This document shows positions 1 to 64,000 of a DNA stretch of 64,000 bases, piece by piece (the stretch's first letter is position 1; each line of letters begins with the position of its first letter). This DNA comes from Candidatus Gastranaerophilales bacterium (lineage in GTDB: Bacteria > Cyanobacteriota > Vampirovibrionia > Gastranaerophilales > Gastranaerophilaceae), in NCBI GenBank assembly GCA_947624645.1, contig CANQLG010000006.1, forward strand, positions 1 to 64,000. The letters run 5' to 3'. Under the pieces are notes generated by a model, which saw only the letters and a program-made list of their open reading frames with translations, was not told where the DNA came from and made no database searches. Made by a program: the position numbers and the translations under genes.

Positions 1-9
1 AGTTTATTG

Positions 10-258
10 ATGAATAATATGTCAACATTTGAAGAATATTTTTATAAAAATATAGGGCTGAAAATTCGAGAATACAGGAAAAAACAGAAATTAACTCAAG
101 AGAAACTTTCTGAAATTTTAGGCTTAAATTATAAATATATAGGACATGTTGAAAGATGTGAAAGAAAAATCAGCTTTAAGGTTTTAGCTCAAATAATAGA
201 ATATTTTAAAGTACAACCATATGAATTTTTTACATTTAATATAAAGTATAATTATTAA
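10..258 (+). CDS. Small XRE-family HTH regulator
   Basis: This is an 82-residue protein that is almost entirely one Cro/C1-type helix-turn-helix. The segment from about residue 15 to 70 contains the family pattern IREYRKKQKLTQEKLSEILG followed by a recognition helix (YKYIGHVERCER) and the closing helices. Such proteins bind operator DNA as dimers and usually repress themselves and a neighbour. I start it at ATG 10; a TTG at 7 and an ATG at 19 are alternatives, and no ribosome site is visible because the window begins here, so a few more N-terminal residues are possible. It ends one base before the next gene, which suggests co-translation. Confidence 0.8.
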   Translation: MNNMSTFEEYFYKNIGLKIREYRKKQKLTQEKLSEILGLNYKYIGHVERCERKISFKVLAQIIEYFKVQPYEFFTFNIKYNY

Positions 259-259
259 A

Positions 260-520
260 ATGCAAGATGATACAAAAAAATTATATTTAGCAATTTCAAA
301 GGTAATAAATACAGTAAAAAATGAAAAAGGTATTAAATATACCGAACTTTGTTATGAAAATGAAATACCGATGACAACATATGATGACATAATCAATGCT
401 AAAACAAAAGCATCATTTTACAATATATCAAAAATAATTAAAGGTTTAGGCTTGAGTTTTGAAGAATTTGGAAAATTATTAGATAATGAACTCCCAAAAG
501 ATTTTTTAGAAAATCCGTAG
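260..520 (+). CDS. Small HTH-like protein, partner of the XRE gene
   Basis: This 86-residue protein starts one base after the stop of the XRE gene, so the two are probably translated together. The sequence is helical and resembles a degenerate XRE domain (a KYTELCYENEIPMTTYDDI stretch in the HTH position, then a helix ending GLGLSFEEFGKLL). I cannot assign it to a named family. Plausible roles are a second DNA-binding subunit or a modulator of the upstream regulator; this is inferred from position and helix pattern only. Confidence 0.6.
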   Translation: MQDDTKKLYLAISKVINTVKNEKGIKYTELCYENEIPMTTYDDIINAKTKASFYNISKIIKGLGLSFEEFGKLLDNELPKDFLENP

Positions 521-549
521 TTTAGCTGAGCATAACCGAATAATAATAA

Positions 550-717
550 AAAATATTTTAATTAAAGCAAGCTATAACGAAGAATAATTGAAAATCGAAT
601 TGAAGAAACATCAAAGGCGAGCGCTGTTTGAACGAAGCGAGTTCGCGAGCCTATGCTGAAATTCAGATTTTCATTATTCGAAGTTCCGAGCTGGCGTAAT
701 TAAAATATTTTAATTAC
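550..717. repeat. Imperfect 168-bp palindromic element
   Basis: The two ends are inverted copies. A 15-base AT arm (AAAATATTTTAATTA) is perfect at both ends, and the match continues inward imperfectly through AGCT, GAATAAT and GAAAATC to about 47 bases per arm. The right end also contains a perfect 22-base palindrome at 696-717. The centre is GC-richer than its surroundings and has a GAAC/GTTC hairpin containing CGAAGCGAG. The shape is that of a non-coding inverted-repeat (MITE- or REP-like) element. No coding sequence is seen in it. Confidence 0.5.
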
Positions 718-778
718 TAATTTATAGTAATATAATATATGTTAAAATTTTTTATAAACAAAATTTAAAGGAGTTATA

Positions 779-883
779 ATTAGTATTTTTGATATTTGTT
801 TATGTATAATTGCAGTTGTTTTGGTTATATGTGGTACAAAGATTTTCATTAAAGCTCAAAAAGAATTAAAAGAAAAAATATAG
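779..883 (+). CDS. Candidate 34-residue single-pass membrane peptide with AUU start
   Basis: A strong AAAGGAG at 767-773 is followed five bases later by an open frame running from ATT 779 to TAG 881. No ATG, GTG or TTG lies at the correct distance. The peptide would begin ISIFDICLCIIAVVLVIC, a clean transmembrane helix, and end in a charged tail (KAQKELKEKI). A consensus TATAAT lies at 731-736. The same window has infC starting at AUU, so AUU initiation does occur here. The composition resembles type I toxin or small regulatory membrane peptides, but no antisense RNA has been shown. It could also be a decayed gene. Confidence 0.4.
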   Translation: MSIFDICLCIIAVVLVICGTKIFIKAQKELKEKI

Positions 884-962
884 CCCCTTACTTTAATCTC
901 ACAAATTGTGATTTCAAAAAGTTCTATATTCCCTGTTGATGAAAATTCTTAAATTAATACTC

Positions 963-991
963 TTGACATTGTGTAGCGAAAACACTACAAT
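963..991 (+). promoter_or_regulatory. Consensus sigma-70 promoter with embedded operator
   Basis: TTGACA at 963-968 and TACAAT at 986-991 are separated by exactly 17 bases. Between and across them lies the inverted repeat TGTAG-N8-CTACA (972-976 and 985-989). Its right arm overlaps the -10 box, so a bound dimer would block the promoter. The gene downstream encodes an HTH antitoxin-like protein, which makes autorepression likely. Confidence 0.7.
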
Positions 992-1022
992 ACGTATAAA
1001 ATAAATATAAAAGACAACCAAA

Positions 1023-1310
1023 ATGACTGAACTTAATGAATTTATTATAGAACAATTAAAAGATATAGAATTCCAAAAAGAATATATGAATGAAAGCCTC
1101 GCAGAATACATTAATGACGGCGATTTTAATGCATTTTTTCGTTCCTTGGAATTAATTATTAAATCAAGAGATAGTATATCAGGCTTTTGTGAAAAGGCAG
1201 GAATTGACAGAGCTATGTTATATCAGATATTTAACGGCGAAAGAGTGCCCAGAGTTGACACCTTGGCTAAAATATTAAAAACATTAGGTTTTAATTTAAA
1301 AATTGCATAA
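1023..1310 (+). CDS. Orphan HTH antitoxin-like protein (COG3636/HI1420 type)
   Basis: This 95-residue protein has the layout of the addiction-module antidote family: a short N-terminal helix, then NDGDFNAFFRSLELIIKSRD, an HTH (SGFCEKAGIDRAMLYQIFNGE) and the typical C-terminus TLAKILKTLGFNLKIA. In known loci these sit immediately after a RelE-like toxin gene. Here the 140 bases upstream hold a promoter and no toxin, and the next gene downstream is fic on the other strand. It may be an orphan antitoxin or a repurposed transcription factor. The promoter immediately upstream carries a palindrome that could be its own operator. Confidence 0.75.
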   Translation: MTELNEFIIEQLKDIEFQKEYMNESLAEYINDGDFNAFFRSLELIIKSRDSISGFCEKAGIDRAMLYQIFNGERVPRVDTLAKILKTLGFNLKIA

Positions 1311-1347
1311 TTACAGTTTGCCATTCTTCAAATAATTTCCCTTTTGT

Positions 1348-2448
1348 TTATTTATTATTTAAAACATAGTGGGTAGAGCGTCCCTTGCCCTGTTTTTTAA
1401 GTATTTTTTTTGATATTAAATCATTAATATCCAAGTTAGCCGTATCTTGAGAACAATTACACATCTTTGCCCATTTTGTTGTGGTAAGATTACCTTCAAA
1501 ATTGTCCAAAAAACGGTTAAGAACTTTAAGCTGACGTTCGTTAAAAACAGTATTGCTGTTTTTTTGCCAAAATTCAGCTTTTTGTAATATGTTATTTGTT
1601 ATTTCTTCACTCGATTTTATTGCAGATAAAAGATTCTCAAAAAACCAAATCAGCCAATCGGTTATATCCATTGTACCTTTTTGAGTTTTTTCCAAAATTT
1701 CATAATAACTTTTTCTGTTTTTTTGAATTTGCGCTGACATTGAATAAAATCTTAATTCAGACTCATCACTTCTTGCCAAAAGCATATCTGTTAAAGCTCT
1801 TGCAATTCTTCCGTTTCCGTCGTCAAACGGATGAAGAATAACAAACCATAAATGCACTATTGCCGCCTGAATTAAATAATCAGTTTCTTTTTCAGTATTT
1901 ATGTAGTTTATCAGGTGTTTCATTTCACTTTCAAGCACTTCTGCCGCAGGTGCTGCATAATGAACTTTTTCTTTGCCTAAATATCCCGATACAACTTGCA
2001 TTGAACCAAGTTTCTCATCCCTGTATCCGCCGACGGTAATTTTGTGCATTCCGCTGTAACCTGTCGGAAAAAGTGCTGCATGCCAGCCGAATATTCTTTC
2101 TTTAGTCATTATTTTTGTATAATTTTTTGTAGCATCGAGCATCATCTGAACAATACCGTCAATATCTTTTGAAACGACTGTATTTAATCCGATATTAATT
2201 CCCAAATGATTTGCAACAGACGAGCGGACAAGATTTTTATCTAAAAATTGCCCCTCAATTTCTGATGATTTAACAATATTTTCGCTTAATACCTGCAAGG
2301 AAGCATTATTTTTAATATCAAATCCAAGTACATCCATTTTCCCCAACAAAAATCCTTGGGCTTTTTTTATTTCCAGCAATAATTTTTGGATTTTATCTCC
2401 GTCCCATTTAAAAGAGTGCCAGTCTTTATTTTGGTAAATATATTTCAT
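1348..2448 (-). CDS. Fic-domain AMPylase with N-terminal inhibitory motif
   Basis: This 366-residue protein has an N-terminal DUF4172-like region, a central Fic domain and a C-terminal winged-helix segment. The catalytic motif HPFDDGNGRIAR (residues 206-217) is intact, including the histidine, the acidic residue and the GNGR anion loop, so it should transfer AMP from ATP to hydroxyl groups of target proteins. SSEIEG at 61-66 matches the class II inhibitory helix (S/T)xxxE(G/N), so basal activity is probably restrained in cis. The C-terminal region (LTTTKWAKMCNCSQDTANLD) looks like a DNA-binding wHTH, as in chromosomal Fic proteins that may regulate themselves. A GGAGAT ribosome site precedes the ATG. 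Confidence 0.92.
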   Translation of the reverse strand: MKYIYQNKDWHSFKWDGDKIQKLLLEIKKAQGFLLGKMDVLGFDIKNNASLQVLSENIVKSSEIEGQFLDKNLVRSSVANHLGINIGLNTVVSKDIDGIVQMMLDATKNYTKIMTKERIFGWHAALFPTGYSGMHKITVGGYRDEKLGSMQVVSGYLGKEKVHYAAPAAEVLESEMKHLINYINTEKETDYLIQAAIVHLWFVILHPFDDGNGRIARALTDMLLARSDESELRFYSMSAQIQKNRKSYYEILEKTQKGTMDITDWLIWFFENLLSAIKSSEEITNNILQKAEFWQKNSNTVFNERQLKVLNRFLDNFEGNLTTTKWAKMCNCSQDTANLDINDLISKKILKKQGKGRSTHYVLNNK

Positions 2449-2541
2449 TTTATCTCCGAATATTATACGGATATTATATCATTTTTCTCCGAAAAATTCA
2501 AGCAGATACAAATTAATAACCGACTGATATTATTGCAATAA

Positions 2542-2575
2542 AAACGAGGGTAAAACATTAGTTTTACCCTCGTTT
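2542..2575 (-). terminator. Intrinsic terminator of pckA
   Basis: A perfect 15-bp stem (2542-2556 with 2561-2575) closes on a four-base loop. On the minus strand the stem is followed by a T-rich stretch; it lies just beyond the pckA stop. Confidence 0.85.
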
Positions 2576-2595
2576 ATTTTAAAAAACAAATCAGA

Positions 2596-4194
2596 TTATA
2601 CTCTGCATTTTGGTTTTGGACCTGCGTTTACGATTTCAGTAGGCATATTAGGATATTTAGCCTTGAAGTTATCTTCAAACATTTGAGCTAATTTATTAGC
2701 TGCTTCATCGTAAGCGTTTTTATCAGCCCACATACCGCGAGCGTCAAGCATTTCATCAGGTACATTAGGACAGCTTGACGGATAATCAACGTTAAATACA
2801 TCATGATGTTTGAATTCAACGTTATCAAATGAACCGTTTAATGCTGCCGTTACCATAGCTCTTGTGTAGCTTAATTTCATACGTTTAGCACCAGATGCTG
2901 CACTTCCGCCTGCCCAGCCTGTATTTACTAAGTATACTTGTGTGCCGTATTTATCAAGTTTGTCGCCTAACATTTTAGCATAAACTGAAGCATCCATCGG
3001 CATAAACGGTTCGCCGAACAATGTTGAGAATGTCGGTTGTGGTTCTGTTACACCGCGTTCCGTTCCTGCTAATTTTGATGTAAAGCCTGTTACAAAGTGA
3101 TACATAGCTGCATTCTTATTTAATCTTGAAATAGGAGGCAATACACCGAATGCATCAGCTGTTAAGAATACAACAACTTTAGGTATTCCGCCTTTAGACG
3201 GTACTTGAGCGTTGTTAATATAATCAATAGGATAACCTACACGTGTATTTTCGGTTAAGCTTCCGTCGTTGAAATCAAATTCTCTTGTTTTGTCATCCAT
3301 AATTACATTTTCAACTAAAGAACCGAATTTGATTGCGTTGTATATATCGGGTTCGTGTTCGGCAGATAAGTTAATACATTTTGCGTAGCATCCGCCCTCA
3401 AAATTGAATACGCCGTCAGGTGACCAGCCGTGTTCATCGTCGCCGATTAATTTTCTTGCAGGGTCAGCTGATAATGTGGTCTTACCTGTTCCTGACAAAC
3501 CAAAGAATACTGCCGTTTCGCCTGTTACAGGGTCCATATTCGCACTGCAATGCATCGGTAGTACGTTTTCTTTTGTCATTACATAGTTCATTGTTGCGAA
3601 TACTGATTTTTTGATTTCGCCTGAATATTGAGAACCGCAAATTATTATTGTATGAGCTTCATAGTCAATAGCTATACAAGCTTCAGAATTTACTCCGTCA
3701 ACTTCGGGGTCGCATTTATAGCCCGGTGCGCAAAGTATTGTGTAGTCAGCTTTTCCGTAGCTTGCAAGTTCTTCAACAGTAGGTCTTATTAATAATTGGT
3801 GTATAAATAAGTTTTGGCTTGCAAGTTCATTTATTACTCTGAATTTTTTTGTATATTTTTTGTCTGCGCCTGCAAATCCGTCAAATATAAATACATCTCT
3901 GTTTTCCAAGTATGCTGCGATTTTGCCTTTTATTGAGTTAAATCTTTCTCTCGTAATAGGACGGTTAACTTTTCCCCATGCTATTTCGTTATGTATGGTA
4001 TCTGTATCAACGATAAATTTATCTTTAGGAGAACGTCCCGTATATTTACCTGTTGTTACTACTAATGCGCCTGTGTTACTTAATTTACCTTCGCCTCTTT
4101 CAAGTGCTTTTTCCGTTAATTCGGCAGGAGTAAGGTTTCTGTAAACGGCTTTGGGGTTTATTATTCCCCACTTTTCGATTCCGAATGTTTCCAT
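2596..4194 (-). CDS. pckA: ATP-dependent phosphoenolpyruvate carboxykinase
   Basis: The 532-residue product converts oxaloacetate and ATP to PEP, CO2 and ADP, or the reverse in fermenters that fix CO2 onto PEP. The length and sequence match the ATP-type family: the substrate-binding GRSPKDKF at 53-60, the P-loop GLSGTGKTT at 232-240 and the metal-binding GDDEHGW at 251-257. I place the start at ATG 4194 because an AAAAGGAGGAAC ribosome site lies directly upstream and the protein then begins METFGIEKWG, as in homologues; the frame is open 29 codons further upstream but that part is not homologue-like. A terminator lies downstream, so it is a single-gene unit. Confidence 0.97.
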   Translation of the reverse strand: METFGIEKWGIINPKAVYRNLTPAELTEKALERGEGKLSNTGALVVTTGKYTGRSPKDKFIVDTDTIHNEIAWGKVNRPITRERFNSIKGKIAAYLENRDVFIFDGFAGADKKYTKKFRVINELASQNLFIHQLLIRPTVEELASYGKADYTILCAPGYKCDPEVDGVNSEACIAIDYEAHTIIICGSQYSGEIKKSVFATMNYVMTKENVLPMHCSANMDPVTGETAVFFGLSGTGKTTLSADPARKLIGDDEHGWSPDGVFNFEGGCYAKCINLSAEHEPDIYNAIKFGSLVENVIMDDKTREFDFNDGSLTENTRVGYPIDYINNAQVPSKGGIPKVVVFLTADAFGVLPPISRLNKNAAMYHFVTGFTSKLAGTERGVTEPQPTFSTLFGEPFMPMDASVYAKMLGDKLDKYGTQVYLVNTGWAGGSAASGAKRMKLSYTRAMVTAALNGSFDNVEFKHHDVFNVDYPSSCPNVPDEMLDARGMWADKNAYDEAANKLAQMFEDNFKAKYPNMPTEIVNAGPKPKCRV

Positions 4195-4598
4195 GCTAAT
4201 GTTCCTCCTTTTAATTTTCTTATCTATTAGCATAGCACAAAAAAAAAGGAACAAGAATTGTTCCTCCGAAATCTTTTTCAATTTCCTCGTGTGTTAGTAA
4301 AGGTAGTAAGTAAGGTAAGTATGAATATATCTTTATTTTTCTCTCTTAATATCCTGTGTTTATCATTTACATATATATAAAGTATATAACTTTTGAATAA
4401 TTGCTATATCAAAACACAAATTATATATAAATAATTCAAAACCCTTTAGTTATCTACGTTTTTGTGCTTTACAATTCTTAATATTTTTATTTAAAATTAA
4501 AATAATTTGGGCGGAGATAAGATGACTGAGTCTGCATCTGAACTATATACGCTTGAATGGCGGTAATAAGTCTGACGCATATTAGTTGATATGAATAA
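4195..4598. other. Intergenic region upstream of pckA
   Basis: This roughly 400-base AT-rich stretch holds the pckA ribosome site and presumably its promoter (no convincing -35/-10 pair seen). On the plus strand GGAGATAAG precedes a 14-codon frame at 4522-4566 (begins MTESASE, ends LEWR). I see no RNA gene or repeat. Confidence 0.5.
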
Positions 4599-5726
4599 TT
4601 AAATCTTTTGAAAATTAATTTTTTTATTTTTTATAAACTTTTTGCGTTTTATTAAATCAACAAAAGCTTCAAGTCTTGTAATGTAACCTGCCCTGCCTGA
4701 TTGTTCATCCATTATGAGTGTTAAAATCGGAATATCACATTTTTCCCGCATAGATGGGAATATATTTTGCGACATTATCTCAGGCATACAGGTAAAAGGA
4801 CTTATATGAATTATGCCGTCTACCCCTCGTTCATTAGCATAAGCTACGTCACTTACGGATTCTAATGCATCACCGCCGATATCACGCATTAAGTACGGTT
4901 TTGCCATTCTAAAAGCACGCTCCAGATGAGTTTCGCCTTTTTTGAACCATTTTGGAATTATGGCATCTTTTAAAAATCCTGATACTGTTAAGCTTCTTCT
5001 TGTTTGTACTCCCATTTTTCCAAGCTCCCGTTCTATATATTGATTAGAAAACGGATCTTGAACAAGAAAAATTTCTCCTGTAATATCTACATTTACAACT
5101 TCCCTTGATGCATCAATCGGGGTGCTTTTTATAAGGTTTACGGCTTCTTTTTCCGCTTTTTTTAATTCCTTTGTGGAATTTACTTCCATTATCAAACCTA
5201 AGGCCTTATTGTAGTTTTTTTCGGCAGTGCCTGCTTTTATTTCTCTTGCCCGATAGTACGAAAATAAATTTTCCAGTCTGTCGGTTACGAATACTGTTCT
5301 TACGGCAATATTTATAGCTTTAGCCAATATTATCGGATTTTTAACACCTGAAATTTCCACTAAAAACTTATACATGCCCTTAAACCCGTCATATAGCTGA
5401 AGCTCGGTGTATTTTTCGCCGCATCCCATATCCTTAAGCACGTTTCGAATACTTTGACCGTATTCTCCAAGCCTGCATATCCCGGGAGATGTTATCATTG
5501 CGACATAGTCGGCACCGTTTTCTATTGCCTGTAAAAAATTCCCTAAGACAAGCTTATATGGCAGACATATTGAATCAGGACTATATTGAGTCGCTAACTC
5601 CAATGTCCTTTTATTTGTTTTGGGTGGTATTATTGGGGCTAACCCCAGTTTCCTTAAAGCGGCTGCCCATGATATATATACATTCCCCATGTGCGGAAAT
5701 GCCACTTTTAGTGCACTTTGTTTCAT
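4599..5726 (-). CDS. DUF2229/CoA-substrate-specific enzyme activase-like protein
   Basis: This 375-residue protein belongs to the family associated with 2-hydroxyacyl-CoA dehydratase activation (COG3580/3581 type). Typical features are the N-terminal VAFPHMGNVYISWAAALRKLG, ICLPYKL with Cys54, PGICRLG with Cys84, FTCMPEIM with Cys313 and the ending EQSGRAGYITRLEAFVDL. The cysteines could hold an iron-sulfur cluster. Related proteins are fused or adjacent to an ASKHA ATPase that reduces radical dehydratases; no such ATPase or dehydratase is present nearby, so the partner and substrate are unknown. It begins 8 bases after the stop of the winged-helix gene and is probably its operon partner. Confidence 0.75.
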   Translation of the reverse strand: MKQSALKVAFPHMGNVYISWAAALRKLGLAPIIPPKTNKRTLELATQYSPDSICLPYKLVLGNFLQAIENGADYVAMITSPGICRLGEYGQSIRNVLKDMGCGEKYTELQLYDGFKGMYKFLVEISGVKNPIILAKAINIAVRTVFVTDRLENLFSYYRAREIKAGTAEKNYNKALGLIMEVNSTKELKKAEKEAVNLIKSTPIDASREVVNVDITGEIFLVQDPFSNQYIERELGKMGVQTRRSLTVSGFLKDAIIPKWFKKGETHLERAFRMAKPYLMRDIGGDALESVSDVAYANERGVDGIIHISPFTCMPEIMSQNIFPSMREKCDIPILTLIMDEQSGRAGYITRLEAFVDLIKRKKFIKNKKINFQKI

Positions 5727-5734
5727 TTATATTT

Positions 5735-6352
5735 TTATACTTTTAATAAATAGCCGCCATTATCGGCATTTTGAAGTATATCTTCCTTTAATTTGCTTCT
5801 CAGATTCTTTATATATTTATATACATAATCTCTTGGCAATTCTAATATATTTGCCAAATCTTTTGCATATACTATATTATTTTTATTTGCCAAAAAGTAA
5901 TCAAAAACTATTTGTTCACGTGTTGTTAAAGCCTTATTAAAAGATATATTGCTGTCTTCTGCAACAGATGGTATAGCTTTTTCTTCTTTTGGTTGAACTT
6001 TTATTTGTTCTTTTTTCTTTATATTTTTTGAGCCGGCAGAAGCTTTAGGTGCTTCTTGCTTTTTGGTTGGTTGTTTAACTTGTGTTTCTTTTGCTTCTTT
6101 TATCTCTTTTTGTATTTCTCTTTCTTTATTGAAAGATTTAATAGCAAGTGTTTGAATTTTTTCAGTCTTAGGTTCATAATTTTCCGTTGACATAGAATTT
6201 AATGACCTTAACATTACACTGTCTACTAAACTGTCATCGTGTTTTTCTTCTTGAATAACTTTTCCTAACCTTGCCGCATATTCCTCTAATGTTATGCGTT
6301 CTAATGAGCTCCTCCACTTACGAATTTCCTCTTTGCTCAAGTAATCCGGCAT
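5735..6352 (-). CDS. Winged-helix protein with long charged linker
   Basis: The 205-residue product has an N-terminal helical part, a low-complexity Lys/Glu/Pro linker from about 75 to 130, and a C-terminal region (about 138-205) that reads as an OmpR-type winged helix: LTTREQIVFDYFLANKNN, then DLANILELPRDYVYKYIKNL and a wing ending GGYLLKV. No receiver domain is present. It probably binds DNA; the input signal is unknown. A GGAG ribosome site precedes the ATG. It lies directly upstream of the activase-like gene and may regulate or accompany it. Confidence 0.65.
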   Translation of the reverse strand: MPDYLSKEEIRKWRSSLERITLEEYAARLGKVIQEEKHDDSLVDSVMLRSLNSMSTENYEPKTEKIQTLAIKSFNKEREIQKEIKEAKETQVKQPTKKQEAPKASAGSKNIKKKEQIKVQPKEEKAIPSVAEDSNISFNKALTTREQIVFDYFLANKNNIVYAKDLANILELPRDYVYKYIKNLRSKLKEDILQNADNGGYLLKV

Positions 6353-6503
6353 CTTATAAATCTCCTTGACTCTAAATCATTAAACTGTTTTGGGGAGTAA
6401 CTTTACAGTTAAACCTCTTATCTACATGACAAATTTATCACAAATTTTATGTAAAATCTTAAAATATAAATAAAGTTTTACAAATTCGTTTTTTACACTC
6501 ATT

Positions 6504-7184
6504 CTATGAGAAAAAATGTCCCCGTTTTGAATTTAAAGTTATATTATCAAAAGAATATAATCTTGCGGGACGTTTAGAGCCCATTTTGGTGTATTCGTTT
6601 AATTCTTTTAATACGGCACCGGTCAGAACTTTTTTTCTGAAGTTTCTTTTATCCAGTTTCATATCCAATATAAGTTCGTATGATTTTTGAAGTTCTGTAA
6701 GAGTAAATTTTTCGGGAAGCAGCTGAAATGCTATCGGACAAAATTCCAAACGTTCACGCATTCTTTTTATTGAATATTCTATAATCTCTTTATGGTCATA
6801 GGCTAATGTGGGCAGATTATATACTTCATGCCATTGTACTTCCGTTATTCCTTGGGTATTATCAAATGATAATTTAATATCATCACTTCTTATTAAAGCG
6901 AAATATGCACAGGTTATAACCCTTGACCCCGGATAACGAAGCGGGTCGCCGAAAGTATAAAGCTGTTCCAAATATATATTATCTACGTTTGTTTTTTCTT
7001 TTAATATTCTTAAAGCAGCTGCGTCCAAATTTTCCGATAATCTTATAAAGCCTCCGGGTATAGCCCATCTGCCTTTAAAAGGTTCATTTGCACGTTTTAC
7101 CAATAATACCTGTAATTTATTATCTTTAATTGTGAATATTACTACGTCGGTGGTTATTTCGTGCGTTTTTATCTCTTGAAACAT
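6504..7184 (-). CDS. NrtR-like regulator: degenerate Nudix domain plus winged helix
   Basis: The 226-residue protein joins an N-terminal Nudix domain (about 8-140) to a C-terminal winged helix (about 150-215). The Nudix box begins correctly (GGFIRLSENLDAAALR, 44-59) but continues ILKEKTNV, where a working box would read REUxEExGU, so key metal-binding glutamates are changed. That pattern, plus the wHTH, matches NrtR-type repressors that sense ADP-ribose or related NAD metabolites and have lost hydrolysis. nadE lies 40 kb away in this window and would be a logical target, but I found no proven operator. The gene follows the transglycosylase by 12 bases. Confidence 0.75.
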   Translation of the reverse strand: MFQEIKTHEITTDVVIFTIKDNKLQVLLVKRANEPFKGRWAIPGGFIRLSENLDAAALRILKEKTNVDNIYLEQLYTFGDPLRYPGSRVITCAYFALIRSDDIKLSFDNTQGITEVQWHEVYNLPTLAYDHKEIIEYSIKRMRERLEFCPIAFQLLPEKFTLTELQKSYELILDMKLDKRNFRKKVLTGAVLKELNEYTKMGSKRPARLYSFDNITLNSKRGHFFS

Positions 7185-7196
7185 TCTCTTACTTTC

Positions 7197-7814
7197 TTAA
7201 ATTCCTTGCAATGCCAAAAATTGTTCCAAAATAGCATCTTGCTGCATTCTGAAATCCTTTGCCGCTATTTCGGCTGCTTTTTCTTCAGCTTGTACTATAT
7301 AATTTATGTCTTTTATTTCATTATATGTCTCTATTGAAGATTCGGGACTCTTCTTAAAGTGATTATAACTGGTTTTTATTGATGAAATAAATTTTTGTGT
7401 TTCTTTAAAAGGCGGGATACCGTTGTATTTTTTTACATTTCCCGGGCCTGCATTATATGCCGCTAAAGCCAGCTCCATTGAGCCGAACATTTTATACATT
7501 CTTTTATAATATGTAATGCCTGCTCTAATGTTATCGTGGATACTGTATGGATTATATCCCATTTTTTTTGCGGTATTAGGCATTAATTGAAATACTCCGA
7601 TTGCTCCGTATCGGCTTTTCTTATTTTGGCAAAATCCTGATTCCGCTTTAGCTATACTTAATGCTATTGCAGGGTCAACACCAATCTCTTTTGAGTGCTT
7701 TACTATCAGTTTCTTTACGGCTATGGTTGGTACGTTATCTGCACTCGCTTCTAATGAATTATTTGCCATCATAAAACATACTGCCGCAATAATAATCAAT
7801 ACTTTTCGAGCCAT
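7197..7814 (-). CDS. Secreted SLT-type lytic transglycosylase
   Basis: This 205-residue exported enzyme cleaves peptidoglycan glycan strands with formation of anhydromuramic ends. An N-terminal signal peptide (ARKVLIIIAAVCFMMANNSL) is followed by the SLT fold: AKAESGF with the catalytic Glu, GAIGVFQLMPNTAKKMG, then LALAAYNAGPGNV. The C-terminus is a helical tail of unknown role. I start at ATG 7814 because AGAGGA lies five bases upstream; the open frame extends nine codons further but has no site. It appears to be the first gene of a two-gene unit with the Nudix regulator. Confidence 0.92.
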   Translation of the reverse strand: MARKVLIIIAAVCFMMANNSLEASADNVPTIAVKKLIVKHSKEIGVDPAIALSIAKAESGFCQNKKSRYGAIGVFQLMPNTAKKMGYNPYSIHDNIRAGITYYKRMYKMFGSMELALAAYNAGPGNVKKYNGIPPFKETQKFISSIKTSYNHFKKSPESSIETYNEIKDINYIVQAEEKAAEIAAKDFRMQQDAILEQFLALQGI

Positions 7815-7895
7815 GTAAATCCTCTTTATTTTATTTATCACGCTTTAAAGTTTGTTATTTTTTATTTTATTACGTAAATTTAAAAATTCAACCGC

Positions 7896-7921
7896 AAGGG
7901 TGTACATACCTCGCACCCCTT
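7896..7921 (-). terminator. Weak hairpin after the CopG-like gene
   Basis: AAGGGTG (7896-7902) pairs with the copy near 7914-7921 around an 11-base loop. The minus-strand U tract is not immediate, so the terminator call is weak. Confidence 0.3.
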
Positions 7922-7946
7922 ATAATTTGAATATTTTTTGTAATTA

Positions 7947-8135
7947 TCAGTCTAATAATTTATCTAAAATTTCAGCATCGGATGCAGATTTTTTCATGTC
8001 GAACATGTTATTTCTTCTGATGTAATTTCTTAACGCTTCACGAATTAATTCGCTTCTTGTTCTTTGTTCGTTTTCCGCTACTTCATCAATTTGGGTTAAA
8101 AACTTATCAGGTATTGATAACAGTACTTTTGCCAT
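7947..8135 (-). CDS. Ribbon-helix-helix (CopG/Arc-type) protein
   Basis: At 62 residues this is a minimal RHH DNA-binding protein: a beta strand (AKVLLSIPDKFLTQIDE), then NEQRTRSELIREALRNYIRR. It should dimerise to bind DNA. Relatives are antitoxins or plasmid and chromosomal repressors; no toxin gene is adjacent. AGGGGAACT precedes the ATG and a weak hairpin follows. Confidence 0.85.
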   Translation of the reverse strand: MAKVLLSIPDKFLTQIDEVAENEQRTRSELIREALRNYIRRNNMFDMKKSASDAEILDKLLD

Positions 8136-8220
8136 ATAGTTCCCCTACACATTTATCACATATATATATTATATACTATTATCTGAAAATAATCTATAAT
8201 TAATTAAAAAGGAGTTTAAA

Positions 8221-9453
8221 ATGGATACTTTAAGAAAAAATTATAAATTATTGGATTTATTTTGCACTTTGGTGCAAATCCCCTCACCATCATTAAAAGA
8301 AGATAAAGTTATAACAAAAATTCTGGAAATTTTTAAAGAAAATAATATAGAAGCCAAAAAAGACGATTACGGAAATATAATGGCAAAAGTTAAAGCTACC
8401 GATTCCAATAAAAAACCGCTGTTATTAAGTTCACATATGGATGTAGTGGGTGATAACAGTCCCGTTAATATAAGATTGAACGGAGATATTATTGAAACCG
8501 ATAAAACCAGAACACTTGGAGCTGACGATAAAGCAGGTGTAGCAGCTGCAATTTTATTGGCAATAGAACTGGCTCATAATAATGACTTTAAACATGGCGG
8601 GCTTGAGATTATCTTTACTAGAGATGAAGAACAAAATATGACAGGTATTCATAATGTTAAAATGAATGAAATAGAAGCGGAACATATTCTTGTTCTTGAT
8701 GCCGATAAATTAGGTCAAGTGCAAATAGCCGGTGCAAGCTATACTAAACTTGTTGTCAATGTAAAAGGTCTAAAAGGCGGCCATTCCGGTATTGATATTG
8801 ATGATAAAACAAGATTAAATGCCGCAAAACTTGTTGCGGAGCTTGTAAGTGAAATCCCTCAAGGGGTCTATAAAAAAGATGCTTACGGAGTGGTTACGTC
8901 TGTTAATCTTGGCGTTATTATTGGCGGAGGAATTGAAACCGCAATAGATAATATTAAAAATTCAGCAATTACAAGTAATAAATATCTGGAAACTGTTTTA
9001 GAAAAAGCTGTTACAAATGTTATCAATACCAAAGCAGGTGCAGCATACTCAATAAGAAGTTCAAGCAGAGAGTTTGAAAATAATTTAATAAATGAAATAA
9101 AAGAAATAATTAATAAATTTAATAACAAATATGCGGGATTGGCACTGGCTGAAGTTGAAACATCGGAACATTTACCGCCTTTTGAAAAAAGCGATGACGA
9201 AACACTTATAAATACAGCAAAAAAAGCTGGTGAAAATCTGAATCTTCCGCTTGATATTTCATCATTCCACGCAGGCGCCGAAACACATATCTATGCAAAT
9301 AATAAAAATAAATACGGTAAGACATTAAAACCGGTACTTATCGGAATGGCTGACGTATTTAATATGCACTCAAGTAATGAACAAATTAATTATAAAACTT
9401 ATCTTAAAGGCTATGAGTTTTTAAAAGAATTTTTTAAGGTATTTAACAGCTAA
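8221..9453 (+). CDS. M20-family di-zinc peptidase (tripeptidase T-like)
   Basis: The 410-residue cytoplasmic exopeptidase has the M20 layout of a catalytic domain interrupted by a dimerisation lid. Visible metal and catalytic residues are SSHMDVVGD (His72, Asp74), LGADDKAG (Asp102), FTRDEEQNM (Glu136/137), VLDADK, HAGAETH and a late NMHSSNEQ histidine. The closest architecture is PepT or PepT-like aminotripeptidase; exact substrate range cannot be read from sequence. AAAAAGGAG lies seven bases before ATG. Its stop overlaps the stop of the convergent radical SAM gene. Confidence 0.88.
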   Translation: MDTLRKNYKLLDLFCTLVQIPSPSLKEDKVITKILEIFKENNIEAKKDDYGNIMAKVKATDSNKKPLLLSSHMDVVGDNSPVNIRLNGDIIETDKTRTLGADDKAGVAAAILLAIELAHNNDFKHGGLEIIFTRDEEQNMTGIHNVKMNEIEAEHILVLDADKLGQVQIAGASYTKLVVNVKGLKGGHSGIDIDDKTRLNAAKLVAELVSEIPQGVYKKDAYGVVTSVNLGVIIGGGIETAIDNIKNSAITSNKYLETVLEKAVTNVINTKAGAAYSIRSSSREFENNLINEIKEIINKFNNKYAGLALAEVETSEHLPPFEKSDDETLINTAKKAGENLNLPLDISSFHAGAETHIYANNKNKYGKTLKPVLIGMADVFNMHSSNEQINYKTYLKGYEFLKEFFKVFNS

Positions 9454-10892
9454 GAAAGAGTATTTTTTAATAGTCTTAACCCGTAATGGATATAATTTTT
9501 CAGTACGGGTATGTTTTTTATCTCCGAAAGTTTTTTAATTATGTATTTTGGACGCGTATAGTATTTTAAAAGTACATGCTTTCTAAAATCTTGCATATAT
9601 TTCGGAGATAACTTTGTGTATTTTTCAAATATATGATTATAGGAGTCAAATCCGAGTATATCGGAAATTTGTACTTTATCAACAACAAATTCTTCATAAA
9701 TCGGAGTTTTCATATACGGTATGACAATCGATATTTCAATATAATCTGCATCAACATCAAAAATATGTTTTTTTGTTGCTTCAAGATGCGATTTATCTTC
9801 CCAAGGGAAGCCTATAAGAAAATGCCCTAATATTTCTATATCATACTTTTTACAAAGTTTTGAAGCTGTAAGATTTTTTTCAATTGAGGTATTTTTTCCC
9901 ATTTTATCCAATGATTCTTGAGAGCCTGATTCAAATCCGACAGACATCAGTTTTAATCCTGATTTTTTCATTATAGAAAGCATTTCTTCATCAATTGTAT
10001 CTACTCTTGATGTAGCCACCCAAGTAATTTTTTCATTTAATTTTGATTCTATTAGTAAATTACATAATTCTATAACATTTTGTTTATTAACTGTAAAAGT
10101 GTCGGACTTTAAAAAAAAATTTGTTATATTATAGTTGTTAACACAATCTTTTATTTCGTTAAATATGCTCACAACAGAACGATTTCTGACTTTTTTCCCC
10201 GATAAAATTGGAGATAAACAATATCTGCAATTGAAACAACAGCCTTTATCTGTTGTGATTAGTGCCATAGGCTTATTGGTCATGGGATTTATGTAAAGTT
10301 CATTAGGCATCAAACTTCTGTCCGGAAACGGAAGAGAATCAATATCTTCATGAAAATGATATAAATTATTTGTTACCCATTTGTCATTTTCTTTATATGA
10401 TATTCCTTCAATATTTTTTAATAAGTTTTTATCATCATAAATAGCTTTTACTAAATCTCCGATTATAAATTCAACCTCACCTCCGATTAAATAATCAACA
10501 TCCGTTAAATCAATACTTTTAAATAACTCTTTATCTGGGTTAAAGAATATTGCACCTTTTAAAATAATCGATACATCTTTTTTTATTTTTTTTATTTCGG
10601 AAATTACTTTTAAATCATCAAAAATACTTCCATTCGTAGTGCTGATAAACAATATATCAGGATTTTGACATTGGAAATCATTTAAAAGCTCTTGCAAATT
10701 TAGTTTTAATGCTTGATAATCTTTTAAAAATATATTAAATCCGAATTGTTTTAAAATAGCAGATACATAACCTAAATCATTACAAGCTCTCAACGAATTA
10801 GCACTGGATGAACCAACATCAATTTGGCATCTGTCTTCCCCTCTTTGAAAAAATTTACCCGTTGGAGGATATATTACCATTGCTTTTCTCAT
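9450..10892 (-). CDS. B12-binding-type radical SAM enzyme
   Basis: The roughly 480-residue protein has an N-terminal Rossmann-like region (about 45-150) placed like a cobalamin-binding domain, then a radical SAM core with CX3CX2C at 218, 222 and 225. Later motifs (VATSRVDTIDEEM, SVGFESGSQESLDKMGK, LIGFPWED) are typical of BchE/HpnJ-like B12 radical SAM proteins. The substrate cannot be told; lipid, glycan or hopanoid-like modification is possible since the divergent neighbours are glycosyltransferases. I start at ATG 10892; TTG 10898 is possible. A TTGACA/TAATAT promoter with 17-bp spacing overlaps the palindrome TTGAC-AAA-GTCAA, close to the start codon. Confidence 0.75.
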   Translation of the reverse strand: MRKAMVIYPPTGKFFQRGEDRCQIDVGSSSANSLRACNDLGYVSAILKQFGFNIFLKDYQALKLNLQELLNDFQCQNPDILFISTTNGSIFDDLKVISEIKKIKKDVSIILKGAIFFNPDKELFKSIDLTDVDYLIGGEVEFIIGDLVKAIYDDKNLLKNIEGISYKENDKWVTNNLYHFHEDIDSLPFPDRSLMPNELYINPMTNKPMALITTDKGCCFNCRYCLSPILSGKKVRNRSVVSIFNEIKDCVNNYNITNFFLKSDTFTVNKQNVIELCNLLIESKLNEKITWVATSRVDTIDEEMLSIMKKSGLKLMSVGFESGSQESLDKMGKNTSIEKNLTASKLCKKYDIEILGHFLIGFPWEDKSHLEATKKHIFDVDADYIEISIVIPYMKTPIYEEFVVDKVQISDILGFDSYNHIFEKYTKLSPKYMQDFRKHVLLKYYTRPKYIIKKLSEIKNIPVLKNYIHYGLRLLKNTLS

Positions 10893-10968
10893 ACTCAAAT
10901 ATTATTATATTGATTTGACTTTGTCAATTTTTATTAGTAAAATCAAATAAAATCGGGAGTTAAAAATA

Positions 10969-12461
10969 GTGCAGAAAACAAAAGTATTATCTATAATCTT
11001 TGATATAACTGTTTTTTTTTGTATGCTCTATTATTATATTTTATACTGTCCAATAATGTAATATTTGATTTAGATGATATAAATTCCACAATAAAGTCAT
11101 ATCCCCTATGGCGGGAAGAAAACGGAAGATACGTTTGTAACTTTATTTCAAGAGTATTCGGTAATTATATTCCCTCTGTTATAAATTGGCATTTACAAGA
11201 TTATATAAGTTCGGTCGGAACTGTTATATATATATTTATAATTATTTTGTTAATAAAAATATCTTCTTCTTTTGCTTTTATAACGTGTAAAAACAGATTG
11301 ATTGCTTCTTTATGTATAATTCCGATTATATTTATATTTTCAAATTATTTTATATCCGTAGCACCAAATTATAAATATATATACTCGTTTCAATACGGAT
11401 ATGTATTAGCAACTGTCTTTGGATTTTGCTTTTTATATTTTTTGATGAATTTTTTAATTAATAAAGAACTTCCACAAAACAATATGAAAAATATTATATT
11501 ATTTTCTGTTTTAGGATTTTGTGCGGGTAACTCAAGTCAAATTGTTACGGCATCAATTATGGTTGTAATATCTTTATCGGCAATAATTTGCACAAACACA
11601 TATAAAGAATTTTTTAAACAGAAAATACTAAAATATCCTATAATATCATTTATAAGTGGCTTTGCCTTAATGGTTTTATGCCCCGGATTTTGGATTGAAG
11701 TTTCTTGGCGTCACTCCCATTCCTTAAATGAGATTATTAATAATTTTATTCCTTTTGTTAAAGACTTTTTTAAAGTTATATTTTTATATCAACTCATTTT
11801 GATAAAATTTGTTATTCTCATCTATATATTAATAATAACAGCTTGTTTTATAAGAAAAACTTTTAAACAGAATATAAAATTTATAATTATTTCCATATTG
11901 CCAATAATAGGAGTATATTGCTATTATTTTACATTAATTTTGGGAGGCAAAACATTTCCTTCTGAACCTTTGGGCTTTTGGACTCAAGAACCGTTCTACC
12001 AATACTATTATGTAATGGTAATATCTCTTACAATATCATTATTATTAGGTTTTTTTACCTCGCAAATAAAAAATAATTATTTGAAATATATAATCTTATT
12101 TATTTTTATCGGAATAATAATTAATAATAATAGGTATCTTCTGAACTTTCAACGGATAAATGAAGAAAGATATAAATTAAATCAAATAAGGCAAACCATA
12201 TACGAATGTGATAAAATTGTTTTAAGCCAATATTATAAAGGAATACAACAAATTACTGCACCGAGGTACTGCATTCAAAACCCGATTACAATATACTCTC
12301 ATCCTGAAAATAAATACTATAATCTATTTTATAATACACAACAACTTCAAATAGAATATATTGATGATATACCTAAAAAAGAACAGTCTATTAAGTCAAT
12401 AGAATTTAAAAATTTAAAAGGGGAATTAAATGAAAACGATAATAGTATTGCCAACATATAA
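10969..12461 (+). CDS. DUF6056-like multi-pass membrane glycosyltransferase, frame broken at a T9 tract
   Basis: From 11019 the frame encodes about 480 residues with some ten hydrophobic helices and the DUF6056/GT-C-like pattern of an early DLDD motif followed by WREENGRYVCNF and NFISRVFG. That frame lacks a credible start: it opens at a TTG inside a T tract, with an in-frame stop at 11001. In another frame a GTG at 10969 follows GGGAG by eight bases and reads MQKTKVLSIIFDITVFF up to the same T9 tract (11012-11020). One extra T would fuse the two into an N-terminal transmembrane helix and the conserved body. The frame break may be a sequencing error, phase variation or slippage. The end overlaps the GT2 start by 32 bases. 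Confidence 0.65.
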
Positions 12462-13146
12462 TGAAGCGGAAAATATATCAAAAATGATAAAAATAATTTT
12501 TGGAGATATTTTTAAGAAAAAAGACATATCCGTTTTGGTAGTAGATGGTAACTCCCCTGATAATACCGTAAATTATGTTGAAGAGCTACAAAAAGTATAT
12601 CCGAATTTGTATTTAATAAAACAAAAAAATAAGAATGGACTGGCAAAAGCATACATAGAAGGATTTAGTTGGGGATTAGAACACAATTTTGATACTTTTA
12701 TTCAAATGGATTGTGATTTTCAACATCCGGTTGAAGTATTACCTCAAATGCTTGAAAAAATAAATCAATATGACGTAGTTATAGGTTCACGATACATAAA
12801 AGACGGAGGCTGGGATAGAAATAATAAAGATATAAAAAAACAATTTACCTCAAGGCTTGGAAGTTTTTATGCCAAAATTGTATTAGGATGCAAGATTAAT
12901 GATCTCACGGGAGGTTTTAATATCTATACAAAAAAAGCATTGGAAAAAATTAATATAAACAAAATAATTTCACGGGGTTACTGTTTTCAAATAGAAATGA
13001 AATACTACGCATATAAATCAGGCTTAAATATAACAGAATTCCCCATAATATTTAAACCTCGCTATAAGGGTGAATCAAAAATGGATGCTAATATAATATT
13101 TGAGTCGATATTTAAAATAATAAAGATAAAAATACATAATTTTTAA
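12430..13146 (+). CDS. GT2 polyprenol-phosphate glycosyltransferase (DPM1-like)
   Basis: The 238-residue GT-A enzyme resembles dolichol/undecaprenol-phosphate mannosyl- or glucosyltransferases. It begins TIIVLPTYNEAENI, has VVDGNSPDNT (38-46, variant of DDNSPDGT) and MDCDFQHP (93-100, the DxD metal site), then a GSRYIKDGGW loop. It has no C-terminal membrane helices, so it would act on the cytoplasmic face. The likely role is to make a lipid-linked sugar donor for the GT-C-like membrane protein encoded immediately upstream, with which it overlaps. AGGGGAA lies before its ATG. Confidence 0.88.
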   Translation: MKTIIVLPTYNEAENISKMIKIIFGDIFKKKDISVLVVDGNSPDNTVNYVEELQKVYPNLYLIKQKNKNGLAKAYIEGFSWGLEHNFDTFIQMDCDFQHPVEVLPQMLEKINQYDVVIGSRYIKDGGWDRNNKDIKKQFTSRLGSFYAKIVLGCKINDLTGGFNIYTKKALEKININKIISRGYCFQIEMKYYAYKSGLNITEFPIIFKPRYKGESKMDANIIFESIFKIIKIKIHNF

Positions 13147-13245
13147 GAAAAATTACTTTGATACTTGAAATATTATTTTCTTCTTATTATTATAATACAC
13201 AAGACTTACCCACCACCAAGTCACAAATATAAAAAGGAAAAGAGA

Positions 13246-13521
13246 ATGGCAATAAACTTAAAAAACAAAGCTAAAATTGTTGAAAAATTCGGCAAAAATG
13301 CACAGGATACAGGAAGCGTTGAAACCCAAATCGCTTTATTAACTGAAAAAATTGCTGAGTTAACCGAACATTTAAAAACTAATCAAAAAGATTTCCAAGG
13401 CAGACGTGGTCTTTTAATGATGGTTGGCAGAAGAAAAAGACTTCTTTCTTACCTCAAAGACAGAAACCTTGATGATTACAGAAAATTGATTAAAACTCTT
13501 AAAATAAGAGAAACAAAATAA
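13246..13521 (+). CDS. rpsO: 30S ribosomal protein S15
   Basis: The 91-residue product matches S15 length and sequence ([37 protein letters not shown]). It binds 16S rRNA in the central platform. I use ATG 13246, preceded by AAAAGGAAAAGAG; the frame is open for 27 codons upstream but without homology. A TATAAT lies at 13191-13196. It is followed by its own terminator. Confidence 0.98.
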
Positions 13522-13536
13522 CTCGATTATTATTTT

Positions 13537-13574
13537 AAAAAACGGACTTTAACATAAGTTAAAGTTCGTTTTTT
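13537..13574 (+). terminator. rpsO terminator
   Basis: A 17-bp stem (13537-13553 with 13558-13574, one G-U pair) around ATAA ends in a T run. Confidence 0.92.
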
Positions 13575-13643
13575 ATTATTTGACGGTGTATTTTTTTAAA
13601 TGTAAAATTTAAAAGTTAGCAATAATTAAGAAAGAGATGAAGC

Positions 13644-14915
13644 ATGAGTTCAAAAAAGTATTTATTTACATCAGAATCCGTAACGGAAGGACATCCTGAT
13701 AAAGTATGCGATCAAATTTCGGATGCAATATTGGATGAATTTTTAACACATGATCCTAAATCAAGAGTAGCGGCAGAAACCTCCGTTACAACAGGTATGG
13801 TTTTGGTTTCCGGTGAAATTACTTCTGATTGCTATGTTGATATAGCACATGTAGTAAGAAACACTATTGAAAATATAGGATATACAGGTAAATCATCAGG
13901 CGGGTTTGACAGCAAAACATGCGCTGTTTTGACAAGTATTGATGAACAATCAACCGATATTGCAGGCGGTGTAAACAAGGCATTTGAAACAAGAGATAAT
14001 AATGCGGCTGTATCAAGCGATGAAACAAATAATATAGGTGCAGGCGATCAGGGTATAATGTTCGGGTTTGCTTGTAATGAAACTCCCGAATTAATGCCGC
14101 TGCCAATCAGCCTTGCTCATAAATTATCATACAGACTTGCTCAGGCAAGAAAACAGGGCATTATTTCTTATTTAAGACCTGACGGTAAATCTCAGGTCAC
14201 TGTTGAATATGAAAATGATAAACCTGTCAGAATTGATACGGTTGTTATTTCAACTCAACATGATGATGTTATTAACGGCATAAATGATAATACAAAAATT
14301 CAGGAAATTATCAAAAAAGATATTATTGAACATGTTATCAATTATGTATTTGCAAAAGAAGAATTAAAACCTGACAGTTCAACAAAATATTTGATAAACC
14401 CATCAGGCAGATTTGTAATAGGCGGACCTCAAGGAGATGCGGGTTTAACCGGCAGAAAAATTATTGTTGATACTTATGGCGGATATTCAAGACACGGTGG
14501 CGGAGCATTCTCGGGAAAAGATCCTACCAAGGTTGACAGAAGTGCCGCTTATGCCGCAAGATATGTTGCTAAAAATATTGTTGCAGCGGGTTTGGCTGAT
14601 AAATGTGAAATAGAACTCGGTTATGCTATCGGTGTTGCTCAACCCGTTTCAATTTATGTTGAAACTTTCGGTACGGGGAAAATTTCTGATGACGCAATAA
14701 TGATGCTGGTTCAAAAGAATTTTGATTTAAGACCGATTGCAATAATTAACCAATTCGATTTAAGAAATTTACCTAAGAAAAATGGCGGTAAGTTCTATCA
14801 ACGGCTTGCTGCATACGGACATCTCGGCAGAACCGACTTTGATGTACCGTGGGAACATACCGATAAAGCTCAATTGCTTAAAGAACAAGCACTTTCTTTA
14901 ACCGCTAATGTTTAA
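13644..14915 (+). CDS. metK: S-adenosylmethionine synthetase
   Basis: The 423-residue enzyme makes SAM from methionine and ATP. Hallmarks are [14 protein letters not shown] near the N-terminus, GAGDQG at 132-137 and the phosphate loop [16 protein letters not shown] at 285-300. The length is at the long end of the family, as in cyanobacteria. SAM made here would supply the two radical SAM enzymes in this window among others. A weak GAAAGAG site precedes ATG; a strong terminator follows. Confidence 0.98.
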
Positions 14916-14929
14916 TAATCAGAAAAATT

Positions 14930-14962
14930 AAAAGAGAGCAGAATAATTATCTGCTCTCTTTT
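14930..14962. terminator. Shared bidirectional terminator, metK/cca
   Basis: A 13-bp perfect stem (AAAAGAGAGCAGA with its complement) around a seven-base AT loop has T runs on both strands. It lies after metK and overlaps the last codons of cca. Confidence 0.9.
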
Positions 14963-16146
14963 CTTATATATTCTATTTCATCTTCTTTACTCATTATATT
15001 TCCGTTTATTTTTTCTTTCAGTATCTTATCAAATATTTCGGAAAAATATCTTGAGGGTTTAAATCCCAATTTTATAAGATCATCTCCCGTAATTATAACT
15101 TTTATATCTTTTAATTTTTCTTCAAATATTTTTAATGTTTCATCAGAACATATTAAACTGTATATATTAAGTGCAGTTTCAGATTTTCCATCAAATTTTT
15201 TATATATTTCAAAGTTATTATTTGGGTTTATTTGGGAATCCGTAAGTAATTTTACTTCATTAAGAATCTTCTTTTCTTTTGAGGTTAAATTATATTTTGT
15301 ATTTTCATAGTCACTGTTTAAAATAAGTAAGGAGAACAGAATAAAACTCTTATCAAGGCAATTTATTTGTTGAAGTGCTTTCGTATTAAATTTCAAAACA
15401 GGCTTATTTGAAAATAATTTGTATACCTTATAGTCAATTATATATTTATATAAGTCATCATTATTAATTTGAAAATAATCAAATAATTCATTTTTAACCC
15501 GTTCAAGCGGAATATAATCATTAAATGAATTAAGATAAGTTTTCATAAGTTTCAAGGTTTCAATTTCAATATCAAAATTCAATCTGAGCATAAACTTTAA
15601 AGCTCTTATAATTCGTGATGGGTCATCAATAAAGCTTTTTGAATGTAATATTCTGATTTTACGGTTTTTTAAGTCCTGAAATCCTCCGCAATAATCAATA
15701 AGACGGTAATTGTCATTGCCGGATAATTCAACGGCAAGAGTATTTATGGTAAAATCACGCCTTTTAACATCTTCAGTCAGCGGGCAGCCAAAATCATAAG
15801 CTAAAGGTAAATTAGCCGGCAAACTGTATTTTTCTTTGCGGGTTGATGCAAAATCTATTTGAATACTGTTAGGGAATTCAATTTTTGCGGTTTTTAAATT
15901 ATCTTGTACCGATACAATTTTACAATTTGAGTAGTTTTCAAGAGCTTTAGCATAATCAATTGCATCAGCTTCGACAGTTATATCGACATCTTTAAATGGA
16001 TTATTTAACAATAAATCTCTGACTACTCCGCCAATAAGATATATTTTTATGTTATTTTTTTTGGCAAAACAGACCGCCTGCTCTATTATAGATTTATATT
16101 GTGCAGGAATAATTTTCTCATAAGCGTCTTTTAAAAATATGTCCAT
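14947..16146 (-). CDS. cca: CCA-adding enzyme / poly(A) polymerase family nucleotidyltransferase
   Basis: The 399-residue class II nucleotidyltransferase has LIGGVVRDLLL (37-47), metal aspartates in DVDITVE (53, 55), RRDFTINTLAV (129-139) and DDPSRIIRALKFMLRL. It adds or repairs the 3' CCA of tRNA; poly(A) polymerase cannot be excluded by sequence. The function is needed here because tRNA-Ser at 35.65 kb lacks an encoded CCA, while tRNA-His has one. The next gene upstream ends 17 bases before its start, so they may share a transcript. Confidence 0.88.
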   Translation of the reverse strand: MDIFLKDAYEKIIPAQYKSIIEQAVCFAKKNNIKIYLIGGVVRDLLLNNPFKDVDITVEADAIDYAKALENYSNCKIVSVQDNLKTAKIEFPNSIQIDFASTRKEKYSLPANLPLAYDFGCPLTEDVKRRDFTINTLAVELSGNDNYRLIDYCGGFQDLKNRKIRILHSKSFIDDPSRIIRALKFMLRLNFDIEIETLKLMKTYLNSFNDYIPLERVKNELFDYFQINNDDLYKYIIDYKVYKLFSNKPVLKFNTKALQQINCLDKSFILFSLLILNSDYENTKYNLTSKEKKILNEVKLLTDSQINPNNNFEIYKKFDGKSETALNIYSLICSDETLKIFEEKLKDIKVIITGDDLIKLGFKPSRYFSEIFDKILKEKINGNIMSKEDEIEYIRKESR

Positions 16147-16163
16147 TTTGGAATTATATCAAA

Positions 16164-17813
16164 TTAATTAAAATCTTTGAACACAGAACTTGAATTATTA
16201 CTTAATTTTTTTAAGAAATTCATATCTAAATTAGCCAAAGGAGATTCTTTAATTTTTTTATCCATGTTTTCTTTAGCATCACGTCTTGCTTGAACTTGTT
16301 TTGTAATAAATATATTCAGTTTAGCAATACCTATACCTAAAACAAGTCCTGAGTATAAATAACCTGCAATTTGAGCTCCGGCTAACTTAAATATTTTCTT
16401 TTTAACATCAGGTGCTGCATTTTTAAATACTTCGGAAAATTTCATTAATTTTCCGTCTTTAAGCACTTCTTTTGCATTAGGCAATAAAACTTCATCAAAA
16501 GATTTAACGGAAGCTTTAGTTAACCAATTAAATGCATATTTAACACCTTTTTTTGCACCATCTTGAGCAACGGGGTTATTAATAAGTTCTTTACCGCCTA
16601 ATGCTCTTGCTGTAAGCTTTGAAACCATACCGCCGAGGATTAACCAGTTTGTAAATCCTAAGCTGTCTTTTATTACTGCTTCTCTAAGTTCATTACTGTC
16701 ACGAGCAGACATGAATCTTGAACCGATTGTTAACCCGTATAATAATTTAAATTGGTTAATAGTCGGAATTTTACTGTTAAATTGTACATTAGAAATGAGA
16801 TTAGCAGGTTTGCCTATGGTTCTTATTGCCATAATAGGGAAGATAATACCTAAAGCAGTTTTAGCTTTTTTAAACCCTTTAGATTTATCGCTTTTTTTAT
16901 TTTCAACACCGACAAAACCGTCTTGTCCCGTACGTTTTTTAGTTAGCCATCTGTTTATTGGCTGGACTGACATACATAAAGCGGCACATATACCTAAACC
17001 TAATACTGTTGAAGCAATTTTATTGTTTGTAAGTTTCTGAACAAAAGAACTTAAAACACTTTCAGTTTTACCTTTAAATGCACCCGATAAAGATACGGCG
17101 TTATCAACAAATTCGGATAAACTTGAAGAAACTTCTTTAACTCCCTCGCCGGCAGCCTTTAATCTGAATGAAGCAGCTGCACCTGTATCTTGTGTAATTT
17201 TAGAAAGGATTGTGCCTTTTAATTCTTTAATCTCTTTCTTTAAAGCTGATTTGGCTTTACCTGAAGCACCTGATGCTTCTTTCATTTTATCCGATAAAGA
17301 AATCAATCCTTCAACAACTTCATCTTTTACGGAATCTGAAACACCTCTCCATTCGGTTCCGTTTAAACCTTTAATACTCTTAACAAAACCTTCAAAAAAT
17401 TGCTTTTTTTGCCCGTTGGAATTTTGCCATATTGTTGACATGTTTTTTATGGTATCACCACTGGCAAATATATTTTGAGCTTTTACCCCAAAATTTTTAT
17501 TAAATTTACCTGAAACAAGAGTAGCAGCCCCTAAACCTATTAACCCTACACAGGCATGTATAAAACAGCTTGTACCTTCTCTAAAAAAGGTTTCAATACC
17601 GGATTGTTTACCTCTGTTTTTTGTTTCGATAGCTGTTCTTGGTATAACCATGGAACATAAATCAACAGCACAAGCACCAATGGCAGGACTGTTATTTAAA
17701 GCTCTTAATCCGCTTAAAATCGGAATCGGAAATCCTTTAAAACTTTGTTCTTTATTTGCTGCTTGTTCGGCCTTATGTTTCGGTATTATTGGGGTTGTTA
17801 TTCTATCTATCAT
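16164..17813 (-). CDS. Unknown membrane protein with SFKG N-terminal motif
   Basis: I do not recognise a family for this 549-residue protein. It starts MIDRITTPIIPKH, carries SFKG at 24-27, and contains several hydrophobic segments (about 84-102, 268-288, 318-335, 385-400 and 470-495), glycine- and lysine-rich stretches and a charged tail. The SFKG/ISFG type N-terminus recurs at 63.7 kb in an unrelated protein, suggesting a lineage-specific leader or anchor. A GGAAAAG precedes the ATG. It probably sits in the membrane; no catalytic motif is visible. Confidence 0.6.
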   Translation of the reverse strand: MIDRITTPIIPKHKAEQAANKEQSFKGFPIPILSGLRALNNSPAIGACAVDLCSMVIPRTAIETKNRGKQSGIETFFREGTSCFIHACVGLIGLGAATLVSGKFNKNFGVKAQNIFASGDTIKNMSTIWQNSNGQKKQFFEGFVKSIKGLNGTEWRGVSDSVKDEVVEGLISLSDKMKEASGASGKAKSALKKEIKELKGTILSKITQDTGAAASFRLKAAGEGVKEVSSSLSEFVDNAVSLSGAFKGKTESVLSSFVQKLTNNKIASTVLGLGICAALCMSVQPINRWLTKKRTGQDGFVGVENKKSDKSKGFKKAKTALGIIFPIMAIRTIGKPANLISNVQFNSKIPTINQFKLLYGLTIGSRFMSARDSNELREAVIKDSLGFTNWLILGGMVSKLTARALGGKELINNPVAQDGAKKGVKYAFNWLTKASVKSFDEVLLPNAKEVLKDGKLMKFSEVFKNAAPDVKKKIFKLAGAQIAGYLYSGLVLGIGIAKLNIFITKQVQARRDAKENMDKKIKESPLANLDMNFLKKLSNNSSSVFKDFN

Positions 17814-18021
17814 ACATTTTTTTCTTTTCCATAGTCTTAATGTATGTCAAAAATTTTTTTGCTAGCATGCCTGTAATTTGTTACAGTAAGTCATAACTTT
17901 TTTATTTTAACAAAAATATTTTAAATTTGTTCTTAGTTTTTCTTTACATTTATTCTAAAAACATTAAAGTTTAATAAAAATATGCCGATTAATAATATAC
18001 ATAGAAAAAAGCAGAGGAATA

Positions 18022-18288
18022 ATGCCAAACAATCAAATATCACTCGGAAATCCTTTCGGATTAAATATAGCACTCCCCAAAAAAACACTTGAGGATGTGC
18101 AAAAAGCTGCCCAGAAAGAACTTGAAAATATTACGGTTAATCCCGTATTGGATTATTTGGAAGAAAATGATAAAGTTTTTTCGGGTCAAGTAGCACGTGA
18201 AATAAAAAAATATCAGGCTCAAATATATTCTTTGGGACAAGTAATGAGAGATGAATCACCGCACTCGACATTTAATGTAAATATATAA
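18022..18288 (+). CDS. Small hypothetical protein
   Basis: This 88-residue product begins MPNNQISLGNPFGLNIALPKK and then is a helical, charged protein (TLEDVQKAAQKELENI, VAREIKKYQAQIYSLGQVM). No family is recognised. AGAGGAATA precedes ATG and a 10-bp hairpin follows at 18316, so it is probably a real single gene. No signal peptide or membrane segment is seen. Confidence 0.6.
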   Translation: MPNNQISLGNPFGLNIALPKKTLEDVQKAAQKELENITVNPVLDYLEENDKVFSGQVAREIKKYQAQIYSLGQVMRDESPHSTFNVNI

Positions 18289-18315
18289 GTGTACGTGTAT
18301 TAAATTAAATTTTGT

Positions 18316-18339
18316 CATTCCAATAGTTTTATTGGAATG
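18316..18339 (+). terminator. Hairpin after the 88-residue gene
   Basis: A perfect 10-bp stem (CATTCCAATA with its complement) around GTTT. A strong U tract is missing, so it may be a weak terminator or transcript-end hairpin. Confidence 0.5.
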
Positions 18340-18463
18340 ATTGTTGTGTATATGAATGCAGATGAAGTTTTTCTGACTTATTCGGAGTATTGGGTTTTAT
18401 TTTGGGCGACAGAATATGTCCTATAAAAAAAAGATTATTTAAATTTGTCTTTTAAATAAACGC

Positions 18464-18486
18464 AAAAAAAAGGTCGCAAAGCGACC
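18464..18486 (-). terminator. Minus-strand intrinsic terminator without an obvious gene
   Basis: A perfect 6-bp GC-rich stem with a three-base loop (18472-18486) is followed on the minus strand by eight Ts (18464-18471). Confidence 0.8.
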
Positions 18487-18545
18487 ACAGTCTTGTTATG
18501 GAGAAAAGGAGTGAAGGAAAATAAGTAAGTAATTTGCTTATATTA
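18464..18545 (-). ncRNA. Candidate small RNA with anti-Shine-Dalgarno tract
   Basis: On the minus strand, beyond the rplT terminator, an unstructured C/U-rich segment (includes CTCCTTTTCTCC, 18499-18510) leads directly into the hairpin GGTCGC-TTT-GCGACC and eight Ts, a complete intrinsic terminator. There is no gene for it to serve. The C/U tract is complementary to GGAG-type ribosome sites. The 5' end is a guess from an AT-rich promoter-like region (ATTATATAATATAAG). On the opposite strand the same bases read as tandem ribosome-site-like GGAG motifs, so a plus-strand function is an alternative. Confidence 0.35.
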
Positions 18546-18617
18546 TATAATTTCCCTTTAAACAATTTTATATAACATTTATATATCAAAGTATATACTT
18601 TTTTAACATTAATTAAT

Positions 18618-18652
18618 AAAAAAGAGAACTTCATATTAAAGTTCTCTTTTTT
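18618..18652. terminator. rplT operon terminator
   Basis: A 14-bp perfect stem (AAAAAAGAGAACTT and its complement) with a seven-base loop and T runs on both strands, directly after rplT. Confidence 0.9.
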
Positions 18653-18671
18653 ATTTAATTTTAGGATTTTA

Positions 18672-19022
18672 TTAATTAGCAGTTTTTGCAGTTTCAACAA
18701 TAATTGAAAAAGCATCAGGTTCATTAACAGCCAAATCGGCAAGCATTTTTCTGTTTACAGTTACATTTGATTTTTTAAGTGCATTCATAAATTTAGAATA
18801 GCTTAAACCATGTTGTCTTACTGCAGCATTGATTCTAACAATCCAAAGGCGGCGCATATTTCTTTTTAAATGACGTCTGTCTCTGTATTGATATTTTAAC
18901 TTTTTCATTACGGCAGTATTAGCAACCTTAAAAATTCTGCTTCTTGCGCCTTTAAAGCCTTTAGCTAATTTTAATATTTTCTTATGTCTTTTTCTTAAGA
19001 CGTTACCACGTTTAACTCTCAT
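18672..19022 (-). CDS. rplT: 50S ribosomal protein L20
   Basis: The 116-residue basic protein matches L20 ([49 protein letters not shown]). It binds 23S rRNA early in 50S assembly and in several bacteria represses its own operon. It is the last gene of infC-rpmI-rplT. Confidence 0.98.
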
Positions 19023-19050
19023 ATTTTTGTTCCTTTCTTCTTAAAACCGA

Positions 19051-19257
19051 TTACCTGCACTTCGCATAAGGAAGTTCTTTTAACACGAGGTTTCTGTGTG
19101 TAGCAGAAACTTCAACCATAGAAGAAAGTCTTCTTTTTCTTGAAGCACTTTTGTGCTGGAGCAAGTGACCTTTACCTGCTTGTCTTCTTAAAATTTTTCC
19201 GCCGGCAGTAATTTTATACCTTTTAGCGCCGCTGCGGTGCGTTTTCATTTTAGGCAT
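19051..19257 (-). CDS. rpmI: 50S ribosomal protein L35
   Basis: The 68-residue product is typical L35: MPKMKTHRSGAKRYKITAGG at the N-terminus, then KGHLLQHKSASRKRRL. An AAAAAGGAG site precedes the ATG. It sits between infC and rplT, the conserved order. Confidence 0.97.
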   Translation of the reverse strand: MPKMKTHRSGAKRYKITAGGKILRRQAGKGHLLQHKSASRKRRLSSMVEVSATHRNLVLKELPYAKCR

Positions 19258-19287
19258 AGTTTTTCTCCTTTTTTATTGACTTATCTG

Positions 19288-19323
19288 GGTCGATTATGCG
19301 ACATGCCTCCGCATTCTCGGACC
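19288..19323 (-). promoter_or_regulatory. Two-tier hairpin in the infC-rpmI leader
   Basis: On the transcript GGTC pairs with GACC and, inside it, ATGCG with CGCAT, separated by an internal loop. It lies 30 bases before the rpmI ATG. An L20 or other ribosomal-protein control site is possible by analogy with operon autoregulation; the sequence does not prove it. Confidence 0.4.
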
Positions 19324-19367
19324 ACATCTATTATTTTAAAACAAACATGTTTTCTTGCAAGTATTAA

Positions 19368-19889
19368 TTAAGGAGCTAAAATTGTAACAACATTTCTTCC
19401 GTCCATTGAAGGTTTTTTCTCAACTGTCATTTTTTCTCCTTCTAAGTCCGCAAGAAATCTGTTAGCTAAGTCATAAGCCAAATGGCTGTGCTGCATTTCT
19501 CTGCCTCTCAGCATTACAACTACTTTAACCTTATTACCTTTAGCAATAAACTTTTTTATACTGTTAATTTTGACATTATAGTCATTAACATCAATTTTAT
19601 ATCTAACTTTTACTTCTTTAATTTCAACAGTGTGTTGTTTTTTCTTAGACTCTTTAGCCCGTTTTTCAATTTCGTATTTATATTTACCGTAATCTAAAAT
19701 TTTTGCGACCGGAGGTTCTTGGTTCGGAGAAACAATAACTAAATCTAATCCTCTTTCATCTGCCATTAAGAGTGCTTTTGATGTAGCAACTACTCCGTGA
19801 TTTGTGCCTTCATCATCTATTAACCTAACTTCTCTTGCTCTGATATTATTATTTAATAAGGCGTTAGGCTGGTTATTATCTCTGCTAAT
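19368..19889 (-). CDS. infC: Translation initiation factor IF-3, AUU start
   Basis: The protein is 173 residues: after the start come SRDNNQPN, then the N-domain NNNIRAREVRLIDDEG, then GLDLVIVSPNQEPPVAKILDYGKY, the C-domain and the ending MDGRNVVTILAP. No ATG, GTG or TTG gives a full N-domain; ATT at 19889 does, and it sits eight bases after AGGAGG. AUU initiation of infC is known elsewhere, where IF-3 discriminates against its own start to autoregulate. An internal ATG at 19766 would delete most of the N-domain. The promoter lies at 19920-19949. Confidence 0.95.
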   Translation of the reverse strand: MSRDNNQPNALLNNNIRAREVRLIDDEGTNHGVVATSKALLMADERGLDLVIVSPNQEPPVAKILDYGKYKYEIEKRAKESKKKQHTVEIKEVKVRYKIDVNDYNVKINSIKKFIAKGNKVKVVVMLRGREMQHSHLAYDLANRFLADLEGEKMTVEKKPSMDGRNVVTILAP

Positions 19890-19919
19890 TTTTCTGTCCT
19901 CCTATTTTGTAATGCTATC

Positions 19920-19949
19920 ATTGTATCAGATAAGGTTCAAATTTGTAAA
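19920..19949 (-). promoter_or_regulatory. infC operon promoter
   Basis: On the minus strand TTTACA (19949-19944) and TACAAT (19925-19920) are 18 bases apart. The predicted leader to the AUU start is only about 25 bases. Confidence 0.65.
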
Positions 19950-20019
19950 TAGCTTATAATTTAAATTTTTTAATAAATTATAAAAAATGTATTGCTTTTT
20001 TATCATGTTTTATATAAAT

Positions 20020-20190
20020 TATAATCACAACCGTAGACAGTCGGGGGTGGGGCGTGAAGCTTGATAAGTAAAGACCCGTTGAGTTTTAACGTACTGAACA
20101 TAGAAAGTAAATGCCGTCGGATATAAAACGATTAAACACCTTAAAATAATAACCCGGCCGAGGAAAACAAAATTTTAAATAAGTCAATTT
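20020..20190 (+). ncRNA. L10 (rplJ) leader
   Basis: After a TATAAT at 20020-20025 the leader contains ACCGTAGACAG, a G-rich arm (TCGGGGGTGGGG) and, about 120 bases later, GGCCGAGGAAAA. These are the signatures of the ribosomal L10 leader that L10-(L12)4 binds to repress rplJL. The insertion between the arms, including CCCGTTGAG, is longer than in the Firmicute form. Confidence 0.7.
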
Positions 20191-20220
20191 ACAGGATTGG
20201 TTTTTATAATTATTGTTGAG

Positions 20221-20248
20221 GATTTACGGTTAAGCGTAAATCTTTTTT
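20221..20248 (+). terminator. rplJ attenuator terminator
   Basis: GATTTACG (20221-20228) pairs with CGTAAATC (20235-20242), followed by six Ts, 58 bases before the rplJ ATG. The 3' arm can instead pair as GCGTAAA (20234-20240) with TTTACGC (20250-20256), making a competing hairpin. This is the expected arrangement for transcription attenuation. Confidence 0.8.
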
Positions 20249-20306
20249 GTTTACGCACCGGCGAAAGCCAAAATAGGTCGATAAATACAAAAACAAGGAG
20301 CACAAA

Positions 20307-20831
20307 ATGTCAACAAAAGCCTTTAAACAAGAAAAAGTTGAAGCAATGAAAGAAAATTTTGCCAAGGCTAAAGTTGCAGTTGTTACTGAATATAGAGGTT
20401 TAACCGTAGAAGAAATAACAAATCTTCGCCGTAAACTCCAAAAAGAACACAGTGACTACATGGTAACTAAAAATACCTTAGCAAAACTTGCATCAAAAGG
20501 AACTCCGTTTGAAGTTCTTGCAGAAACATTAAAAGGACCTGTTGCTATTGCGTTTGGGTTCCAAGATGAAGTTGCACCCGCAAAAATTTTAACAAAATTC
20601 ATAAAAGATGTTAAAAAAGGTGAAATAATAGCTGCAGCTTTAGACGGAAAACTATTAAGCGCAAAAGAAACACAAGTTCTTGCAGATCTTCCTTCAAAAG
20701 AAGAACTTTATGCAAAAATGCTTGGCAGCATAAATTCGCCTGCATCAGGTATCGTTGGTGCTGTTAACGCAGTAATGAGCAGCTTAGTCAGAGCTATGGA
20801 TCAAGTTGCAAAACAAAAAGCAAATGTATAG
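20307..20831 (+). CDS. rplJ: 50S ribosomal protein L10
   Basis: The 174-residue protein matches L10 (N-terminal [20 protein letters not shown], then [12 protein letters not shown]). It forms the base of the L7/L12 stalk and, complexed with L12, represses this operon through the leader. AAGGAGCAC precedes ATG. rplK and rplA are not upstream here; infC is divergent. Confidence 0.97.
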
Positions 20832-20857
20832 TTAAAAAAATTAAAAGGAGAAATAAA

Positions 20858-21235
20858 ATGAGCGTAGAATCAATTTTAGAATCAATTGAAAAATTAACAT
20901 TAATCGAAGCAGCTGAATTAGTAAAAGCAATGGAAGAAAAATTCGGCGTATCTGCAGCAGCTCCTGTTGCAGTAGCAGCAGTAGCAGCACCGGCAGCAGG
21001 TGCTGAAGCAGCAGCTGAAGAAGCTTCTGAAGTAACAGTAGTATTAGCATCAGCAGGTGCTAACAAAATCGCTGTTCTTAAAGAAGTTAGAGCTATCACA
21101 GGCTTAGGCTTAAAAGAAGCTAAAGATTTAGTAGACGGAGCACCGAAACCATTAAAAGAAGGTGTTAAGAAAGAAGAAGCTGAAGCTATGAAGAAACAGC
21201 TTGAAGCAGCAGGCGCTACGGTTGAATTGAAATAG
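20858..21235 (+). CDS. rplL: 50S ribosomal protein L7/L12
   Basis: The 125-residue product has the helical N-terminal dimer domain, an Ala-rich hinge (about 37-58) and the C-terminal domain [20 protein letters not shown] that contacts translation GTPases. AAAAGGAG precedes ATG. It shares the leader-controlled transcript with rplJ and ends before a strong terminator. Confidence 0.98.
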
Positions 21236-21301
21236 CGGTTTTTGTGTAAGGCAAAGTCGAACGAGTCCGAGGGAGCAACAACCCGACCGAGTGTAAAAAA
21301 T

Positions 21302-21333
21302 AAAAAAGAGATTGCATTTGCAATCTCTTTTTT
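21302..21333 (+). terminator. rplJL terminator
   Basis: A 14-bp perfect stem (21302-21315 with 21320-21333) around ATTT, ending in a T run. Confidence 0.93.
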
Positions 21334-21448
21334 ATTACCGTTTAGACCTAGTTCTTTTTCTTGTTTATAACTATACCTTTAAGTAATATTCAAATCTTTA
21401 TGACTATTTAATACTTATGTCGGTACTAAGTTATAACGGAGAAGAAAA

Positions 21449-22009
21449 ATGAAAAAACTATACGTGTTGATTTTATCTGTATTGTGCTTGTGTGCATCAA
21501 GTGCTTTAGCAAACAGCCCTTGTGACAGTGAAATGAAGTCTTGGGGCTGGCATCCATGGAAAATGGCAAATAAATCCAATTGTCAAAAACCTTGTAAAAA
21601 GGCTTGTTCAATACCTTGCCAAACACCGGCACCTTGTGAATCTCAATGTCCGCAAACATATACTAATCCTTGCGCCGTCGATGGATTTTTATGCACAAAT
21701 AAAGACATGAATTGCCTATTCAGGCAAATGAATATAAGTGAAACTCAAAGATGTACTGCTATGAAAATTCAAGATAAATATGAGCAGGAAGTAATGAGCC
21801 TTAATGAAAGAATTGAATGTGAAGAGAACAATATTAATTCTTTAAAAAGAAATTGTGCAAAACGTTCTCAATTAAGAAAACAAAACAGAGTAATTAAAGA
21901 CTTAAAGAAAAAAAGAAAAGAAATTTGCAAGTGTTATGAAAAACAATTTAAGGCAATTCTTTCGCAGCCGCAAATTAAAGAATACAATAAATATAAAAAA
22001 TCCAAATAA
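21449..22009 (+). CDS. Secreted Cys-rich CpxP/Spy-like helical protein
   Basis: The 186-residue protein has a signal peptide (MKKLYVLILSVLCLCASSALA), a Cys/Pro-rich segment (about 22-75, with PCKKACSIPCQTPAPCESQC) and a long charged helical region with coiled-coil character. ISETQR near 95 and LSQPQIKEY near 171 resemble the paired LTxxQ-type motifs of periplasmic CpxP/Spy chaperones. The cysteines may form disulfides or bind metal. A periplasmic chaperone or stress sensor is inferred only. It has its own terminator. Confidence 0.65.
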   Translation: MKKLYVLILSVLCLCASSALANSPCDSEMKSWGWHPWKMANKSNCQKPCKKACSIPCQTPAPCESQCPQTYTNPCAVDGFLCTNKDMNCLFRQMNISETQRCTAMKIQDKYEQEVMSLNERIECEENNINSLKRNCAKRSQLRKQNRVIKDLKKKRKEICKCYEKQFKAILSQPQIKEYNKYKKSK

Positions 22010-22010
22010 A

Positions 22011-22034
22011 AGAGCTCTAATGAGCTCTTTTTTT
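22011..22034 (+). terminator. Terminator of the Cys-rich gene
   Basis: AGAGCTC-TAAT-GAGCTCT followed by Ts, directly after the stop codon. Confidence 0.88.
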
Positions 22035-22120
22035 AAATACTTCAAACAAAGGGTTTACTTTCATTAAAACATTATTAATATATTAATACGGAAGCAGTGT
22101 AAATAAAAAGGAGTTATCGT

Positions 22121-22687
22121 ATGGGTATATTAAACGGGCAATCACTTCTTGCAAGTGCAATGGCTGGATTAACAAATACATATTCAACGCTGATGAGTGC
22201 TCACAGTTCTTCGGGTAAAGGGCTTACTTTAGATGATTTGTCAAATGTTTCAGGTAATACTTTAATGACTTTAGGCTCCAATTATACGTTTTTACAATAC
22301 TTGACAACTAATTTTGCCGCTTTGGATAAAGACGGTGACGGTGAAATTACGGGTAATGACCTTAATAATTTAATGAATACAATGCAGTCAAAAGGTTTAA
22401 CTTATAATGAAATTCAATCTCTATGCGCAAGCGGTAATAGTGATAACTCTTTATTATCAACGGTATTAGCTTATTTTAATAAGATTGATGCTAATGGAGA
22501 CGGAAGAGTGACAAGTGATGAAATAACTAAATTCAGCTATGATTGTCAAAGAAATGAAGTTGAAGCTAAGTATAAATCTTACAGAGCCTCAACTGCAAGC
22601 CTTTATTATAATGAAGGAGTTGAAGATGATACTTCAAGCATATTGGATGAGCTTCGTCCGAACTTAAATTCAACTTCAAATTCTTAA
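22121..22687 (+). CDS. EF-hand calcium-binding protein
   Basis: The 188-residue protein contains two canonical EF-hand loops: DKDGDGEITGND at 69-80 and DANGDGRVTSDE at 123-134, each with acidic residues at positions 1, 3, 5 and 12 of the loop (Asn at one) and flanking helices. No signal peptide is obvious; the N-terminus is Ser/Ala-rich. It should bind calcium; the partner is unknown. AAAAGGAG precedes ATG and a strong terminator follows, so it is monocistronic. Confidence 0.85.
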   Translation: MGILNGQSLLASAMAGLTNTYSTLMSAHSSSGKGLTLDDLSNVSGNTLMTLGSNYTFLQYLTTNFAALDKDGDGEITGNDLNNLMNTMQSKGLTYNEIQSLCASGNSDNSLLSTVLAYFNKIDANGDGRVTSDEITKFSYDCQRNEVEAKYKSYRASTASLYYNEGVEDDTSSILDELRPNLNSTSNS

Positions 22688-22704
22688 AAAAAATAAGCAA
22701 CCCC

Positions 22705-22734
22705 AAAAAGGCTTGAAGTACTTCAAGCCTTTTT
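22705..22734 (+). terminator. Terminator of the EF-hand gene
   Basis: AAAAAGGCTTGAAG pairs perfectly with the copy at 22721-22734, followed by T-rich sequence. Confidence 0.92.
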
Positions 22735-22788
22735 ATTTATTTTGGTTAACTTTTTTGATATTCAGCTAAATAAGTTTATTATTAATAT

Positions 22789-24822
22789 ATGATACGGAAG
22801 CTGTTTATAATAATTTTTATATATATAATAATGGCAATAATACCGCAAAATTGGTGTATTGCCGCAGAACCGTTGAAAATTAACAGTATTAATTTTGATA
22901 ATTCCGATTCTATAATATTTTTAGGTACATCAGGCAGTCAAGAACCTGCTGATATTAATATTACAAAAAGTATATTAACAGAGCCCGACAGGGTATTTTT
23001 TGATATAAATAATGCTGTTTTAACGTTTCCCAATAAGACATTTGAATTAAAAAACAGCAGATTAAAGCAACTCAGAATTGCTCAAAACTCAACCAATCCG
23101 AGTGTTGTAAGGATAGTGATTTTAAACTCTCCGAATTATGACACTTCCCAAATAAAAATTTTAAAAATAAAAAATAATATAATATTAAAATTGAGTAATG
23201 AAATACCGTTACAACAGTATCTTACGCAAATATACAGGGAGACAAAAGGCAGTGCTGCGGAATTTTATGATAAAGCGGTGGTAATTCCCGAAGAAAAGCA
23301 GACTCAAGAAAGCGATGAAATATTTAATAAGGTTCAGCAGGCATTCAAAGAAGATTCACAAGAGCTTGTAAGACCGAATATTGAACAAAAACAAGCAAGA
23401 TTAAAGTCTCGTTTCTTTCTTGATAAGGCTTCTCCTCGTAATGGCAGTTTGTTATTATCGGGTATAGGTGTTGTTAATGTTGAAAAACCGTTTATATTAA
23501 CGGAGCCCTCAAGAGTTATTTTTGATTTGCCTAATACAATTGTATTACAAGAACTTAGGGATAAAGAAATCAGGTTATCTGAAACGGTAACTGCTAAAAT
23601 AGGTCAATTTGAACCGTCTAAAGCAAGGATTGTTATTAAAACAGAAAGACCTGAAGCATATAAAAGTATTTATTCTTCTAACTTGCAGACATTGTTAATT
23701 ACAGGTTCAAATAGTATTTCTGGAGTAAACGTTACTTCAATCAAAAGTGAACTTGCATATTTTAAAGAGCAAAGTGTAAATTCCACAACAGATGTAATTA
23801 ATATTATTTTTTCTAACCCTATTATTTTTTCAATCAAAAGAGAGAATAACAAAGTTCATCTTATATTGTATAATTTAATAAATTTTAATACGGAATCTTT
23901 TAACAAGGTAGCTGCGACAAATAAGACAGGGTTTGAATCAGGGCAAATCAGCACAAATATTTACAGAATAAGTTTTCCGTTAGAAGAAGGCACTCTTTTT
24001 GATTGTTATGAAACATTAAATGCATCTCAATTAAGATTTGTCTTTACAAAACCGAAGCCGATTGAGGCTCAAACCCAGACTTCAGGTACTCAAAAACTTA
24101 TTGAACAGACACAAAATCAAGCAAGACCATATCCGTCACCCACAGTTCAACCCAAGATTCCGAATCAAAAACCGCAGAAGATTGAAAGTCCTTTTGCCAA
24201 TTTAATGGAGCGTCAAGCAAACAGGCAAAAATACAATACTGCAAAGAACCAGACAAAATCTAAAAAAACAGCTGCCAAAAGAATTAAGAATAAAGTTATT
24301 GTAATAGACCCCGGACATGGCGGCAATGATCAGGGTGCTTCACGTGGAAGTTTGTTGGAAAAAGATTTAACTCTTGATATTGCGTTAAAAGTCAGAGAAT
24401 GTTTAAGAGAAAAAGGGTTTACAAACATAATTATGACAAGAGCTTCTGATAAAACTCTTACACTTGATGATAGAGTTACTATTGCAAATAATAATAAAGC
24501 GGATATTTTTGTGAGTATCCATATAAATGCGAGTGTCAAATCGGAAATTCATGGGATTGAAACGCACTATTATACTGATAACGGATATAATGTTGCAAAG
24601 GTTATTCATAAAGAACTGATGGAAAAAGTATCGGCTACGGACAGAGGCTTGTTTAAGTCTAAATTTTATGTTATAAACCACACAGAAGCTCCTGCCGTTC
24701 TTTTAGAGTTGGGATTCATTTCTAATGAACAGGAAAAGAATGCACTTAATTCCGATAAACGTCAAAGAGCTTCAGCACAAGCGATAGCAGATGGTATATT
24801 ACAGTATTTATCGGAGCATTAA
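22789..24822 (+). CDS. AMIN-domain N-acetylmuramoyl-L-alanine amidase
   Basis: The 677-residue exported enzyme has a signal peptide or anchor (residues 1-25), two AMIN-like beta regions (about 30-140 and 205-300), further beta-rich sequence, a Pro/Gln/Lys linker (about 425-500) and a C-terminal Amidase_3 domain (about 503-675). Zinc and catalytic residues are visible in DPGHGG, LLEKDL, SIHINA and LLELGFIS. It cleaves peptide stems from muramic acid, probably in cell separation; AMIN domains target the septum or peptidoglycan. murI follows after one base, giving a wall-metabolism operon. Confidence 0.92.
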   Translation: MIRKLFIIIFIYIIMAIIPQNWCIAAEPLKINSINFDNSDSIIFLGTSGSQEPADINITKSILTEPDRVFFDINNAVLTFPNKTFELKNSRLKQLRIAQNSTNPSVVRIVILNSPNYDTSQIKILKIKNNIILKLSNEIPLQQYLTQIYRETKGSAAEFYDKAVVIPEEKQTQESDEIFNKVQQAFKEDSQELVRPNIEQKQARLKSRFFLDKASPRNGSLLLSGIGVVNVEKPFILTEPSRVIFDLPNTIVLQELRDKEIRLSETVTAKIGQFEPSKARIVIKTERPEAYKSIYSSNLQTLLITGSNSISGVNVTSIKSELAYFKEQSVNSTTDVINIIFSNPIIFSIKRENNKVHLILYNLINFNTESFNKVAATNKTGFESGQISTNIYRISFPLEEGTLFDCYETLNASQLRFVFTKPKPIEAQTQTSGTQKLIEQTQNQARPYPSPTVQPKIPNQKPQKIESPFANLMERQANRQKYNTAKNQTKSKKTAAKRIKNKVIVIDPGHGGNDQGASRGSLLEKDLTLDIALKVRECLREKGFTNIIMTRASDKTLTLDDRVTIANNNKADIFVSIHINASVKSEIHGIETHYYTDNGYNVAKVIHKELMEKVSATDRGLFKSKFYVINHTEAPAVLLELGFISNEQEKNALNSDKRQRASAQAIADGILQYLSEH

Positions 24823-24823
24823 A

Positions 24824-25630
24824 ATGAATAATTATCCAATAGGTATATTTGATTCGGGAGTAGGAGGTTTGAGCGTTTTTGCCGAACTGATTAAGCTGAT
24901 GCCTGATGAGTACTACATTTATTTTGGTGATACATTAAATTTACCTTATGGGAATAAGTCAAAAGAAGAACTACTCAGAATTACATCGGATGTTTTTAAT
25001 TTTTTTGAATCAAAAAATGTTAAAGCTGTTGTAATGGCTTGTAATACAACTTCTGCAATTACTTATGATGTATTAAAAGATAAATATAAATTTAAAATAT
25101 ATCCGATAGTACAGAGAGCTGTAAAGCGGATTGTGCTTGAAAATTATAATCGTATAGGAGTATTTGCTACACAAGCTACAATAAATTCTCATTCTTACAG
25201 CAAAGAAATTAAAAAATATAAGCCTGATGCTCAAATTTTTGAAACGGCTTGTCCCGCTTGGGTTAATATTGTTGAAAACAGACTTCAAAATGAACCTGAA
25301 AGTATTCAAAATATAAAAACGCAGCTTTCCGATATGTTAAAAAATGATGTTGAAAAAATTATTTTAGGCTGCACTCATTACCCTTATTTATTGGAAAATC
25401 TTAAAAAATTTGCACCAGAAAATTTATTTATTAATCCTGCCAAATGTTTTGCACAGGATATATTTCAGGATTTAAAACAAAATAATATGCTTACTGATAA
25501 TCTTTCAAAAAAACGTGAATTTTATGTAAGTGCTTTGCCTGATAAATTTAAGGAAGCTTCAAAGCTGTTTTATGAGGTTAATAATGCACAAGAGATATCT
25601 ATTTCAAAGAGTTTAATAAATAAGATTTAA
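24824..25630 (+). CDS. murI: Glutamate racemase
   Basis: The 268-residue cytoplasmic enzyme supplies D-glutamate for peptidoglycan. GIFDSGVGGLSV carries the N-terminal catalytic Asp region; the two catalytic cysteines are Cys73 (MACNTTSA) and Cys183 (GCTHYPYL). I use ATG 24824, one base after the amidase stop, with GGAG seven bases upstream inside the amidase gene; the upstream frame extension has no support. Translation is probably coupled. Confidence 0.96.
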   Translation: MNNYPIGIFDSGVGGLSVFAELIKLMPDEYYIYFGDTLNLPYGNKSKEELLRITSDVFNFFESKNVKAVVMACNTTSAITYDVLKDKYKFKIYPIVQRAVKRIVLENYNRIGVFATQATINSHSYSKEIKKYKPDAQIFETACPAWVNIVENRLQNEPESIQNIKTQLSDMLKNDVEKIILGCTHYPYLLENLKKFAPENLFINPAKCFAQDIFQDLKQNNMLTDNLSKKREFYVSALPDKFKEASKLFYEVNNAQEISISKSLINKI

Positions 25631-25712
25631 ATTTAATAAATAAATAAAAATAATATAAGTAAAACTTTAAAGAGGGATTTGATTTTTAATAAAATATTAT
25701 TAAATAAATAAT

Positions 25713-26213
25713 ATGAGAAAGATATTATTTATTATATTCAGTGTAGTGTGTATGTGTATTTTACCGAGTTTTGCTCAGGTAATAGAGGGGAATATAAGTA
25801 TGTCCGATCAAGTACCGAATGAATTTTTCGGAGATTGGCGAGTTACCTCTATTTGTACGAAATCAACGAATAAAGAGTATTTTGATGCCAAAAGCGTTGA
25901 TATTTGGACGTTAACAAGGCGTGGAGATGTAATTACTTTAGCTAACCCGTTATCAGGTGCAAGAGCTGATGTAATGGTTAATGATGTTAAAGGTAAGACC
26001 GTAAAATTTGAAAAAAGAACATCATATCCTGATGAAGATTCACTGGAAACGCCGATTTTAACTATAAATGGTGACAATTTTACGGGAGTTGATAAAATAA
26101 GTATAAAAACGTATAAAGACGGGAAACTTATTAAAGAAGATTACGTCGAATATCAGGTAAGAGGCACAAAACTTTCGGGTGATCCCATAACGGGGATACT
26201 TGGGATATACTGA
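25713..26213 (+). CDS. Secreted hypothetical protein
   Basis: The 166-residue product has a signal peptide (MRKILFIIFSVVCMCILPSFA) and a mature beta-rich domain (FFGDWRVTSICTKSTNKEYFD, then WTLTRRGDVITLANPLSG) that looks lipocalin- or META-like in pattern. I do not recognise a family. It overlaps no gene once trxB is started at its ATG. Expect a periplasmic or outer-membrane location. Confidence 0.6.
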   Translation: MRKILFIIFSVVCMCILPSFAQVIEGNISMSDQVPNEFFGDWRVTSICTKSTNKEYFDAKSVDIWTLTRRGDVITLANPLSGARADVMVNDVKGKTVKFEKRTSYPDEDSLETPILTINGDNFTGVDKISIKTYKDGKLIKEDYVEYQVRGTKLSGDPITGILGIY

Positions 26214-26235
26214 TATAAGTTTGGGGAGAGTTAAA

Positions 26236-27183
26236 ATGGCAGATAAAGAAATATTGGATTATGATACCGTAATACTTGGTTCCGGACCGGCCGGATTTTC
26301 GGCAGGAATATACAGTGCAAGAGGGAACTTAAAAACGGCAATACTTGATATTGGTATGTTTGGCGGTCAGCCGTCAAATTATCTTGAAATAGAAAACTAT
26401 CCTGCTTTTCCGTTAATCGGCGGATATGAATTAATGGAAAAATTTGAACAACATGCTGACAAATTCGGGGTTGAAAAATTTTCTTGTGTTGATATCAACC
26501 GGATTAATTTAAAAGGAGAAATTAAGGAAATTGAAACTGATAATACTATTTTTAAATCAAAAACGGTAATAATAGCGACAGGTGCTCAGGCTAAAAAGCT
26601 CAATATCAAGGGTGAAGAAGAATTTAAAAGCAGGGGAGTAAGCTATTGTGCGGTATGTGACGGAGCTTTTTACAAGGATAAAACCGTAGCCGTAATAGGC
26701 GGAGGAAACAGTGCGCTTGAAGAGGCGGTATATTTAACAAAATTTGCCAAAAAGGTTTATGTTATACACAGACGTGACACTTTCAGGGCGGATAAGATTA
26801 TATGTTCAAGAGCTTGCGGAAATAAAAAAATAGAATTTATAATGTGCAGTCAACCTGTTGAAATTCAAGGTTCTGAATGTGTGGAAAAGCTTATTATAAA
26901 AAATCTTAACACTAATGAAATTAAAGAATTATGTTTGGACGGGGTGTTTCCATATATCGGTTATAGTCCTAATACTGAAAAATTTAACGGTCAATTAACT
27001 CAAAATAAAGATGGTTTTATAGAAACGGACATCAATATGCAAACCTCGCAAATGGGGGTATTTGCGGCAGGTGATGTAAGAAATACACCGTTAAGGCAGG
27101 TTATTACCGCAGCTGCGGATGGTGCAATTGCTGCAAACAGTGCCGTTAAATATATTGAAAGCTTAACACCCGCAATTGTATAA
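26236..27183 (+). CDS. trxB: Thioredoxin reductase
   Basis: The 315-residue FAD/NADPH enzyme has an FAD loop (LGSGPAGFSAG), the redox pair CAVC at 138-141, an NADPH loop (GGGNSALEEA) and the C-terminal FAAGDVR FAD motif. It reduces thioredoxin in the cytoplasm. I start at ATG 26236, preceded by GGGGAGAG; the open frame extends 12 codons upstream but overlaps the previous gene. Confidence 0.95.
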   Translation: MADKEILDYDTVILGSGPAGFSAGIYSARGNLKTAILDIGMFGGQPSNYLEIENYPAFPLIGGYELMEKFEQHADKFGVEKFSCVDINRINLKGEIKEIETDNTIFKSKTVIIATGAQAKKLNIKGEEEFKSRGVSYCAVCDGAFYKDKTVAVIGGGNSALEEAVYLTKFAKKVYVIHRRDTFRADKIICSRACGNKKIEFIMCSQPVEIQGSECVEKLIIKNLNTNEIKELCLDGVFPYIGYSPNTEKFNGQLTQNKDGFIETDINMQTSQMGVFAAGDVRNTPLRQVITAAADGAIAANSAVKYIESLTPAIV

Positions 27184-27201
27184 TTATGTTATTATACAGT
27201 T

Positions 27202-28185
27202 ATGTATAAAAAAATATTAATAGTAAGGCTTGGAGCAATAGGAGATGTAGTTCATACATCAGGTCTTTTTCGGGCAATTAAAAAGCTTGAAAAAGATATT
27301 CAAATTCATTATTTAACAAGTGAATTAATAAGACCTTTGCTTGAAAATGACCCTGATTTGGACAAAGTTTATACAATCAGTCCGAAGTTCAAATTATTTT
27401 CGGAAGAAACAAAATCCTTAATAAAAAATCTTAAGTCGGAAAAATATGATTTAGTGTTAAATCTTCAACCGTCGTTAAAGGTTAAACTTCTTATATTATT
27501 CGCTAAAATAAAAAAGCAATTAATATACAGAAAAAGTTTTAAGTATCATGCCGTTACAAACTTTTGGCAAACGGGGCTTAAGGCATTTCCAAATTTGCGT
27601 GAAGAAAAAGAATTAAATTTATACCTTGGTAAAGATGTTATAAATAAAGCTGAAATGATGCTGAAAAATTATCCGAGACCGTTTATTGTTATTAATGCAG
27701 GCGGAATAATGTCAAAAAGGCAAGGCAGAACATACCCTGTTGATAAATGGCTTGAACTTGCCGATAAAATTCAAGAAAAATATAAAGGTACAATTATTTT
27801 AAACGGTGCCGAAGAGGATAAGGAATTACTTTCGCCTTTGAATAAAATTGTAAATTGCATTAATTATATAGGTGAGTTATCATTGGAAGAATCTTGTGCG
27901 GTAATATCTCAAGCAGATTTAATGTTATCGGGAGATTCGGGGCCGCTGCATATAGCAACGGCATTAAATGTGCATTCTATCGGGCTTTTTGGTTCTATGC
28001 CTATAAAAAGAACGGGCTGTTATTGTAACGGTATAAATATCACATCCTCAAAATCTTGTGTACCTTGTAACAGAAGAAAATGTAAGTTTTTAAAAAAATC
28101 GAAAAAACTTTATACCCCTTGTATGGAAGAAATAAGTACCGAAGAGATTTTAAGTAAAATCCAAGCATATTTGCCTCAGCGATAG
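27202..28185 (+). CDS. Family 9 glycosyltransferase (heptosyltransferase-like)
   Basis: The 327-residue GT-B enzyme starts KILIVRLGAIGDVVHTSG and has the C-terminal donor site DLMLSGDSGPLHIATALN, both classic for the WaaC/WaaF/ADP-heptose LPS heptosyltransferase family. A Cys-rich late segment (KSCVPCNRRKC) is present in many members. It suggests LPS core or a related glycan, so an outer membrane. Exact sugar and acceptor are unknown. It starts 18 bases after trxB without a clear ribosome site. Confidence 0.88.
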   Translation: MYKKILIVRLGAIGDVVHTSGLFRAIKKLEKDIQIHYLTSELIRPLLENDPDLDKVYTISPKFKLFSEETKSLIKNLKSEKYDLVLNLQPSLKVKLLILFAKIKKQLIYRKSFKYHAVTNFWQTGLKAFPNLREEKELNLYLGKDVINKAEMMLKNYPRPFIVINAGGIMSKRQGRTYPVDKWLELADKIQEKYKGTIILNGAEEDKELLSPLNKIVNCINYIGELSLEESCAVISQADLMLSGDSGPLHIATALNVHSIGLFGSMPIKRTGCYCNGINITSSKSCVPCNRRKCKFLKKSKKLYTPCMEEISTEEILSKIQAYLPQR

Positions 28186-28231
28186 ATATGAAGTGAGGTA
28201 AAAAGGCAAAAAATATAATGCCGAATTAATT

Positions 28232-28270
28232 AAAAAAAGCCGTATGTAAATAAATACATACAGCTTTTTT
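28232..28270. terminator. Bidirectional terminator between GT9 and autotransporter
   Basis: A long stem (28232-28248 with 28255-28270, one mismatch) with poly-A and poly-T sides serves both convergent genes. Confidence 0.88.
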
Positions 28271-28284
28271 AATTTGAGATTCTG

Positions 28285-31200
28285 TTATTTATTTTTAACC
28301 ATTTTAACGACTTTAATGTAAGTTTTTTGAGAGCCGTCAGAAATTGTATTTACGGCAGATTTTGTACCGTTAACAACTTTTTTGGTCGGTTTATTCAAGT
28401 CAAACAGATAATTAACACCTGCTTGGAATCCGATACCGTTTATTCCTGCGTTTCTTATGTTTATTTGACCGTATGCGGCGAATCTGTCTTTCCAAGTTTT
28501 TGTACCGCCTATGCCGTATTGAACGTAGCCATGATCCATACGAACATTGGGCAGATGAACATTGCCTGCATGTCCGTCAAGCTTATCATTAATAAAGTAC
28601 ATATAAGATGCACCGGCATATAAGCTCCAAGTTTTCTTTTGCAGAATTAAATTTAATCCCGGAGCAACGTTAACGCCGTTCAGCATACCTGATTGCATAC
28701 CCATAATACCGTAATTTGTGCCCCAATTTTGTTTACCGAATGCATTATAAGCGATAAACAAATTAGGTTGAACGGTAAAGTCTTTAAACGGTTTATAATT
28801 ATAAGCTGCTTTAGCGGCGCTGCCTGCGAACCAGTTACCTGCGTTATCTTCAAACCCAGCAACATCCATATCATTCATATATCCGCCGCCGTAGGCTGTA
28901 ATTGAACCAATGAACTTATCTTTAATAAATGTACCCATAACGCCTAATTGTCCGCCGTTTTGATACATACTTACACCGTCAAAGTGCTGATGACCGCCAT
29001 TATAGCCCACATAACCCGTCGGGATAAATTCCCAATTGTTTTTGAGTTTAACGGACGGAAGATCAGCCCCGATTAACATACCATAAATATTGTTTTTAAC
29101 GCTCAGCCCCTGAGTAAGATCCATCTTATCGAATGATACATAAGATTTAGACCAGAGTCCGCCGTCTTTATATGTTTTTTGGTATGGTTCGAATAAGGTT
29201 GAAGCTGCTGCGTATTTATTAGCCAATTTTGCATTATCAATCAATCTGTCATTATGTAGGATAAAGTGGTTTGTAACAATATCATCAACATGTAATTGGC
29301 TTGTATACATTGCCATTGTAGCGACTTGCCCTCTGAATACCTGAGGATTGTAATGGTCTAAGAATGCTCTATATCTCCCTTGTCCCCTTGATTCTAATCC
29401 ATAATAACCTATCGGGGTGAATTTAAGGTCTTTTGTTGCGTCAAAATTAACTCCTGATTTATCACCCGTAAACAGTGTGAAATAGATATATCTGTCTATT
29501 GGAGCACCGCCTGTAAAATTGAAGTCAGATACATTTAATGTTGCATCTGTACCTTTAATTGAACCAAAGTCAAATTGGTCACCTTTCCAATCTCTGGGGT
29601 TTAAGTCAACAGTAAAGTTAGCATTTCCGTTAACTTCAACATTATCTGCATGAGCGGAATTAATTTCTCCGTTTAATATACCAAGCTGTGTATTATCGGA
29701 CATCTTAAGGTTTTCAGCATTCAGTTCTTTAACTCCCGCACCGAAAGACAGTTTTGATTTACCGTCAATATCTACATCTCCACCTGTTATATAACTGTTA
29801 GAATCTGATATATAGATATTTGATTCATCGGTTAAAGTAGTTTTTCCTTTTGTCTGCTGTAAACCTCCGCCGTGGCCTTTTGTATTATCAATACCGCTAA
29901 CGTTAAAGTTTCCGCCCTCATTTTTAACAAGACCGTTCCATTTATCATTTGTTTTGGAGTCGATGTTAAAAATAGCGCCTTCTTCTTTTATGTCAACAGT
30001 TGAGCCATGTTGTATATCAACAGAAACTTCATCTGCAACAGAGCTTGTTTTTTCGATGTTAAGAACAGAACCGCTTAAAAGGTTCAAATTACCTTTAGTC
30101 GCATTTAGTGTTCCTGCATCTTTCGGGTCTTTCATACCGTAGTCTAAAATACCGCCGTCAAGTATAACTTTACCCTGCCACTCGTCAGCCGTGTCCGTAT
30201 CGTCGTCAAGCTCCAGATACCCGCCTTTTGATAGCGTAACTTCTGAATTTGCATCAATTTTAGTTTTAACTTTCTTTTCTATACCGCTATCGTACTCATC
30301 ATCTGATTTGAATGTAATTTTAGAATTTTCAATATTTACACTGCCTGATGAAGCTTGAAGTTTACCTAATTTTTTTTCATAATCTTTTAATGTAAGTATG
30401 CCTTGAGAGTCATCATCCAAAACTACTGCGCCTGACCAATTATCTTCATTATTAAGGGTTAATGAACCTTTTTCAAGATATACTTGTGAGTTTTCACCTA
30501 TATCAGCTATAACAGCATCTTCAATAGTACTGCCTTCGCCTAATACAAGCTGAGTTTCTCCCGTAAGGTTTAATTTGCCTTTTTCAGCCGTAAGAGTGCC
30601 TGTACCCTCTTCATAATTATTAGTCAAATCATCAAGTGTTAAAGTACCGTCTTTAAGATTTACACTTCCAAGCCAATTGCCTTGGGATAAAATAACATCG
30701 CCGCCCTCGACATTTAATTTACCGTTTTTCCAAATATTTGTAGTAACTTCTTTGGCAACGGAACTATTGGCTTTGAATGTTATTTCGCCTGCATCGGTAT
30801 CGTTATCGCCAACGTTAAATACTGTTTTTTCACCCGAAATATTAAGTTTAGCATCATCAGCCAAATCATTTTTAGTGAACCAATTAAATTGACCTGCTGT
30901 TACGTTTGACTCTCCGCCGAAGAATGTTCCTAAAACATCTGTTTCAGCATTATCTCCATCTTGAGTGAAATTACCTGTATATTTTGAAGCATCACCTTCT
31001 AATTCCAAATCTCCGTTGTTTATAAATTTTCCGTTTCCTGTAACGCTTGAGTTTGCAGATATTGAAAAATCAGCATCTTCTTTATTGGTGAAATTACCTG
31101 TATTATTGAGTTCGTCTCCGTTAAACTCCATAATACCCGAGTTATCGAATTTTTGAGAGTTTGTAAATGTTGAATCTTCCGTGAATGTCAAATTTTCTCT

Positions 31201-34200
31201 GTTTACCGTATTGCCATTATTTTCGAAGCTTTCTGTGACAGTATTTTTGCCATAGAATGCCATTGAATAATCACTGTTAGGTTCAGGCAAAGAACCGGTA
31301 GAATTATTTGCCAACTCAGAGAATGTATTTGTACCCGTGAAGAACGAAACACCATCCGAATCATTTGTATATAAGGAATTAAATGTATTTTCTCCCTGCG
31401 TTTGAATAAAGCCTTTATTGTAAATATCATTGTTAGCGTCAGCTGTTGCAGCCTCTGTTGTAACACCGTCAAGCAGTATAAAACCGTTTGAATCATTATA
31501 GATGGCACCGCCGTCACCATTTGCATAGGCTTTATTATTACTGAACGTAGAATTTTTAACCCATAGACCTGTTGTGAATGCAGCGCTCTCTACATTTTCT
31601 TGTCCGCCATTATTGTATATAGCACCGCCTTTTCCTGTACTTGATGATGATGAATTACCTGTTATATTGAGGTTATCCAATATAACGGAGGAATTTTCAC
31701 TTGCGTTATGGAGTACGGAGCCGCCTCGTTCCGTGGAGTCAGCGTCTTTTATAGTCAGGTTTTTAACGGTTAAGTTAACATTGCCGCTTTCTTCAATATT
31801 AAAGAAGCTGCCTTTATTTTCCGTTACTATACCGCCTTGTTTTAGCTTACCTGAAAGTACGCTGTCAGAAGCGGTATTGCTTCTACCTTGTACTGTAAAA
31901 TTACCGTCAAGAGTTTTTTCAAGTGATTTACCTATGTTATATACTTGGTCATCATCTGTTGAGAATTGGAAAAACCTGTTATCCGTTGTTTCACTATCCA
32001 TTTTGTATAGCGAATTTTCGTCAGCTATACCCGAAATATCTGCTGTGATACCCTTTTGGTCGTTGTTTACCGTAATATCATATTCAAATGCGGTGGTTGC
32101 ACCTTTTACACCTGTTTTTGTATCACCATTTGATAACTTTAATCCGTATGCGCCTGTACCTGTGCCTCTTAATACTCCTTCATTTTCTTTTGTAGTAAAA
32201 CTTTGACCTTTTTCAACATTTTTTTCAGACGAAATAAATATATTACCGAGCCCAAGTTCTCCCGAGCCGCTGTTTACGGTTAAAGAGTCTGTTTCTAAGA
32301 CATTACCATCCTTAAATTTAATATCGAAATCTATTTTGCTTTTACTGCTTTTTGGTGCAGCAAAACTCTCAAAAATATACGAATTTATAGTATTATCATC
32401 ATCATGGAGGTCTAGTGTACTGTTATTAAGTGTAAAGTTTTTGTAACCGAAATTGCTTCCGCTTAATTTTAAGCTTGAATTATTAAACGTAACGGAGCCT
32501 AAATTTTCATTAGTAATATTATCTGACAAAGTAAATACCGTACCTGTGCCGTTACCTGTAAAATTAGCATTTCCGCCATTATCCGAAGAAAATTGTAACA
32601 ATTTATTATCAATAGTTCCGTTTTCGGTTAAATCGCCATTAACAGTGTAGTTAAATGTTGAACCGTTTGAAAGGTTAACAAGCCCTTTATATAAAGCGGA
32701 GCCTGAAGCGGTAAGTGTACCGCCTTGTATATTTTTTTCACCGCCAAATAAGCTATTAGAACTTGCGGTTGTTTCTCCTGCGGTTTGGGTGAATGTCCCC
32801 GTGTAGCTTGAAGCATCACCTGATAAAGTAAGTTTTCCGCCTTGATTGGTTATTACAGCCGAAGCGTCTGTACCTGTTACATTGCCTGATATTGTTAGCT
32901 CTCCCGTATTGGTAATTGAACCGGATTCTTTGTTATCAATTGCTTTAAGTTCACCGCCGTTCATTTTAATATTACCTGTGTTTGTCAAGCTTTCTGTAAC
33001 GGTCAGCTTGCCTTTGGAGGTAATATTACCTGCATTGGTTGCGGTTTTTGTTATTGTAATACCGCCTGAAGTTGATTCTATTAAGCCTGTATTATTTGCA
33101 AGGCTATCAAAGTTAAGCTCGCTTCCTTGTATTAATTCACCTGAGTTTGTAACGTCAGTAGCAGAGATTTTTCCTGTTGCATTAATTTTACTTCCTGCAA
33201 CATCATTTTTAATCTTTCCTGTCACTGTGATATTGTTTGCAGTTATAGTACCTTTACTTGTGCTTCCGTTTATTAAATCACCTTTTGTCAGAGTAATATC
33301 ACCTGTTGTGATTTCACCGCTATTTGTAATATTACCGTCAGTAACATCTATAATAGCGGCAGAAATTGTGCCCAAGTTTTGGATTGCATTTGATGATGGT
33401 GCATTTTCTCCCGTAAGAGTTAATGTCCCTGTTAAATTCAAATTACTTTTTGCATCTGAACCATCGTATGAGCCGAATTCTGCACTCGTTCCCGTTATAT
33501 TAGCTTTATTTGTAACACTTTTTACATTAAAAGCAGTACCTGTTGAATTAAGATGAGCGCCAGAAGTGCCGCTTTCATCTCCATTTATAAGTGTATCGGC
33601 TGTTAATGAGCCCGTGCTTACAAAATTACCTTCGTTACTTATGGTTTTTGCTTCAAGTGTTCCTCTATTATCAACTTTGCCTTTATTTGTTAAAGTTCCT
33701 GTTGTACCGTTTATTGTTAATTTGGCATTTGCTGTATTAACTAAAGAGGGGGTGTTTTCGCCTTGAGCTTCACCAACAGTAACATCACCTGATATTACCG
33801 TTGTTGCGCTTGCTGTGTTTGTGATAACGCCTGCTGCGTCAGATGTTGCCGATACGGTAAGTTTTGTACCTTCTGCTAAAGTATAGTTATTTGTACCGCT
33901 AAAATTAAGTTCTTTTATATTTTTACCGTCAACGGTTAAACCTGTATTATCGGTACCGCTATATTTTTCAAGGTTTAAAATTGTATTATTATTTGTTCCT
34001 TGAGCAATAGTTGTAAGTGTTTCAGTATCATTAGTCATATTTGTCAGGGTTAAATTTGCATTTTGTGTTGTCAGTTTTAAATCTTTTGAAAGCCCTGAGC
34101 TTTCACCATTAAATGTTATGGTATCGTTTGTTAACTTTAATGCACCTTGACCACTTATTTTATTAGATAATGTCAGGGTTTTTTTATTATTAAAGCCATC

Positions 34201-35175
34201 CAAGGTCAACTCGGAATCTTTTTGAACCTCCATGTGTATAGATTGGGCAATAGTGTCTTTTGAGCTTAATGTTAGTTTAGAAGTAGTTAAACCATCTCCG
34301 ACGGTTAAATTAGTGTTGTCACCAAATATAATACTGCCTCTACCTGTATCATTATTTGCTGCCTGCCAGTTAAAAGTACCTGCTTGAATATTAGATTCAC
34401 CTTTAAAGTATTTTGTGCCATTAAATGTTGTTTTACCTTCTGCATTATTTTGAGTATATTTACCCGTAAAGTTATTGTTATTACCGCCTAAAACAAATTC
34501 GTTAGCACCCGAATGGTTAATTTTTTGATTATCATTGTATGAACGGATACCGTTTCCTATTTCAACCGTTCCACCGTCGCCTTTTATATCTATATTTAGA
34601 TTATCCCCAAATAACGTAATATCGTATGTGCTTTCGGTAGAATTTATTTGTTTGTCAAAAATCACATTACCTGTTCCTGAACTTTCAAGTGTGAGTGTTC
34701 CACCGTACATTAAAATGGTACCGTTAACTCTATAACTGCCTGAACCATAAGGTGTTGTCTTAATACTTGAGCCAAATTCAACCCCCGGGCCGATCTTTAC
34801 ATCCCCCTGACTAAAAATTACATACCCTACACCTTTCTCAGACTCTTCACCAAAACTATCAAATTTTACACCCTGTATTGTTAAACTGCTGTCTGCTCCT
34901 TGAACTTGAAAAGCACCGGTTTCTGAAGCTGTGTTACTAGGTGTAAACGAAGAGTTTTCCTGTCCCGTTATAGTAACATCTTTATCACTATATTCTATTA
35001 AACTATTAAATTGGATATTACTTCCCGTTTCTATTTCAACAGGACTTTCATTATTATCAATAGCGTTTTTTAAGTCATTAAAATTATTGACTTCTTGTGC
35101 GGAATATACATTTAATGACGATATCGCCATAGTGCACAACAGCGCTGCCGCATTCAAATTAATTTTCTTCTTCAA
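28285..35175 (-). CDS. Giant autotransporter adhesin with Pmp-like motifs
   Basis: The 2296-residue protein has a signal peptide (MKKKINLN then a hydrophobic core, cleavage after YSA-26), a very long beta-helix passenger rich in NTGNIT/LTLTG-type repeats, and a C-terminal beta-barrel (about 2000-2262) ending GVNYLF. Around residues 1180-1225 there are GGAIYN and FSNN motifs like chlamydial polymorphic membrane proteins. After the terminal Phe of the barrel 34 further residues follow (ending KMVKNK), which is unusual. The start is TTG at 35175, five bases after a G9 tract acting as Shine-Dalgarno. It probably mediates host or cell adhesion. Confidence 0.9.
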   Translation of the reverse strand: MKKKINLNAAALLCTMAISSLNVYSAQEVNNFNDLKNAIDNNESPVEIETGSNIQFNSLIEYSDKDVTITGQENSSFTPSNTASETGAFQVQGADSSLTIQGVKFDSFGEESEKGVGYVIFSQGDVKIGPGVEFGSSIKTTPYGSGSYRVNGTILMYGGTLTLESSGTGNVIFDKQINSTESTYDITLFGDNLNIDIKGDGGTVEIGNGIRSYNDNQKINHSGANEFVLGGNNNNFTGKYTQNNAEGKTTFNGTKYFKGESNIQAGTFNWQAANNDTGRGSIIFGDNTNLTVGDGLTTSKLTLSSKDTIAQSIHMEVQKDSELTLDGFNNKKTLTLSNKISGQGALKLTNDTITFNGESSGLSKDLKLTTQNANLTLTNMTNDTETLTTIAQGTNNNTILNLEKYSGTDNTGLTVDGKNIKELNFSGTNNYTLAEGTKLTVSATSDAAGVITNTASATTVISGDVTVGEAQGENTPSLVNTANAKLTINGTTGTLTNKGKVDNRGTLEAKTISNEGNFVSTGSLTADTLINGDESGTSGAHLNSTGTAFNVKSVTNKANITGTSAEFGSYDGSDAKSNLNLTGTLTLTGENAPSSNAIQNLGTISAAIIDVTDGNITNSGEITTGDITLTKGDLINGSTSKGTITANNITVTGKIKNDVAGSKINATGKISATDVTNSGELIQGSELNFDSLANNTGLIESTSGGITITKTATNAGNITSKGKLTVTESLTNTGNIKMNGGELKAIDNKESGSITNTGELTISGNVTGTDASAVITNQGGKLTLSGDASSYTGTFTQTAGETTASSNSLFGGEKNIQGGTLTASGSALYKGLVNLSNGSTFNYTVNGDLTENGTIDNKLLQFSSDNGGNANFTGNGTGTVFTLSDNITNENLGSVTFNNSSLKLSGSNFGYKNFTLNNSTLDLHDDDNTINSYIFESFAAPKSSKSKIDFDIKFKDGNVLETDSLTVNSGSGELGLGNIFISSEKNVEKGQSFTTKENEGVLRGTGTGAYGLKLSNGDTKTGVKGATTAFEYDITVNNDQKGITADISGIADENSLYKMDSETTDNRFFQFSTDDDQVYNIGKSLEKTLDGNFTVQGRSNTASDSVLSGKLKQGGIVTENKGSFFNIEESGNVNLTVKNLTIKDADSTERGGSVLHNASENSSVILDNLNITGNSSSSSTGKGGAIYNNGGQENVESAAFTTGLWVKNSTFSNNKAYANGDGGAIYNDSNGFILLDGVTTEAATADANNDIYNKGFIQTQGENTFNSLYTNDSDGVSFFTGTNTFSELANNSTGSLPEPNSDYSMAFYGKNTVTESFENNGNTVNRENLTFTEDSTFTNSQKFDNSGIMEFNGDELNNTGNFTNKEDADFSISANSSVTGNGKFINNGDLELEGDASKYTGNFTQDGDNAETDVLGTFFGGESNVTAGQFNWFTKNDLADDAKLNISGEKTVFNVGDNDTDAGEITFKANSSVAKEVTTNIWKNGKLNVEGGDVILSQGNWLGSVNLKDGTLTLDDLTNNYEEGTGTLTAEKGKLNLTGETQLVLGEGSTIEDAVIADIGENSQVYLEKGSLTLNNEDNWSGAVVLDDDSQGILTLKDYEKKLGKLQASSGSVNIENSKITFKSDDEYDSGIEKKVKTKIDANSEVTLSKGGYLELDDDTDTADEWQGKVILDGGILDYGMKDPKDAGTLNATKGNLNLLSGSVLNIEKTSSVADEVSVDIQHGSTVDIKEEGAIFNIDSKTNDKWNGLVKNEGGNFNVSGIDNTKGHGGGLQQTKGKTTLTDESNIYISDSNSYITGGDVDIDGKSKLSFGAGVKELNAENLKMSDNTQLGILNGEINSAHADNVEVNGNANFTVDLNPRDWKGDQFDFGSIKGTDATLNVSDFNFTGGAPIDRYIYFTLFTGDKSGVNFDATKDLKFTPIGYYGLESRGQGRYRAFLDHYNPQVFRGQVATMAMYTSQLHVDDIVTNHFILHNDRLIDNAKLANKYAAASTLFEPYQKTYKDGGLWSKSYVSFDKMDLTQGLSVKNNIYGMLIGADLPSVKLKNNWEFIPTGYVGYNGGHQHFDGVSMYQNGGQLGVMGTFIKDKFIGSITAYGGGYMNDMDVAGFEDNAGNWFAGSAAKAAYNYKPFKDFTVQPNLFIAYNAFGKQNWGTNYGIMGMQSGMLNGVNVAPGLNLILQKKTWSLYAGASYMYFINDKLDGHAGNVHLPNVRMDHGYVQYGIGGTKTWKDRFAAYGQINIRNAGINGIGFQAGVNYLFDLNKPTKKVVNGTKSAVNTISDGSQKTYIKVVKMVKNK

Positions 35176-35180
35176 TTTTA

Positions 35181-35189
35181 CCCCCCCCC
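35181..35189 (-). promoter_or_regulatory. G9 homopolymer at the autotransporter ribosome site
   Basis: Nine Gs on the minus strand end five bases before the TTG start. An ATG at 35216 reads through the same tract in a different frame (MSPVGIFATGGG) and stops at G9; with G8 it would enter the autotransporter frame. The tract may therefore be a length-dependent switch. Confidence 0.6.
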
Positions 35190-35234
35190 GTGGCGAAAAT
35201 ACCCACAGGAGACATACTTCTAACTACATTATTA

Positions 35235-35264
35235 ATTATATATTAAAAATATTTGAGTTTTCAA
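35235..35264 (-). promoter_or_regulatory. Autotransporter promoter
   Basis: On the minus strand TTGAAA (35264-35259) and TATAAT (35240-35235) are 18 bases apart, about 10 bases before ATG 35216. Confidence 0.7.
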
Positions 35265-35403
35265 ATAATAATCAACTTTTGAAACAATATTGTAATATTA
35301 TTTTTCATTAAAATACAGAGGGCGAAATTGCCTTGAATCAAAACTGTAATTTAATATACAGAAGAAAATGTAATTAAATTTAAATTTATGTGTTACATAC
35401 AAT

Positions 35404-35462
35404 ACACACAAAATAATTTGTGTGTAAAAAAATCAAAAAAATTACTCACAAATAAATTTGTG
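35404..35462. promoter_or_regulatory. Paired CACAAA-N4-TTTGTG operator-like palindromes
   Basis: Two palindromes of the same consensus lie at 35407-35422 (extended to ACACACAAA...TTTGTGTGT, 35404-35425) and 35447-35462. Their centres are exactly 40 bp apart, about four helical turns. A further TTCACAAATT half-site follows near 35470. They lie 140-200 bp upstream of the autotransporter promoter and downstream of the tRNA-Ser end. The regulator is unknown. Confidence 0.5.
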
Positions 35463-35499
35463 TAACCTAAACTTATTCACAAATTATCAGAAAAAGCTT

Positions 35500-35606
35500 T
35501 TAAAAAAGAATTTGGATTTGAGCTTTTTGATGCGGATTCTATGGTTTTTCTCGCTTCGCTCGACACCGTTCTGCGTAAAATCCGCTCGAACCAAATAAAG
35601 CTACGC
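35500..35606. repeat. Intergenic imperfect inverted repeat with CTCGCTTCGCTCG core
   Basis: TTTGG...GAGC...GCGGATT on the left pairs with AATCCGCTCGAACCAAA on the right around CTCGCTTCGCTCG. The core recalls the CGAAGCGAG in the palindromic element at 550-717. It may be a REP-like repeat or fold the tRNA-Ser downstream transcript. No gene is seen. Confidence 0.4.
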
Positions 35607-35652
35607 TTTATGGGGCTCATCCCTTAATATTAACTAAAAAACCTTGATAAAA

Positions 35653-35739
35653 CGGAGAGGGCGGGATTCGAACCCGCGGTAGAGTCACCCCTACACAAAT
35701 TTTCGAGATTTGCACCTTAAACCTCTCGGACACCTCTCC
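35653..35739 (-). tRNA. tRNA-Ser(CGA)
   Basis: The 87-base transcript forms a cloverleaf with acceptor GGAGAGG/CCTCTCC, a class II long variable arm, T-loop GGTTCGAATCC and anticodon CGA (bases 35703-35705). The discriminator is G and no CCA is encoded, so the CCA-adding enzyme must complete it. It reads UCG codons. Confidence 0.95.
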
Positions 35740-35741
35740 TT

Positions 35742-36761
35742 TTATACTCGCTCTTCTTTTAAATCCTCCGCAACCATTTCTTTTATTATTTCATCAACGG
35801 TTATTTCAGCCTCCCAGCCCAGTAACCGCTTCGCTTTGGAATAGTCACCCACGGGATTCATTTTTTCATTCTTTCTTGAAAAAATCGGATTAATCTCTAT
35901 TAATACTTTTCCCGTATTTTTATCATAACCTTTCTCGTCATTGCCTGAACCTTTAAATTCAAGCTCAATATCCAGCTCTTTGAAAACTTTTGTACAAAAA
36001 TCCCTCAAACTGGTGGTTTTCCCTGTGGCAATTACATAATCATCAGGTTTATCTTGCTGCATCGCCAAATACATTGCTTTTACATAATCTTTTGCATGTC
36101 CCCAATCTCTCATTACGGAAAGATTCCCAAGCTCTAATTTATCTTGTTTACCGTTTTTTATCCTTACTGCCGCCTTGGTTATTTTCCTTGTGACAAACTT
36201 CTCAGGACGCCGCTTGGATTCATGCGCAAATGTTATCCCGTTTACTGCAAATAAACCCTTTTCTCTATAACATCTGACTACCATATATGCATAAGCTTTG
36301 GCACAAGCATAAGGGTTTATTGGCTTGAGACTTGTTTGTTCGTTTAAAATATTATCTTCAATATTTCCAAATATATCTGACGTGATTGCCTGATATAACT
36401 TCACCTTTTTTTCTATTCCCAATGAATATATTACATTTATCAGTCTTAATACTCCGAGCGCATTAATCTCCGTTGTATATTCCGAAAAATTGGGACTTAA
36501 TCCGATATGTGATTGACCCGCTAAATTATATATTTCATCAGGATTTGAATCTTTTACAACTCTGTATAGACTCGCTTCATCTGCCATATCACCATATAAA
36601 ATTTTTAACTGCTTATTATTTAACAGGTGCTGAATCCTTATAAGATTATTTACGGAAGACATTCTTACCATTCCGTATACTTCATATCCCTTTTCTAGTA
36701 AAAGTTCAGCAAGATAACTTCCATCTTGTCCCGTTATTCCTGTAATAAGAGCTCTCTTCAT
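35742..36761 (-). CDS. gmd: GDP-mannose 4,6-dehydratase
   Basis: The 339-residue SDR enzyme converts GDP-mannose to GDP-4-keto-6-deoxymannose, a precursor of GDP-fucose, rhamnose and similar sugars. It has the NAD(P) site ALITGITGQDGSYLAELL at the N-terminus, TSD at 127-129, the YACAK catalytic pair (Tyr151, Lys155) and the family signature HESKRRPEKFVTRKI, which differs from the usual HESPRRGE. Its stop is 2 bases from the 5' end of tRNA-Ser. No GDP-fucose synthase is adjacent, so the pathway partner is elsewhere. Confidence 0.88.
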   Translation of the reverse strand: MKRALITGITGQDGSYLAELLLEKGYEVYGMVRMSSVNNLIRIQHLLNNKQLKILYGDMADEASLYRVVKDSNPDEIYNLAGQSHIGLSPNFSEYTTEINALGVLRLINVIYSLGIEKKVKLYQAITSDIFGNIEDNILNEQTSLKPINPYACAKAYAYMVVRCYREKGLFAVNGITFAHESKRRPEKFVTRKITKAAVRIKNGKQDKLELGNLSVMRDWGHAKDYVKAMYLAMQQDKPDDYVIATGKTTSLRDFCTKVFKELDIELEFKGSGNDEKGYDKNTGKVLIEINPIFSRKNEKMNPVGDYSKAKRLLGWEAEITVDEIIKEMVAEDLKEERV

Positions 36762-37042
36762 AATATTTACTCAACTTAAATCAAACCGATATAACAAAAA
36801 TCCGCTTTCTTTTTTGATTTTATTGAAAATAACTTTTTAAGTCAATAGCATTTCAATCGCTCATAACTGCCATTTTTTACATTCCTTATTGCGAATTATT
36901 TTATCGGACAATATAACAACATGTTGTATACACTCCTTAATAATACCCCGTTGATTCTTATCGGATGGTATACTATTTTTATATAATATAAATTTTATTT
37001 AAACAAAAATCATTATAATTATTAAATACAAGGATATGTAAA

Positions 37043-40000
37043 ATGCCAAAAGCAAACACACAACAGCAAAAAGCAATAGATACTTATAAAAAAGACGGAA
37101 CTTTTTTAGTATTGGCAGGCCCCGGGACGGGTAAAACTTTTACTATATCCCAAAGAATCAAAGAAATCATTGAAAACGGAACTCTTCCCGAACGAATATT
37201 ATGTTTAACTTTCTCAGATACCGCTTCAAACGAAATGAAAAAAGGTATTGAAAAATCTTTGCAAGTCCTAAACTCTGATGTCAATATTTACACCTACCAC
37301 GGGTTTTGTATGGAAATCATAAAAAATCATCCCGATATTTTTGGGATTGGTGATAACGTTAAAATAATAACGGATTCCGTTAAAAAAGCATTCATGAAAG
37401 AATGCATTGATGAACGATTAGAAAAACATAAAGATGATTTAGAACCGACAACATTTATAACTGATAAAAACGGACCTTACTACTTTATTGATAAAATTAT
37501 AGATAGAATTGAAGAAATAAAAAAATACAGGCTGAATAAACAAAAGTATTTTGATAATCTCGCCAATAATCCTGATTGGATAGCAGATATAAGAAAAAAA
37601 GAAGAATGGTGGCAAAAAAATATAAAAAAATATCCCGAAAAAACAGCCTCCCTTAGAGATGCTGAAAAAAAAGTAGCTCAAGCAGAAGAAGTTTGGGAAT
37701 TATATGAGCTGTATAAAGCTAAAATGCAAAGAAAAAATTTCTTGGATTTTGGCGATATGATTATGTTATTACTTGATGAATTTGAAAAAAACGAAAGTTT
37801 TGCCTGTGAAATCGCCTCTGCTTATGATTATATTATTGCCGACGAATATCAGGATACAAACATTGCTCAAAATGAGATATTGTTTAATCTTGCACGAAAT
37901 ATGAAAAAGAAAAATGTTTTTGTCGTAGGCGATGATGACCAGATTATTTATACATTTCAAGGCGCAAGACTTGATTCCGTTAAAAATTTTATTACCGAAT
38001 TGAATGTTAAAGATGAAGATGTAATATGTTTTAAAGAAAACAGACGCTCTACTTCAAAAATACTTAATTTGGCAAGACAAATTGTATTACAGGATGATTT
38101 AAGTCTCGAAAAAGACAGATATTTTAAAAGATTCAATATATCTAAAGAGCTGGAAGCCGTCAATTCCGATTTGTTTGATAAAAATAAAGATGTAAGATGC
38201 CTTATATATCGGGATACTCTCCAAGAAAAAGTCCATATCACGGAAGAAATAAAAAATTTGATTAACTCTCCTGATTGCCCCATTGATAAAAATACCGGAG
38301 AAAAAAATTTATCGGAAATAGCAATTCTGGCAAGAACTAATGATGAATTGGAAGAATATGCCAAACTTCTTGAAGCATCAAATATACCTTGTGAAACAAA
38401 AAAAGGAAAAAATGTTTTTGATATCCAATCTTTTACAATTATGTTTTTGTATATGCAATTTTTATGTAATTCCCTAAGATACGGAGATTCTCTATTTAAA
38501 ATACTGTTATCAAAACCATTCAATATAAATGAAAATGACTATGAAATACTTTATCAAACAAGAAATACCTCTAAGTCAATGATTGACAATATACGAAAAT
38601 TTAAAGAGGCAGGTTATACTTATAAAATTACAAAAAATAACAAAGAAGAAAAAACTCTCTGCTTTACTTCCCCCGAAAAAATAGATAAATTTATTTCGGT
38701 ATATGATGAACTTAAAGATATAAAACAATGTACTGATTTAGAAACCGCTATTTTAACAATAGGTTCAAAAACCGGAATTTTCTCATATTATTTTAATTGC
38801 CCGATTAATAGAATTGAAAATATAACAGGTTTAAAAGCTCTTATCGATTTGGCAAAGAATTATATGGAGCTTGAAAAACCTTGTACTTTTGAATATTTTG
38901 TCAATTATATTGAAAAAGCCATAATTGATGATATAAAAATTTATGCGGAAAAACCTCCAGTTAAACAAAACGCTGTCCAGCTTTCTACATACCACGGTTC
39001 AAAAGGAATGGAATTTGAATATGTCTATATGCCTTATCTGATTAACAAAAGAGTTACTTTTGAAAATCCGATTATCCCTTTGAGTATTAAAGACGATATT
39101 TCAAAATCTGATTTAACAGGTGAGGATATACCAAAAGAATTAAAAGAAAAAATTAAAAAATCAAATCTCATTAAATTAATATATGTAGCCGTTACAAGAG
39201 CAAAACATTCTCTGTTTCTGTCTTATACACTGAAAAGAGATGACGGCAAAGACGCTGCTCCGTTAGATTTATTAACGGTTAAGGAGATTGAAGAACTTAT
39301 TAATCCGAAAAATTATGAAGAAGAAACAAATATAGATTCTTATGCTAATGAAATTGTAAAAACTCTTACTATATGCGAAAGAAACTATCAACAAGAATTT
39401 GATAATTATTTAGACAGTATAATAGATGATTTAACATATTCAGTATCCGCAATTAACTGCTATTTAGGCTGTTCAAGGGAATATATGTATACATATTTAT
39501 TGGGTTTAAGTCCTAAAACAACTAATATGGATAAAGCACAGTTCGGAAACAGTATTCATAGTGCTTATGAATATGCCGTAAAAACAGCAATTGAAACAAA
39601 ATGTTTTCCGACAAAAACCGAATTTATCGAAAAATTTAATAATACACTTATGCAGTTACCCGTATCAAGCCAATTGGAACTTAAAAGAATGCTGGTTGAC
39701 GGCGCAAAAATTTTGGGTAAAATTGATGAAAATAATGAATGTGCATATGATTATTTAAGAAAAACTCCGATAGAACAATTGTATAAGGCTGAACACGAAT
39801 TTATGTTTGAAATCGACGGCGCTAAATTTAAAGGTAAAATAGACAGAATAGATAAAACTTCCGATGGAAAATATACAATCTACGATTATAAAACAGGTGA
39901 CCGAAAAGACGAAAAAGATATATGCCCTGACGGGATTCATGAAGATTATTTTAACCAAATGGCAATTTACAAGCATTTTCTGAGAAAAGAATTAAATTGT

Positions 40001-40219
40001 GATTACGATGATATATCAACAGTATTTATATTCCCTCGGGCGTATAAAAAACCGTTTGAATTAAAACTTTCTAAAGAAGCATGTGAATCAACGGCAGAAA
40101 AGTTTAAATCGGCAATTTCGGAAATCAAATCACATAAATTTGCTCCGAAAGTAAATAAATCGGAATGCAATCAGTTTTGTCCTTACAGGACATCATATTG
40201 CAGCTTAAATATTATATAA
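37043..40219 (+). CDS. UvrD-like helicase fused to RecB-type iron-sulfur nuclease
   Basis: The 1058-residue protein has superfamily 1A helicase motifs: GPGTGKT (26-32), IIADEYQDTN (motif II), GDDDQIIYTFQGA, STYHGSKGMEFEYVYM and YVAVTRAKHS. The C-terminus (about 800-1058) is a PD-(D/E)XK nuclease: GKIDRID then YDYKTG, with four cysteines (810, 1042, 1046, 1053) placed for a 4Fe-4S cluster as in AddB/AdnA. It probably processes double-strand DNA ends in repair or against foreign DNA. It stands alone after about 280 bases of intergenic DNA, beside an accessory block. Confidence 0.9.
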   Translation: MPKANTQQQKAIDTYKKDGTFLVLAGPGTGKTFTISQRIKEIIENGTLPERILCLTFSDTASNEMKKGIEKSLQVLNSDVNIYTYHGFCMEIIKNHPDIFGIGDNVKIITDSVKKAFMKECIDERLEKHKDDLEPTTFITDKNGPYYFIDKIIDRIEEIKKYRLNKQKYFDNLANNPDWIADIRKKEEWWQKNIKKYPEKTASLRDAEKKVAQAEEVWELYELYKAKMQRKNFLDFGDMIMLLLDEFEKNESFACEIASAYDYIIADEYQDTNIAQNEILFNLARNMKKKNVFVVGDDDQIIYTFQGARLDSVKNFITELNVKDEDVICFKENRRSTSKILNLARQIVLQDDLSLEKDRYFKRFNISKELEAVNSDLFDKNKDVRCLIYRDTLQEKVHITEEIKNLINSPDCPIDKNTGEKNLSEIAILARTNDELEEYAKLLEASNIPCETKKGKNVFDIQSFTIMFLYMQFLCNSLRYGDSLFKILLSKPFNINENDYEILYQTRNTSKSMIDNIRKFKEAGYTYKITKNNKEEKTLCFTSPEKIDKFISVYDELKDIKQCTDLETAILTIGSKTGIFSYYFNCPINRIENITGLKALIDLAKNYMELEKPCTFEYFVNYIEKAIIDDIKIYAEKPPVKQNAVQLSTYHGSKGMEFEYVYMPYLINKRVTFENPIIPLSIKDDISKSDLTGEDIPKELKEKIKKSNLIKLIYVAVTRAKHSLFLSYTLKRDDGKDAAPLDLLTVKEIEELINPKNYEEETNIDSYANEIVKTLTICERNYQQEFDNYLDSIIDDLTYSVSAINCYLGCSREYMYTYLLGLSPKTTNMDKAQFGNSIHSAYEYAVKTAIETKCFPTKTEFIEKFNNTLMQLPVSSQLELKRMLVDGAKILGKIDENNECAYDYLRKTPIEQLYKAEHEFMFEIDGAKFKGKIDRIDKTSDGKYTIYDYKTGDRKDEKDICPDGIHEDYFNQMAIYKHFLRKELNCDYDDISTVFIFPRAYKKPFELKLSKEACESTAEKFKSAISEIKSHKFAPKVNKSECNQFCPYRTSYCSLNII

Positions 40220-40437
40220 AAATATATTACCGCAGAAAAATTTGCTTCAGCCTCGGTTGAGGTTTCCAAAATTCTAAAATAAGTATTTTTATTTAACCAA
40301 TCTGTAATTATCTCATCATCTTCCTGTGTCAAACCTTTTTTGCCGGAGACGGGAATGAAATTCATATTTAACAAACTTGCAATTGTTCTTCTTAAAGTTG
40401 ATATTCTTGCTTTTTTTAAATGTTGGTTTTCAATTCT
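40220..40437 (-). pseudogene. Fragment resembling the C-terminus of a GIY-YIG-type nuclease
   Basis: After a stop near 40440 an open minus-strand frame reads DFYFRRIENQHLKKARISTLRRTIASLL, then NMNFIPVSGKKGLTQEDDEIITDWLNKNTYFRILETSTEAEA, before running into the helicase gene without a natural end. The STLRRxxASLL and DWL parts resemble the last third of small GIY-YIG proteins. The catalytic N-terminus is missing. It reads as a decayed remnant; the assignment is tentative. Confidence 0.35.
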
Positions 40438-40455
40438 TCTAAAATAAAAATCTCA

Positions 40456-40647
40456 TTATCCGATTTTAGTGCCGAGTACTCTGCCTCGTTCATCGTAGGT
40501 ATACACACTGCAGCCTCTTTTTATACTGAAAGAACTTGCAGTATAACCCAATAACTTGCCGCCGCCTAATATAACACAAGCAGTTTGCCTGTTTTTTTCG
40601 TTATAAACAATTACTTGGTTGCCTTTTTCTATCGCTAATGAAATCAT
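40456..40647 (-). CDS. Small beta-rich hypothetical protein
   Basis: The 63-residue product has alternating strands (NQVIVYNEKNRQTACVILGGGKLLG, then GCSVYTYDERGRVLGTKIG) with no known family. AAAAGGATGTGAG precedes ATG. It follows the 316-residue gene by 13 bases and is likely the end of that operon. A small beta-barrel binding domain would fit. Confidence 0.55.
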   Translation of the reverse strand: MISLAIEKGNQVIVYNEKNRQTACVILGGGKLLGYTASSFSIKRGCSVYTYDERGRVLGTKIG

Positions 40648-40660
40648 AACTCACATCCTT

Positions 40661-41611
40661 TTATAATATTTCAGTCATTAAAAGAGTATGCATGGAACTG
40701 ATTAAACCCGAATATTTATTGAATGTTTGAACACAATAAACATCTTTTTCATCATAATCTGCTACAATCGGTTCAAAATATTCATCTAAATCGGATATTT
40801 CTTCATCCAGCTTTTCAATCTTTTCGGTTAAATCTTGAATAGTATTTATTATTTTTTCAAAATCCGAAATAACTTTTTCAGTTATTTCAAGATATTCAAT
40901 TTCAACATCAATTTTTCGTAAAATTTCAATTTTATTATTATCGTCACTTGATTTAATCCAGTTAACCCCTTGCTTTGCCGCCATGGCTGCGGCATTCACA
41001 TCTTCAGTTGCCGCAGCGTATGCCAAACTACCCGCCAGAGTAACCCCATTAATTATGCCTTTGTCTTGATTTTCAGCCGATATTTCTTGTTTAAGTTTTT
41101 CAAATCCTGTAAAGTGCCGGTACTTTTTATAGATTTCATTATTTGATATTGTGGTTTTTATTTGCTTCAATCGTTTATCTGTATTATTTAAATATTCAAC
41201 ACATTTTTTATAGTCATTAGCATCGATACAATGATTTTTGATTTCCGGCAGAAAATATATAAAAGCCCTGATTGTATTATTTGCTGTTTCACAGCTGTAT
41301 GACAAAAATTTTTCTATATTTTTAAACATTTCATTGTAAACAAGTTGTTCTCTTTTTTTTGCAAGAAAGGTTGCTGCATCAATTAAATTTTTCATTTTTA
41401 TTGCTTCAATATCATCCACAAAGAAATTTTTTAGACTGCTTAAAATCGATGATTTTCTGTTTTTATAACATTCGGCCTTGCTTTGAAATTCATCTTTAAC
41501 TTCGTTATAAAGCTCTATTAATTCTTCTTTATCTTCAATGACGTTTATTATATTTTGCAATTTATCAAAATTATCTTCAGATAAAATATTATTTAATATT
41601 TCTTCATTCAT
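40661..41611 (-). CDS. Coiled-coil protein of unknown function
   Basis: The 316-residue protein is largely helical and charged, with a central Ala/Gly-rich hydrophobic part (about 185-215, NGVTLAGSLAYAAATEDVNAAAMAAKQG) that could insert in a membrane or pack a bundle, and coiled coils around 225-275. No family recognised. Its start overlaps the end of the upstream MORN-like gene by 8 bases, so the two are translated together. Confidence 0.6.
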   Translation of the reverse strand: MNEEILNNILSEDNFDKLQNIINVIEDKEELIELYNEVKDEFQSKAECYKNRKSSILSSLKNFFVDDIEAIKMKNLIDAATFLAKKREQLVYNEMFKNIEKFLSYSCETANNTIRAFIYFLPEIKNHCIDANDYKKCVEYLNNTDKRLKQIKTTISNNEIYKKYRHFTGFEKLKQEISAENQDKGIINGVTLAGSLAYAAATEDVNAAAMAAKQGVNWIKSSDDNNKIEILRKIDVEIEYLEITEKVISDFEKIINTIQDLTEKIEKLDEEISDLDEYFEPIVADYDEKDVYCVQTFNKYSGLISSMHTLLMTEIL

Positions 41612-42401
41612 ATGCTACTCCGTCTTTGTATGAATATGTTTCTTTTATGGAACCATCTTTGTTATAAACAATATAGCTTCCGTCTATTTTCCCGTTTTTA
41701 TAATACATTTCTATATATTTTTCACCCGTTTTATAAAAAACGGTGGAAGGACCTTCTAAAATGCCGTCATGCCAGTTTTTGATTTTGTTTAACAATGCCT
41801 CACCTTTAAAAAATATTTTTTCTTCGCCTTCTTTTTGTCCGTTAGCAAACAAAAAAGTGCTTTTTAATGATTTATCCGAAAAACGCGAAATTTGATTTTT
41901 TATGCTGTTGATTTTGATTTTATATTCTTCTATTTCTTTAGTTTGTATGTTTATTTTATCAGTCAGATTTTTGTTTTCAGTTTCAAGATTTTCTAAATAT
42001 TTAATTCGGTTATTCAAGTTTTCTATTTCTTTTGTTTGTATGTTTATTTTATCAATTAGATTTTTATTTTCAGTTTCGAGATTTTCTAAATATTTAATTC
42101 GGTTATTCAAATTTTCTATTTCTTTTAATTTTTCATCATAGCAGCTTTGCAGAGAATTTTTTTCTTTTATTAATTCATTATAATTTTGTCCTTTAGAATC
42201 AACATATGTTTCTGTTTTTGTTTCGCTGTTTTCTTCGGCATTTATTTCAATGTTTATTTCATCTTTTTGTAATGTTGTATCAATTAAACCCGTAATGGAC
42301 TTTTTTTCGATATTTTTCATTTTTAAATATAATTTTGCACAAAATATAAACAGTGCTATAGACACTATTGTCAATATAAATAAAATAAATTTACTAAGCA
42401 T
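41604..42401 (-). CDS. Membrane-anchored coiled-coil protein with MORN-like C-terminus
   Basis: The 265-residue product has an N-terminal transmembrane helix (LSKFILFILTIVSIALFIF), a coiled-coil stalk that contains a 31-residue unit repeated in tandem (about 98-160), and a C-terminal region DGILEGPSTVFYKTGEKYIE, then YKNGKIDGSYIVYNKDGSIK, matching MORN-type repeats of YwqK-like proteins. I start at ATG 42401 because AAAAGGAGTC lies before it. A surface or membrane-tethered binding role is inferred. It is the first gene of the minus-strand three-gene unit. Confidence 0.7.
   Translation of the reverse strand: MLSKFILFILTIVSIALFIFCAKLYLKMKNIEKKSITGLIDTTLQKDEINIEINAEENSETKTETYVDSKGQNYNELIKEKNSLQSCYDEKLKEIENLNNRIKYLENLETENKNLIDKINIQTKEIENLNNRIKYLENLETENKNLTDKINIQTKEIEEYKIKINSIKNQISRFSDKSLKSTFLFANGQKEGEEKIFFKGEALLNKIKNWHDGILEGPSTVFYKTGEKYIEMYYKNGKIDGSYIVYNKDGSIKETYSYKDGVAYE
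41929..42121. repeat. 93-bp direct tandem repeat inside the coiled-coil gene
   Basis: Two near-identical 93-base copies begin at 41931 and 42024, with a partial third. Each encodes IENLNNRIKYLENLETENKN plus LIDKINIQTKE or LTDKINIQTKE. Unit number could vary by slippage and change stalk length in steps of 31 residues. Confidence 0.85.
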
Positions 42402-42505
42402 GACGCAGACTCCTTTTAATAAAAAAATTATATCATACATCCATGCCAAATTCGGCACAGGATATTTTCTTATCATTTGCATATATTATAGCACAATATG
42501 ATTAT

Positions 42506-42529
42506 TATAATATACATTTACATATTATA
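42506..42529. promoter_or_regulatory. Divergent -10 boxes between MORN-like and XRE genes
   Basis: TATAAT (42506-42511) and ATTATA (42524-42529) form an inverted pair separated by 12 bases, reading as a -10 box on each strand. It suits the divergent genes on either side and may also serve as an operator for the XRE protein. Confidence 0.5.
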
Positions 42530-42570
42530 GGAACTGGAAACATGTTCAAATAAAAAATAAAATTTTGTAT

Positions 42571-42792
42571 ATGAGAAATGTTGATACAATTAAAAAGCTT
42601 GGGCATAAAGTTCGAATTATAAGAACTGACAGGGGATATTCACAGGAAACACTTGCGGAAAAAGCTGATTTAAACCGCTCTTTTGTAGGTCTGCTTGAAA
42701 GAGGCAAAACAAATATTACAATAAAAAGCCTTGAAAATATCGCCAATGCTTTAGATATTGATATAAAAACTCTTTTTGATTTTATTTTATAG
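42571..42792 (+). CDS. XRE-family regulator (controller-like)
   Basis: The 73-residue protein is a single HTH domain: LGHKVRIIRTDRGYSQETLA, then LNRSFVGLLERGKTNITIKS and a closing helix IANALDIDIKTLFDF. It resembles restriction-modification controller proteins, though no such genes are adjacent. I use ATG 42571; TTG 42565 is possible, and no ribosome site is visible. It probably controls this block; palindromes flank it on both sides. Confidence 0.8.
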   Translation: MRNVDTIKKLGHKVRIIRTDRGYSQETLAEKADLNRSFVGLLERGKTNITIKSLENIANALDIDIKTLFDFIL

Positions 42793-42823
42793 ATTAATTA
42801 ATGTTTATTATGTTCCTTAAATT

Positions 42824-42848
42824 ACACATGTGTCCGAAATTGACACAT
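42824..42848 (+). promoter_or_regulatory. Operator-like ATGTGTC-N7-GACACAT overlapping a -35 box
   Basis: A 7-bp perfect inverted repeat (42828-42848) with an additional half-site making ACACATGTGT (42824-42833). TTGACA at 42840-42845 lies inside it. It precedes the WG-repeat gene, so a bound dimer would control that promoter. Confidence 0.6.
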
Positions 42849-42884
42849 ATATAAAATATAATAATTTTTGAAAGGAGCATAAAT

Positions 42885-43724
42885 ATGTATGATGAAATTT
42901 ATAACTACACTGACAGTAATTTTACGATTGCTTATAAAAACGGCAAAGCAGGACTTATTGACACTAACACGGGTAAACCTATAACGGAATTTGTCTATGA
43001 TATTATGGAAAACAATCTGCCTCGATGTGTTAAAGGGTACAAAGACCACAAAGTATTTGAAGATGAATTAGACTTCTTTTTTGCAATGCATTCCGGAATA
43101 AATAAAGATTATTGTACAATGAGCAAAAACTACAAATGGGGTTTGTTGAATAAAAAAGGGGAAGTTGTTTTTGATTTTAAATATAAATATCCGATAAAAC
43201 TATTGGGCATTCTTTGTCGTATTTCAGGTTATTATATTGCTAATGTTGAAGGGTACGAAGGTGTAATAGATAAAAATTCTAACATAATATTAGAACCCAT
43301 TTATGACCATATTATGGAGAACGAAAATTATTGGTCTTGTGAAAAAGATAATCGCTTCGGGCTGGCTGATATTAACGGAAAAATGGTTGCTGATATAAAA
43401 TATGATTCAGTTGTTGCGGTTTCTTCAACAAGACCTTGTTTTATAGCAGAAAAGGATTTTAAATACGGATTAATAACTTTAAATGATGAAATTATTTCTG
43501 ATTTTGTTTATGAAAATTTAACGAGCAATAACGACGGAGAATTTTATATAGGCATAATAGATGATAAATATGGTGTAATAAATTACGAAGGAAAAACTAT
43601 CATAGACTTCAAGTATAATTATATTTCTTTTTGTTCTAATGAAAATAAAAAAGCTGCTTTTATGGTAAATTATAAAAATAAAAAAGAACTCTTGGATGAA
43701 AACGGAGAAAAACTTTGGAAATAA
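42885..43724 (+). CDS. WG-repeat protein
   Basis: The 279-residue product consists of repeated WG/KWG beta motifs: AYKNGKAGLIDTNTGKPI, KNYKWGLLNKKGEVVFDFKY, NRFGLADINGKMVADIKYD, KFGLITLNDEIISDFVYE-like and DDKYGVINYEGKTIIDFKY. Such repeats form beta-propeller-like folds in poorly known proteins. No signal peptide. AAAGGAG precedes ATG. The WYL regulator gene follows by 19 bases. Confidence 0.85.
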   Translation: MYDEIYNYTDSNFTIAYKNGKAGLIDTNTGKPITEFVYDIMENNLPRCVKGYKDHKVFEDELDFFFAMHSGINKDYCTMSKNYKWGLLNKKGEVVFDFKYKYPIKLLGILCRISGYYIANVEGYEGVIDKNSNIILEPIYDHIMENENYWSCEKDNRFGLADINGKMVADIKYDSVVAVSSTRPCFIAEKDFKYGLITLNDEIISDFVYENLTSNNDGEFYIGIIDDKYGVINYEGKTIIDFKYNYISFCSNENKKAAFMVNYKNKKELLDENGEKLWK

Positions 43725-43743
43725 AATTTAAGAGAGATTTTGT

Positions 43744-44781
43744 ATGAAAGATGAATTTAGATACGAAAGAATTTTAAATATTATTGATTTAATTATGACA
43801 ATGCAGTCAAATACTTTCGGTGTGAGCTTAAAAGAGATACAAGAAAGTTATAATGTATCTCGCAGGACGGCTCAAAGAATGAAAGATATTGTCATGGAGC
43901 TTTACCCTCAGGTATCGGAATTGCAGACAAATTCCAAGATTAAACGCTGGGGTTTTAAAGGTAAACCCGTTAATTTATTCGATTTTAACTCGGATGATAT
44001 TACGGATTTAGAAAATATAAAAGAACTTTGCAAAATAAATAATTTATCCGATAAATTACCCGTATTAAATAAAGTCATAGACAGCATAAAAAGTGCGAAC
44101 AATCCTAACTTAACCACACTTGAAAATGATATTGAAGCAATGATGGAATGCGAGGGCTATGCAGTAAGACAAGTAGCCAACTTTAACGTTGATAATAAAA
44201 TTTTATCAGCAATACGAATGGCAGTAAAATCTATGAAAAAGCTTCAATTTGATTATCAGGCAAAAGATTATTTTGATTTGAATGAAAAAAATATTGCGGG
44301 ATTTAGAATTCAAAAAGGTTTAAAGCCGAAAAAGACAATAAAGGCAGAACCTTTAGGGATTTTATATGGGGAAAGACATTATCTTGTTGCAAAAAATGAC
44401 GGGAAAATCAAACAATATCTGCTTCATAGAATATCTGACATTAAAGTGCTTGATGAATATTTTACACCTGACTCGGACTTTAATTTAAAAGAATGGGCAA
44501 ATTCTTCTTTTGGTATTTTTCATGATAAACCGATTAAAGTTAAATTAAAATTTAAAAAAGAAATAGCGCCCGATGTAATAAAATATAATTTTCATCCGAC
44601 ACAAAAGATAAGTCGGCAAAAAAATGGAGCGCTAGTCGTAACCTTTACATCTTCAGGGACTAAATCTATCTTATGGAATATTTTTAAATGGGGCGTTAAT
44701 GTTGAAATCATTTCGCCCAAAAGTCTTAAAGATCAATATATTAACTATTTAAAAGATGTTCAGAAGTTGTATTTAATTTAA
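43744..44781 (+). CDS. WYL-domain transcriptional regulator
   Basis: The 345-residue protein has an N-terminal HTH (SNTFGVSLKEIQESYNVSRRTAQRMKDIV), a linker region and a C-terminal WYL domain (about 170-260: DYQAKDY, then AEPLGILYGERHYLVAKND and LLHRISDIKVLDEYF) plus the WCX-like extension. WYL proteins sense nucleotides or DNA and often control defence or DNA-damage genes. Its operon partner is the WG-repeat gene; the helicase-nuclease lies 3.5 kb away. Confidence 0.88.
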   Translation: MKDEFRYERILNIIDLIMTMQSNTFGVSLKEIQESYNVSRRTAQRMKDIVMELYPQVSELQTNSKIKRWGFKGKPVNLFDFNSDDITDLENIKELCKINNLSDKLPVLNKVIDSIKSANNPNLTTLENDIEAMMECEGYAVRQVANFNVDNKILSAIRMAVKSMKKLQFDYQAKDYFDLNEKNIAGFRIQKGLKPKKTIKAEPLGILYGERHYLVAKNDGKIKQYLLHRISDIKVLDEYFTPDSDFNLKEWANSSFGIFHDKPIKVKLKFKKEIAPDVIKYNFHPTQKISRQKNGALVVTFTSSGTKSILWNIFKWGVNVEIISPKSLKDQYINYLKDVQKLYLI

Positions 44782-44911
44782 TATTGAGATAATCAAACGG
44801 CTTCAGGCTTGCTTTGTGTTAGTGTTATTAGACATATATACAAAGTTAATGTTACAAAACTTCCGACCAAAACGGACTTAAATATACAACTTTGGTGGGT
44901 TCTTATCCCAC

Positions 44912-44933
44912 AAAAACAGAGTCTTTTGACTCT
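44912..44933 (-). terminator. tRNA-His terminator
   Basis: AGAGTC-TTTT-GACTCT (44918-44933) with a T run on the minus strand, just after tRNA-His. Confidence 0.75.
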
Positions 44934-44943
44934 TTCTTAAAAA

Positions 44944-45020
44944 TGGGGCGGACAGTGGGAGTCGAACCCACGAATATCGGAACCACAATCCGAGGCCTTA
45001 ACCACTTGGCGATGCCCGCC
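44944..45020 (-). tRNA. tRNA-His(GTG)
   Basis: A full cloverleaf with the extra 5' G (G-1) opposite C73, T-loop GGTTCGACTCC and anticodon GTG (44984-44986). The CCA is encoded at 44946-44944, unlike tRNA-Ser. A terminator follows. Confidence 0.95.
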
Positions 45021-45077
45021 ATCTGTATTAGCAATATATAACAAAGATTCCTTTTTTTCAACTGTTTTATTAAAAAT

Positions 45078-45107
45078 AAAAAAATCCCCTTTTTAAGGGG
45101 ATTTTTT
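45078..45107 (-). terminator. glnA terminator
   Basis: AAAAATCCCCTT with AAGGGGATTTTT is a clean stem ended by Ts on the minus strand, directly after glnA. Confidence 0.92.
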
Positions 45108-46457
45108 CTAATATTTTATAAGATAATTATCAAGTTCATATTGTGTTACTGCCGTTCTGTAACCCTCCCATTCTTTTAGTTTAGATTGCATAAATTCTTT
45201 GAATATATGTTCACCTAATGCGGATTTTACTATGGCACTTTTCTTCATAAGCATTAATGCTTCATGCAAACTTCCGGGTAAAGTTTCAATTTTGGCTCTT
45301 TTTCTTTCTCTGTCATCCATTTTGAATATATTTTTATCTATATCTAACGGGGGTTTAATTTTTTTTGTAACACCGTCTATAATTGATTCCAAAATAACTG
45401 CTAAAGCCAGATACGGGTTGCAAGACGGGTCAGGTGAACGCAATTCTACCCTTGTAGCATTACCTCGTTTAGCGGGTACTCTTATTAGTGCGGAACGGTT
45501 TGCCAATGACCAAGCCAAATAAACAGGTGCTTCATACCCCGGAACGATTCTTTTATAACTGTTTACAATAGGGTTGGTAATCGCAGTGAAGCTCCTTACA
45601 TGTTCTAATAAACCTCCGATTGCATACAATGCCGTTTCCGATAATTCATGTGCTCTTCTTGCATCATAGAATGTGTTTTTACCGTTCTTAAATAAAGACA
45701 GATTACAATGCATACCCGAACCATTAATACCATATACCGGCTTTGGCATGAATGTTGCGTGTACGCCGTGTTTATTTGCTACTGCCTTTACTGCATATCT
45801 GAATGTTACTATGTTATCTGCGCTTGTTAAAGCATCTTCATACTTAAAATCAATTTCATGCTGACCGTCTGCTACTTCATGGTGGCTCGCTTCTACTTCA
45901 AACCCCATGGCGGTAATGGTTCTTACTATTTCTTTTCTTATGTTTTCACCCATATCTTCAGGAGCTGCATCATAATACCCTGCTCTGTCATGAGTTTCCA
46001 TTATAGGTTTACCGTTTTCATCTTTTTTGAAGATAAAAAACTCTGCTTCGGGACCTACATTCATTTCATACCCTAAGTCCTTAGCTTTTTTCATAACTCG
46101 TTTCAGATTTGCTCTCGGGCATCCTTCAAACGGAGTTCCGTCGGGGTTATGTATGTCGCATATTATTCTTGCCACATTTGTACCCGTTACTTTATCTTCA
46201 CGGAACGGTAGCAGTGTAAAAGTAGTTAAATCAGGATAAAAATACATGTCCGATGTTTCTATATTTCTAAAACCTTTTATTGATGAACCGTCCAGCATCA
46301 TCTCATTATTCAATATTTTATCAATTTGAATAACAGGTACGGACATATTTTTTACGGTCCCGTTTATATCGCAAAATTGAAGCTTTATAAATTCAACCTT
46401 TTTGTCTTTTATAATTTTTTTTATTTCTTCAGGTGTGTATGGTTTCCTTTGTGCCAT
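45108..46457 (-). CDS. glnA: Glutamine synthetase, type I
   Basis: The 449-residue enzyme makes glutamine from glutamate, ammonia and ATP. It has the N-terminal beta-grasp part (KVEFIKLQFCDINGTVKNMSV), SSIKGF, NVGPEAEFFIF, NGSGMHCNLSLF and the adenine/glutamate site SLANRSALIRVP. The length is that of GSI-alpha; I see no clear adenylylation-tyrosine region of the beta type. AAAGGTAAA precedes ATG. The divergent neighbour is nadE, a glutamine user, and the intergenic region carries repeated TTGCA motifs. Confidence 0.97.
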   Translation of the reverse strand: MAQRKPYTPEEIKKIIKDKKVEFIKLQFCDINGTVKNMSVPVIQIDKILNNEMMLDGSSIKGFRNIETSDMYFYPDLTTFTLLPFREDKVTGTNVARIICDIHNPDGTPFEGCPRANLKRVMKKAKDLGYEMNVGPEAEFFIFKKDENGKPIMETHDRAGYYDAAPEDMGENIRKEIVRTITAMGFEVEASHHEVADGQHEIDFKYEDALTSADNIVTFRYAVKAVANKHGVHATFMPKPVYGINGSGMHCNLSLFKNGKNTFYDARRAHELSETALYAIGGLLEHVRSFTAITNPIVNSYKRIVPGYEAPVYLAWSLANRSALIRVPAKRGNATRVELRSPDPSCNPYLALAVILESIIDGVTKKIKPPLDIDKNIFKMDDRERKRAKIETLPGSLHEALMLMKKSAIVKSALGEHIFKEFMQSKLKEWEGYRTAVTQYELDNYLIKY

Positions 46458-46682
46458 AATTTTTACCTTTCTTTTTTCATACTACGATTTTTAATTATAA
46501 TTACATGCTTGCAATTTTACAAGTAAAAATTTCGTTTTTAGCAAAATTGCATTAAAAAAATTGCAAAAATGCCAATTTTTTAGTGCATCTTCTCTTATTT
46601 TTGATGTTTTAATGCTAAACTTAATACTTTTAACAAAAATTGCAAATTTTGACTATTTTTTTTCATATCGGATAATAAAATT
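46458..46682. promoter_or_regulatory. Divergent glnA-nadE regulatory region with repeated TTGCA motifs
   Basis: AT-rich region with TTGCAATTTT (46512), GCAAAATTGCA (46540), AAATTGCAAAAATGCC (46559) and AAAATTGCAAATTTT (46635). The repeats could be binding sites for a nitrogen- or NAD-responsive regulator. No classic NtcA site was found. Confidence 0.4.
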
Positions 46683-48455
46683 ATGAATAAAATAGTACTG
46701 GCACAAATTGATACAATAGCAGGAAATATTAACCATAACAGTCAAAAAATTATTGACTGCATTATTAAGGCTAAACAAAATAATGCCGATTTGATTATAT
46801 TCCCTGAACTCGCACTTATGGGATATCCTTTCGGTGATATTTTTATAAGACATAAATCAATAATAACAAAACAATTACAAGCTCTTGAATATATAACATC
46901 TCTTTCGGACGGCATAACTGCACTCGTAGGATTCGCTGAACCTACTTGGGATGCCAACAAAAAACCGTTCTATAACTCCGTTGCAGTTGCACAAAACGGT
47001 AAAATAATCAATATCGCAAGAAAAAGATTATTGCCTAATTATTCGGAATTTAACGATTACAGGTATTTTGAACCTGCGGATAAATCTTGTGAAATTTTTG
47101 AAATTAACGGCGAAAAATACGGAATTTTAGTCTGTGAAGACAGTTTTAACGATAAATCATTTTTTAAAGGCAATTCCATATATAATATTGATCCCGTTGC
47201 GGAATTGATGAAGCAAAAACCTGATACTCTCATAAATTGTTCTTGTTCACCCTCAAGATGCGCAAAAGAATATCTTAAAAATTCACTGTTCTCAACTATT
47301 GCAAAAAAATATTCCGTTAACTATATCTATGTTAATCAGGCTGGATATGCGGATAATCTTTGCTTTGACGGAAGCTCCAGAATCTATGACAAAAACGGAA
47401 ACATTACGCTTCGTGCTAAAACGTTCGAAGAAGATTTCGTTATTACTTCCGATAATACAGGCAAAATTAATCCCTTGCCGACAGGCATGGATAAAAAAAT
47501 CAATCTGAACAATTTTAATACCGATTATTCAACTGATTTAGACAGAACTTACAAAAGTATTTTATTCGGAATAAAAGAATATTTTTGTAAAAACGGTTTT
47601 ACTAAAGCAGTATTGGGGTTATCAGGCGGATTGGATTCTTCAATATGCGCACTACTCTTAGCTGACGCTTTGGGTAAAGAAAATGTTTGGGGCATTTCAA
47701 TGCCAAGCAGGATAACCTCTTGTCAATCAAAAGATGATGCAAAAATTTTAGCCGATAATTTGGGAATAAATTTTCTTGAAATTCCGCTTGCGGAAACTAT
47801 TGACCCGTTAAAATCGGTATTAAATTCCGCCTTTGACAAAATCAAAACGGATAAATATTCTAAATCAACTACAATAGAGAATTTGCAGGCACGTTTGAGA
47901 GCCACTATATTATGGAGTATTTCTAATGAACATAAGCAAATGCTTCCTATTGCCACCAGTGATAAATCAGAAGCATACATAGGCTATGCAACGGTTAATG
48001 GTGATATGTCAGGCGGATTTGCGCCCATTGCCGATGTTACAAAGACAAAACTTTTTGCTCTCGGGCATTTTTTAAACAAAATCAGACCGCAAAAAGATGT
48101 CATACCTCAATCCATACTTGAAAAACCTCCGGGTGCCGAGTTGAAAATTAATCCCAAAACAGGCAAAACTGTCTGCGCCGAAGAAGAAAATATGCCATAT
48201 GAATTTTTAGACGAAATTATTTGGTTTGTTGAAAATAAAGGATTTGGGTTTGATGATTTATTTAACCATAAATTCTTGTACGAGAAAAAGCATGCTTTAT
48301 CTGATGAAGAAAAAACCGAATGGATTAATAAATTCTTCCGTAAATCACAATTCGCTGTTTATAAATGGCATATTCTTCCGCCCTCGGTTGTTGTTGATAT
48401 TCATTCTATTAATTCCGTGGAATATCGTCAGCCTATTATCTCTTGTATTAATTAA
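46683..48455 (+). CDS. nadE: Glutamine-dependent NAD+ synthetase
   Basis: The 590-residue two-domain enzyme has an N-terminal nitrilase-like glutaminase with the triad Glu42 (FPELAL), Lys114 (RKRLLPNY) and Cys151 (VCEDSF), then an NAD synthetase domain with the pyrophosphatase loop GLSGGLDSS (312-320) and the ATSDKSEAYIGYATVNGD region. It makes NAD from deamido-NAD, ATP and glutamine. No good ribosome site is seen; TATCGGATAATAAAATT precedes the ATG. Its 3' end overlaps the small gene on the other strand by 4 bases. Confidence 0.96.
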   Translation: MNKIVLAQIDTIAGNINHNSQKIIDCIIKAKQNNADLIIFPELALMGYPFGDIFIRHKSIITKQLQALEYITSLSDGITALVGFAEPTWDANKKPFYNSVAVAQNGKIINIARKRLLPNYSEFNDYRYFEPADKSCEIFEINGEKYGILVCEDSFNDKSFFKGNSIYNIDPVAELMKQKPDTLINCSCSPSRCAKEYLKNSLFSTIAKKYSVNYIYVNQAGYADNLCFDGSSRIYDKNGNITLRAKTFEEDFVITSDNTGKINPLPTGMDKKINLNNFNTDYSTDLDRTYKSILFGIKEYFCKNGFTKAVLGLSGGLDSSICALLLADALGKENVWGISMPSRITSCQSKDDAKILADNLGINFLEIPLAETIDPLKSVLNSAFDKIKTDKYSKSTTIENLQARLRATILWSISNEHKQMLPIATSDKSEAYIGYATVNGDMSGGFAPIADVTKTKLFALGHFLNKIRPQKDVIPQSILEKPPGAELKINPKTGKTVCAEEENMPYEFLDEIIWFVENKGFGFDDLFNHKFLYEKKHALSDEEKTEWINKFFRKSQFAVYKWHILPPSVVVDIHSINSVEYRQPIISCIN

Positions 48456-48676
48456 ATATCAAGTTTTTTTTCCACTTCTTCAAATTGATTGTATATATCA
48501 TCCATAAGACGCTGTAATATAACAGAAATATTTGCCATTTCTATATTAGCTATATCAACTTCCTTATTTAATCCGGAATATAACAACTCTACAAGGGTTT
48601 TTGCAAGTCTGATATTAGTCCCTATTTCAATAATTTCATCGTTTGTTATATCCTGAATATTTTTAGATTTTTTCAT
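48452..48676 (-). CDS. Small helical hypothetical protein
   Basis: The 74-residue product is all-helical (NDEIIEIGTNIRLAKTLVELL, then VILQRLMDDIYNQFEEVEKKL) and has no recognised family. Its ATG overlaps the permease stop by 4 bases (ATGA type), so it is translated with the permease. It may be an accessory or regulatory subunit. Confidence 0.55.
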   Translation of the reverse strand: MKKSKNIQDITNDEIIEIGTNIRLAKTLVELLYSGLNKEVDIANIEMANISVILQRLMDDIYNQFEEVEKKLDI

Positions 48677-50229
48677 CTTAAAACTTTATCTTCCGAGTTT
48701 GATTCTTCTACATGCTGCAATTTCAAAGCAACTTGTTTTCTGTTACTTTGATATCCGTACATAAAATATATAACTACACCGAGAACCAGCCAAAGCGGAA
48801 ATAACATAGCTGATGTTTTAACTTCTCGTAATGCAACAATCATTAAACCGGAACAAAATACTATACCGATAATTGGGAACCAAGGACAGCACGGAACTTT
48901 AAACGGTCTTGGTCTGTTTGGTTCAGTTTTTCTTAATAGTATAATTCCTATACAAACGATTACAAAAGAAGTAAACGTTCCGAATATAGCGAGTTCTGCC
49001 GCTACCTGCATATTTATAAATAAAGAACCTATTAAAATTAATATTGTTGAAATTACTGTTATTACCCATGGTGTTTGGAATTTTGGGTGAACTTTTTTCA
49101 TAATCGGAGGTAGAAATCCGTCACGTGCCATTGCATATAAAATTCTTGTTGTACCGAATTGTAAAACCAAAAGTACGGAAGTCAGTCCTGCTAACGCTCC
49201 GATGGCTATTGCACCTGCAAACCAATCTTGACCTATAAAACTCATTGCTGCCGCAATAGGTGCTTTTAAATCTATTTGGCTCATTGGAATCATACCTGTT
49301 AAAACTATTGTAACAAGTCCGTATATTAAAGAACAAATGAGTAATGAGCCGATTAACCCAATAGGCAGATTCTTTTGCGGGTTTTTAGTTTCTTCTGCCG
49401 CTGTTGATATAGCGTCAAACCCAATGTATGCGTAAAATATTGCAAATGCACCCATTAAGATTCCTTTTACGCCAAAAGGTGCAAACGGAGTCCAATTTTC
49501 AGGTCTTACATAAAATGCACCGACACCTATAAATAAAGCAATTACCGCAACTTTTACAAATACCATTATTTTAGCAAAATTTGCAGATTCCTGAATACCT
49601 TTTAATAAGATTAAACCTATTATTGTAATGATTATCATAGCAGGTAAATTAATGCAAAAAGGCATACCTAAAAAATGCGGTATTGATGCATCGGGATTTG
49701 CCGTTACGGCACTGTTATAATCATTTATCAGCCAAACGGGCGGATTTTTCAGCGCTTCAGGTAATGCGGGAAATCCCTCAAACAATTTTATAAGATATCC
49801 TGTCCAGCTTGACGCAACAGCTATTGTACCTATTGCATATTCAAGCATTAATACCCAGCCCATCATCCAAGCAGGAAACTCACCCATTGTTGCAAATGTA
49901 TATATATATGCACTTCCTGATACGGGTATCATAGATGCAAATTCAGCATAACATAATGCGGGAAATATACACGCAATAGCTACAAGTACTATTGATATAA
50001 CTAATGCAGGACCGGCGCCTACTCTTTCCGTTGTACCTATAACAGCAGAACCAATCATAACAAATATTCCGGCACCAATAATTGCGCTAATTCCTAATAT
50101 TATAAGGTCAAAAGCGTTTAAACTCTTTTTTAATCCGCCTGCGGCAGACTGTTCCAAAAATTCATCAGGATTCTTCTTTCTCAACAGGTTTGCCACAAAT
50201 CTGCTTAATAAATTCTGCGGGTTTTGCAT
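48673..50229 (-). CDS. APC-family amino-acid permease (CAT-like)
   Basis: The 518-residue inner-membrane transporter has about twelve hydrophobic helices. The first unwound helix motif LGISAIIGAGIFVMIGSA, the AYIYTFATMGEFPAWMMGWVLMLEY region and YAYIGFDAISTAAEETKNPQKNLP are typical of cationic/neutral amino-acid permeases. Substrate is not readable from sequence. It follows glyQ by 16 bases in one operon. Confidence 0.92.
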   Translation of the reverse strand: MQNPQNLLSRFVANLLRKKNPDEFLEQSAAGGLKKSLNAFDLIILGISAIIGAGIFVMIGSAVIGTTERVGAGPALVISIVLVAIACIFPALCYAEFASMIPVSGSAYIYTFATMGEFPAWMMGWVLMLEYAIGTIAVASSWTGYLIKLFEGFPALPEALKNPPVWLINDYNSAVTANPDASIPHFLGMPFCINLPAMIIITIIGLILLKGIQESANFAKIMVFVKVAVIALFIGVGAFYVRPENWTPFAPFGVKGILMGAFAIFYAYIGFDAISTAAEETKNPQKNLPIGLIGSLLICSLIYGLVTIVLTGMIPMSQIDLKAPIAAAMSFIGQDWFAGAIAIGALAGLTSVLLVLQFGTTRILYAMARDGFLPPIMKKVHPKFQTPWVITVISTILILIGSLFINMQVAAELAIFGTFTSFVIVCIGIILLRKTEPNRPRPFKVPCCPWFPIIGIVFCSGLMIVALREVKTSAMLFPLWLVLGVVIYFMYGYQSNRKQVALKLQHVEESNSEDKVLR

Positions 50230-50245
50230 TGTCTATTTTCCTTTT

Positions 50246-51136
50246 CTATACATTAACGTTTTGTTTTTTTAATAACGGATATCCTAATTCCTTACGCTGC
50301 TCAACGTATAATTGAGCTACCATTGCTGCCATTCTTCTGACTCTATTTATATAATTTATTCTTTCATCTCTGCTGATTACTCCTCTTGCATCCAATAAAT
50401 TGAATGTATGAGAGCATTTTAATACATAATCATACGCAGGAAGCACTATTTTAGCTTCTACGCATGATTCAACTTCCGCTTGGAATAAATCAAACATTTT
50501 AAATAATCTTTCGGGAGTTGAATATTCAAAGTTATATTTTGATTGCTCTATTTCATTTTGCAGATATATTTCTCCGTATTTTAATTCTTTATTCCACATA
50601 ACGTCGTATACGGAATCCACATTTTGAAGATACATTGCGATACGTTCAAGTCCATAAGTAATTTCAAGTGCAACAGGTCTTATTTCAAGTCCGCCTACTT
50701 GTTGGAAGTAAGTAAATTGAGTGATTTCCATGCCGTCAAGCCAAACTTCCCAGCCGACGCCTGCTGCACCCAATGTTGGAGACTCCCAATTATCTTCAAC
50801 AAATCTGACATCATGTTTTGATAAATCAATCCCCATAGCTTCCAAGCTTTTTAAATACAGCTCTTGAGAGTTTTCAGGCGAGGGCTTTAATATAACCTGA
50901 TATTGAAAATAATGCCCCAATCTGTTAGGGTTTTCACCGTATCTTGCGTCAGTGGGTCTGCGGCATGGTTCTACCATCGCCGTATTCCAAGGTTCGGGCC
51001 CCAAGGAACGCAAAAATGTTGCAGGGTTCATTGTACTTGCACCCTTTTCTATATCATAAGGCTGCTGTATTATACAACCATAATCACTCCAAAACTTAGA
51101 TAAATTCAATATTAATTCTTGAAACGTTAAACCCAC
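50246..51136 (-). CDS. glyQ: Glycyl-tRNA synthetase alpha subunit
   Basis: The 296-residue catalytic subunit of the alpha2beta2 synthetase starts [20 protein letters not shown] and has [43 protein letters not shown] and [11 protein letters not shown] place the start at GTG 51136 because AGAGGAC lies just upstream and homologues start there; the frame stays open 14 codons further. glyS normally follows, but here the next gene is a permease, so the beta subunit must be elsewhere. Confidence 0.95.
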
Positions 51137-51232
51137 AATTAATAGTCCTCTTTTCTCATCTTTAACATTGTATATCAAACATGATTTTTTTTAAAACATA
51201 CCTATTGTATTAGATACACTTCTTAAAATCGA

Positions 51233-52309
51233 TTACTTATTAAAAATTCTTCTTATTCTATCAAAAATATTATTGGATAATTTAGTATCAGGTTTTTCAA
51301 AAATTCTATCAAACCACCATTTATATACGAATGAGAAATCAATTTCATTATATATTTCGGGATAATCTTTTTGGAATATAAAATATTTTACAAAATTTTT
51401 TATTTGTTCACTTATCGGTTTATCGGCATTTTCACTCAACCAAAATCTGTCTATACTTAATATTACTTTTTTTATTGAACATTCTCTTGCCAGTTTATAA
51501 AATTGTTTTGCTTCTTCTATATTATCATTTATATTTGGACATAAAATATATTTAAGCATAACATTATCATAAAAAATTTTATTGCCGGCTTGTGCATATT
51601 TTGTTATATTTTCTTTAACTTTTTCAAACATTTTTACACGTTTAATTTTTTCAAATGTTTCTTTTGTACCGCAATCAATTGAACATATTAATGATGCTTT
51701 ATTTGTATTAAGAGCCTTTTCTATACTTTTATTGTAAATTATTCCATTTGTCAAAATTTGAAATTTGCAATTATGTTTTAGTCCAAAATCAATTATATAT
51801 TCGAGTTCATCAGGATATAGCGTGCATTCTCCACCTGCAATTTCTATTAAAGTTTCTTCATTGACCATGTTTTCTTGGGAATTGTTAACATATTCAATGA
51901 ACGGTTTTATATCATAATATTTTTCTTTATTTATTTTTTCAAAAAGATTGATATCTTCACTATCTCCCGTTAAACAACAATATATGCATCGGCAGTTACA
52001 CACAAGTCTTTCTTTAAAAGAAAGTCTTTTAAACGGAATTTTATTAATTAAATTTTTATCAATTTCTATCGGTTCATATAAGTTGCAATTTTTACAAAAT
52101 TCAGGTATTTTACCTCGCTTGCAGATATCTATATACTTATTTCTTAACGTGATATAAGAAGTTAAAATTTCAGGTGAAGTATTTTCATCTGCTTTGATAA
52201 AGTATTTTTCAACAGCGCCATCTTCTTCCCAAATTCTTGAACTGCAAGGTACTATTCTGTTAGAAACGAATTCTATACTTTGAAGCAGAAATTTGCATAT
52301 TTTTACCAT
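51233..52309 (-). CDS. Radical SAM protein, SPASM-less type
   Basis: The 358-residue protein has the SAM cluster CX3CX2C at 104, 108 and 111, an extra CKNC at 72-75 upstream, and IAGGECTLYPDELEYII as the GGE motif. The rest is the TIM-barrel half of a radical SAM core. A peptide- or glycan-modifying role is common in this group but unproven. No partner is adjacent. Confidence 0.75.
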   Translation of the reverse strand: MVKICKFLLQSIEFVSNRIVPCSSRIWEEDGAVEKYFIKADENTSPEILTSYITLRNKYIDICKRGKIPEFCKNCNLYEPIEIDKNLINKIPFKRLSFKERLVCNCRCIYCCLTGDSEDINLFEKINKEKYYDIKPFIEYVNNSQENMVNEETLIEIAGGECTLYPDELEYIIDFGLKHNCKFQILTNGIIYNKSIEKALNTNKASLICSIDCGTKETFEKIKRVKMFEKVKENITKYAQAGNKIFYDNVMLKYILCPNINDNIEEAKQFYKLARECSIKKVILSIDRFWLSENADKPISEQIKNFVKYFIFQKDYPEIYNEIDFSFVYKWWFDRIFEKPDTKLSNNIFDRIRRIFNK

Positions 52310-52400
52310 TTTGTTATTCCTTTTTTACAAAGCAATATAATATTTTATATACAAATATTATAGCAACAGTTTAAAAATTTATTATAAATTTAAAAAAATA

Positions 52401-52432
52401 AAAGAACCAATTTAATTCAAAATTGGTTCTTT
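52401..52432 (-). terminator. gap terminator
   Basis: AAAGAACCAATTT with its complement at 52420-52432 around a six-base loop, T-rich on the minus strand. Confidence 0.88.
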
Positions 52433-52454
52433 GTTTAATACTTTGTTATGAAAA

Positions 52455-53492
<1,038 letters not shown>

Positions 53493-53605
53493 TTATTGTT
53501 CATGTGTATTTATAAATTAAACATAAAGTTTAATCAAGTAAATTATTAAAAAAGAGAACAGGAGAATTTACAAGTGAAAAAATGTAAAAAATAATAAATA
53601 AAATT

Positions 53606-53773
53606 TTATTTTTGAATTTTTTTATCACTTTTAGTAATAATCAGTTTATCATTTTCCATAGTATACCTTACCATATCAGTCTCGGGATTAACATCCAAAA
53701 AACCGAGTATTACCGAATTTATACTTAATGCCCATCCGTTGCCATTTCGCATTAATTTTCTGTCCACAGTCAT
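53606..53773 (-). CDS. AbrB/MazE-like small DNA-binding protein
   Basis: This 55-residue protein reads MTVDRKLMRNGNGWALSINS, then VILGFLDVNPETDMVRYTME and NDKLIITKSDKKIQK. This is the SpoVT/AbrB swapped-hairpin pattern (mRNGNGWALSI, then an LxVNPET turn and a final KLIIT strand) typical of MazE-type antitoxins and transition regulators. AAGGA lies seven bases before the ATG. No toxin gene is adjacent. It is short, and lies alone between gap and DUF2085. Confidence 0.7.
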   Translation of the reverse strand: MTVDRKLMRNGNGWALSINSVILGFLDVNPETDMVRYTMENDKLIITKSDKKIQK

Positions 53774-53942
53774 TGATTTTCCTTACATTGTACTTGACAA
53801 TATAATATATTTTGTAATAATTTATTTCTAATATGACTTAGTATGGTTATATGTAAGTTTTTAAATTTGCAATATACAAAAATTTGACCTTTTAGTATAC
53901 TAATAATATGTAGCCTGCAAGTTCATAAAACGGAGTGAATAG

Positions 53943-54392
53943 TTGAAGTATATAAAAAATACCTTAATAACTTTATTGGCACTATATAGTGCATTCTTTT
54001 GGCTTGGGGCATTGGCAACTCCTTTCCTTTCGCATTTCGAGAGTTATGATTTAAGTGCAAAGTTAAGTTATATTCTTTCAAATGCATGCCACCAAAACCC
54101 GGAGCGCTCCTTTTGGATTTGGGGCTACCCTGTTTCACTTTGTGCAAGATGTCTTGGGGTTTACATAGGGACAACTGTTTCTTGTATGAATGCACTTTTT
54201 AATAAATTAAATATCAATATAAAAGCATTTATAATAATGGTCTTTATTTGTTTGGCAGATATAATACTCAACCTTTTCAAAATAAATACGGGCAATATTA
54301 TAAGATTTTGCACAGGGATTATTATAGGTTTATTAATTACAATTACGGTTAATTTTGTATTAAGAAAAATCGGAGGAAAATATGGAAATTAG
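53943..54392 (+). CDS. DUF2085 membrane protein
   Basis: The 149-residue protein has four hydrophobic helices and the DUF2085 signature ACHQNPERSFWIWGYPVSLCARCLGVYIG, where His and three cysteines could bind metal or heme. The start is TTG 53943, with GGAG seven bases upstream. It overlaps the next gene by 11 bases. Function is unknown in the family. Confidence 0.85.
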   Translation: MKYIKNTLITLLALYSAFFWLGALATPFLSHFESYDLSAKLSYILSNACHQNPERSFWIWGYPVSLCARCLGVYIGTTVSCMNALFNKLNINIKAFIIMVFICLADIILNLFKINTGNIIRFCTGIIIGLLITITVNFVLRKIGGKYGN

Positions 54393-54996
54393 AAAAATAA
54401 TTGCATTTGTTCTTATTATTGCATTTACAAGTTTATTTCCCGCTCAAATATCATCAGCAGATGAAGAAGAACAAACTCTATATCAGTTTATTAAAGAGAA
54501 TAAAGAGTTTAGTGCTAATTTTGAATATCCGTCGTATATTGCATCATCAAATGCTTTAGGGAAAAAATTGCTGCCTGCTCATAGCCCTATTATGATTAAA
54601 AATATAAGTGAAATTAATACAAAAAATATTAAATCAGGTGATACAGTGACATTTATCGTTGCACAAGATGTTACGGATGAAAATGGTAATATTCTGGTAA
54701 AATCGGGTACTTCCGTTAATGCAAATGTCAATTTTGAGTCCAAAACATATATAGGACGTTCCGCTAAAATTACTGTTACCGATTTTCATACCAAAGCTGT
54801 TGATAATACTTATATCCCTCTATCAACGGTTATTACGGAAGCACCTAATGACAAAATGGTTTTATCAATTATGTTAAGCGTGTTTTTATGCCCGTTATTT
54901 CTCTTAATGAAAGGTAAGGACGCAAATATCCCCGCAGGAACACTTAAAACCGTTTATACAATAAATGATACATATATTAAACCCGATATTATGTAA
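54382..54996 (+). CDS. Secreted protein with C-terminal membrane segment
   Basis: The 204-residue product has a signal peptide (IRKIIAFVLIIAFTSLFPAQISSA), a beta-rich middle domain (SGDTVTFIVAQDVTDENGNI, then LVKSGTSVNANVNFES) and a hydrophobic segment near 158-176 (MVLSIMLSVFLCPLFLLMKG). I do not recognise it. The middle resembles capping or pilus-assembly-type beta domains. Its start lies inside the DUF2085 gene after GGAGG, so the two are coupled. Confidence 0.6.
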   Translation: MEIRKIIAFVLIIAFTSLFPAQISSADEEEQTLYQFIKENKEFSANFEYPSYIASSNALGKKLLPAHSPIMIKNISEINTKNIKSGDTVTFIVAQDVTDENGNILVKSGTSVNANVNFESKTYIGRSAKITVTDFHTKAVDNTYIPLSTVITEAPNDKMVLSIMLSVFLCPLFLLMKGKDANIPAGTLKTVYTINDTYIKPDIM

Positions 54997-55027
54997 TATT
55001 TCTTGTTTTTGTTATAATCAATTTATT

Positions 55028-55663
55028 ATGACGACAAAATTTTCAACAAAAACACCAAAAAGCTTTAACATTTGGCGCAAAACATTTCAATATATTGCTT
55101 GCAATACTGTTATCATTAATATGATTAAATCAAAATATAAGATATTAAAAGCAGAGGGAATTGAAAATATTGACAGGTCAAAAAAGTATATTATTGCAAG
55201 TAATCATGTAACAGGTTTTGACCCGTTCTTTATTGCAAATCAATATAAACTTACAATAGCATATATGGCAAAAAAACAGTTGTTTGAAACCTTTTGGTCA
55301 ATGGTTTTAATGGATTGGTGCGGTGCTTTTGCCGTTGATCGTGATAAAGTCGATGTATCTACAATAAAAACTGCCCTATCAATTAAAAAAACAAGTTGGC
55401 ATTTGGGCTTATTTCCTCAAGGTACAAGAAGTAATACGGGAAAACTTGAAAATATAACTAAAGGTTTTGCTTCTATTGCAAAAAAAATGGATATTGATAT
55501 TTTGCCGATAGCTATTATAGTTAAAAATACCGAAAATGGTAAAAAAACTATGCAATTAAAGGCAGGAAAGCCTATTTCCTGTAAAGGAAATATTGATGAT
55601 ATAGTTAATGAATGGGCTAACAGCGTTTGTTCACTTGGCGGTTTTGATTATATTCCGTCTTAG
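55028..55663 (+). CDS. 1-acyl-glycerol-3-phosphate acyltransferase family protein (first copy)
   Basis: The 211-residue PlsC-type enzyme has NHVTGFD (His60, Asp65), FPQGTRS and a GKPI-type end. It acylates lysophosphatidic acid or a related lipid acceptor. I start at ATG 55028, 15 bases after TATAAT-like sequence, possibly a short-leader transcript. A paralogue follows by 17 bases. Confidence 0.82.
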   Translation: MTTKFSTKTPKSFNIWRKTFQYIACNTVIINMIKSKYKILKAEGIENIDRSKKYIIASNHVTGFDPFFIANQYKLTIAYMAKKQLFETFWSMVLMDWCGAFAVDRDKVDVSTIKTALSIKKTSWHLGLFPQGTRSNTGKLENITKGFASIAKKMDIDILPIAIIVKNTENGKKTMQLKAGKPISCKGNIDDIVNEWANSVCSLGGFDYIPS

Positions 55664-55680
55664 GCAGAAAGAGTTTAGGA

Positions 55681-56388
55681 ATGGGACAAAAAGAAGTAAA
55701 GAAAAAAAATTATACAAAACGAGAAGTTTCAGATTTTACGGAAGGTAAATATAAATTCCAGCTTTTCGGGCGCTGGCTTGTTCCTCGTACTCTTTTGCCT
55801 ATTTTCTATAAGATTGAATATATTGGCAGAGAGAATATTCCCCAAGACAGAAATTTTATTGTTGCTCCTAACCATATTTCTTATCTTGACCCGTTTGTGG
55901 CAGGAGAAGCTATTAAAAAGCCTATTGCTTTTATGGGTAAAAAAGAACTTTTTGAAAATAAAACACTTGCTTTTTTACTTGACAATTTGGCATGCTTCGC
56001 TGTTAACAGAGAAAAACTTGAAGTTTCTACCATTAAAACAGCCATTAATGTTTTTAAAACCAATCGCTGGATGCTTGGAATATTTCCACAAGGCGGTATC
56101 AGAAGAAACAGAAAAATTGAAAAAATTAATAAAGGTTTTGCCGTAATCGCTAAACAAATGAAAACAGATATTTTGCCTGTGGGTATTACGGGCAGTGAAG
56201 AATATAATTGGATTCCGTTTAAAGGCAAGCTCAAAATTGTTATAGGTGAACCGATATCTTATAATCAGGAATTTGATGATATAATTGACGAATGGGGTAA
56301 AAAAGTCGCTCAAATGATTGATTATACTTATGTTAAAGATATCGATGAATTGCAGGTTAAAAATCAAAAAGAACCCGTAAAATCCTAA
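55681..56388 (+). CDS. 1-acyl-glycerol-3-phosphate acyltransferase family protein (second copy)
   Basis: The 235-residue paralogue has NHISYLD (His65, Asp70) and FPQGGIRR in place of the usual EGTRS, and a GEPISY end. Two copies in a row suggest different acyl or head-group specificity. TTTAGGA precedes ATG. The convergent cheA overlaps its last 4 bases. Confidence 0.82.
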   Translation: MGQKEVKKKNYTKREVSDFTEGKYKFQLFGRWLVPRTLLPIFYKIEYIGRENIPQDRNFIVAPNHISYLDPFVAGEAIKKPIAFMGKKELFENKTLAFLLDNLACFAVNREKLEVSTIKTAINVFKTNRWMLGIFPQGGIRRNRKIEKINKGFAVIAKQMKTDILPVGITGSEEYNWIPFKGKLKIVIGEPISYNQEFDDIIDEWGKKVAQMIDYTYVKDIDELQVKNQKEPVKS

Positions 56389-59006
56389 TTTTTTCTTGAA
56401 TCTGTATTATATACCAGTTCGTATGGATTTATAATTAAACATATTTCTCCCGTAGGGAGGGTTGTAAGTCCGTTTATATTTTTTATTTTTAATATTGGTG
56501 CTACAAGCTTTTTTTGGAAGATTTCTTGATCGCCGATTAATTTATCTGCAATAAATGCTATTTGTTTATCCTGAATTTCAATTATAATTACTGTTAGAGA
56601 GTTTTCTTGACAGTTATTTTCCTTTTCATTGAATATTTTTGAGATACTGTAAATTGGAATTGTATGCCCTTCAAATAAAATACATTCAATGCCGTCTTTT
56701 TTGATTATTTCTTCACGTTTTACTTTTTCAACATTTTTTATTGCATTTACGGGAATTGCATATTTTTGATTATTTACGAGTATTATAAAAGCTTTTATAG
56801 TGGTCATTGATAATGGCAGTTTAACGGTAACTTTACAGCCCTCATTTAATATGGAATCTACCGAAATATCTCCGTTTAAATTGGTTATTTTGGTTTTTAC
56901 TACATCCAGCCCGATTCCTCTGCCTGATATTTCATTAACTGTTTCCAAAGTTGAAAATCCGGGTAAAAACAACAATTTCATGATTTGTTCTTCATTCATT
57001 GCATTTATTTCTTCTTCGGTTAACAGCCCTTTATTTATCGCCGTTTCTTTTACTTTGGCAAAGTTGATACCGTAGCCGTCATCTTCGATTGTAATTATTA
57101 TATTATTATCTGCTTGTTTTGCCGTTAATTTTATTGTACCTATTTCATCTTTATTATTCTTAAGTCTTATCTCGGGCGGTTCTATTCCATGATATATGGA
57201 ATTTCTTAATATATGTATCAACGGCATTTTGATTTCTTCAATAATTTTTTTATCTACGATTGTATCACTGCCGGATATTATAAAATTAACATTTTTATTA
57301 TTTTCTTTTGCTATATCTCTTACCATCCTAGGGAAAAAATGAAATATAGTTGCTAAAGGTAAAACTCTTATATCTTTTGCAATGGTTTCTACTTCTGCCG
57401 CTGATTGATGAAATTTATTACTGTCTTCCGAAATCATATTATATATATTTACAAAATCATTATTAATTTCATCTATTATTTCGGCATTGGTATTAAGAAA
57501 AGTCTGAGTTTTTTTATAAAAACTGTTTATTATCTCATCGGTTTCCGAGTTTATAATGCCTTTTTTTTCTATATATCTGAGATAATTCATCATTTTTTTG
57601 CTTAAGCTGTGCCATTTAATCAATTTGGTATTAATATGTGCCAAATCATTTATATGCTCTCGTGATTTTATCCCGTTTATTAACATTTCTCCCGTTTGAG
57701 ATATTAAATTATCCAGTTTTGTACTGTCTATTCTCAGGGTTTTTATTTCCTGTAAATCTATTGATTGAATATTATTATTTATGTTTATTATCTCTTTTGG
57801 GTTGAATAATTGCGGTACTGCTTCGCTTCTTACCTCTTTTTTTGCCGTTAATGAAACTGTATTATTCATATCTTCCAATACATTTAAACGTTGAAGTAAA
57901 AATGTAAGATTCAAATTTGTTACGGGTTCTTTTAAAGATATACGTTTTGACAAATATATACTTTGTAATACTGCCATATAACAGTCATTGTCTAATACAA
58001 TATCTTTTTTTATTAATATATCCAATAAATTTATAGTTTTATTTATTATTTCAATAATTTGTCCATTATCGGTATTAACAATGCTTTCTTTCAATATATC
58101 AGTTACTTTTATTAAAAAGTCTTTTTCGTATTTTAATTTACGAATATTTTTAAAAATATAATCGAAATTTTCACTTAAACTAATATTGTTTTTTTCGTTT
58201 TCTTCTTTTTCTTGGGATTGATTTATAATTATTGTTTTTTGAATTTTTTTATTTATATTTGAATTTATATTTAATTTTTTATACAAATTATAAATATCTG
58301 TTCTTAATTCCGGGATTTTTTGTCTGAATATTTCAAAATCAAATTCATTTTTGTTATCAATTATTTTGGAATACAAAAAACTTATTTTATCTTTTATTAA
58401 CTTATAATCTGTTTTATAAAATATATCAGACAATTCTTTTAAGTTTTGCGCTATTACGTCGATAATATTTTCAGAATCTTCTTCTGCGTCTTTTTCTATG
58501 ACAAACATTAATTCAAGCACGATTGCATTGATATCTATATTCTTTTTATAAATATAATTATCCGTTAAATATTTACTTACGTTAGAATCTTGATTTATAA
58601 TATCTTGTTTTTGAATTAAATTATCCAGTTTATTAAGGTATTTGTTTATAGAAATATCTTGATAATTTTTTTTATTTTTAACACATTTCCTGACATATTC
58701 CACTAAGACATCACATATTTCATAAATTGTTCCGAACCATTCTGATTGTATTATTACATTATCATTTTTCCAATAAGAAAGAACATCTTCCAATTTATGG
58801 GATATATCTTGAATACAATTAAATCCCAGCATTCGTGATGAACCTTTGAGTGAATGTACAAGTTGAAATAATTTTTTTAACGGGGTTTTATTGTCGGGTG
58901 TTTTTTCTAACTCCAGAAAATTGTTATTTAATTCCTGAATTATTTCTTCACATTCTGATTTATATACATTTAATATTTCATTATATTCTTTAGAATTGAA
59001 TTGCAT
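56385..59006 (-). CDS. cheA: Chemotaxis histidine kinase CheA
   Basis: The 873-residue kinase has an N-terminal Hpt domain with phospho-acceptor His51 (LVHSLKGSSRMLGF), a long helical middle, a dimerisation region, an HATPase (LRNSIYHGIEPPEIRLKN, DDGYGINF, GRGIGLDVVKTKI) and a C-terminal CheW-like domain ending about residue 865. There is no receiver domain and no CheY, CheB or CheR gene nearby. It should phosphorylate a distant response regulator in response to the receptor encoded just upstream. Confidence 0.92.
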   Translation of the reverse strand: MQFNSKEYNEILNVYKSECEEIIQELNNNFLELEKTPDNKTPLKKLFQLVHSLKGSSRMLGFNCIQDISHKLEDVLSYWKNDNVIIQSEWFGTIYEICDVLVEYVRKCVKNKKNYQDISINKYLNKLDNLIQKQDIINQDSNVSKYLTDNYIYKKNIDINAIVLELMFVIEKDAEEDSENIIDVIAQNLKELSDIFYKTDYKLIKDKISFLYSKIIDNKNEFDFEIFRQKIPELRTDIYNLYKKLNINSNINKKIQKTIIINQSQEKEENEKNNISLSENFDYIFKNIRKLKYEKDFLIKVTDILKESIVNTDNGQIIEIINKTINLLDILIKKDIVLDNDCYMAVLQSIYLSKRISLKEPVTNLNLTFLLQRLNVLEDMNNTVSLTAKKEVRSEAVPQLFNPKEIININNNIQSIDLQEIKTLRIDSTKLDNLISQTGEMLINGIKSREHINDLAHINTKLIKWHSLSKKMMNYLRYIEKKGIINSETDEIINSFYKKTQTFLNTNAEIIDEINNDFVNIYNMISEDSNKFHQSAAEVETIAKDIRVLPLATIFHFFPRMVRDIAKENNKNVNFIISGSDTIVDKKIIEEIKMPLIHILRNSIYHGIEPPEIRLKNNKDEIGTIKLTAKQADNNIIITIEDDGYGINFAKVKETAINKGLLTEEEINAMNEEQIMKLLFLPGFSTLETVNEISGRGIGLDVVKTKITNLNGDISVDSILNEGCKVTVKLPLSMTTIKAFIILVNNQKYAIPVNAIKNVEKVKREEIIKKDGIECILFEGHTIPIYSISKIFNEKENNCQENSLTVIIIEIQDKQIAFIADKLIGDQEIFQKKLVAPILKIKNINGLTTLPTGEICLIINPYELVYNTDSRKN

Positions 59007-59017
59007 ATAAATCCCTG

Positions 59018-60055
59018 TTAATTAGCAATGTTGTCTTTAATATTTGTTGAAATTTCAGAAACTGCCTTAATATATTCTATATTTTCTTCCAAAATGTTAA
59101 TTGTTTCCGATGTACTCTTTTGTATATCAGTGATTTGATCCAAAATTTTATTTGTAAGAATCTGTTGAGAAGCAGTAGATACTAACATATTATTTATTTC
59201 CAGTTCCGTATTTTTGAGAATATTTACAAGTGCAGAAACACTTTTATCAACTCCGCTAATCATCTTATATCCTGTTTCAATTTCTTTTGCACTGTCTTCT
59301 GTTGCTATAATAGTTGAGGATGTTGTTTGCTCGATATCTTTTACCAGTGTAGTAATTTTATTTGTAGCTTGTTTTGATTCATCGGCAAGTTTTCTTATTT
59401 CTCCTGCCACAACGGCAAAACCTTTCCCGTACTCACCTGCTCTTGCTGCTTCTACCGCTGCATTTAATGCAAGCATATTGGTTTGTTCGGATATGTTTTC
59501 TACTATATTTACTGTTGAGCCTATTTGTTTTATATAATCCGTTAATTCTATTATTAATTCAGCTATTAATTGTATTTTTTGCTTATACTTATTTATCTTT
59601 GAAACGCTTTCATTTAAAGTTTGTGATTCCTTATCAGAATTTTCACATGTTTCTTGTATTTTTACCGATATACTTTGTGTCATTTCTTTTTCTGACATGG
59701 CATTATTTTTATATTCTTTTACCGTTTCAATTATTTGGTTTAATATAATTGTATATTTATTTGTTAATTGTCTTTGTTTTTCACTTAATTGTATCAGCTT
59801 TACGGATATTTTTTGAAAATCCTTTAATTCGTTATCTATTAATTTATCTATTGATTTCATCAATTCATTTCTTGAATACTGATATTGAAGAAAATAAAAC
59901 AATAGTATTATAACCGTATAGCTTATCATTAATGTTTGGTTGTCAACATATATCATTATTGCAATTATTAATACTGTAACTATTGCCAGTATTACTGTAT
60001 CTTTTATGTTTTTTTTGGACAATCTGTTTATAATACCAATATCTGTATGCGGCAT
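59018..60055 (-). CDS. Methyl-accepting-type receptor without periplasmic domain
   Basis: The 345-residue protein has two transmembrane helices (about 20-36 and 42-58) separated by only a few residues, so no sensory domain faces outward. The cytoplasmic signalling tip is intact ([21 protein letters not shown], then [16 protein letters not shown]). It may sense membrane state or cytoplasmic signals. It is cotranscribed upstream of cheA (11-base gap). Confidence 0.9.
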
Positions 60056-60148
60056 ATTTTACTCCTTATAACTTTATAATTATAGTCTATATTTTGGATT
60101 TTTTAATCATTAGTATATAGTATAATTATTATAAAGGTTTAATTTAAA

Positions 60149-61177
60149 ATGAACAATTATTCTATAATAAATTCCAATAAAAATTTAAAATCCGAACTTG
60201 AACATTTGTTTGTTTTTACCGTTTCGGGAGGGCTATATGCGATTAATATTAAATTTATTTTGGAGGTAATTAATTTTCAGGAAATTGAAATCCCTGCTAA
60301 TACTCCTTTAGGCATTATCGGTATATTTAATTATAACGGAGTTATGACTAACGTTATTGATATTTGTGCTTTGTTAGGAATTAATTCAGGTAAATTTTCT
60401 GTTAATGATAAATTTGTAATTATTGTATGTAAAGATAATTGCTTTGCACTTAGGGCTGATAATATTATTGATATTTATAATCTTGACAATCAAAATATTC
60501 AACAGCTTCCTTTTGATGTACAAAATTCTTTTATTAAGGAAGTATATAAGTATGAAAATTCAATTTTTAATATTATAAATGTTGAAGCATTGAATGAAAG
60601 TCTTGCAAATAACAAACAAAAAAATTCAATAAACTATTCCTTATTGCTTCCTAAAGATGAACAAGAGCTTGAAATATTGAAATTAAGAAAAGAAGATATA
60701 AGTAAGAAAAATATATTTAATTTCCCAATTGAACACGAATCGGAAAATCAATTTTTACTTTTCACTCTTGATAGCCATAATTATTTTATAGAACTTAAAT
60801 ATATAAAAGAGTTTATTTGTTCAAAACAAGTTAATATAACCAAACTCCCTTATACTGATGAATTTGTTAAAGGTATTATTAATTCAAGAGGTGATTTTCT
60901 TATAGTAATTGATTTAAATATGTTTTTAAATAATGAAAACAATGATATAAAACCATCCAGTAAACTTATTATTACAGAGGGTAAAAATTTTAATATCGCA
61001 TTACTTGTTGATGATGTTAAATATATCAAAAATCTCAAAAATATAGAAAAAAATAATATTTATACGGGACATTCAAAATATATAATTTCTGAATTTACCG
61101 AAAACGGGGAATTGTATAACATCATAAACTATGACAAAATTATCAATGATGAAAGAATTTATATAGACATAGGTTAA
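60149..61177 (+). CDS. Double CheW-domain adaptor
   Basis: The 342-residue protein contains two CheW-like SH3-fold domains (about 18-150 and 205-340; LFVFTVSGGLYAINIKFILEV and LLFTLDSHNYFIELKYIKEF at their starts). It would couple receptor to kinase with two binding sites. It is divergent from the MCP-cheA pair, with a shared promoter region at 60056-60148. A weak AAAGG precedes ATG. Its end nearly meets radA (7-base gap). Confidence 0.88.
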   Translation: MNNYSIINSNKNLKSELEHLFVFTVSGGLYAINIKFILEVINFQEIEIPANTPLGIIGIFNYNGVMTNVIDICALLGINSGKFSVNDKFVIIVCKDNCFALRADNIIDIYNLDNQNIQQLPFDVQNSFIKEVYKYENSIFNIINVEALNESLANNKQKNSINYSLLLPKDEQELEILKLRKEDISKKNIFNFPIEHESENQFLLFTLDSHNYFIELKYIKEFICSKQVNITKLPYTDEFVKGIINSRGDFLIVIDLNMFLNNENNDIKPSSKLIITEGKNFNIALLVDDVKYIKNLKNIEKNNIYTGHSKYIISEFTENGELYNIINYDKIINDERIYIDIG

Positions 61178-61184
61178 AAATAAA

Positions 61185-62552
61185 TTATTTTTTTGAAACG
61201 CAAGCACTGATTGCATTCATTAATCTTGGTACTTGAATAATTTCAATATCAAAATTATCGTTTAAATTTTTGTTTAATTTAGGGATAATGACTTTTTTAA
61301 ATCCGAGTTTTTGGGCTTCATATATACGTTTTTCAAGATTAGAAACGTTGCGAATTTCACCTGATAAACTTATTTCTCCGATAATGACGCAATCAGGGTC
61401 GACTACAACATCTCGGTAGCATGTTGCAATAGCAAGAGCTATACCTAAATCGGCAGCAGGTTCATCTATTTCTATTCCGCCGATTACATTAACATAAACA
61501 TCATGTTTCGACAGATTAATTCCTATTCTTTTTTCAAGTACGGCAATAATTTGGAGCAATCTGTTATATTCAATTCCTGTTGCGACTCGCCTTGGAGCAG
61601 GATATGAGGTTGTTCCGACAAGTGCCTGCACTTCAACAAGTAAAGCTCTTGTACCTTCATTTGTGGCTATAATAACACTCCCGGGGGCATAATTATCCGT
61701 TCTCTCTTTCATAAAAAGCTCACTCGGATTTTTTACTTCTTCTAACCCCGATTCAACCATATTAAATACTCCTATTTCATTGGTTGAGCCGAACCTGTTT
61801 TTTATAGACCTTAATAAACGCTGCGATTTATATTTATCTCCCTCAAAATATATAACAGTATCAACCATGTGCTCTAATACCTTTGGTCCTGCGATATTAC
61901 CTTCTTTTGTAACGTGTCCTATTACAATGACCGTAATGTTTTTATTTTTGGCAATATCCATAAGTACATTTGTACATTCTCTTATTTGAGAAACACTTCC
62001 CGATGTACTTGTTATATTAGAAGTATAAATTGATTGAATTGAATCTATAACCAATATTTCAGGCTTTATATTATCAAGCTGATTAGTGACGGCTTCAAGA
62101 TTAGTTTGAGAATATACATATAAGTTATCGGAATTAACTTTTAATCTTTGAGCTCTTAATTTAACCTGAGAGCTTGATTCTTCAGCACAGATATATAAAA
62201 GTTTTTTTCCCATTCGGCAGATGTTACCTGCTGTTTGTAAAACTAATGTTGATTTTCCTATCCCGGGATCGCCTGCCAATAAAACCAAAGAACCTTGAAC
62301 AAGTCCGCCTCCGAGCACCCTGTCCAATTCTTCAAAACCTGTCGGCAGTTTTATATTTTCAGTTATTTTAATCTCATTAATAAGACAAACAGGACTATCT
62401 TCAATTACAATATTTTGAGTATTCGGAACGGTTTTAACCTCAACTTCTTCGACTAAAGTACCCCAATTACCGCAATCGGGACATTTACCGATATATTTTG
62501 CCGTTTCATATCCGCAATTTTGGCATACCCATTTTGTTTTAACTTTTGCCAT
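61185..62552 (-). CDS. radA: DNA repair protein RadA
   Basis: The 455-residue RecA-like protein has a zinc finger (Cys10, 13, 24, 27), GDPGIGKST (94-102), the RadA-specific KNRFGST and a C-terminal Lon-protease-like domain (IGGIEIDEPAADLGIALAIA). It helps branch migration in homologous recombination. Its start overlaps the end of the unknown upstream gene by 14 bases. Confidence 0.97.
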   Translation of the reverse strand: MAKVKTKWVCQNCGYETAKYIGKCPDCGNWGTLVEEVEVKTVPNTQNIVIEDSPVCLINEIKITENIKLPTGFEELDRVLGGGLVQGSLVLLAGDPGIGKSTLVLQTAGNICRMGKKLLYICAEESSSQVKLRAQRLKVNSDNLYVYSQTNLEAVTNQLDNIKPEILVIDSIQSIYTSNITSTSGSVSQIRECTNVLMDIAKNKNITVIVIGHVTKEGNIAGPKVLEHMVDTVIYFEGDKYKSQRLLRSIKNRFGSTNEIGVFNMVESGLEEVKNPSELFMKERTDNYAPGSVIIATNEGTRALLVEVQALVGTTSYPAPRRVATGIEYNRLLQIIAVLEKRIGINLSKHDVYVNVIGGIEIDEPAADLGIALAIATCYRDVVVDPDCVIIGEISLSGEIRNVSNLEKRIYEAQKLGFKKVIIPKLNKNLNDNFDIEIIQVPRLMNAISACVSKK

Positions 62553-63531
62553 TATCCAATTTCTCTTTTCTTTGTTCTCTTAAGTTTTCTTTTGAATCTA
62601 TTAAATGTACATTTTTTATCAGGGAATTTGAAATTAAAAGCAAAAAAGGATTAACCCCGGGGCTTATGTTCATAGATATCTGGGTTTTACGCTCTTCGGT
62701 TTTGCTTTTAGAAAAAGCTTCTTTAGCAGCAATATCCATATTGATATTAATATTATATTTAATACTTTCTTGTTTCATTAAAACTTCAAAATCTTTTTGA
62801 GGAAATTCTTTTGAAGTAATGAGTAAAATTTTTATGCCGTCAGAATCTGTTTTAAAAATATCAGCCTGAAGATTACCGTAATTTTCGGTTGAAATAAGAA
62901 TTGTAACACTGTCATCGGAATCGGTTCCGGCATCGGAGCCTTTTTCTCCGATTTCTAATTTAAATGCATCAGGATCGGTTAAAGGAAGCCAAGGCAAGTA
63001 TAAAAGCATTGTATTTTTAACATTTTGAGTATCATTTGAGGTCATTGCTCCGACAATGGAAATTAATTTGGATAGTTCATTAAGCTGCTCATTTTTCAAA
63101 CTTACTCCGATTTGATTAAAGCCGGCTAAAAGCCGATATAAATTTGTCATGGCTTCTTTAGAACCTGTTTGTAACATTTTTGCCAAACTTGCAAAATTTA
63201 AGCTTGATGATAACAGTAAAAATGCCAGACTTTTGTTATCCTGTTGAATGTTATCAACTATTTGAGATAAAAGCTGTTCAAAATTTTTCGGAAAATTTAA
63301 CAGCTCTTTTAACATATTTACTGTTTGTTCCTGATTCATTTTGACAAGTTCATTTGTCGTATTTGCAAGCTGTGTTATATATTTTGGAAATAACACTTCT
63401 AAAGGAGTTGATTGCTCCTGAATTATAAATGAACCTTGGTTTAATAAGGTATTATTTACATTCGATGAATTTACCTGATTATACCCGTTCGGAAAATTAT
63501 TTAAAAATTGATTCAAATTTATATTTGACAT
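62539..63531 (-). CDS. Unknown helical protein upstream of radA
   Basis: The 330-residue protein has an Asn-rich N-terminus, a helical middle (about 45-175) and a C-terminal beta-rich domain (LYLPWLPLTDPDAFKLEIGE, then TILISTENYGNLQADIF) vaguely like the C-terminal region of hook-length control proteins, though I would not name it so. No catalytic motif. It is translated with radA (overlap). Confidence 0.5.
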   Translation of the reverse strand: MSNINLNQFLNNFPNGYNQVNSSNVNNTLLNQGSFIIQEQSTPLEVLFPKYITQLANTTNELVKMNQEQTVNMLKELLNFPKNFEQLLSQIVDNIQQDNKSLAFLLLSSSLNFASLAKMLQTGSKEAMTNLYRLLAGFNQIGVSLKNEQLNELSKLISIVGAMTSNDTQNVKNTMLLYLPWLPLTDPDAFKLEIGEKGSDAGTDSDDSVTILISTENYGNLQADIFKTDSDGIKILLITSKEFPQKDFEVLMKQESIKYNININMDIAAKEAFSKSKTEERKTQISMNISPGVNPFLLLISNSLIKNVHLIDSKENLREQRKEKLDNGKS

Positions 63532-63631
63532 ATTTATAAATTAACATATTGTTTTTAAAAATCAACGTAAATTTGTAATAAATTGTAAATATATATTATT
63601 TTTATATAAAAAATTTTTATATTTAATATTT

Positions 63632-63666
63632 AATTAAATTGATAAATTTTAATTAAATTGATAAAT
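63632..63666. repeat. Short tandem AT repeat
   Basis: AATTAAATTGATAAAT appears twice (63632 and 63651, 19-base period) just before the partial gene. It may be promoter-related. Confidence 0.7.
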
Positions 63667-63681
63667 GTAAAAGAGGTAAGA

Positions 63682-64000
63682 ATGATAAGCCCAATATCTT
63701 TTGGAAGTACATATAAAAAAGCCATAAAAGATTCTTCTGACAGTAAACAAAAGTCAGGATACAGAGAATTAATAAAATTTTGCCAAGACCAAGATTATAA
63801 TTATGAATTAAAAGAATCTCCAAGGATATCACTTTCTCATTATTCTTCAGAAGGGTCATCGGCTTTGGCTATAATAGTGCCGGATGCTTATGATTCACAA
63901 ATTGAAGCTTTCTGCATAGAACGAGGCATCAATATAGATAAATATTTAAGTAAAGATTTAATGTCACCGACTGGTATTGTAAGAAGAATTAAGACTCCTC
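63682..64000 (+). CDS. Partial ISFG-type hypothetical protein (runs off the window)
   Basis: The gene starts at ATG 63682 after AAGAGGTAAGA and continues in frame to the window edge (106 complete codons). It begins MISPISFGSTYKKAIKDSS and is then mixed helix and strand (SSALAIIVPDAYDSQIEAFC). The ISFG N-terminus is like the SFKG of the 16-18 kb protein. No family recognised; the rest of the gene lies outside. Confidence 0.65.
   Translation, partial: MISPISFGSTYKKAIKDSSDSKQKSGYRELIKFCQDQDYNYELKESPRISLSHYSSEGSSALAIIVPDAYDSQIEAFCIERGINIDKYLSKDLMSPTGIVRRIKTP

Follow-up and report, generated by a model that had tools for sequence, protein, structure and literature searches.

The adhesin gene leader analyzed here probably carries a contingency ribosome-binding site, in which a tract of nine Gs (G9) is tuned by its length and gated in a graded manner by a hairpin in cis. 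The leader lies on the minus strand of the window (the whole 64,000-nt stretch of DNA that was analyzed), which belongs to a 2.14-Mb genome assembly (71 contigs) of a Candidatus Gastranaerophilales bacterium. Gastranaerophilales are a non-photosynthetic cyanobacterial group of the gut. In the adhesin mRNA, the tract would double as the Shine-Dalgarno (SD) sequence and the 3' arm of a short hairpin in the 5' untranslated region (UTR). The 5' arm of this hairpin, CTCC followed by T or C, would mimic the anti-SD sequence and vie with the ribosome for the Gs of the tract. This competition is proposed because CUCC(C/U) resembles the anti-SD CCUCC and because the tract lies 3-5 nt from the start codon. 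Slipped-strand gain or loss of a G would change the number of Gs left free once the hairpin is paired, and adhesin translation would move in steps, being low at G7 or less, intermediate at G8-G9 and near full at G10 or more, with the reading frame unchanged. Slippage of the tract in vivo and the importance of these steps are inferred.

The minus strand reads GCCAC-GGGGGGGGG-TAAAA-TTG, with the tract at 35181-35189 as a predicted SD sequence and contingency homopolymer, and the TTG start codon at 35173-35175. The tract ends five bases before TTG 35175, exactly as the original prediction had it. Farther upstream on the same strand, a TATAAT -10 hexamer (35235-35240) and a -35-like TTGAAA hexamer (35259-35264) are separated by an 18-nt spacer, and TATAAT is also present 5' of most of the homologous leaders described below. 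From the position of the -10 hexamer, the transcription start was placed near 35228, and the leader between promoter and tract is approximately 50 nt long. A whole-window scan found no other run of at least 7 Gs; GGAG/AGGA-type sites precede 17 of 35 ordinary genes of the window, about half.

The TTG opens a frame of 2296 codons (28285-35175, minus strand) for a repeat-rich autotransporter, probably an adhesin, with full-length orthologues of 66-68% identity in two other species. Its N terminus is a signal peptide predicted by inspection, LKKKINLNAAALLCTMAISSLNVYSA (35098-35175, minus strand), which is similar in homologues. Searches of Pfam and NCBIfam with the adhesin gave no convincing match. 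The C-terminal translocator (28288-29388, minus strand) was modeled as a helix and about 12 strands with low confidence (mean pLDDT of only 43), and the best PDB matches of this domain in Foldseek were the barrels of EspP, Hbp, BrkA and NalP (E-values down to 7e-10), all of the top 15 matches being autotransporters. These fold matches therefore support the autotransporter identity of the modeled protein. Its signal peptide, long repetitive passenger and C-terminal helix with a 12-strand barrel (in the low-confidence model) are those of a type Va autotransporter. The gene had originally been described as that of a giant autotransporter adhesin; the barrel matches bear out the autotransporter part, and the long repetitive passenger suggests the adhesin role.

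We collected 16 homologous leaders from nine species, three of them from the window genome (the window and two more loci) and the rest from eight further species; both of the 66-68% full-length orthologues are included. All share a common layout, i.e. CYCC (CTCC or CCCC), a stem, a variable loop, G9 or G10, 3-5 nt, a TTG or ATG start codon and a signal peptide. The tract is G9 in 13 leaders and G10 in three, and the start codon is TTG in 14 and ATG in two. Translation from the start right after the tract gives a proper signal peptide whatever the tract length.

A conserved hairpin with covarying stem pairs, a structure that is well supported, has the G tract as its 3' arm. In the window leader, the 5' arm TCTCCTGTGG (35203-35212, minus strand) holds an invariant C[T/C]CC similar to the anti-SD CCUCC, the loop GTATTTTCG (35194-35202, minus strand) differs in length and sequence between homologues, and the 3' arm CCACGGGGGG (35184-35193, minus strand) takes in Gs 1-6 of the tract as its last six bases. 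When folded, all 16 leaders use the tract as the 3' arm (z-scores of -0.8 to -4.6 against shuffled arms), and stem pairs 1-5 join CYCC and a further Y to tract Gs in every one of them. Further stem pairs co-vary (GUGG/CCAC, GCAG/CUGC, GCGG/CUGC and GUAG/UUAC), and one stem position shows U-A, A-U, C-G and G-U pairs across the leaders. For pairs 7-9, 39 of 48 cells pair, compared with 28.0 when the 3' arms are swapped between leaders; only 3 of 20,000 swaps reached such a value (p = 0.003 once duplicates were removed). In a MAFFT alignment, the given register pairs 86.8% of cells, and slid registers pair 54-72% (at most 72.2%). The signal is confined to the hairpin, as the whole leader with the early coding region folds no better than shuffles (z = -0.54). 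That poly-G tracts form such hairpins in general was ruled out by the other 47 testable tracts of the genome, which as a group give no signal (mean z of -0.17, CYCC in 3 of 47).

It is because the tract forms the 3' arm of this hairpin, a point absent from the original prediction, that its length would be relevant. For the 16 leaders at tract lengths of G5-G12, we calculated the sum of opening and duplex energies, using the general bacterial anti-SD sequence in a model that leaves out co-transcriptional folding and rRNA context. The general sequence stands in for the 16S rRNA end, which was sought in the assembly of the window genome and is missing from it; one match to GGATCACCTCC in the genus was inspected as a candidate 16S anti-SD and rejected, being located in a clp-like gene. 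The mean energies are -0.8 kcal/mol at G6, -2.3 at G7, -4.1 at G8, -4.6 at G9 and -6.7 at G10, and are nearly flat thereafter, so that from G6 to G10 every G gained is calculated to free the ribosome site, by approximately 6 kcal/mol overall. With the upstream sequence shuffled, the energies are nearly flat at -5.5 to -6.6 kcal/mol and the length effect is gone. The window leader itself gives -3.7, -5.9 and -8.1 kcal/mol at G8, G9 and G10, in steps of about 2.2 each. The model thus predicts graded tuning of translation with no change of frame. The original suggestion that tract length could change SD strength stands as a prediction from these calculations of ribosome-site access, acting via a hairpin that it did not include.

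The same conservation might instead reflect a fixed element, in which tract and hairpin form a conserved translation element, RNA thermometer or mRNA stabilizer, and G9 is under selection for one expression level with no switch. We consider this unlikely. Tract length may be nearly fixed, because G9 is found in 13 and G10 in three of the 16 leaders and the adhesin-leader pair of two near species keeps G9 in both; the conserved hairpin is equally compatible with a fixed role. A distant orthologue (45% identity; L082 in G011:C14) has no homopolymer and carries CTCTCC..GAGAGG before its TTG, which by its sequence may be an equivalent gated site that lacks the tract; however, in the full context of this locus the folding calculation favors another structure over the simple hairpin. 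Also against a fixed element, the genome holds 52 tracts, many in surface genes, and an ordinary GAGAGG would do for a fixed function. G homopolymers of 9-10 are known for their instability. Among nine matched tract pairs of the two near species, three differ by one G, as do two of the six cleaner pairs with flanks approximately 90% identical or more. Contig ends fall near tracts more often than expected, with three within ~10 nt of a tract in the window genome and, in another genome of the genus (G014), 9 of 33 tracts within ~60 nt of a contig end (C17, C23, C26, C40, C76, C78, C108, C137 and C174); such breaks fit mixtures of tract lengths or, equally, sequencing trouble at poly-G.

The tract-filled genome bears on the preferred reading, a slippable and hairpin-gated ribosome site, as well. 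The 52 runs of at least 8 Gs, compared with 29 runs of exactly 6 Gs, comprise 5 of G8, 30 of G9, 12 of G10, 3 of G11 and one each of G12 and G13 in the stretches fetched. Across 35 genomes of the genus, 21 contain 18-121 tracts and 14 contain 0-13, and tract-poor species mostly have 0-5 runs of at least 8 Gs. Exact G6 runs are similar in tract-rich and tract-poor species (29 here; 19, 20 and 28 in G017, G020 and G005); therefore, the excess of long runs is not due to chance or composition, and a chance homopolymer is ruled out by this genus comparison, by the genome-wide count and by the uniqueness of the tract in the window. The adhesin tract is thus longer than chance would give and lies in the leader of a surface gene. 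The original idea of a contingency locus is upheld as far as the conserved G tract at the autotransporter ribosome site and the genome full of tracts are concerned; the phase switch itself is partly supported.

Many of the genes at the scanned tracts are related to the surface or glycans, such as glycosyltransferases, TupA-like ATP-grasp, AlgX-like, acyltransferase-3, Kelch and WG-repeat proteins, in addition to autotransporters. About ten tracts lie in a promoter-like spacer, TTTGCYTC-[G9-11]-TAAAAGTGG-TATAAT, 5' of genes including those of Kelch-repeat proteins (among L041, L055, L065, L067, L068, L069 and L072 in the same genome), where a change of length would shift the -35/-10 spacing. 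An array of four similar genes (L043:8738-13829 in G000:C3), the one scanned being AlgX-like, has a C tract in a matching position in each gene (G9, G9, G10 and G9), and the frames flanking the tract join in only one of the four. Many other tracts of the genome fall within the final 1-10% of a reading frame (L047, L054, L057, L059, L061, L066 and L073), some of them immediately before the start of the next gene, a position compatible with possible C-terminal switching or coupling.

Loss of mutS was ruled out as the source of the many tracts, since both tract-rich and tract-poor species have mutS. On the mutS tree, the tract-rich state is scattered, with 6 changes, at least 3 of which are forced by well-supported branches. 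Species rich in tracts (18-121) branch among those poor in tracts (0-13) on this tree (G001-G034), and from this pattern the whole contingency repertoire may have been gained or lost repeatedly in the genus.

A second way in which tract length might act is through the reading frame. An ATG, originally put at 35216 and in fact at 35215, lies 10-13 nt past the expected transcription start, in line with the approximately 10 bases first stated. At G9 it encodes MSPVGIFATGGGKIEEEN and then a stop (35159-35215, minus strand), reading through the tract as had been proposed and stopping a few codons past it rather than at it. The frame arithmetic relating this ATG to the TTG is correct, in that G8 would put the two in frame. 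According to this explanation, G8 or G11 lets translation from ATG 35215 enter the adhesin and G9 uses TTG only. Two other autotransporter loci of the same genome lend it some plausibility, as in each the tract lies in frame ahead of a signal peptide, within an open frame that belongs to an autotransporter or lies beside one (L044:2064 and L060:1584 in G000:C4 and C16, respectively); the tract of L044 includes the G of the ATG, and this arrangement would be a classical frame switch in the window genome. For the window leader, however, a frame switch is very improbable. ATG 35215 occurs in this leader only among the 16, a few nucleotides from the probable 5' end and with no obvious ribosome site, and we judged its short frame incidental, as it is not conserved. 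Elsewhere, upstream starts would be in frame at one G fewer (as in the window), at the present length (e.g., G019C27) or at one G more (G028C59), and in six of the 16 leaders an upstream start is absent or never in frame. There is no common frame relation among them; therefore, a start-choice switch is not a conserved feature, and this part of the original prediction is not supported. The tract does not separate the conserved start codon from the remainder of the frame, since that start (TTG or ATG) is 3' of the tract and yields the signal peptide at any length.

Regulation in trans is a further alternative, in which a C/U-rich small RNA (sRNA) targets the G tract and the cis hairpin is secondary. 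Its precedent is the tlpB-hp0102 leader of Helicobacter pylori, in which the sRNA RepG pairs through its C/U-rich loop with a variable G-repeat, with established and gradual control of expression (PMC8295292). In the leaders examined here, the cis arm hardly varies and the stem shows covariation; therefore, the pairing partner is already within the leader, and we regard control by an sRNA as scarcely probable. The tlpB system is nevertheless the nearest known relative of a cis-gated ribosome site, sharing the G homopolymer in the 5' UTR, the C/U-rich partner and an output that is graded rather than ON/OFF (predicted here). Unlike in tlpB, the tract is at the SD position and its partner, according to structure prediction and covariation, is supplied by the 5' hairpin arm of the leader itself; the window leader would work like the RepG/tlpB type and is not classed as a member, the partner there being a trans sRNA.

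Other adhesin genes offer partial parallels. In Moraxella catarrhalis, uspA1 likewise has a poly-G upstream of an adhesin gene, with graded expression as the outcome, and in one strain G8-10 gave low and G11-12 high mRNA (PMC7302503). Unlike the present case, uspA1 is reported to act on transcript level and belongs to another protein family and phylum, and the parts of that report available to us describe no cis hairpin (PMC7302503). The length of a rheostat-like repetitive DNA element tunes expression of the H. pylori adhesin SabA gradually; in contrast to our model, the accessible portion of that work mentions no hairpin-gated ribosome site for sabA (PMC4081817). In the phasomes of Campylobacter, Helicobacter and Neisseria, surface and glycosylation genes likewise carry numerous G tracts, some in promoters and some within reading frames (PMC6321876, PMC2823697, PMC5953494); these phasomes belong to Campylobacterota and Proteobacteria, as opposed to a Gastranaerophilales genus here. 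The frame and promoter tracts of Helicobacter canadensis (PMC2823697) have counterparts in the window genome. In the open-licence literature searched, we found neither a precedent for a cis hairpin with a slippable arm as a ribosome site nor a report of phase variation in Gastranaerophilales.

It is quite possible, though we put this more tentatively than the mechanism itself, that these leaders represent an undescribed class of phase variation, in which a slippable SD homopolymer gated by an anti-SD-mimic hairpin arm tunes giant adhesins stepwise, in a gut lineage of the cyanobacterial phylum with dozens of contingency tracts per genome. If true, translation would be switched in a graded manner with neither a change of frame nor a trans-acting factor, and the switch would be legible from sequence alone. 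It would also mean large-scale contingency-locus phase variation in Gastranaerophilales (Melainabacteria), and the surface adhesin and polysaccharide genes of this common, mostly uncultured gut lineage would be heterogeneous inside each host.
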